Shown in pieces: positions 1 through 24,405 of a stretch of DNA of 24,405 nucleotides. The first letter of the stretch is position 1. Each line of letters opens with the position of its first letter. This DNA is from a virus: the IMG/VR virus record IMGVR_UViG_3300036785_000437, positions 1-24,405 of that record, one strand, 5' to 3'. Both the position numbers and the translations under genes were made by a program. The notes under the pieces were generated by a model that did no database searches, was not told the DNA's origin, and saw only the letters and a list, made by a program, of their open reading frames with translations.

Positions 1-170
1 AATTGCGGGTCCTCCCCCATGCTAGCACGCCACGCTAGCTTGCCCCCTGCGTAGCATGCCAGCCTAGTCATGTCAAGAGAAAAAGTTGGGCGGACTATAA
101 AGATATACCTTGACAAGCGCATGTGCGCATAGCTTCCCGCCATGACCGTGACGCATGCCTGCCCTGCCTA

Positions 171-194
171 CTGTCAAAGAATATCTCTTGACAG
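171..194. promoter_or_regulatory. 24-bp dyad, candidate operator
   Basis: The site reads CTGTCAA, ten bases with a central ATAT, then TTGACAG, giving perfect 7-bp arms. The right arm overlaps a TTGACA hexamer that could be a -35 box, which is where a repressor would act. A second dyad with the same arms and the same total length lies at 5740-5763. Degenerate half-sites occur at 70-93 and 93-116. An operator role is inferred from symmetry, recurrence and promoter overlap. Confidence 0.5.
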
Positions 195-216
195 GATTGT
201 AGGACGCACTAGTGTA
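188..216 (+). promoter_or_regulatory. Possible sigma70-type promoter
   Basis: A perfect TTGACA -35 hexamer at 188-193 is followed by a weak -10-like TAGTGT at 210-215 (spacer 16) or AGTGTA at 211-216 (spacer 17). It lies about 185 bases upstream of the first gene. The -35 is good and the -10 is poor, so the promoter may need activation or may not be real. Confidence 0.35.
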
Positions 217-360
217 GAGATGCGCCGCAGCCTGATTGCGATGCAAGTACGCCCGGCGGAAGTCCCCTGTGGTGTCGCCCCGTAACCGTGCCCGCAGGGT
301 ATCAACGATAAAAACCTCCCGCCGTTAGTCGCGCAATCGGGGCGCGGAATGCTCTCACGC

Positions 361-383
361 CAAGCGCGCAATCCGTGCGCTTG
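361..383 (+). promoter_or_regulatory. Hairpin before the first ribosome site
   Basis: CAAGCGC at 361-367 pairs perfectly with GCGCTTG at 377-383 across a 9-base loop. The stem ends two bases before the AGGAGAGCA ribosome site (386-394) of the gene at 400. It could protect the 5' end or modulate initiation. There is no U-run, so it is unlikely to terminate. Confidence 0.4.
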
Positions 384-399
384 TTAGGAGAGCAATCAA

Positions 400-1266
400 A
401 TGAACATCCAACGCAATACCGTTTACGCACAAACCGCACGTTTCGATGGAACGGCGCGAGCGTTGACCGAAGATGAGATGCATCGAATGGTGCCTTCCAT
501 CTTCGCTACAACGGCACACCATTCACGCAGCGATCGGTTCCAGCCCATACCAACCATCGAAGTTGTGCGGGCGCTGTCGCGGGAAGGCTTCGTGCCTGTT
601 GGCGCGAAGCAATGCGGTAGCCGCGACCCGGATAAGCGCGATTTCACTAAGCATCTGATCAGACTTCGCCGCATTGACGAGGTCGCCAAGTATCAGACCG
701 GCGACACCATCGCCGAAATCCTGCTGAAAAATGCCAACGACGGGAGTGCGGCTTATGACTTGCTTGCGGGGCTTTTCAAAATTCTGTGTCTCAATTCGCT
801 TGTGGCACAAACCGACACAATGGAAAGCTTGCGCGTCAAACATAGCGGTGACGTTACTCATAAAGTCATCGATGGCACGTATCGCGTACTCGATACTGCT
901 GTCGCGGCTTTAGAAGCGCCGCGCGAATGGTCAACGATCAACCTGGACCAAGACGAGCGGCAAGCCTTTGCGGAAGCGGCGCACGTTGTGCGCTTTGCCG
1001 ATGCGGAGGGCAATGTTGCGACGCCAATCAAGCCGCAACAGTTACTGTTGCCGCGCCGCCAAGCTGATCAAGCGCCTAACCTTTGGAACACGTTCAACGT
1101 GATCCAGGAAAACAGCATGCGCGGCGGACTGTCAGCAATGGGCCGTGATGCAAACAATCGACCGCGCCGAACGACAACCCGCGCGGTCAACGGTATCGAC
1201 CAGGACGTAAAACTGAACAAGGCTTTGTTCACACTCGCGTCGAAAATGGCCGAGCTGAAAAAGTGA
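400..1266 (+). CDS. DUF932-family phage/plasmid protein
   Basis: This 288-residue protein looks like the DUF932 family (phage/plasmid-like proteins), which is common in phage accessory regions and has no firmly known activity. Recognition rests on overall style: an N-terminal stretch with PTIEVVRALSREGFVPVGAKQ, then the RLRR segment, the central LLKNANDGSAAYDLLAGLFKI block around residues 108-128, and a C-terminal NVIQENSMRGG segment. The length fits the family. The start is set by AGGAGAGCA at 386-394, about six bases before the ATG. The stop overlaps the GTG of the next small gene. It is the first gene of the rightward transcript. Expression early in infection is an inference from its position. 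Confidence 0.75.
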   Translation: MNIQRNTVYAQTARFDGTARALTEDEMHRMVPSIFATTAHHSRSDRFQPIPTIEVVRALSREGFVPVGAKQCGSRDPDKRDFTKHLIRLRRIDEVAKYQTGDTIAEILLKNANDGSAAYDLLAGLFKILCLNSLVAQTDTMESLRVKHSGDVTHKVIDGTYRVLDTAVAALEAPREWSTINLDQDERQAFAEAAHVVRFADAEGNVATPIKPQQLLLPRRQADQAPNLWNTFNVIQENSMRGGLSAMGRDANNRPRRTTTRAVNGIDQDVKLNKALFTLASKMAELKK

Positions 1267-1358
1267 AGTGGCTAATACTGTCTATCGTCGTTTGGTTCGT
1301 TTTCTGGTCATTGTACGGCTATCTAAACAATTGGAACGACCATGACGACGACCCCTGA
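1263..1358 (+). CDS. 31-residue single-span membrane peptide
   Basis: A GTG start overlaps the stop of the DUF932 gene (GTGA), so translation is probably coupled. The peptide begins MKWLILSIVVWFVFW, a hydrophobic segment of about 20 residues, and then has a polar Asn/Asp-rich tail (NNWNDHDDDP). This is the pattern of a small inner-membrane protein with a short acidic tail. No family is recognised. Its TGA stop is also the first three bases of the first palindromic repeat. No separate strong ribosome site is visible, consistent with coupling. Moderate certainty, because the gene is so short. Confidence 0.5.
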   Translation: MKWLILSIVVWFVFWSLYGYLNNWNDHDDDP

Positions 1359-1406
1359 ACGAGAGCGAAGCGGGGCGCGCATTGCGCCCCGTTTTGCCGC
1401 GTTCAT
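1356..1406 (+). repeat. Stop-anchored palindromic element, copy 1
   Basis: The 51-bp element starts with the stop codon of the upstream gene (TGAACG) and ends CGTTCAT. The outer 6-bp arms TGAACG/CGTTCA enclose an inner stem CGGGGCGC/GCGCCCCG followed by TTTT, so the inner part looks like an intrinsic terminator. It is followed by the ribosome site GAGGAGAGCAC of the next gene. Near-identical copies lie at 1573-1623 and 1904-1957. Likely role: terminator or attenuator, or a mobile REP-like module. Confidence 0.8.
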
Positions 1407-1430
1407 AACGCGAAACGAGGAGAGCACAAA

Positions 1431-1575
1431 ATGAACCGCAAACAACGCGAAAGCGTGTTTCGCTTTTTCTGTGGGCGGTCATTACTGTAGCGATTGCGAC
1501 AGTCGTTTAGGCCCTTTCAACTTTGGCCGCGATGCGTACGGCAATATCGGCCGCAAATATCCGGACGATGAATGA
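1431..1575 (+). pseudogene. Small Cys-motif protein, apparently frameshifted
   Basis: The ATG at 1431 has a strong ribosome site (GAGGAGAGCAC) and opens a frame beginning MNRKQRESVFRFF that stops at 1488-1490. In the +1 frame from about 1471 the reading continues with GGHYCSDCDSRLGPF, which has a CxxC metal-binding look, and ends at the TGA of 1573-1575, exactly where repeat copy 2 begins. A single-base change in the T-run at 1464-1468 would join the two into a protein of about 47 residues. It is a sequencing error, a real frameshift mutation, or an independent GTG start at 1471 without a ribosome site. No family is recognised. Confidence 0.45.
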
Positions 1576-1623
1576 ACGAGAGCGAAGCGGAGCGCACGTT
1601 GCGCCCCGTTTTGCCGCGTTCAT
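1573..1623 (+). repeat. Stop-anchored palindromic element, copy 2
   Basis: This is a second copy with the same 51-bp length, outer TGAACG/CGTTCA arms, AGAGCGAAGCGG segment and GCCCCGTTTTGCCGCG segment. The inner stem has one A/C mismatch, so it may terminate less well than copy 1. Its first TGA is the stop of the upstream frame. It is followed by the ribosome site AGGAGGAGAGCA of the gene at 1652. Confidence 0.8.
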
Positions 1624-1651
1624 GTGGAGACGCGATCAGGAGGAGAGCAAA

Positions 1652-1906
1652 ATGGCATTCAAATTTTACAATGATCCCGGTCACAGCTGGATCGAAGTGC
1701 AGGCAAGCGACCTGAAAGCACTCGGCTTAACGCCGCACGATTTCAGCCGCTACAGCTACCGGCGACACAACACGTTCTACCTGGAAGAAGACTGCGACGC
1801 CTCAAAGTTTGTTGCGGTCTACGAGGCTAAGCACGGTTGCAAGCCGGAGTTCACGGACGTGTATCAAGAGCGCACGTTCATTCGCGCCTTGCCGCCAATT
1901 TGGTGA
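1652..1906 (+). CDS. Conserved-looking 84-residue phage protein
   Basis: The ATG at 1652 is chosen because AGGAGGAGAGCA ends just upstream. A longer frame open to 1523 would run through repeat copy 2. The protein begins MAFKFYNDPGHSWIEV and contains YSYRRHNTFYLEEDCDASKF, an aromatic and acidic pattern resembling small uncharacterised phage proteins I have seen, but I cannot name a family or function. There is no membrane segment or signal peptide. Its two cysteines (in EEDCDA and HGCKP) are not in a CxxC arrangement. Its TGA stop is the first codon of repeat copy 3. Confidence 0.7.
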   Translation: MAFKFYNDPGHSWIEVQASDLKALGLTPHDFSRYSYRRHNTFYLEEDCDASKFVAVYEAKHGCKPEFTDVYQERTFIRALPPIW

Positions 1907-1957
1907 ACGAGAGCGAAGCGGGGCGCGCCGTGCGTCGCCCCGTTTTGCCGCGTTCAT
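1904..1957 (+). repeat. Stop-anchored palindromic element, copy 3
   Basis: This is the third copy, 54 bp, three bases longer in the loop. It keeps the outer TGAACG/CGTTCA arms, an inner CGGGGCG/CGCCCCG stem and the TTTT run. It again begins exactly at the stop codon of the preceding gene. It is followed by GGACGCGATTAGGAGAGCAAC and the start of the next gene; copy 2 is followed by a similar GACGCGATC...GGAGAGC leader. Confidence 0.8.
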
Positions 1958-1982
1958 GGACGGACGCGATTAGGAGAGCAAC

Positions 1983-2192
1983 ATGTCAAACAGCAGAAAG
2001 CAAATCAACCGACGCATCGAAAACGCCTACCGCGCAAGTTGTTCGGGTGTCCCGATTAACATCATGGACATTTCGAAAGTGTTCAACTTTGGCCGCATCA
2101 AAATCAGCGAAGGCGTCGATGACACATCGCTTGCGGCCAGCATCCGCGCTTACGTTGACCGTTTTTTGGTGTACGGCCATGACCCAGTATAG
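1983..2192 (+). CDS. Small protein of unknown function
   Basis: A 69-residue protein starting MSNSRKQINRRIENAYR, with a basic N-terminus followed by a mixed helical/strand body (DISKVFNFGRIKISEG). The start is supported by TAGGAGAGCA about three bases upstream. No domain is recognised. Its last 14 bases overlap the start of the next gene in another frame. It is the first gene after repeat copy 3, so read-through of that element would control it. Confidence 0.6.
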   Translation: MSNSRKQINRRIENAYRASCSGVPINIMDISKVFNFGRIKISEGVDDTSLAASIRAYVDRFLVYGHDPV

Positions 2193-2496
2193 CAACCCGC
2201 GCATGACGGCAACCATCCCGCACTGGCCTTCCGGTGCCCGGCGGGTCACGGCAAGGTTTTACATTGAGCAAACGCCGAAAGGCGAACGTGCGGCGCGCGT
2301 GACCACGGGCAACCCGGTCAAGCTGACGTTTGCCCGACGCATGCGGATCGTCGATGGTGATGACGGGCGAACCTACATCGCCCGCGATCACGGCCACGGC
2401 ATGGTCAGCGTGTTTCGCGGCGACATGAAATACGAGCACGAGACCGCGCACGATCCTAACCCGCGCTATGCGGAACTGATGGCACTATTCCAATAG
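2179..2496 (+). CDS. 105-residue protein of unknown function
   Basis: The chosen ATG at 2179 overlaps the preceding gene by 14 bases. An alternative in-frame ATG lies at 2203. The same frame is open much further upstream, but that part is a shadow of the two preceding genes. The protein is basic in the middle and rich in short strands (VTARFYIEQTPKGERAARVT, then LTFARRMRIVDGDDGRTYIA), suggesting a small beta-rich fold. No family is recognised. A hairpin terminator starts four bases after its stop, so it closes this transcription unit. Confidence 0.6.
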   Translation: MTQYSNPRMTATIPHWPSGARRVTARFYIEQTPKGERAARVTTGNPVKLTFARRMRIVDGDDGRTYIARDHGHGMVSVFRGDMKYEHETAHDPNPRYAELMALFQ

Positions 2497-2499
2497 AAA

Positions 2500-2535
2500 A
2501 ATCCCTTGACGGCGATTGTCAAGGGATTATCTTTA
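2500..2535 (+). terminator. Intrinsic-terminator-like hairpin
   Basis: AATCCCTTGAC at 2500-2510 pairs perfectly over 11 bp with GTCAAGGGATT at 2518-2528, around a 7-base loop. It is followed by ATCTTTAA, a weak U-tract. The AAAAA just upstream would give a U-tract on the opposite strand, so it could act in both directions. It lies between the end of the gene at 2496 and a structured leader. Confidence 0.65.
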
Positions 2536-2550
2536 ACACCTATCGGGTGA

Positions 2551-2625
2551 CCGTGGGCGTCCGAGCCGAAAGGCATTCTGTGAGACGGTTGGAAAGGCCG
2601 CTCATTCAAGGGTGCCGACCCACGG
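2551..2625 (+). ncRNA. 75-nt structured RNA, possible leader element
   Basis: CCGTGGG at 2551-2557 pairs with CCCACGG at 2619-2625, closing a three-way junction. One arm is a 3-bp GCC/GGC stem with a GAAA tetraloop (2565-2574). The other is TGAG/CTCA plus CGG/CCG with a bulged A (2581-2604). It sits between a terminator and the ribosome site of the gene at 2650. The arms do not fit tRNA geometry, and no riboswitch or ribozyme consensus was recognised. A cis-regulatory RNA or a small independent RNA is inferred. Confidence 0.5.
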
Positions 2626-2649
2626 ACTTAAAGTCAAGGAGAGCGCAAA

Positions 2650-2871
2650 ATGGCAAAGACTGAATACGGTCGCGGAAAGGGCTACGCAGAGATTGCCGCG
2701 CGTCGGGTCTGGCGGTTAGCCGGCCTATCGAGCCAGAAAGAACTATTCGCCTTGAGTGACGCGCAAATCTTAGCCATTCCAGATGTCGGGCAAAAAACGC
2801 TCGAAGCGATTAGAAAATTGGAACAACAAAGTGGAGACCACAATGCTCAAGATCAAACCCACCAAAAATAA
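2650..2871 (+). CDS. Helix-hairpin-helix mini-protein, RpoA-CTD-like
   Basis: A 73-residue protein whose middle (WRLAGLSSQKELFALSDAQI, then LAIPDVGQKTLEAIRKL, about residues 21-57) has the helix-hairpin-helix pattern seen in the C-terminal domain of the RNA polymerase alpha subunit, including the IPDVGQKTLE turn. Such domains bind DNA through the backbone, and alpha-CTD also contacts activators. The start is supported by AAGGAGAGCGC. The gene directly follows the structured RNA and terminator and may be controlled by them. The C-terminal tail (SGDHNAQDQTHQK) is an overprint of the next gene-start module and is echoed at the end of the gene at 2889. A role as a host-transcription modulator is only a suggestion. 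Confidence 0.6.
   Translation: MAKTEYGRGKGYAEIAARRVWRLAGLSSQKELFALSDAQILAIPDVGQKTLEAIRKLEQQSGDHNAQDQTHQK
2828..2869 (+). repeat. Gene-boundary repeat, copy 1
   Basis: AAAGTGGAGACC (2828-2839), a start codon at 2843 and a 24-base segment (2846-2869) encoding LKIKPTKN match a second copy near 3073-3135; the 24-base part agrees at 21 of 24 positions. Here the LKIKPTKN frame opens at ATG 2843, but downstream (to 2971) it only shadows the membrane gene. It therefore looks like a duplicated gene start left behind when the gene at 2889 was inserted. Confidence 0.55.
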
Positions 2872-2888
2872 GTCAACTGGGGGGCGCG

Positions 2889-3137
2889 ATGATCACCGCA
2901 GTCATGGTGCTGACCTTCATAGCCGGCAGCGTTGTCGGCGCAATCACAATGGCAATCTTGGCCATGGCTAGCGACAGCCGTGCCCGTCGACGCAATCAAA
3001 TGAGCCTTCCCGAATTCGAAAGACTGCAGGACTTAACTCGCAAACCAAAAAAGCCGCAACGTCGGCGACGGAAAAGTGGAGACCCAAATGAACAGTCAAA
3101 TGTATTACCCACTGAAGATCAAGCCAACCAAAAATGA
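2889..3137 (+). CDS. Small membrane-anchored basic protein
   Basis: An 82-residue protein. Residues 1-26 (MITAVMVLTFIAGSVVGAIT...) form one hydrophobic span, followed by a strongly basic stretch (SRARRRNQM and KPKKPQRRRRKSGD) that should stay in the cytoplasm and could bind nucleic acid or phospholipid. The ATG follows a G-rich ribosome site (CTGGGGGGCG). No family is recognised. Its last residues EDQANQK overprint the LKIKPTKN coding of the next gene, as happens at the end of the preceding gene. The boundary repeats on both sides suggest it was inserted as a module. Confidence 0.6.
   Translation: MITAVMVLTFIAGSVVGAITMAILAMASDSRARRRNQMSLPEFERLQDLTRKPKKPQRRRRKSGDPNEQSNVLPTEDQANQK
3073..3135 (+). 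repeat. Gene-boundary repeat, copy 2
   Basis: AAAGTGGAGACC at 3073-3084 and the 24-base LKIKPTKN segment at 3112-3135 repeat the copy at 2828-2869, separated here by a short extra stretch. In this copy LKIKPTKN continues into a full gene. The pair flanks the membrane-protein gene. Confidence 0.55.
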
Positions 3138-3285
3138 TGACATCGACGCTGCGCTCAATCTGGTGATCGAGCTGGCGTTCCAGAACGTCGTCGATCGTCT
3201 CGACAATCCCGGCGAGTACCGCCGCCAGATGGCAGCGGTCAAGCTGGTGCGGGACACGTTCACCAAGGCAGGAGAGCTGCGATGA
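3088..3285 (+). CDS. Small helical protein of unknown function
   Basis: The ATG at 3088 is preferred because GGAGA sits about six bases upstream; an in-frame GTG at 3076 lies before that site and is less likely. The 65-residue product begins with YYPLKIKPTKN and then has a helical body (DDIDAALNLVIELAFQNVV, then PGEYRRQMAAVKLVRDTF). This resembles small phage proteins of unknown role; no domain can be named. Its stop overlaps the ATG of a seven-codon frame (GATGA), so downstream translation is probably coupled. Confidence 0.6.
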   Translation: MNSQMYYPLKIKPTKNDDIDAALNLVIELAFQNVVDRLDNPGEYRRQMAAVKLVRDTFTKAGELR

Positions 3286-3305
3286 TCTACGGCCTAATCG
3301 GGTGA
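3282..3305 (+). CDS. Seven-codon leader peptide MIYGLIG
   Basis: An ATG overlapping the previous stop has GGAGAGC six bases upstream and encodes MIYGLIG before TGA at 3303-3305. That stop overlaps the GTG at 3302 of the zinc-ribbon gene. It looks like a coupling peptide that hands ribosomes from one gene to the next. A similar eight-codon case occurs at 6946-6972. Whether the peptide has any function of its own is unknown. Confidence 0.4.
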   Translation: MIYGLIG

Positions 3306-3511
3306 ACGCGATGAGCCTTTACCACGTAACTTGTCCAAGCTGCAAAAAGAGCTACACCACACTGAGCGACGAAATACCAATCATCAAATGCGGCGACTGT
3401 CTTATGAATAGAGGGAAAATCGTCACTCTCAAATACCAACTAATTCAAGAGGGACGACGATACCCACCACCACAAATGTGGAAGGCGCGCCCTGACGAGG
3501 ATCACGACTAA
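3302..3511 (+). CDS. Small zinc-ribbon protein
   Basis: A 69-residue protein with CPSC near residues 11-14 and CGDC near residues 30-33. Two CxxC knuckles about 15 residues apart are the hallmark of a zinc ribbon, which usually binds nucleic acid or protein. The start is either GTG 3302, overlapping the leader-peptide stop, or ATG 3311; GTG is listed because GTGA coupling is used elsewhere here (1263, 16711). The C-terminus is polar and proline-containing (RYPPPQMWKARPDEDHD). It is the last gene before a GC hairpin and an A-rich stretch, so probably the end of a transcription unit. Confidence 0.6.
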   Translation: MNAMSLYHVTCPSCKKSYTTLSDEIPIIKCGDCLMNRGKIVTLKYQLIQEGRRYPPPQMWKARPDEDHD

Positions 3512-3521
3512 CAACAATGGC

Positions 3522-3626
3522 GGGCCGGGACACCCCGGCCCACCCCCCCCACTCCCCCGACCGGAACAAAAAGGGACCTAAAAATAATAAAAAAATTCAA
3601 AAAAAAATTTTGGACCAAATTAAGGC
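3522..3626. other. GC hairpin followed by C-run and A-rich tract
   Basis: GGGCCGGG at 3522-3529 pairs with CCCGGCCC at 3534-3541. A run of eight C follows at 3543-3550. From about 3567 to 3610 the + strand is almost all A, and the stretch ends in the near-palindrome TTTGGACCAAA. Both the strand asymmetry and the A/T-richness stand out against GC-rich surroundings. It lacks a U-tract after the hairpin, so simple intrinsic termination is doubtful on the + strand. It may be a regulatory or DNA-bending region. Confidence 0.45.
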
Positions 3627-3644
3627 AGCATGATGGAGAGCAAC

Positions 3645-4139
3645 ATGAACGCAAGGGAACTATTGGCCTTCGCCGCCAAAGCGGCCGTGCAAACATTCAG
3701 ACAAAACGGCGAAGTCATCCCGGTGCTGCACATCGTCGATGACAACGGCAACCATATTCCGTTTCACTGGGCCGGCGGGTTTGAGGACCACCACGCCAAG
3801 CAATCAACGTCGGAGATCATGCGCAAGGCGCTCAAGGCCGCCCACGCCGTGCGCTATGCTCTGATCATGGAGGCCTGGGCCGTGGACGAGCACGGCCACA
3901 CTGAGCTGGCGATGGACATGAGTTCCAAAGGCATTAGCCTAGAGAGCCATCCCGACAGCATCGAGGTGATCACCATCTTTGTCGAGGACAAGCTCACCAA
4001 GGAATGCCTGTCGCGCATGTACCGCATTCTCCGCCCCGAGCGCGGCAAGCCGAGGCTCGTGCCGCCGCGCGACCTGGACCTTTCCAAGGACGGCAGCGCG
4101 TCCGGGCGGTTCAACAACCTGTTTGAGGACGAAGCCTAA
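3645..4139 (+). CDS. 164-residue protein of unknown function
   Basis: The ATG at 3645 follows the standard site GGAGAGCAAC; an in-frame ATG at 3630 lies before that site and is less likely. The protein has an N-terminal helix (NARELLAFAAKAAVQTFRQN), strands such as VIPVLHIVDD, a central helix (SEIMRKALKAAHAVRYAL) and strands (DSIEVITIFVED). This alternating pattern suggests a compact alpha/beta fold. No catalytic motif or family is recognised. It begins the unit that runs through the coiled-coil and HNH genes towards the terminase. Codon use looks typical of its GC-rich neighbours. Confidence 0.65.
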   Translation: MNARELLAFAAKAAVQTFRQNGEVIPVLHIVDDNGNHIPFHWAGGFEDHHAKQSTSEIMRKALKAAHAVRYALIMEAWAVDEHGHTELAMDMSSKGISLESHPDSIEVITIFVEDKLTKECLSRMYRILRPERGKPRLVPPRDLDLSKDGSASGRFNNLFEDEA

Positions 4140-4154
4140 AAACGGAGAGCGGCA

Positions 4155-4403
4155 ATGGACGAAAAAGATGATCGCCTAGGAAAGTTCGAACGCGCACTTG
4201 GTGCGCCACCCGAGGTAGCCAAGTTTGCGCCGAAGACGCCGAAACCTGAGCCGACGATTGCCTCGCTGATCGAGCAGGTTAGGCAGCACACTCAGAGCAT
4301 CAATGAATTGTGCACCGACATCGACCGCGTCATCGCCGACACCGAGGCCAGCGCCCGCAAGGCGGCGGACAGCTTGATCGAAGCATCAAAGAGGATGAAA
4401 TGA
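4155..4403 (+). CDS. Small coiled-coil protein
   Basis: An 82-residue protein with the ribosome site GGAGAGCGGCA just upstream. After a Pro/Lys-rich N-terminal third (PKTPKPEPT), the rest is a long charged helix (LIEQVRQHTQSINEL, DIDRVIADTEASARKAADS) with heptad-like spacing, so a coiled-coil oligomer is likely. No family is recognised. Its stop overlaps the ATG of the next frame (ATGA at 4400-4403). Confidence 0.6.
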   Translation: MDEKDDRLGKFERALGAPPEVAKFAPKTPKPEPTIASLIEQVRQHTQSINELCTDIDRVIADTEASARKAADSLIEASKRMK

Positions 4404-4558
4404 AAAAGAAACCGCCGGGCGAGGAGAGCAACCTTGCACCCGGCGGTTCAAACCCAAATCTCAGTACGCATATGTGGAGACGAGTTCCATACATAGCATC
4501 TCTGCAGGGGGACCGCAAATGCCCAAGCTCAAGCCCAACCTCGAGCTGGTGCGGCTGA
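4400..4558 (+). CDS. Short proline-rich peptide, uncertain
   Basis: A 52-residue frame that starts on the ATGA overlap and reads MKKKPPGEESNLAPGG at its N-terminus. The DNA for residues 4-16 also forms a strong hairpin (4411-4447). The C-terminal third overlaps the next gene by 40 bases and looks like a shadow (Ser/Pro/Cys-rich). It may be a real coupled peptide, or the hairpin may be the functional part. No family is recognised. Confidence 0.35.
   Translation: MKKKPPGEESNLAPGGSNPNLSTHMWRRVPYIASLQGDRKCPSSSPTSSWCG
4411..4447 (+). promoter_or_regulatory. Hairpin holding a ribosome-site motif in its loop
   Basis: ACCGCCGGG at 4411-4419 pairs perfectly over 9 bp with CCCGGCGGT at 4439-4447. The 19-base loop contains GGAGAGC at 4423-4429, the same ribosome-binding motif used by most genes in this block. 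A TTG follows six bases later (4434) but opens only a very short frame. The structure could present or hide the motif; its role is unknown. Confidence 0.45.
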
Positions 4559-4737
4559 TCGAGGCCGTCGTCGACCAGCGGCTGGCTGCCCTAATGCGCA
4601 GCCCGCCGATCGCCGCCACCCTCGCACAGCGCTTCATGAGCGGCCGCTGGCATCGCCGCGATGGCGATGGCTACGGTATCTTTCCGCGCCCCGGAGAGCA
4701 CCATGCCGACCGTCCAGGAACTTCTAGAGACGAATAG
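4519..4737 (+). CDS. Small protein of unknown function
   Basis: A 72-residue product starting MPKLKPNLELVRLIEAVVDQ, a helical N-terminal half, followed by a basic, His/Asp/Gly-rich tail (RWHRRDGDGYGIFPRPGEHH). The ribosome site is the G-run CAGGGGGACC ahead of the ATG. The last 35 bases overlap the HNH gene, so its C-terminus may have been altered by the HNH insertion. No family is recognised. Confidence 0.5.
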   Translation: MPKLKPNLELVRLIEAVVDQRLAALMRSPPIAATLAQRFMSGRWHRRDGDGYGIFPRPGEHHADRPGTSRDE

Positions 4738-5146
4738 CATCCCTGAACCGAATTCAGGTTGCTGGATTTGGCTTCGGGGCATCTCAAATAGATATCCCGT
4801 TTGGAAATGGGATGGGCGTCAACGGCAGGTAACGCACCTCGCATTAAAACTCAAAGGCATCGAGGTTGGCGACCTCGATGCTTGCCACCATTGCGACAAC
4901 ACGTTTTGCGTCAATCCTGACCATCTTTTCATCGGCACTCGCTCCGACAACATGCAAGACGCGCAAGCCAAAGGCCGCCTTGTTGGCTATGGCAAACGCG
5001 AGTTTTGCAAATCCGGACATCCTCTGTCGGGCGACAATATTCGCGTTGATCCCAAGTCCGGCAAGCGCAAATGTCTGATTTGTCAACGACGCTGGGAACA
5101 GGAATACTATTGGCGTACTCCTTCTCGCCGACAACGGAGGAGGTAA
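4703..5146 (+). CDS. HNH endonuclease, free-standing homing type
   Basis: A 147-residue protein of the HNH_3-like group. HLALKLKGI and then CHHCDNTFCVNPDHLFIGT (about residues 61-79) carry the His pair, the Asn and the final His of a beta-beta-alpha-metal nuclease, with Cys pairs for structural zinc, followed by the typical SDNMQDAQAKGR helix. A second Cys cluster (FCKSGH and CLICQ, residues 101-127) suggests another zinc site. The start follows CCGGAGAGCACC. Such enzymes nick or cut DNA in intronless homing and, near terminases, can take part in packaging. Codon use is less GC-rich than its neighbours, a sign of transfer. Its last Arg codons provide the ribosome site of the terminase. Confidence 0.85.
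   Translation: MPTVQELLETNSIPEPNSGCWIWLRGISNRYPVWKWDGRQRQVTHLALKLKGIEVGDLDACHHCDNTFCVNPDHLFIGTRSDNMQDAQAKGRLVGYGKREFCKSGHPLSGDNIRVDPKSGKRKCLICQRRWEQEYYWRTPSRRQRRR
5136..5143 (+). promoter_or_regulatory. Ribosome site for an ATT start
   Basis: GGAGGAGG lies six bases before ATT at 5150. It is the strongest Shine-Dalgarno match near the terminase and is formed by the last Arg codons of the HNH gene. In the terminase frame no ATG, GTG, TTG or CTG occurs between the stop at 5144-5146 and GTG 5303. Confidence 0.65.
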
Positions 5147-5149
5147 CTC

Positions 5150-6946
5150 ATTCCAACGATTAGACAAGGTATCTACGATCTCCTTACGAGCGTCGAAATC
5201 GATACGAAAGAATTAGGAAGGGCACGGATCGAGCCGTGGCCGTCACAGCGTATTGTCATCGACGCCGTAGCGCGCGGGCTTAACGAGGGCGTTCACGAAT
5301 TCGTGGTTCTGAAATGCAGGCAAGTCGCGATCACGACTGTCTGCTCAGTGATAGAATTGTTCTGGGCGCTGGCCAATCCTGGAGTGCAGGGAGCCATCAT
5401 TGCGGACAGAACAGACAATCTGGAACGCCTTAGACGAATTTTCGGCAGCCTATTGGAAACGCTACCGGCTGAGTGGCGATCCCCCGAGCACGAACTCATT
5501 CAGAATAACCGTACCGGCATGGCGTTCGCTAACCGCAGCGTCATTGACCTCATGGCCGCCGCGAGCAATCCGGACCTTGGTGCGTCTCGTGCTCTGAACA
5601 TGATGCACGCCACTGAGTGCGCGCAGTGGAAGTCGCTCGCCGGTGTGGAGAGCCTGAAAGCCTCGCTGGCGCGGCAGAACCCCAATCGGCTCTACATCTG
5701 GGAGAGCATCGCCTCGGGCTTCAACTGGTTCTACAACCACTGTCAACAAGCAAAAGTTGACAGGCACATGCGATTCATCTTCATCGGCTTCTGGGCCAAC
5801 CCGACCTATGCCATCCAGAAAGACGATCCCGACTACAAGATCTACTGGGACGGCCGGCTGACGGTCGACGAGATCAACCGCGCCAAGTACGTCAAGGAAA
5901 ATTACAAGGTCATCGTCAAGCCGGAGCAGATCGCATGGTGGCGGCGGGAGAGCGAGTTCAAGCACGAAGAATACATGCTGCGCCACTATCCGTGGCACGA
6001 GCGCGAGTGCTTCATCGCCTCCGGATCCGGCTTCTTCCCAGCGGCGCGAACCTTGGAGATTGCCGAGCTGCTATCGCCGGTCGGGCTGCCTTACAAGGGC
6101 TACAAGTACACCTTCGACGACAAGTTCCTGGCCAGCCGCATCGAGCAAGTGAGCAAGCCCGATGACGCCATGCTCAAGGTCTGGGAGCCGCCCGAGGCCA
6201 CCGGCGCTTACGTCATTGGCGTCGATCCATCCGGTGGCGGTGGCGGCGAGAGCGATGACCATGCCATCCAGGTTTTGCGTTGCTACGCTGATAAAGTGGT
6301 TCAGGTCGCTGAGTTTCAGTCGAACCGACCCCTAACATATCAGCTAGCTTGGGTGTTAGCTCACTTAGCGGGCGCGTACCGGGATCATATCGCAAACTTG
6401 GAAGTAACTGGAGTGGGCGCGGCTGTCTTGCCTGAAGTGAGAAACCTCCGTCAATTAGCGGAACGGGGCATTCTGCAAGGCGAGCCGGGTACAGAAAACA
6501 TCCTGAATATGATTGGCGCAGTACGCTGGTTTCTCTACAAAAGACCTGACACGCTAGGAGGAGCTGGAAACGTAATCGCGTGGAAGGCCAATTCTGACAA
6601 TAAGCATCAGGTGTATTCGGAGCTGCGAGACAGTCTGATGCTGCGGCGCTTGGAAATCCGATCACCGCGACTGATAGCGCAAATGCAAAGCATCGTCGAA
6701 GACGATGGCTGGATTGGAGCTGGGCCGGACACCGGCGAGAACGACGATTTGGTCTCAGCATTGGTGCTTGCCCATCACGCCTGGGTGGAATGGCGTCGAC
6801 CGATGCTGGTGGCACGTAACATCACTTGGGACAGCATCAAGGGCGATCGACCGCCGCAGGACATGGGCACGGTGCTGTCGTTCGCGTTCTCGCAGCACAT
6901 GAGCATGATCAATCGCCAGTCGCGTGTTCGTAAGGAGAAATTCTGA
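5150..6946 (+). CDS. terL: Terminase large subunit, probable ATT start
   Basis: This is the ATPase/nuclease that packages DNA through the portal. With the ATT start it has 598 residues. WPSQR (adenine-binding Q-type segment) precedes LKCRQVAITT (Walker A, residues 54-63). The Walker B region is MMHATECAQW with the catalytic Glu near 156. The nuclease part has VDPSGGGGGESDDH (Asp near 359), EVTGVG, and a terminal ENDDLVSALVLAHHAW (Asp pair near 532-533). GTG 5303 would delete about 51 residues including the Q-type segment, so ATT at 5150, six bases after GGAGGAGG, is preferred. Walker A is non-classical but fits the RQxG/A form of terminases. Codon use differs along the gene: AT-richer at both ends, GC-rich in the middle. 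The stop overlaps an eight-codon ATG frame. Confidence 0.9.
   Translation: MPTIRQGIYDLLTSVEIDTKELGRARIEPWPSQRIVIDAVARGLNEGVHEFVVLKCRQVAITTVCSVIELFWALANPGVQGAIIADRTDNLERLRRIFGSLLETLPAEWRSPEHELIQNNRTGMAFANRSVIDLMAAASNPDLGASRALNMMHATECAQWKSLAGVESLKASLARQNPNRLYIWESIASGFNWFYNHCQQAKVDRHMRFIFIGFWANPTYAIQKDDPDYKIYWDGRLTVDEINRAKYVKENYKVIVKPEQIAWWRRESEFKHEEYMLRHYPWHERECFIASGSGFFPAARTLEIAELLSPVGLPYKGYKYTFDDKFLASRIEQVSKPDDAMLKVWEPPEATGAYVIGVDPSGGGGGESDDHAIQVLRCYADKVVQVAEFQSNRPLTYQLAWVLAHLAGAYRDHIANLEVTGVGAAVLPEVRNLRQLAERGILQGEPGTENILNMIGAVRWFLYKRPDTLGGAGNVIAWKANSDNKHQVYSELRDSLMLRRLEIRSPRLIAQMQSIVEDDGWIGAGPDTGENDDLVSALVLAHHAWVEWRRPMLVARNITWDSIKGDRPPQDMGTVLSFAFSQHMSMINRQSRVRKEKF
5740..5763. promoter_or_regulatory. 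24-bp dyad inside terminase, second copy
   Basis: CTGTCAAC at 5740-5747 and GTTGACAG at 5756-5763 are perfect 8-bp arms. The CTGTCAA/TTGACAG arms and total length of 24 match the dyad at 171-194, while the spacer differs. It encodes part of HCQQAKVDR in the terminase. It may be a repressor, stoperator or packaging-related protein site; chance is possible but unlikely for matching arms and length. Confidence 0.45.
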
Positions 6947-6972
6947 TGCGTGCCGCTCTAGTTTATTTCTAA
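6946..6972 (+). CDS. Eight-codon leader peptide MRAALVYF
   Basis: The ATG at 6946 overlaps the terminase stop (TGATG) and has the strong ribosome site TAAGGAGA upstream. It encodes MRAALVYF and ends at TAA 6970-6972, overlapping the ATG at 6972 (TAATG). The ribosome site therefore serves this mini-frame first and the next gene by re-initiation. It parallels the seven-codon frame at 3282. No function is known. Confidence 0.4.
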   Translation: MRAALVYF

Positions 6973-7208
6973 TGCCTCGCGACTTTGTGGAAGAGCGCCG
7001 CATCCAGAGGATGCGCGAAGAAATGCAAAAGCTGCATCGGCGTCTGCGCGTGCCGCAACAAGTTCTCGATCTTTACATGCAAGACCTGCTGCTTCGATTT
7101 CTTCACACCGCGACACCTAAGGAAATAGTCGAGCATAGGAAGCGATTTCTGGCTGAACAGGAGGCGGCGGGCAACATTCTCCCACCGAAAGACGATGCCA
7201 ATCGTTAG
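6972..7208 (+). CDS. Small charged helical protein
   Basis: A 78-residue product beginning MPRDFVEERRIQRMREEMQK, highly charged and helical throughout (VLDLYMQDLLLRFLHTATPK). The ATG at 6972 is used because it overlaps the preceding mini-frame stop; the longer upstream frame would run through the end of terminase. Position between terminase and portal suggests a packaging or head-assembly accessory, but no family is recognised. It overlaps the next gene by 14 bases. Confidence 0.55.
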   Translation: MPRDFVEERRIQRMREEMQKLHRRLRVPQQVLDLYMQDLLLRFLHTATPKEIVEHRKRFLAEQEAAGNILPPKDDANR

Positions 7209-7668
7209 AACCTACGGCTGTGGCGACTGCGGCCACTTTCTTGAGGTCACCCTGACCATGGAGCAGGTCGACGACCCACCGCCTGACTGCCCGCATTGCG
7301 CTGCTCAACCGATGCAGCAAGAGTTCAAGCCGATCGCCATCGGCGGCTCGACGGTCGGCAAGGCGGTCAAGCTGGCCGAGACCATCGCGGCCGAGGATTA
7401 TGGCGTCGCCGACATGCAGCACGACACCAGGATCGGCGGCACCCCGAAAGTAAGATACAAGGATCAAGGCAACGCGCTGCAGCAGCAACAGCTCAGTAGC
7501 TGGGGCGCGCCCGGCAACGTCTTGTCGGAAGCCATCGCGCTGGGCCGGCAAACCCGGATGGCCAACGGCGGCTATAGCGGGGTCGACACCCTGCAAGCCA
7601 TGCTCAAGAGCGGCGAGCAGCCCGACCTGATCGAGGCGTCGAAGAGGCGGGCCATGCGGGTATGGTGA
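7195..7668 (+). CDS. Zinc-ribbon head-module protein, FmdB-like N-terminus
   Basis: A 157-residue protein. The N-terminus MPIVRTYGCGDCGHFLEVTL with CPHC about 24 residues later is the FmdB/CxxC-type zinc ribbon found in small phage proteins next to terminase and portal. The remaining 110 residues are polar and Gln-rich (GNALQQQQLSSWG) with a helical C-terminus (TLQAMLKSGEQPDLIEASKR). The role is unknown; nucleic-acid or protein binding is likely from the ribbon. The start overlaps the previous gene and the stop abuts the next ATG, so it is in the packaging operon. Confidence 0.65.
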   Translation: MPIVRTYGCGDCGHFLEVTLTMEQVDDPPPDCPHCAAQPMQQEFKPIAIGGSTVGKAVKLAETIAAEDYGVADMQHDTRIGGTPKVRYKDQGNALQQQQLSSWGAPGNVLSEAIALGRQTRMANGGYSGVDTLQAMLKSGEQPDLIEASKRRAMRVW

Positions 7669-7869
7669 ATGCCTATCGTGCTCGACCGCAACCTGCTGAA
7701 TTATGACGAGGTCAAGGTGACCAAGCTGCGCATGCAGGAGCTGATCAAGCTAGAGCGATTGCTGTGGACCTGGATGGACAAAACCGGCGGCGCAGCTAAC
7801 ATCGCCAAGCTGCTGAACATCATTCACCGGGAAGTCGAATGGCGCTTCCAGGAAAAGGACTGGAGCTAA
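7669..7869 (+). CDS. Small helical protein before portal
   Basis: A 66-residue product that starts immediately after the previous stop (TGA then ATG) and stops immediately before the portal ATG. It is rich in charged and Leu/Trp residues (LRMQELIKLERLLWTWMDKT, NIIHREVEWRFQEKDWS), consistent with a short helical protein. No family is recognised. Its fixed place in the terminase-portal interval suggests a small virion or assembly factor. Confidence 0.55.
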   Translation: MPIVLDRNLLNYDEVKVTKLRMQELIKLERLLWTWMDKTGGAANIAKLLNIIHREVEWRFQEKDWS

Positions 7870-9588
7870 ATGCTCCGCATCCCCGACAAAGACCTCGAGC
7901 TGTGGCTGAAGGAACTCGCTGACGAGTGCATGGCGTCGGCGGAGGAGCGCGGCATGGTCTACGCCCGCGCCGCGCAATACTACTACACCGGCACTCACGA
8001 CAGCCGCGCCGCGATCTACAACAAGTGCAAGCCGTTCATCGACAAGCTGGCCGGCTTCCTGATGCAGCCGACCGACGTGCGCTTCGCCATGATCTACGAT
8101 GACAATGAAAGCGACAGCGTGGTCGAGCGCGCCCAATTGGTGTCCGACAAGCTGACGGCCGACTATCGCAACAGCGACAGCGACATCACCTTTGCCGAAG
8201 GCGTGGTGTGGTCGATGATCAATGGCTGCACCTTGCTCAAGCACATCCCGACCGAGGAAGGTGGCTTTCAGCTCGGCCAAGTGCATCCACAAAACTTTGG
8301 CGTGCTGTCGGAGACCACGATCGGCCTCGATGAGCAGGAAGCCTTTTGCCATGTCAGCTACCCGACCGTCTCGCGGCTACGTCAGGTTCTTGCCAACCAT
8401 CCGCACCGTGAGGCTATTCTCGCCAAGGTTGGCGAGACCCGGCCGGGCGAGCAGGACAGCGAGCGCCCCTCGTATTTTCATCAAATGGTCGTGGGTGGCC
8501 TCAACCCGCTCGGTGATTACCCTGGAGGGGCACCACGGAGTGAGGCTGCCGGCATCGTCAACGTCTTTCCGATACCAACGCCCTGGCGGCCCAATCGCAA
8601 GCTCGCGCCGACCGTCAAGCATGTCGAGATCTGGATCAAGGACCGCGACCGCGATGGTGACTACTCCGTCATCCAGATGATCCACGGTCACGAGCCGATC
8701 ATCATCGAGGGCGACAAGACCCGCCGCAACCTGTCGAAGATCCCCGGCCGCAACTCGTTCGTCAAGGTCCAGGCCCAAGTCACGCCCGGTTATTTCTGGG
8801 GCCGGTCGATGATCGCCGACGTGCAGATGTTGCAGGACATCTTGAACAAAAGGTTACGTGATCTCAAGGTCATGTGGGATCGCAACGTCGCCGCCCCGCA
8901 AGTGTTCTCCGGCTTCACCTCGATCACCGAGGAGCAGTATTTCAAGATCATCTCCGAGGGCGGCTTCATCAACGATCCGAACCCAAACGCCAAGGCGCAG
9001 AAGCTCACCGACCCGCCGCCAGCAAACTACCTCGAAGAGCTGCAATTCCTGTTTCAACTGTTCGACGAGGCATCGGGCTTCAGCCCGGTGATGTCGGGCC
9101 AAGGTGAGCCAGGGGTGCGGGCAGGGGTCCACGCCCAAACCCTGGTCCGCACATCGACGCCGCGCCTGATCGACCAAGCCGCCCGCATCGAGCGCCAGCT
9201 CAACGAGAGCGGCTATCTCGCCTTCCGCATCATGCAGGCGATGGACCCGCACGTTTACGTCACCGGGGACAACAAGATTGAGTTCCGCCTCGCCACCATG
9301 CCGGACGGCTTCCAGATCCAGGTGGACAGCCATAGCGCGTCGCCCGCCTTCGCTGAGGACAACCGTCAGGTGGCCATTGCTCTAGCGCGCGCGGGCGCGG
9401 TCGACGCCGAGGACCTGATCCACATGTTGCATCCGCCTGGAGCCGAGCTTTTGCTTGCCCGCCTGCGACAGCGGCAGAAGAAGGCCGCCGAAACCGCCCA
9501 AGAGGAGAAGAAGGAGGAGCTGATCAAGGGTGTGCTCGGCTTCCCCTCCGGCGGCAAGAAGTCGTCGGGTGGACGAAAGCGGCAGTGA
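7870..9588 (+). CDS. Portal protein
   Basis: This 572-residue protein forms the ring at the DNA-entry vertex that docks terminase and then the tail. Evidence is its length, its place between terminase and scaffold/capsid, and a portal-like layout: an N-terminal helical region (ELADECMASAEERGMVYARA) with YYYTG, a central strand-rich region (HVEIWIKDRDRDGDY), then GYFWGRSMIADVQMLQDILN and a long helical stretch (RLIDQAARIERQLNESGYLA). The C-terminus is a charged helix with a basic Gly/Lys/Arg tail (EEKKEELIKGVL). The size fits podovirus-like portals, though I cannot assign the exact subfamily by eye. The stop of the preceding gene abuts its ATG. Codon use is GC-rich and even. Confidence 0.8.
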   Translation: MLRIPDKDLELWLKELADECMASAEERGMVYARAAQYYYTGTHDSRAAIYNKCKPFIDKLAGFLMQPTDVRFAMIYDDNESDSVVERAQLVSDKLTADYRNSDSDITFAEGVVWSMINGCTLLKHIPTEEGGFQLGQVHPQNFGVLSETTIGLDEQEAFCHVSYPTVSRLRQVLANHPHREAILAKVGETRPGEQDSERPSYFHQMVVGGLNPLGDYPGGAPRSEAAGIVNVFPIPTPWRPNRKLAPTVKHVEIWIKDRDRDGDYSVIQMIHGHEPIIIEGDKTRRNLSKIPGRNSFVKVQAQVTPGYFWGRSMIADVQMLQDILNKRLRDLKVMWDRNVAAPQVFSGFTSITEEQYFKIISEGGFINDPNPNAKAQKLTDPPPANYLEELQFLFQLFDEASGFSPVMSGQGEPGVRAGVHAQTLVRTSTPRLIDQAARIERQLNESGYLAFRIMQAMDPHVYVTGDNKIEFRLATMPDGFQIQVDSHSASPAFAEDNRQVAIALARAGAVDAEDLIHMLHPPGAELLLARLRQRQKKAAETAQEEKKEELIKGVLGFPSGGKKSSGGRKRQ

Positions 9589-9621
9589 TGTTGTAGCTTT
9601 GCCACAAAACCAGGAACCGGG

Positions 9622-10137
9622 ATGTCGTTTCTCGACAGCGCAGCCGCTCCAGAGCAGAACGAAGGCCCGCCGCCGGCAGCCGCAAGCCCGCCCGGTGGCG
9701 GCCAGCCTAATCCGCCGCAAGGTGGCGGCCCGATCCTTGCCGCACTCGCCAACCGGCAACGCGGCCATCAGGTCAGCGCGCCCGGCCCCGGCGACACCGC
9801 GTCGTCGATGTCGTTGGTGCAGCACGCCATCGGCATGCTGTCGCAAGCGCTGCCCGGTCTTGAGCCCGGCACCCCCATCCAGCAGGACGTGCTGAAGGCG
9901 ACCCAGCGCCTCAGCAAGCATGTTCAAGGCACCAGCCTGGGTGCGGGCCAGCAGAAAACCCACCTGATGGACATGCTGGCCAGCCTCGCCAAGAACTTCA
10001 TCTTGCAGAACATCATGGGCCAGCAGCGCGGTGCCACGGCCCCGACCGGCGGGCAGCAGGGCGGCGGACAGCAAGGCGGCCCGCCCGGCGCTATGGCTAG
10101 TGCCCCGATGCCATCGACACCACTACCTGGCGCGTGA
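9622..10137 (+). CDS. Pro/Gly/Gln-rich head-module protein
   Basis: A 171-residue protein with a disordered N-terminal third (PPPAAASPPGGGQPNPPQGG), a helical core (SMSLVQHAIGMLSQALPG and THLMDMLASLAKNFILQNIM, about residues 62-132), and a low-complexity Gly/Gln/Pro tail. The ribosome site is weak (AGGAACCGGG). Position between portal and scaffold suggests a head-assembly or minor virion protein. No known domain is recognised. Confidence 0.55.
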   Translation: MSFLDSAAAPEQNEGPPPAAASPPGGGQPNPPQGGGPILAALANRQRGHQVSAPGPGDTASSMSLVQHAIGMLSQALPGLEPGTPIQQDVLKATQRLSKHVQGTSLGAGQQKTHLMDMLASLAKNFILQNIMGQQRGATAPTGGQQGGGQQGGPPGAMASAPMPSTPLPGA

Positions 10138-10140
10138 TAA

Positions 10141-10428
10141 ATGAGCTGTTACCGAATTGTTGCATTCCGCGAAAGCGGCCAGGTGTCCCAGTGCCCGATC
10201 CGGTTCGATAATTTAGAGGCCGCAAAGTTCTGCACCGAGATCTCAATTCTGCATTTCGGTGAAGGCTGGACGGTCATCGTAGAGGAGCAAGAAGATGGCG
10301 CAGAACAGATCGTACGACCCTCCAATCACGACTCCGCCCGAGACGCCGCCCAGGACCGTGCTGCAGGTGGACACCCAGAGCGAGGTGTCCGAGTGGGGCG
10401 CGATCCCGAAGGTGGTGCCGAAACCTGA
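10141..10428 (+). CDS. Small protein with overprinted C-terminus
   Basis: The first 50 or so residues (MSCYRIVAFRESGQVSQCPI, FDNLEAAKFCTEI, WTVIVEEQ) look like a genuine small alpha/beta protein. The last 45 residues are polar, Arg/Gly/Asp-rich and overlap the gene at 10295 for 134 bases, reading like the shadow of that gene. Either the C-terminus is truly overprinted or an ancestral stop has been lost. No family is recognised. Confidence 0.5.
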   Translation: MSCYRIVAFRESGQVSQCPIRFDNLEAAKFCTEISILHFGEGWTVIVEEQEDGAEQIVRPSNHDSARDAAQDRAAGGHPERGVRVGRDPEGGAET

Positions 10429-10480
10429 AGGGGGTGTCCCGCTGCAGCCATCCATAGTCGGCAAGTCGAACAACAACTGA
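10295..10480 (+). CDS. Small Pro-rich protein
   Basis: A 61-residue frame with a good ribosome site (GAGGAGCAAG) before the ATG. The product has a Pro/Thr-rich start ([17 protein letters not shown]) and a strand-like middle ([20 protein letters not shown]). This looks more like a coding frame than the overlapping C-terminus of the previous gene. No function can be named. It ends five bases before the second HNH gene. Confidence 0.5.
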
Positions 10481-10485
10481 TCGCC

Positions 10486-10932
10486 ATGCCGGGATGTCGC
10501 AAAAACTCTCCGCTCAGACCGTGCAAGGTCTGCGGCGAACTTATTTTTCCACGTCAGTATCAACGCAACGCTCGGCGCACCCCTTCATACAACATGCCTC
10601 TATGCTGTTCACCGGCATGTTCTGCGATTGCTGTCGGCCTCGCAAAGCGAGGGACCGGCAACGGATGGCGAGTTGATCGCAACGGCTATCTGATGGGCAC
10701 CCACAGGCATTCGAAGGACTTCGGTCGCCATCAGCACCGTGTCGTTATGGAAGAAATCTTAGGCCGGAAGCTCAAGCGGACAGAGACCATCCACCACAAA
10801 AACGGCATCCGCACCGACAATCGACCGGAAAATTTAGAACTGTGGGCCAGCGACCATGGATCGGGACAGCGCCATTCCGATCTCGACATTTGGGGCGGCA
10901 ACATCGCTCCCTACCACTACAATGCGGTGTGA
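10486..10932 (+). CDS. HNH endonuclease, second copy in window
   Basis: A 148-residue HNH protein. An N-terminal zinc ribbon (CKVCGELIF, then CCSPACSA, residues 13-46) precedes the nuclease core: [17 protein letters not shown], then [19 protein letters not shown] (residues 84-120), with the His-His pair at 103-104, Asn106 and the NRPEN helix motif typical of HNH_3 homing enzymes. It has no clear ribosome site and AT-richer codon use than its neighbours. It sits between small head genes and the scaffold/capsid genes, a favoured spot for free-standing homing endonucleases. It differs from the HNH gene at 4703 in core details, so the two were probably acquired separately. Confidence 0.85.
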
Positions 10933-10934
10933 CC

Positions 10935-11480
10935 ATGCCTAGAACGATCCCCGATGAAGAGTACACATTTTTGCAAGGTCGCCGGCAGATCGCCGATTTC
11001 GTCGAGAGCATTTATCAGGACCCGACGCTGACCAAAGAAGCGCAAGCCCTGATCAAGAAGAAGTACCCCAACCTCGCCATTCCTGATTACGATCTTGAGA
11101 GCAAGGTCGAGGCGCGCCTCAACGCCGAGAAAAAAGAGCGTGAGGACCGCGAGGCGGAAGCGCGCAAGGCACAAGAGCAAGAACGCTTCCAAAGCGTGCG
11201 CGGTGACACGCAGAAGAAGTACGGCTTCACCGACAAGGCCATGGAAGAGCTAGAGCAGTTCATGGTCGACCACAATGTCGGCGACTACGAAGTCGCGGCC
11301 ACCTACAAGGCCAGCAAAGAACCCAAGCCCAGTGACGCGACCTATAACGATGGTCGGTGGAACCACGATAAAATTCCGGGTTTCAAGGAAATTTCAGCTG
11401 ATCCTGAAGGATGGGCGCGTGGTGAAATCTTAAAGTCGCTTTACAACGACGAAGAGCGTCGCAAGCAACAGAGGTTCTGA
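10935..11480 (+). CDS. Probable scaffolding protein
   Basis: This 181-residue protein directly precedes the capsid gene. It is very rich in charged helix (ESKVEARLNAEKKERED, REAEARKAQEQERFQSV) predicted to form a coiled coil, with a basic C-terminal end (LYNDEERRKQQRF). Small, highly charged helical proteins placed just before the major capsid gene are usually scaffolds that guide procapsid assembly and then leave. The name is an inference from layout and composition, not from a conserved motif. The ATG is two bases after the HNH stop, and its ribosome site is weak. Confidence 0.55.
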   Translation: MPRTIPDEEYTFLQGRRQIADFVESIYQDPTLTKEAQALIKKKYPNLAIPDYDLESKVEARLNAEKKEREDREAEARKAQEQERFQSVRGDTQKKYGFTDKAMEELEQFMVDHNVGDYEVAATYKASKEPKPSDATYNDGRWNHDKIPGFKEISADPEGWARGEILKSLYNDEERRKQQRF

Positions 11481-11482
11481 TC

Positions 11483-12547
11483 ATGCCGATCCTGGGCTCG
11501 GGCTTAATTCCCTCAGGTCCGATAGGGCTGGAGCTGGAAGCAACCGTTCGCCGCGTCTTCGCGCAAATGGTCGTTATTTTAATTTACCGACAAAATCCAT
11601 TGCTGGCGCTTCTGCTCAGAAATGCCATCCGCGCCTCGGGCGGTGTTTCACCGTACACCCAGCCGGTGCAGACTGGTCAGTATGTCACCTCTTCGTGGAT
11701 TGGGCCTGCGGGCCAGTTTAATCTTCCTACGGATGTTGCCGCCACCGTCAACGCCGAGTTCAATTTATGCGCGTTGGCGACGCCGGTATCTTCTCTGGGC
11801 TTGGAGCAACTGGTTACGCAGGACGCTATCGCAGTCGCCAGCCGACTGATGCTGAAGCTGAACGATCTGAAGAACTCGGCGCTGCATTCGCTGGCGGCAG
11901 CGTTGTTTGGTTCGAACGCCGGCAACGTCGCGCTGCAGATGTTTGGCCTTGCGGACGCTTATAGCGATGGGGTCACGGCCCTCACGCTGCCAACGACTGC
12001 AGCCGTTGACGTTTATGGTGGCCTGAGCCGAGCGACTTATCCGACTTGGGCCGGCCTCGTGGTCCCGACCGCAGGTGCGGTGCTAACCCGCGCCACCTTC
12101 ATCCCGATCCTGCTCAACGCCGCCAAGCATGCCGGTGGCGAGGCGCTCGATTTCGTGGTCATGTCGATCGAGGACTGGACCACCTTGATGACCGACTTCA
12201 TGTCGGTCGAGCGCTACAACAACGACCCGGCCTCGCGCTGGGGCAAGGACGATCCGGTCAACTCAGGCTTCCGTGGCCTGCTGCTCGGCGACACGCCGAT
12301 CTTCTTCGACCTCAATTGCCCGAAAGGAACGGCCTTCGGATTTAACAGCAAGTACATCACGCTGGTGATCCACGAGGACGCCAACTTCGCCTGGACCGGC
12401 TGGTACTCGACCATCCCACAAGGCCAGATCGCGAGCGTCGGATTGTCACTGACTGCGCTTAATCTGGTCTGCAGCAAGCCCTCAACCGGCGTCATCGTCA
12501 ACGGCATCACAGGAGGTGCAACATTTGGACCCGCTCCGCCTCCATAA
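11483..12547 (+). CDS. Major capsid protein
   Basis: This 354-residue protein probably forms the head shell. Evidence: its place after the scaffold-like gene and downstream of portal; its size; and a sequence rich in small and hydrophobic residues with alternating strands and helices (QPVQTGQYVTSSWIG; QDAIAVASRLMLKLND; ATFIPILLNAAKHAGGEALD; ALDFVVMSIEDWTTLM; NFAWTGWYSTIPQGQ). This resembles capsid proteins of other podovirus-like phages, though the HK97-fold landmarks cannot be verified by eye. AGGAGG near the 3' end (12511-12516) and an overlapping frame begin a Pro-rich product before the stop. A frameshifted, extended capsid form is an alternative explanation. Confidence 0.75.
   Translation: MPILGSGLIPSGPIGLELEATVRRVFAQMVVILIYRQNPLLALLLRNAIRASGGVSPYTQPVQTGQYVTSSWIGPAGQFNLPTDVAATVNAEFNLCALATPVSSLGLEQLVTQDAIAVASRLMLKLNDLKNSALHSLAAALFGSNAGNVALQMFGLADAYSDGVTALTLPTTAAVDVYGGLSRATYPTWAGLVVPTAGAVLTRATFIPILLNAAKHAGGEALDFVVMSIEDWTTLMTDFMSVERYNNDPASRWGKDDPVNSGFRGLLLGDTPIFFDLNCPKGTAFGFNSKYITLVIHEDANFAWTGWYSTIPQGQIASVGLSLTALNLVCSKPSTGVIVNGITGGATFGPAPPP
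12511..12516 (+). promoter_or_regulatory. Ribosome site for a second possible ATT start
   Basis: AGGAGG inside the end of the capsid gene is followed after six bases by ATT (12523) in the frame of the Pro-rich gene. The spacing is identical to that before the terminase ATT. A TTG at 12525 in a third frame would give only MDPLRLHKTAV and then stop. Confidence 0.5.
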
Positions 12548-12945
12548 GACCGCCGTCTGAAGTCGTCACCGGCGTCCTACCACCGTGCCCGCCGCCGCCG
12601 ATCGCGCGGCCGGCGAAGCGGCCGCGCTATGTCATTCCGGGCTCGCACTGGAATGATCCGGCTTACTGGCAAATGCCGCGGACGCCGACCTTCTTCGATA
12701 GCGGCTTCCCGACGCCACGCACGCCCTGGCCGTTCGAGAGCGAGACCCGCGCGCCGGGCACCGGGTTGATCATGGGGCCGTCGCCGGCACCGCCGCCGCC
12801 GTGCCCGCCACCGCCGTGCCCACCGCCGTCGTGGTCGCCACCGTCGTGGCTACCGTGCCCGCCGCCGCCGTGCCCGCCATCGTTCGGACCGTGGTCGGCC
12901 CAACGTCAGCTACCGTTCCCCACCCGCATGCGGCGAGGACGGTAA
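12523..12945 (+). CDS. Pro/Cys-rich protein, possible ATT start
   Basis: The frame is open from inside the capsid gene to TAA 12943-12945. There is no ATG, GTG or TTG in frame before ATG 12673, yet the region before it encodes a protein-like segment (RPRYVIPGSHWNDPAYWQ). ATT at 12523, six bases after AGGAGG, gives 140 residues. The C-terminal half is tandem Pro/Cys and Pro/Ser/Trp repeats (PPPPCPPPPCPPPSWSPPSW). It overlaps the capsid gene by 25 bases in the -1 frame, so a -1 frameshift extension of the capsid protein is the main alternative. Its stop overlaps the ATG of the IPT/TIG gene. Role unknown; a head-surface or linker protein is suggested by position. Confidence 0.5.
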   Translation: MWTRSASIRPPSEVVTGVLPPCPPPPIARPAKRPRYVIPGSHWNDPAYWQMPRTPTFFDSGFPTPRTPWPFESETRAPGTGLIMGPSPAPPPPCPPPPCPPPSWSPPSWLPCPPPPCPPSFGPWSAQRQLPFPTRMRRGR

Positions 12946-13832
12946 TGGCCGAGCCAGAACTCCTAGCAGCGCCTGTCGTCAGCAGCGTCGCTCCAAAAAC
13001 GGGTCCACCAGAGACCGCCACCGCTGTCACCATCACCGGCACGGGGTTCACGGGTGCGACTTCGATCACCTTTGGCGGTGAAACCGCAACCACGGTCGTC
13101 ATCGTCAGCGACACCTCGATCACCTGCCACACGCCGGCCAATATCGGCTTTGCTACGGTCGATGTGACCGTCGTCACGCCGGGCGGCAGCAACACGCTGT
13201 CCAGTGGGTTCACTTTCCAGACTGCAACCTCACCAATTTTTCCAGCGTTCACGCCGATCTATCCGCCGCCCGCTGTTGGCGTCGGCGGCGGAGCTGCGCC
13301 CACCTTCCCCCCGCCGACCCCGCCGCCCATCGGGCAGGTCCCTGTTGGCCCGCTGGTCGGTCCGGCCATAGCGCCCGCCGCAGTGCCTCCCTCTGTGGCG
13401 GGCGTCGTGCAGCCGCAATACAAGACCGGCAGCGCGACGACGCCGGCCGGTTACTTCCCGTCCTTCACCGCGACGACCGCATACGCCGGCTTCCCGAACA
13501 ATCCACCGACTGGCGTGCCAATCGTGTTCTCCAACATTTCCACCAACCCATCGCGCAGCGGCGGTGTCTGGACCGTGGTGCCCCCGCCATCGACGGCGAC
13601 CATCGCGCAGATTACACTCAATGGCGCATCAAACTTGACGCCGCATCTCTTTGAGGTTGAGCACGATGTTGGCTCAGTACGTCTCGGACACGAGGAACCT
13701 GCTGAACGATCAGCAGGGGCAGTTTTTCCCGGAGACGACGCTCCATACCTACATCAACCGCAGCCGACGAAGAGTAGCCGCCGCAAGCGGCTGTCTGAGG
13801 GTGGTCCCACCGGGCATTCTGACAATTCCTAA
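12945..13832 (+). CDS. IPT/TIG (Ig-like) domain protein
   Basis: A 295-residue protein starting at ATG 12945 (TAATG). Residues about 10-92 form one IPT/TIG Ig-like domain: PVVSSVAPKTGPP, AVTITGTGFTGATSITFGG, TSITCHTPA and VTVVTPGGSN. A long Pro/Gly/Ala-rich stretch follows (PTFPPPTPPPIGQVPVGP). Ig-like domains next to capsid genes often decorate heads or bind carbohydrate on cell surfaces. The last 55 residues overlap the connector gene in another frame and lose protein-like character, so the original stop may have been near 13650. A decoration or adhesin role is inferred from domain and position. Confidence 0.7.
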   Translation: MAEPELLAAPVVSSVAPKTGPPETATAVTITGTGFTGATSITFGGETATTVVIVSDTSITCHTPANIGFATVDVTVVTPGGSNTLSSGFTFQTATSPIFPAFTPIYPPPAVGVGGGAAPTFPPPTPPPIGQVPVGPLVGPAIAPAAVPPSVAGVVQPQYKTGSATTPAGYFPSFTATTAYAGFPNNPPTGVPIVFSNISTNPSRSGGVWTVVPPPSTATIAQITLNGASNLTPHLFEVEHDVGSVRLGHEEPAERSAGAVFPGDDAPYLHQPQPTKSSRRKRLSEGGPTGHSDNS

Positions 13833-14400
13833 TCAGGAAATTTATCCGTTCAGTGCCTGGAACGCGCTGGTGCAGCAAACTCTGCCCGGCGTGCAGTCCA
13901 TCCTCGCCTGCCGCTCGCTCGCCGTCGCCATCGGCGGCAAATGGCAACAGCAAGACAACGGCCAGTGGATCATTGCCGGCGGCGCGTGGAAGCCGCTGTG
14001 GCGGCGCATCGTCTGGACCGATTTCCAGGCGCGCTTCCGCATCTATGGCAGAACCTTCCTGGGCGTGCTTTCCGAGCCGGGCTGGTACTCGCAGTTCGGC
14101 GAGGGCGCGCTGGCGTCGCTCTATCTCGCGCCGATCCCCACGTCGACAATGCCGATGGAGCTTGATCTGTCGTGCGTGCCGTCGCCGCTACTCACCGACA
14201 ACGATCCCGATCCAATCCCCTACCCTTGGACCGACGCGGTGAGTTATTGGGCTGGAGTTTTATGCCTAATGCAGCAGCAGCGCGGCCAGGATGCCTCGGC
14301 GCTGGCGCAGGTGTTCAACGCCGAGATGCCGTTCGCCGCCTCGGTGGTCTGCCCGCAGATGATCCAGACCGCCTACGGCGCGGCGATGCGTAGCGCGTGA
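13666..14400 (+). CDS. Head-tail connector/adaptor-like protein
   Basis: A 244-residue protein. The start MLAQYVSDTRNLLNDQQGQF followed by LHTYINRSRRRVAAASGC is the helical pattern common to neck/adaptor proteins placed after the capsid gene in podoviruses. The C-terminal part is strand- and Trp-rich (KPLWRRIVWTDFQARFRIYG, YPWTDAVSYWAGVLCLMQQQ). ATG 13666 is preferred over an upstream TTG at 13651. The name is based on order and style, not on a signature motif. It overlaps the end of the IPT/TIG frame by 167 bases and stops four bases before the next gene. Confidence 0.55.
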   Translation: MLAQYVSDTRNLLNDQQGQFFPETTLHTYINRSRRRVAAASGCLRVVPPGILTIPNQEIYPFSAWNALVQQTLPGVQSILACRSLAVAIGGKWQQQDNGQWIIAGGAWKPLWRRIVWTDFQARFRIYGRTFLGVLSEPGWYSQFGEGALASLYLAPIPTSTMPMELDLSCVPSPLLTDNDPDPIPYPWTDAVSYWAGVLCLMQQQRGQDASALAQVFNAEMPFAASVVCPQMIQTAYGAAMRSA

Positions 14401-14404
14401 GCCA

Positions 14405-16018
14405 ATGCCGATCCAGAGCGCCAACCCGTTCGAGCTGTTCACACTCGATCAGTGGAAGGGGCTCAACCAGCAGGGCCGTCGCGGCTCGATCGACGATCAA
14501 GAGGAATGGTGGGACGAGAACCTGTTCGCCATCGGTCCCGGCAATCTGCGCTCATGCTGGGGTCATGGCCCGGCGATCTACACCGCCCCTGCAGGAGCGT
14601 CCATTCTAAGAATTTTCTTTGGCTTCATCGGCAACGAGACAGGAGAGTTCAATGTCCCGCCTCCCGGTCGCCTCGGCTGGATGTTCCTCAGTGACGGCAA
14701 TGTCGACCAAGTCGATCTCGACACCCGCACGGTCACTCGCGTTGGCGTTGCCTGGGAGCCCATCACCCCGCAGTATTGGGCCAGCGCAGTGGTGTGGCGG
14801 CCTCAATTCTTCGGTAACACTGCCGGGCAGCAAGGCGGCGTCCTGCTTGGAAGCCCCAAAGGGCTCTACGCCTGGGATGGCACGCTACTCTCCGCCCCTG
14901 GCGATCCGGCACCGGATTGGCTGACCGAAGCGCTGGAAACGCCGTCGCCGCCGGTTAGCTACACGATGCCGGAAGGATTGCCCGGCATCTACTGCATGGA
15001 GGTCTATCAGAGCAGGCTATGGGTCGCCGGCAAGGACGTCATCTCTTTTTCTGCTCCCTCAAATGGCGCAGATTTCTCCACCACCGACGGCGGCGGCTCG
15101 TTCGGCTACTTCGGCAACAAGCTGACCTACAGCTTCAACGATCTGGCCGCCTCGGCCGGTTATTTGTACTGCTTTGGCGACAGCTCGATCGACTTGATCG
15201 CCAACGTGCAGCTCTCCGGCCAGGGCACGCCGCAAAACCCGTTCACCACCAACTTCAACTACGAGAACATCGATCCCCAGGTCGGGCAGCGCTTCCCGCG
15301 GCCGGTGGGCCGCCTCGGCCGCTACTTTCAGACCTTCAACGGTGCCGGCATCTTCGAGTGCCGCGGTGGCGAAGCCGGCGAGATCGGCAATCGCGTCACC
15401 AACATCCTCAACACGCTCGACACCTCGACATTCTTGCCGACCATGTGCCCGGCGACGATGTTCGGCTTCAAAGTTTTGCTTTGTAACGGAAAATTCACTG
15501 ACCCGTTCGGCGTGTCACGCAGCTTGTTGTTGATGTACCACCCCGGCCAGCAGCCGTTCTGGTCAGTTGCTAGTCAAAATTTAAATTTGACCAACATCAG
15601 TGCCTACGAGCAGGACAGCGTCATCACGCCATACGGCACGGACGGCACTGCGCTCTATCAGTTGTTCGCGCAGCCCGACCCCAACCTGATCAAGCGGCTG
15701 GCGACCAAGTTCTTTCGCGGCAGCGGGCAGAAGCAATTGATCATCAAGAATTGGAAACGGCTGTTCCTGGAATTTTACGACAATTTCGGCGGCGGGGTGT
15801 CGCTCACCGGCAAGCTGATCACGGCCGGCGGCGGCGTGCCGGGCGGCAGCCAGGACATCGGCTTCGAGCTAAGCGCCGGACAACACTTTGCTTTCGAGCC
15901 GCAGCAGACCTCGGGCGGCGGCATCGCCGGGTCCATCGAGCTGCAAAGCTTCTCACCAGATTTCACTTTGGAGAGGCTTCATGTAGGATCAGAGGACCGA
16001 ACGTTGTTCGGCGCTTAA
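14405..16018 (+). CDS. Tail hub/nozzle-like structural protein
   Basis: A 537-residue, strand-rich protein with many Gly, aromatic and Asn/Asp turns (FELFTLDQWKGLNQQGRRGS, GYFGNKLTYSFNDLAASAG, GIYCMEVYQSRLWVAGKD), suggesting repeated beta blades. In podoviruses the protein after the adaptor is the tail hub or DNA-stabilising nozzle (P22 gp10 or T7 gp12 type), and size and order fit. No enzymatic motif is seen. This identification is an inference from synteny and fold impression. Codon use is GC-rich and even. It is followed by a short gap with GAGGAGAAGAGCAG, the ribosome site for the first of the basic micro-genes. Confidence 0.6.
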   Translation: MPIQSANPFELFTLDQWKGLNQQGRRGSIDDQEEWWDENLFAIGPGNLRSCWGHGPAIYTAPAGASILRIFFGFIGNETGEFNVPPPGRLGWMFLSDGNVDQVDLDTRTVTRVGVAWEPITPQYWASAVVWRPQFFGNTAGQQGGVLLGSPKGLYAWDGTLLSAPGDPAPDWLTEALETPSPPVSYTMPEGLPGIYCMEVYQSRLWVAGKDVISFSAPSNGADFSTTDGGGSFGYFGNKLTYSFNDLAASAGYLYCFGDSSIDLIANVQLSGQGTPQNPFTTNFNYENIDPQVGQRFPRPVGRLGRYFQTFNGAGIFECRGGEAGEIGNRVTNILNTLDTSTFLPTMCPATMFGFKVLLCNGKFTDPFGVSRSLLLMYHPGQQPFWSVASQNLNLTNISAYEQDSVITPYGTDGTALYQLFAQPDPNLIKRLATKFFRGSGQKQLIIKNWKRLFLEFYDNFGGGVSLTGKLITAGGGVPGGSQDIGFELSAGQHFAFEPQQTSGGGIAGSIELQSFSPDFTLERLHVGSEDRTLFGA

Positions 16019-16049
16019 CCCGCACACACTCGAAAGAGGAGAAGAGCAG

Positions 16050-16118
16050 ATGGGTAACCTTGAAACCGCAGTTCGTGAGCGTCGTGGCAAGCGCCGTGGC
16101 CGCAAAGGCCGCCGGTAA
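16050..16118 (+). CDS. Arg-rich micro-protein A (22 residues)
   Basis: A strong ribosome site (AGAGGAGAAGAGCAG) precedes the ATG. The peptide starts MGNLETAVRERRGKRR; 10 of 22 residues are Arg or Lys. It is the first of six consecutive basic mini-genes. The composition resembles protamine-like or RNA-binding arginine-rich peptides. No family assignment is possible at this size. Confidence 0.55.
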   Translation: MGNLETAVRERRGKRRGRKGRR

Positions 16119-16123
16119 GCCCG

Positions 16124-16168
16124 ATGGCGCGTAGAGGGCGCAAATCTCGCAGAGGCGGGAGGTACTGA
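16124..16168 (+). CDS. Arg-rich micro-protein B (14 residues)
   Basis: The frame reads MARRGRKSRRGGRY; 7 of 14 residues are basic. It starts five bases after the stop of A and its TGA overlaps the next ATG (TGATG at 16166-16170). Its own codons provide the GGGAGG ribosome site for gene C. It could be a real peptide or just a coupling frame. Confidence 0.4.
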   Translation: MARRGRKSRRGGRY

Positions 16169-16248
16169 TGGCACGCGGTAAGCGTCTCAAGCAGACCCGC
16201 CGCGCCCGGCGCATCAGAGCCCGCAAGGCGAGGAGGCATGGCCGCTGA
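16168..16248 (+). CDS. Arg-rich micro-protein C (26 residues)
   Basis: The ATG overlaps the stop of B and follows GGGAGGTAC. It begins MARGKRLKQTRRARRIRA; 14 of 26 residues are Arg or Lys, so it would be almost fully positively charged and probably helical on binding nucleic acid. Its start region is 18/22 identical to that of gene E, suggesting duplication. It overlaps gene D by 11 bases. Confidence 0.55.
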   Translation: MARGKRLKQTRRARRIRARKARRHGR

Positions 16249-16396
16249 CATTTCCAAGATGTTGGGCCGGCAGCTCAAGAACAAACGCTTCTTGAACTAT
16301 CGCACCCCGAATGTTCAGCCACGCCTTAACTCTTCGCTCAAACAGGGCGTCACTCGTCGGGTCAGCCCGCGAATGCGCCCGATTAGGAGGCTCTGA
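16238..16396 (+). CDS. Basic mini-protein D (52 residues)
   Basis: It starts MAADISKMLGRQLKNKRFLN after GAGGAGG, overlapping C by 11 bases. It has 14 basic residues of 52, fewer than its neighbours, with a helical N-terminal half and a basic tail (RRVSPRMRPIRRL). The final codons supply AGGAGG for gene E, and the stop overlaps the next ATG. It is the most protein-like member of the array. Confidence 0.6.
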   Translation: MAADISKMLGRQLKNKRFLNYRTPNVQPRLNSSLKQGVTRRVSPRMRPIRRL

Positions 16397-16536
16397 TGGC
16401 ACGAGGCGTCAACCTTGGGCCACGCAGCCGCGTTGATCCAGCCGGCAAGCTCGGCCGGCTGCATCGGCCGTCCACACGCATTCGTCGGCATCGCGGCCAT
16501 CGACAAGGCCGTGCTGGCCGGCGCGGCCGCATGTGA
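16396..16536 (+). CDS. Basic mini-protein E (46 residues)
   Basis: The ATG overlaps the stop of D (TGATG) and follows AGGAGGCTC. It starts MARGVNLGPRSRVDPAGKLG and ends HRQGRAGRRGRM; 15 of 46 residues are basic, with Gly and His. It is probably disordered until bound to a polyanion. Its start region repeats that of gene C. No family is recognised. Confidence 0.55.
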   Translation: MARGVNLGPRSRVDPAGKLGRLHRPSTRIRRHRGHRQGRAGRRGRM

Positions 16537-16543
16537 GGCTGTG

Positions 16544-16714
16544 ATGGCTCGTCAAGACAAAGCGCCGGGCCGCACTGGCCCGGTTCGCCGCATGCCTTGG
16601 TCGAACGGTGCCTATCCGGGCGATTGTCGGCCAACGCGCGGCAATCACTTGCACAGAACGCCGCGACCCGGTGGACGCACCGGGCCGGACCATCGGCGAG
16701 GGCGGCGGCGGTGA
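16544..16714 (+). CDS. Basic mini-protein F (56 residues)
   Basis: It begins MARQDKAPGRTGPVRRMPWS; 15 of 56 residues are basic, and it ends with HRRGRRR. It is Pro/Gly/Arg-rich with a single Cys. It starts seven bases after the stop of E, and its TGA overlaps the GTG of the VRR-NUC gene. The shared MAR N-terminus with B, C and E suggests descent from one ancestor. Confidence 0.55.
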   Translation: MARQDKAPGRTGPVRRMPWSNGAYPGDCRPTRGNHLHRTPRPGGRTGPDHRRGRRR

Positions 16715-17178
16715 AGAGATCCGCCGCTAGGCCGTTCAATCTGCCGCACTCCCCGAAGGAGAGCGAGCTGCACGTGTCCGTGGCTGAGCTGCTCGACTGG
16801 ATACTGCTACCTCCAGCGATGTTCACCACGTTCCCGGCCGGTTGGGGCAAGCTCACCAAAGCAACCGCCGGCCGGCTCCATGCCAGCGGCCTGAAGAAGG
16901 GCATGCCGGACATTCTGGTGTTTGATGCCCGCCAACGGATGGACGTCACCAAAGTCGTCGGCATCGAGCTGAAGGTCGGCGCTAACGCCGTCAGCTCGGC
17001 GCAGCGCACCATGTTCGCCAAATTGCAAGCGGTCGGCATCACGGTCTATGTTTGCCGCAACATCGACGATGTCATTCGCGCGCTCGACGAAGAACTCATT
17101 CCGCATCGCCACATCAACAGCCAGACAATACCATCACTGCCGATAGGAGCCGAGAATGTCACGGGAGAACCAATCTGA
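16711..17178 (+). CDS. VRR-NUC domain nuclease
   Basis: A 155-residue protein of the VRR-NUC (PD-(D/E)XK) family. From the GTG start: ESELHVSVAELLDW (17-30); GLKKGMPDILVFD with Asp67; GIELKVG with Glu86 and Lys88; and SAQRTMF with Gln98. These match the G-x-P-D...E-x-K...Q active-site pattern of the family. The C-terminal VYVCRNIDDVIRALDE fits the last strand and helix. Stand-alone phage VRR-NUC proteins are thought to cut or resolve branched DNA, possibly aiding packaging. GTG 16711 overlaps the stop of gene F. It overlaps the next gene by 23 bases. Its place in the late region suggests a packaging or ejection role, which is an inference. Confidence 0.85.
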   Translation: MKRSAARPFNLPHSPKESELHVSVAELLDWILLPPAMFTTFPAGWGKLTKATAGRLHASGLKKGMPDILVFDARQRMDVTKVVGIELKVGANAVSSAQRTMFAKLQAVGITVYVCRNIDDVIRALDEELIPHRHINSQTIPSLPIGAENVTGEPI

Positions 17179-17470
17179 ATGGCCCAGACAGAAACCTTCG
17201 GACGGAACAGATCGGACCAGCCCAACGGGCTGCTTTCAGACCTCGGACGGAGTTCTGAGGTCAGATCGCTCACTAGACGGTCCTTTGCGGCTGGGGACGG
17301 AGCCGAGGATCGGCCCAAGGGGCGCATTGCGGGGCGGCAACGCCTCCGACTTCGGCATGGATCGCGTAAGCCCAAGAGGGTTTGATCCGCTCGGCACCTC
17401 CGACACCCGCGCTCCGACGCAGGAAGCCAGCACGCTGATCTCCAAGGAAGTGCGCCGCTACAAACGGTGA
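17156..17470 (+). CDS. Unknown protein with two competing frames
   Basis: ATG 17156 has the ribosome site TAGGAGCCGAGA and gives 104 residues ending APTQEASTLISKEVRRYKR, which looks genuine. A second frame, ATG 17179 to 17385 directly after the VRR-NUC stop, looks better in the first half (MAQTETFGRNRSDQPNG, basic). The real gene may use the second frame first and then shift by +1 near the GGGG around 17330, or the two may overlap. No family is recognised. Strong local hairpins (17219-17233, and GACCTC/GAGGTC nearby) lie in the first half. Confidence 0.5.
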   Translation: MSRENQSEWPRQKPSDGTDRTSPTGCFQTSDGVLRSDRSLDGPLRLGTEPRIGPRGALRGGNASDFGMDRVSPRGFDPLGTSDTRAPTQEASTLISKEVRRYKR

Positions 17471-17621
17471 GCAACGAGTAAAGCACTTGCGGGGAGGCGC
17501 TGTCTCCGCGTTACGTCGCGGGAGGGCGTGCTGAAGCGCAGCACGGCTTTATCCCCTTACCCAGGGCTGCGACCCTCCATCCTCTGGGGTTCGGACGGTC
17601 CGCAAGCGCCTTACTCGTCGC
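17471..17621 (+). ncRNA. About 150-nt structured RNA of unknown type
   Basis: No coding frame fits this gap. 17474-17492 pairs with 17600-17618 at 17 of 19 positions, with two A/C mismatches; the stem continues outward with GC at 17471-17472 and 17620-17621. Inside are GGAG/CTCC (17493-17496/17504-17507), a 7-bp hairpin CGTGCTG/CAGCACG (17527-17545), and GGAGGG/CCCTCC (17521-17526/17573-17578). This is a closed multibranch RNA. It ends about ten bases before ATG 17632, so it may be a 5' leader or an independent RNA. No known family was recognised. Confidence 0.55.
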
Positions 17622-17631
17622 AGAGATCATA

Positions 17632-18369
17632 ATGCCGCTCGCGGTCCTGCTCAACCCCGATGATCCAATCTACGCCTTCGAGCACATGATGCAGACCCGG
17701 CAATATTTTGCCGTCATGGAACAGTTGTTCAATTTTTCTATTTTACCGTATCTGCTCGATCCGAGCACCGACACTGCCGCACCCGCCGGACCGTGGAACT
17801 TGCGGCATCAACAATCGCACACCGACTTCAACGCCGACCTGCCGTCGAACTACGCCGATGGCTACACCACGGCGGTGATCACGCCCGCGCCCGCCACTGG
17901 CACCGGCACCTCGACCGGAACCACCAGCTTGGCGATGGTGGGCGTGGCCGGCACCATCATGATTGGCGCGACCGTTGCGGGCGCAGGCGTGCCCGGTGGC
18001 GTCACCATCATCGCGCAGCAGAGCGGTCCGGCAGGCGGCAGCGGCACCTACACCACCAGCGCGGCAACGACGCTGTCCGGGGTGGCGCTGACCATCACCC
18101 ACCCGCCCTACACCCAGGCCACCGCCATCGACGGCGGGACCTTCGGTATTCCGCAGGCGCAGATTTTGCTAGAAGGGAACGGGGGCAGCCCGGAGAACCG
18201 ATCATGGTGGACGTTCGTCAACCACCAGCAACATTTCACAGCGAACCAAGCAGTGTTGCCCTTGCCAACGACGGCACCTATCACCGCAGGGACCCCGCCG
18301 GGAGTGGAAACGGTCTCGAACCCGTGGTGGTGGGTGAGCCGAGCGCCGGTGGTGTTCCCGTTCTGGTAG
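17632..18369 (+). CDS. Fibre/decoration-like virion protein
   Basis: A 245-residue protein. The middle (about residues 87-160) has the repetitive small-residue pattern AMVGVAGTIMIGATVAGAGV, then GGSGTYTTSAATTLSGVALT, seen in phage tail-fibre and decoration proteins. The N-terminus is helical (AFEHMMQTRQYFAVMEQL) and the C-terminus Trp-rich (NPWWWVSRAPVV). No ribosome site is visible; the start lies just after the structured RNA, so translation may depend on it. Its 3' part overlaps the GNAT-like gene by 166 bases in another frame. A host-recognition role is only a suggestion. Confidence 0.6.
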   Translation: MPLAVLLNPDDPIYAFEHMMQTRQYFAVMEQLFNFSILPYLLDPSTDTAAPAGPWNLRHQQSHTDFNADLPSNYADGYTTAVITPAPATGTGTSTGTTSLAMVGVAGTIMIGATVAGAGVPGGVTIIAQQSGPAGGSGTYTTSAATTLSGVALTITHPPYTQATAIDGGTFGIPQAQILLEGNGGSPENRSWWTFVNHQQHFTANQAVLPLPTTAPITAGTPPGVETVSNPWWWVSRAPVVFPFW

Positions 18370-18788
18370 AGCCTCGGGTGATGACCGAGGCCGACATCCC
18401 CTGGCTGTTCTATCTGTGTCGCAAGAAATACTCTCACAAGTACGACGCGCTCTCGACCGAGCTGTGGTTTCGCAACATCGTGATGAAGAACCCGCTGCTG
18501 TACCTGCCGCAGCGCACCGACAACGCCTTTTGCATCTCCATGCTGACGACGCTGCCGTGGGTGCCCTACGAGTTCGAGGCCAGCATCGTCTTCATCGTTG
18601 CCGACGACGGCCGTGGCCTGGAAGCTTTGAAGCTAATGCGTGCCTCGGTCGAGTGGGCGAGGTCGCGGCGCTGCGTGGCATGGCGCTGCTCGTCGGAGAC
18701 CGACAGCGACCTAACCGTGTTCTGCCGCCGCGTCGGCGCAACCGAGATCAGCCCGCGCTTCACCTTGAGGCTGCAGTATGAGCGGTGA
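18204..18788 (+). CDS. GNAT-like acetyltransferase-fold protein
   Basis: The ATG at 18204 has CGGAGAA eight bases upstream and gives 194 residues; an in-frame ATG at 18381 would cut the first strand of the fold. The core starts VLVEPRVMTEADIPWLFYLC, like the first strand and helix of GNAT proteins, continues with EFEASIVFIVADD and a helix (GLEALKLMRASVEWARSR), and ends FCRRVGATEISPRFTLRL, resembling the late LGA-type segment. GNAT-like proteins occur in podovirus structural regions and may modify virion or host proteins; the acetyl-CoA pocket is not clearly readable here. The first 55 or so residues overlap the previous gene and look less natural. It overlaps the next gene by 11 bases. Confidence 0.6.
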   Translation: MVDVRQPPATFHSEPSSVALANDGTYHRRDPAGSGNGLEPVVVGEPSAGGVPVLVEPRVMTEADIPWLFYLCRKKYSHKYDALSTELWFRNIVMKNPLLYLPQRTDNAFCISMLTTLPWVPYEFEASIVFIVADDGRGLEALKLMRASVEWARSRRCVAWRCSSETDSDLTVFCRRVGATEISPRFTLRLQYER

Positions 18789-19194
18789 GACAACAGGCGG
18801 CGGCACGCCATTCGCGCCCTCTAGCAACACCAGCGGCGTCACCAGCCAAGCCCCGTTGGGCTTTGGTGGTGCGGGCTCCAGCGTCGGCGCTTTGTTTGGC
18901 CTGCCCGCGGAGGGTAGCGTGTCGCCGCAAGAGGCGGCTTGGGTCGGCTACACCGGCGGCGAGAACGTCGCCGCCAACAATCAAGCCTTCTCCTCCGGCC
19001 TGGGCTCCTCGACCGGGCGCACCCAGGCCAATGTCGGCGCGTTGGCCGGCGACGTGCTGCAGACCATGCGGATCGACGACGCCATGAAGTCGGCGTCGCA
19101 GCAATTCGCCAATGCCCAAAAAGGCGCGCTGGGCTCAACCTTGGGCGGCATCGGCAGCGCGCTCGGCGGCATCACCAGACTGGCAGGCATCTGA
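18778..19194 (+). CDS. Gly/Ser-rich virion protein
   Basis: A 138-residue, low-complexity protein (TSQAPLGFGGAGSSVGALFG) with a helical middle (DDAMKSASQQFANAQKGA) and the C-terminal motif GGIGSALGGI. The end motif and the start of the next gene form a junction repeated at 19683. Such proteins in podoviruses may be internal or ejected. No domain is recognised. The stop overlaps the next ATG (TGATG). Confidence 0.6.
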   Translation: MSGETTGGGTPFAPSSNTSGVTSQAPLGFGGAGSSVGALFGLPAEGSVSPQEAAWVGYTGGENVAANNQAFSSGLGSSTGRTQANVGALAGDVLQTMRIDDAMKSASQQFANAQKGALGSTLGGIGSALGGITRLAGI

Positions 19195-19691
19195 TGGCAG
19201 GCGGATCAGGCGGCGGCGGGCAGCCGGGGCAAATCCAAGGCTCTGACATGGCTAACGCCATGTTCGGCACGCAGCTCTCCATCAAGGACATGACCAACCG
19301 CTACAATCAGCTCGGGCTCGGAGGCACCGGGGCTACCCCATCCGGGGCGACCTCGGGAGCAGTCAAGGGCGTGCCCGGCAGCGGCACGACCCCAGTCACT
19401 CCCGGCACGCCTGCCAGCCCCGGCAGCCCCGGCACCTCCGGCTTCGGCGGCAGTTTTGGCGTCGGTGGCACCTCCGGCATGCCCGCCTCCCCCGCCTCTG
19501 GCCCGACCGCCTACCTGATGGACATCGGTCGAGCCCCCAGCCTGACTGGCGGCATTCCGCAGGAGTTCCAGGGCGCGCTTGGCGAGGGGCAATTCCAGGA
19601 CCTGAGCGAGACCACCCAGGCAGCTGTCGGCGCGCAGCAGGCCAAGGGACAGGTTGCCAGCGGCATTGGGTCGCTCATTGGAGGCATCTGA
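19194..19691 (+). CDS. Gly/Pro/Ser/Thr-rich virion protein
   Basis: A 165-residue protein starting MAGGSGGGGQPGQIQGSDMA. It has a helical patch (LSIKDMTNRYNQLGLG), a central stretch of Pro/Gly/Thr/Ser (TTPVTPGTPASPGSPGTSG), and a helical C-terminus ending GIGSLIGGI, which echoes the previous gene. It is probably a disordered internal or ejected virion component. ATG 19194 overlaps the previous stop; the longer open frame upstream is a shadow. The stop overlaps the next ATG. Confidence 0.6.
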   Translation: MAGGSGGGGQPGQIQGSDMANAMFGTQLSIKDMTNRYNQLGLGGTGATPSGATSGAVKGVPGSGTTPVTPGTPASPGSPGTSGFGGSFGVGGTSGMPASPASGPTAYLMDIGRAPSLTGGIPQEFQGALGEGQFQDLSETTQAAVGAQQAKGQVASGIGSLIGGI

Positions 19692-22021
19692 TGGCTGGCG
19701 GCGGTGGTGGCGGCGGTGGCGGTGGTGGTGGTAGCGGCACCGCCTTAGGCGACCAGCAACCTCTGGCCCAGACCACCGGCAATGATTTTTCCGGCAATGC
19801 GATGTCGCCGGGCGGCTCTCCGGCGCAATTCGTCGACAATGCCATGATGGGCGGCGGTGGCGGCCCGGCCGCCATGGTCGGCGGCCAGAACGACCCGGCG
19901 ACCCAAGCGCAGTATCAGGGGCTCTATGCCTCGACCCAAACTCCGCCGGCTCCTCCAACAGGCACACAGTCCGGGCAGCAAGGCCCCGCCTGGGCGAGCG
20001 GCATTCAGAAGATCGGCGAAGCTTTGTTCGGGTCGCAGGCCCACGCCTCAAGCCTGCCGAATGTCGCCGGACGGGCTTCGACCGCAAGCGCCGGCTGGCC
20101 AACGGCCGGCGGGGCGGGCGGTGGTGGTGGGACCGACCCCTACGGCAACACCTACACCACCCAGCCCGGCTACCAGGGCTCGGCGGCGCTTCCGCTGCCG
20201 CCTTATTCACCGTCTGCGGCAGCCGCTCCCGCTGCTGCCCCAGCCCCGGCTCCGCAGCCGGCCCCTCAGCAACCGGCGGCGGAGACCGGCGGCGGCAAGA
20301 TCACGCCGGCCGAGCCGACGCCCGAGGTGGCAACTGCACCAACGCCCGAGGTGCCGCTACCGCGCCCGCGTCCGCCCGAGGCCGATGCAACACCGGCGTC
20401 AGCCGCGACAGGTGTGCCGCCGCTCTCGCTCAATGTCGCTGAAAGCTACATGGACCCGGCAACGTCAGCGGGTGCATCGTCAGAATTGACCGGACAATTA
20501 CCAACTGCGCTTTCAACAGCGCAGCGGGTTGTTGACCCGACCGGCCTGGGGCGAGTGGAAATGACCTCGCCTGACTTTAACGACCGCTCAATAGTCCCCG
20601 GCTCCACTCCTTATCCGGGGCGATCGCCGGTCGAGACGGCGGCTCCCAGCCCACAGCCTGAAACGCCAGCAGTGCCGGCCCAGGCTGAACCGTCGCCCTA
20701 CCGGGGCGACAGATTGGACCGCAATCCCAAAGGCGACCGGCTGGATCGGCCAGCAGGTGAGCCCTTCCAGGATCGGTTCGGCCAATGGCACATGACGCCC
20801 GAAGGCGACGCATCCGAGCCTGGGCCTGCCACAGTTTCGCCACAATCGAGCACCGGCTCTGGAAATACACCGACCGGACCGACGCCAGATAGTCCCATTG
20901 GCAAGCTGATGCGCGGCGACTTCTCCGGGGCCTTCACCGGCGCGATGCGCGCGCTGACCGGCCAACTCGGGGTCTCAAACGAGCAAAATATGGTCGGGAA
21001 AGGCACCCCACCGCCCCCGCCGACGCCTATTCAGACCCAAAATTTGCAGCGTCCGCCCGGCAGGGGTGACATTGAGGCGCAACGGACCGCCCCCAACCGG
21101 GCTTTTCAGCCGCCGGTCCCCGTTCCGGGCACTTTTGGCTCGACCGCGCTCGCCGGAGGCAATCTTGGAGCGCGTCCTGGCGGCCGTGCTGTCCCGATGG
21201 ACCCCTTTACCGCAGGCGCGCCGCCGTCTGGGGCACCGCCATTCAACGCTCAAGCGGCAAAACCACAAGACCGGGCACCACAAGGCGCACCCGGAGCACA
21301 GACACAGGCTCCCGCGCCTGCTCCAACCCCCGCTCCCGGCGGAACAGCCGGCGCGGCTACCCCACCTCCTAGGGTGCCGCAATGGTCTGGTGGCACAACC
21401 CAGCACATGGTCGCCAACACGCTGGCGCGTGGCGGCGCGCAACCGAATGCCATTGCCGGCATCATGGCCAACATCGGTCCCGAGAGTGGCTTCAATCGCA
21501 ATGCTCGTAATCCTCAGTCTGGTGCGCGTGGACTGGTGCAATTCTCACCAACCGGCGAGGAGCTGGGTGCGTACAAGACGTGGCTGACCCAGAACAACCA
21601 GCTCCAGCAGGCCGGCAACCCGCAAAACCAGATGAAATTCCTCACCGAGCGACTGAAGACGGCTTATCCACAGACCTGGGCACGGATGAACGCCGCGCAG
21701 ACGCCGGCCCAAGCTGCCGAAATCTTCGTGCGCGAGTACGAGCGCCCCGGCGCAGCCGACCTGAACCGCCGCGTTCTGCAATTCCGCAATCAGGGTGTGC
21801 CGAATGTCGAGCAGCAGCTCGGTGGTGGGGCGCGCTCGCAGGCAACGCCGAACGCGCTCAACGCGCTGCGGCAGCAGCGTGGATTATCGCAGCAAGCCTT
21901 CGCCGCGCCAGACCCGCGCGGTGGCGGCTTCGACACGCCCTATAGGGTTACGCCACGGCCCAAACGGCCACCGCCGCAATGGTATGGTCCGGTCGACCGA
22001 TCACCACGTGATGTCGCATGA
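19691..22021 (+). CDS. Pro-rich virion protein with lysozyme-like domain
   Basis: A 776-residue protein. It begins MAGG with a run of 12 Gly, then about 540 residues of Pro/Ala/Gly/Thr-rich sequence (APAPAPQPAPQQPA; a repeated GDRLDR). The domain from about residue 563 (TTQHMVANTLARGGAQPNAI, AGIMANIGPESGF, GARGLVQFSPTGEELGAY) fits the phage tail lysozyme family, with the likely catalytic Glu598 in ESGF. The domain would cut peptidoglycan during DNA entry. The disordered N-terminus suits passage through the portal on ejection. Its poly-Gly start and ATG overlap match the previous gene's start, suggesting duplication of the 5' end. It is followed by GAGGAGAGCA and the small exported gene. Confidence 0.75.
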   Translation: MAGGGGGGGGGGGGSGTALGDQQPLAQTTGNDFSGNAMSPGGSPAQFVDNAMMGGGGGPAAMVGGQNDPATQAQYQGLYASTQTPPAPPTGTQSGQQGPAWASGIQKIGEALFGSQAHASSLPNVAGRASTASAGWPTAGGAGGGGGTDPYGNTYTTQPGYQGSAALPLPPYSPSAAAAPAAAPAPAPQPAPQQPAAETGGGKITPAEPTPEVATAPTPEVPLPRPRPPEADATPASAATGVPPLSLNVAESYMDPATSAGASSELTGQLPTALSTAQRVVDPTGLGRVEMTSPDFNDRSIVPGSTPYPGRSPVETAAPSPQPETPAVPAQAEPSPYRGDRLDRNPKGDRLDRPAGEPFQDRFGQWHMTPEGDASEPGPATVSPQSSTGSGNTPTGPTPDSPIGKLMRGDFSGAFTGAMRALTGQLGVSNEQNMVGKGTPPPPPTPIQTQNLQRPPGRGDIEAQRTAPNRAFQPPVPVPGTFGSTALAGGNLGARPGGRAVPMDPFTAGAPPSGAPPFNAQAAKPQDRAPQGAPGAQTQAPAPAPTPAPGGTAGAATPPPRVPQWSGGTTQHMVANTLARGGAQPNAIAGIMANIGPESGFNRNARNPQSGARGLVQFSPTGEELGAYKTWLTQNNQLQQAGNPQNQMKFLTERLKTAYPQTWARMNAAQTPAQAAEIFVREYERPGAADLNRRVLQFRNQGVPNVEQQLGGGARSQATPNALNALRQQRGLSQQAFAAPDPRGGGFDTPYRVTPRPKRPPPQWYGPVDRSPRDVA

Positions 22022-22031
22022 GGAGAGCAAA

Positions 22032-22199
22032 GTGAAAACACTAACGATGACGATAGCCGCACTCGTTCTATCGACCGTGGCTGCGTTTGCGTGGCCGATC
22101 GTGCCGTTTCACTACCACGCACCGGGCAGGACGTTGGGCGAACAACCGCGAGCGTTTTGGGACTACGTACCGGCCTCGGTCGCTAAGGACGGCACATGA
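22032..22199 (+). CDS. Small exported protein
   Basis: A GTG start follows the strong site GAGGAGAGCAAA. The 55-residue product has a classical signal peptide (MKTLTMTIAALVLSTVAAFA, possible cleavage after AFA) and a short mature part (WPIVPFHYHAPGRTLGEQPR). There is no Cys for a lipobox. It would be periplasmic or inner-membrane attached. A lysis or superinfection-exclusion role is possible but unsupported. It overlaps the next gene by four bases (ATGA). Confidence 0.65.
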   Translation: MKTLTMTIAALVLSTVAAFAWPIVPFHYHAPGRTLGEQPRAFWDYVPASVAKDGT

Positions 22200-24373
22200 G
22201 CCTCACCGAAGCTCCCGACGATCTGCCACTGACGCCGGAACGGCCATCGCAGCGCTCGCTCGATCCGACCCAGCCGACTGCCGAGGAGCAGGCGGCACGG
22301 GCGCGCGAGGTCCAGGCGCGCGGTGGCCCGCAGCCGCAGCAAGGTCCTGGCATTGCCTTCGCGCGCTTGGGGCCGACCAATCCGGCGCAGGTCGCCGCCA
22401 TCCAGCCGCAAATACCGCAGACCCCAGCACCGGGAGAGCCGGCAGCGGAGCCGGGTCAAGACAAGAAGCTTGCCAGCCTCGATCCGGGTGCCGGCGCTGC
22501 TCCTGCAGCCGCACCCGACTACAACGCCAACCAGCCGGCGGTCTATCGGCCGCCATCACCCAATCGCAGCCCGACCGAACTGGGTGACGACTGGTTCCCG
22601 ACCAAGGCGGCACAGACCTATCCGGGCATCGCGCCCGGCCCCGACATGCCGACGCCGCAAGAGAGCTATCGGGTAGCCGCTGATGCCTCCTCACGGATGG
22701 CGACCTGGGGCTCCGATCAGGTTTCTGGGGCCTATTCCCAGGCCAATTTATTGATGAACCCGCTGGCGGCCATCGCTGATGCGTTCTCCAAAGGTCGGTT
22801 TTCTCAGAATTTCAGCGCCGCCAATCTGCGCGGCCTGCAAATCCAACAAATTGAAGCGCTGGAAGCGACGCGCCGCGCCACCGAGCTGCACCAAACAGAA
22901 TTGGCCGGGGCCAATCGCATCGCCAACCTGGAAGCGGCGGGCCTGATCAATCAGCCGCAGGCCGAGCGGATGATGCGCGATTATCTGATCCAGACCGGGC
23001 ACCAGAAATATATCCCGATCCTGGACAGCCACGGCATCAAAGGTGTTTGGAAGCTTTATCAGATCGAGGATGCGGCGTGGCGGCAGGCCCACGCCGGTCA
23101 GGTGACGCTGCAAAAAGCGCTCGACACCGACAGCAACAACGCGACGCTACGATCGTGGGGCTTCGAGCCCGGCAGCGGCGGCACCGCCGACATGCCGGGA
23201 CTGACTGGCGGCCCCGAAGACCGGACCGCGCCCGGCGGGCCGCAGACACCGGCTGGCTCTGCACCGCCGCTAGAGGGCGAGCTGGCAACGTTCAATGATT
23301 TGCCGCCGGATGCGCAGAACGCGGCGCGCGAGATCTACAACGGCAACCCGGTTCCTGGCCTTGCCGATCTTGGCAAGTCCGGCCCTGGCGGCGCGGCCGC
23401 GGTCGACAAGATCAATCAGATGGCGCGGGCGCTCGACAGCCGGGTCAATCGCATTGCGCAATATCAAAAACCCGGTGCCGATGCGGACGAGCTGGGGCAA
23501 CAAAAGCTCGATGCCATCAAACGCACTGATGCCAAGCGCGGCGCGCTGATCGAGGGACTGAAAAATCTCACCATCGACCCGAACGACGCCAGCCTCAAAG
23601 GCAATGCGCGCGAGAACGCCATCGTGCAGACCCAGCAGGTCTTCCCCGGCTGGAACCGCAACATGTTTCATCAGTTCAGCGCGGTCTGGAACAACGGCAA
23701 CTCGCAAGAGAACAAACAAATAGAGGCCGGCAATCGGGGGACGACGCAAGCAGTGTTGTTGGAGGCAGCGATCAACCGAATAAAGATCCCCGAAGACAGC
23801 ACCATCCCGGCCAACGTCTGGAATGAGTGGAAGACCCAAGGCTACACCAGCGATCCGCAATTCGCCGCGCTCAACGAGCCGCTGCGGGCGTTCGCCGGGG
23901 AGATGGTTTTCCTGCAGACCGGGCGGGTCAACGTCACCCCGGTGACGCAGTTCCTGAAAGAGGCCCCGCTGCATGGCGGCAAGGCGCAACTGCGCACCTT
24001 GTTGCGTCAGGCCATGATTGGCGGAATGCACACCATGGAGCAAAAGCGCGGAGTGTTTAACCGGCAGACCGGATTGAGCGGTGATCCGCCGGCCGCCGAT
24101 CCCGATGCGATGATGCTATATTCGGTGTTCGCCCGCTCCAACCCAAACACCGGCAAGTTTCCGAAGGACGCGCCATCCGAGTTGCTGTCGATCCAACCGA
24201 GCCCCGCCGACATGGCGAAGCGGCCGAGCTGGCGCACTCAAGATCAAGAATTCGAGCCGATGACGCGAGAAGAGTACGGCGGCTTGAGAGCCACCGTTGA
24301 CAAGATGCGCAAGGACAATCCGAACGATCCGCGTCTGCCGAAGCTGATGCACGAACTCGGGATTGCGCAATAA
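22196..24373 (+). CDS. Internal/ejection-type virion protein
   Basis: A 725-residue protein with a Pro/Gln/Ala-rich N-terminal 120 residues (PAAEPGQDKKLASLDPGAG) and then a long helical body (IQQIEALEATRRATELHQTE, NRIANLEAAGLINQPQAERM, VDKINQMARALDSRVNRIAQ). Large helical proteins after the lysozyme gene in podoviruses are typically internal core proteins ejected with DNA. No enzymatic motif was found. The ATG overlaps the previous stop, and its TAA overlaps the next ATG. The assignment is by position and composition. Confidence 0.6.
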   Translation: MSLTEAPDDLPLTPERPSQRSLDPTQPTAEEQAARAREVQARGGPQPQQGPGIAFARLGPTNPAQVAAIQPQIPQTPAPGEPAAEPGQDKKLASLDPGAGAAPAAAPDYNANQPAVYRPPSPNRSPTELGDDWFPTKAAQTYPGIAPGPDMPTPQESYRVAADASSRMATWGSDQVSGAYSQANLLMNPLAAIADAFSKGRFSQNFSAANLRGLQIQQIEALEATRRATELHQTELAGANRIANLEAAGLINQPQAERMMRDYLIQTGHQKYIPILDSHGIKGVWKLYQIEDAAWRQAHAGQVTLQKALDTDSNNATLRSWGFEPGSGGTADMPGLTGGPEDRTAPGGPQTPAGSAPPLEGELATFNDLPPDAQNAAREIYNGNPVPGLADLGKSGPGGAAAVDKINQMARALDSRVNRIAQYQKPGADADELGQQKLDAIKRTDAKRGALIEGLKNLTIDPNDASLKGNARENAIVQTQQVFPGWNRNMFHQFSAVWNNGNSQENKQIEAGNRGTTQAVLLEAAINRIKIPEDSTIPANVWNEWKTQGYTSDPQFAALNEPLRAFAGEMVFLQTGRVNVTPVTQFLKEAPLHGGKAQLRTLLRQAMIGGMHTMEQKRGVFNRQTGLSGDPPAADPDAMMLYSVFARSNPNTGKFPKDAPSELLSIQPSPADMAKRPSWRTQDQEFEPMTREEYGGLRATVDKMRKDNPNDPRLPKLMHELGIAQ

Positions 24374-24405
24374 TGCCGAAGCAACAAGCACCGCAGCCGT
24401 GGGGC
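24373..24405 (+). CDS. Start of next gene, cut by window end
   Basis: ATG overlaps the previous TAA (TAATG). The 11 visible codons read MPKQQAPQPWG. The remainder is outside the window, so nothing can be said of function beyond the likely continuation of the internal-protein module. Confidence 0.55.
   Translation, partial: MPKQQAPQPWG

Follow-up and report, generated by a model that had tools for sequence, protein, structure and literature searches.

Arginine-rich micro-genes form a conserved cassette behind a phage tail gene and may encode DNA-gripping virion peptides

Why a phage should encode a row of very short Arg-rich peptides among its structural genes is the question raised by a 24.4-kb IMG/VR record from an uncultured virus (24,405 nucleotides, here called the window). 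An original prediction, made from the sequence, placed six such frames (micro-genes A–F) between a tail gene and a VRR-NUC gene and offered three roles for their products: protamine-like condensation of packaged DNA, RNA-binding antitermination and toxicity to the host. Reanalysis reproduced the coordinates, lengths, composition (27–54% Arg+Lys) and joints of all six frames, which are listed with the adjacent genes in Table 1.

Table 1. Micro-genes of the window and the genes that flank them
Feature	Position	Strand	Product	Basis or remark
Adaptor (tubeA-like) gene	13651–14400	+	249 aa	Pfam SU10_adaptor PF24175, 27.1 bits (cut-off 27)
Tail gene, putative nozzle	14405–16018	+	537 aa	Directly upstream of cassette; place of P22 gp10/T7 gp12
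Micro-gene A	16050–16118	+	22 aa, MGNLETAVRERRGKRRGRKGRR, 45% Arg+Lys	Codon-position pattern of family A
Micro-gene B	16124–16168	+	14 aa, MARRGRKSRRGGRY, 50% Arg+Lys	Weakest of the six
Micro-gene C	16168–16248	+	26 aa, 54% Arg+Lys, core L[KR][QM]TRRARRIRAR	Family alignment
Micro-gene D	16238–16396	+	52 aa, 27% Arg+Lys, C-terminal RRL	Family alignment
Micro-gene E	16396–16536	+	46 aa, 33% Arg+Lys, invariant LGPRSRVDPAG	Family alignment
Micro-gene F	16544–16714	+	56 aa, 27% Arg+Lys, PRPGxRTGP invariant near C-terminus	Family alignment
VRR-NUC nuclease gene	16711–17178	+		PF08774; phrog_5702, Holliday junction resolvase; coupled to F

The six ORFs tile 94% of positions 16019–16714, and together their products carry a net charge of +68. 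Gaps of 5 and 7 nt separate A from B and E from F, respectively, a single base is shared at the B-C and D-E junctions (TGATG), C and D overlap by 11 nt, and the nuclease gene starts at a GTG within the end of F (GTGA). Four of the peptides (B, C, E and F) begin with MAR, as predicted, and the start regions of C and E are identical at 18 of 22 positions, which reflects mostly the common Shine-Dalgarno, TGATG and MAR codons. A good ribosome site had been claimed for each frame; this holds for five of the six, the exception being B, where CCGGTAAGCCCG precedes the ATG and no recognizable site is present. Micro-gene B is also restricted to the closest relatives. An internal near-repeat, PGRTGPV, was noted in peptide F. 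Neither promoter nor terminator signals were conspicuous in the region, and a search of Rfam returned no RNA.

The region is 66% GC, and GC-rich DNA that favors Arg codons could throw up such ORFs by chance, a reading to which the weakly supported micro-gene B lends itself. Shuffled DNA, however, failed to reproduce the array. The maximum observed in 3000 base shuffles was three ORFs and 40% coverage, compared with six ORFs and 94% coverage in the real DNA at a cut-off of 26% Arg+Lys. At a cut-off of 27%, the real DNA yielded four ORFs and 48% coverage, a result reached by none of 2000 dinucleotide shuffles, and elsewhere in the window, away from the array, no segment exceeded 22% coverage.

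Substitution patterns among relatives bear on the same point. In families C, E and F, and in the further families M and N, differences at the first, second and third codon positions were 0.14–0.18, 0.08–0.13 and 0.39–0.49, respectively, a pattern like that of the tail gene (0.18, 0.13 and 0.39), and pN/pS ranged from 0.22 to 0.55 (C, 0.30; E, 0.39; F, 0.50). An excess of third-position differences was also present in families D, A and A2; the value for D was taken from 58 distinct coding sequences, since the motif table over-calls this family in several loci. Because the patterns match that of the tail gene and are frame-specific, unlike the expectation for GC-rich non-coding DNA, sequence comparison indicates that eight peptide families (C, E, F, M, N, D, A and A2) are translated and under purifying selection. 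Broken frames in close relatives, named beforehand as an outcome contrary to the prediction, were looked for and none occurred. Given also that about 70 cassettes conserve the array, the probability that it is an artefact is practically negligible, and for A and C–F a chance origin is refuted by the substitution patterns.

None of 50,697 phage records is a near match of the window. Scanning with the tail protein (537 aa) returned 32 viral loci, and at every locus with enough downstream DNA an array of Arg-rich micro-genes directly followed the tail gene. With the window included, E was present in 28 of 28 loci of this set and F in 27; the exception (L019) ends 774 bp past the tail gene, and its sister locus, L024, carries F further on. 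Scans with the peptides themselves returned 62 loci for E, 51 for F and 4 for N, and the tail gene lay upstream of the cassette in 62/62 loci found with E and in 55/55 found with F or N. Scans with C and M, whose reach is limited by short, low-complexity queries, returned few loci, and beyond the known set only two contigs, both also found with E; the alignment of D was too variable to serve as a query. In total, 72 distinct cassettes were collected from IMG/VR, 70 of which are followed by 900 bp or more of sequence. Every relative is a metagenomic contig from an uncultured phage, and nineteen of the larger records, 40.1–43.7 kb in length, each contain the terminase gene. The search of related phages that had been suggested for conserved micro-gene order recovered the array in these cassettes, after the same tail gene as in the window.

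Peptides E and F diverge to about the same extent as the tail protein (mean pairwise divergence 0.35, 0.38 and 0.31, respectively), while LGPRSRVDPAG of E and PRPGxRTGP of F are retained by 90% or more of the roughly 63 sequences. The distances for E and F are moderately correlated with tail-protein distances (Mantel r = 0.33 and 0.37), in keeping with genes that are short or partly exchanged. Among about 85,000 genomes of bacteria and archaea, no relative was recovered by the tail profile or by E, as would fit a lytic group.

Comparison of the cassettes revealed a loose grammar in which roughly four to eight very short genes are drawn from about ten peptide families, of which E and F are near-universal and the rest swap, move or fuse. 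Typically, A or A2 comes first and C, D, E and F follow, with B, G, H and M optional and often a nuclease gene next; N lies further downstream in about 31 of the 70 cassettes. Families A and A2 are poly-Arg peptides, the latter headed by WLDFTEDRR, and family D in relatives has the core WRLPxWRPRxxSYRKG. One-base overlap of the TGATG kind is the commonest junction, occurring at 25 of 34 D-E and 22 of 46 E-F junctions. The position of M varies: it precedes D in L039 and L041, lies between D and E in L046, L069 and L070, and follows F in L076 and L088. An A2-M fusion (MNPNLGWLDFTEDRRRMVLVPASRKAARARRRGRRR) is found upstream of E in L070; this fusion stands, but cases in which an E or F motif seemed joined to a longer protein appear to reflect ORFs begun too early and were discarded. 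An HNH-like gene (L024, 7918–8352) was observed inside one cassette, between D and E. The motif table leaves four loci without E, three of which visibly carry it, the fourth being L132. In three genomes of 42.8–43.1 kb, short ORFs beyond the cassette that are Arg-rich and have a ribosome site were few and formed no cluster comparable to it; of these, N alone is related.

No member of family C was detected in 11 of the 70 cassettes. Since M or G precedes E in 7 of these 11, compared with 13 of the 59 cassettes with C (Fisher p = 0.009), the C, M and G peptides may, judging from their distribution, substitute for one another.

The peptides had no match in PHROGs, Pfam or NCBIfam at E values up to 1, in searches whose sensitivity is limited by short, low-complexity sequences, and no accepted match in PDB profile searches; hits of the F profile to a Gp5/VgrG protein (E = 0.034) and to MHC chains (E = 0.05 or worse) were taken as chance. 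By sequence, the peptides were assigned to no known family among those searched. Peptide F was given no fold by AlphaFold2 (mean pLDDT 61, pTM 0.21). E and F were absent from the isolate phages searched, and open-access full-text literature, in papers under open licences, contained no description of such a cassette. The statement in the original prediction that no phage system with this layout had been described is consistent with these searches.

The gene directly upstream of the cassette is a putative nozzle gene, an assignment based on position, since the gene before it matches the SU10 adaptor family. The tail protein itself had no match in PHROGs, Pfam or PDB; its AlphaFold2 model was poor (pLDDT 39), and the Foldseek matches of this model, several of them to beta-propellers, were insignificant. 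P22 encodes gp10 and then gp26. In SU10, similarly, nozzle gp17 is followed by needle gp18 (PMC9509320). If the tail gene is a nozzle gene, the cassette fills the same slot as the needle genes, and a plug role is possible for the micro-peptides, although needles are long trimeric coiled-coil proteins whereas the micro-peptides are short (14–56 aa), Arg-rich and, in the case of F, devoid of a predicted fold.

Mx8 of Myxococcus and the Manatee Spring phages MW202753 and MW202825 share a related capsid protein (26–35% identity) and a similar gene order with the lineage described here. Mx8 was the only cultured phage reached through the capsid protein (26% identity), and the portal of the Manatee Spring phages is about 30% identical. 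By contrast, none of these phages has Arg-rich micro-genes after the nozzle-position gene, which in Mx8 is of similar length and runs directly into an acyltransferase gene. The Mx8 gene in question is p52 (L168, 6851–8461), which encodes 536 aa, is annotated "amidase" and sits after tail gene p51; length and place suggest that it encodes a nozzle protein, and no sequence similarity between its product and the tail protein of the window could be detected (hhalign probability 0.2%).

Several further genes were observed downstream of the cassette. A 104-aa Arg/Gly-rich protein with the motif GTEPRxGPRG is encoded after the resolvase (window 17156–17470) and at the same place in the relatives G003 and G007, and belongs to no known family; a basic ORF, SLTRRAFA..RHRARR, overlaps it in another frame and is probably spurious. 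A GNAT-like frame lies at 18255–18788; in Mx8 the acyltransferase gene after the nozzle-position gene is p53. A 776-aa Gly-rich protein with a phage tail lysozyme domain (19691–22021; PF18013, E = 2e-21) is probably an ejection protein.

The slot after F is occupied by VRR-NUC in the window and, in some relatives, by a RuvC-like (phrog_1770) or a RusA/PDDEXK_15 (phrog_244) gene, three mutually unrelated kinds that provide an example of non-orthologous replacement. Such slots are found at 8278–8817 in L020, 8296–8823 in L026 and 8299–8712 in L014. At least 46 of the 70 cassettes carry one of these Holliday-junction-type nucleases, a lower bound because the count is motif-based. This coupling would suit peptides that stayed out of the virion and acted inside the cell in DNA maturation, binding branched or concatemeric DNA together with the resolvase or terminase. 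The link to the nuclease is not strict, however, as HNH, Tad2-like and other genes take or share the slot in some relatives; linkage to the tail gene, in contrast, is strict. We regard a role confined to DNA maturation as distinctly unlikely.

In L022, the gene inserted between F and a RuvC-like gene (8327–8557), and thus adjoining the cassette, is Tad2-like (anti-Thoeris; PF11195, E = 4e-24). Such a neighbor, together with the turnover of C, M, G, H and N, which resembles that of accessory genes, would suit peptides directed at a host nucleic-acid enzyme, the ribosome or a defense system, and a toxin role is conceivable. Against this stand the near-universal E and F, conserved like the tail protein, the location in a late tail operon and the lack of a family match, and a host-directed function appears improbable.

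Regulation through RNA, for example by N-like antiterminators, was considered because C, M and N have Arg-rich cores that look helical, that of C presumably resembling the Arg-rich motifs of the lambda N type (QTRRxxRR). Yet the C profile had no match in PDB, N-peptides included, and boxB-like hairpins, counted with a simple GNNRA-loop model in four genomes, numbered 1, 4, 6 and 2 compared with 2.5, 3.8, 4.8 and 4.3 expected, which is no excess. Furthermore, the cassette is positioned late in a structural operon, and peptides of 20–26 aa leave no room for a part that binds RNA polymerase. The antitermination role originally offered is thus disfavored, and RNA-binding regulation as a whole is, in our estimate, very improbable.

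The peptides are small, Arg-rich and strongly cationic, with 27–73% Arg+Lys and a mean charge of about +73 per set. Many copies could neutralize and condense the genome throughout the head in the manner of protamine-like core peptides. Adenovirus mu and VII, baculovirus P6.9 and ascovirus P64 are Arg-rich and act on packaged DNA (PMC6163548), although they belong to eukaryotic viruses, number one to three proteins, lack a row of coupled micro-genes and have no sequence link to the cassette. The apparent interchange of C, M and G also suggests that bulk charge matters in some slots. However, charge does not require the invariant motifs of D, E and F, neutralizing even 10% of a 43-kb genome would take about 126 sets per virion, and total cassette charge spans 36–132 (parsed genes only); to our knowledge, moreover, tailed phages usually package DNA without such proteins. 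Among the roles first offered, context favors binding to DNA inside the virion or close to it, but a protamine acting by charge alone is less likely given the invariant LGPRSRVDP and PRPGxRTGPVR, and we consider protamine-like core peptides rather unlikely.

Docking combined with DNA gripping fits the peptides better than charge alone, because near-invariant motifs are joined to Arg-rich tails. We tentatively propose, at somewhat less than an even chance, that the cassette products are disordered, Arg-rich peptides of the virion, which dock on its neck or on the packaging complex and grip packaged DNA, in the manner of T7 gp7.3 and gp6.7. The set of micro-proteins would be made late, from the tail-assembly operon, with translation largely coupled from one micro-gene to another. 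We infer that the products enter the virion, where conserved motifs would dock on a portal-adaptor-nozzle neck protein or the packaging complex; candidate motifs are LGPRSRVDPAG in E, PRPGxRTGPVR and PWSDxAWPSDW in F, and WRLPxWRPRxxSYRKG in D. The Arg-rich parts would grip the packaged DNA, mainly at the last-packaged end, and the genome would be held or plugged until ejection.

Support for the neck model comes from the strict linkage to the tail gene across all loci found with E, F or N, from the divergence of E and F at about the rate of the tail protein with near-invariant motifs retained, from purifying selection on eight peptide families, from the match of the upstream gene to the SU10 adaptor family and from the lack of a predicted fold in F. 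In T7, the end of the DNA is anchored via Lys residues by gp7.3, of which six copies sit at the adaptor/nozzle junction, and the portal is bridged to the core by twelve gp6.7 (PMC11784390). The proposed likeness is mechanistic, one of small proteins linked to the neck of a short-tailed phage. T7 has just two such proteins, which are larger (gp6.7, 88 aa) and encoded in other places. Points against docking at the neck are that T7 needs one or two such proteins compared with five to eight here, that the neighboring Holliday-junction nuclease suits DNA maturation inside the cell equally well, and that the T7 likeness is mechanistic and the nozzle call positional. It is also conceivable, if unlikely, that the interchangeable coupled micro-genes form a multi-part Arg-rich kit of protamine-like and docking peptides, a phage "chromatin" that packs the genome and for which the searches revealed no described counterpart.

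In the current view, tailed phages fill their heads with DNA by means of a motor, aided by small cations. Finding the peptides in the virion would show that tailed phages can also apply Arg-rich peptides to packaged DNA, and would make the cassette a natural source of peptides that grip DNA and have separable docking motifs. Viruses are already known to bind their packaged DNA with small basic proteins; the sequences, multiplicity and layout described here are new. Such short basic genes are easily missed by gene finders, and a near-universal part of this lineage may have stayed invisible as a result. With its interchangeable micro-genes, the set also offers a way to test how minimal genes arise and are exchanged.
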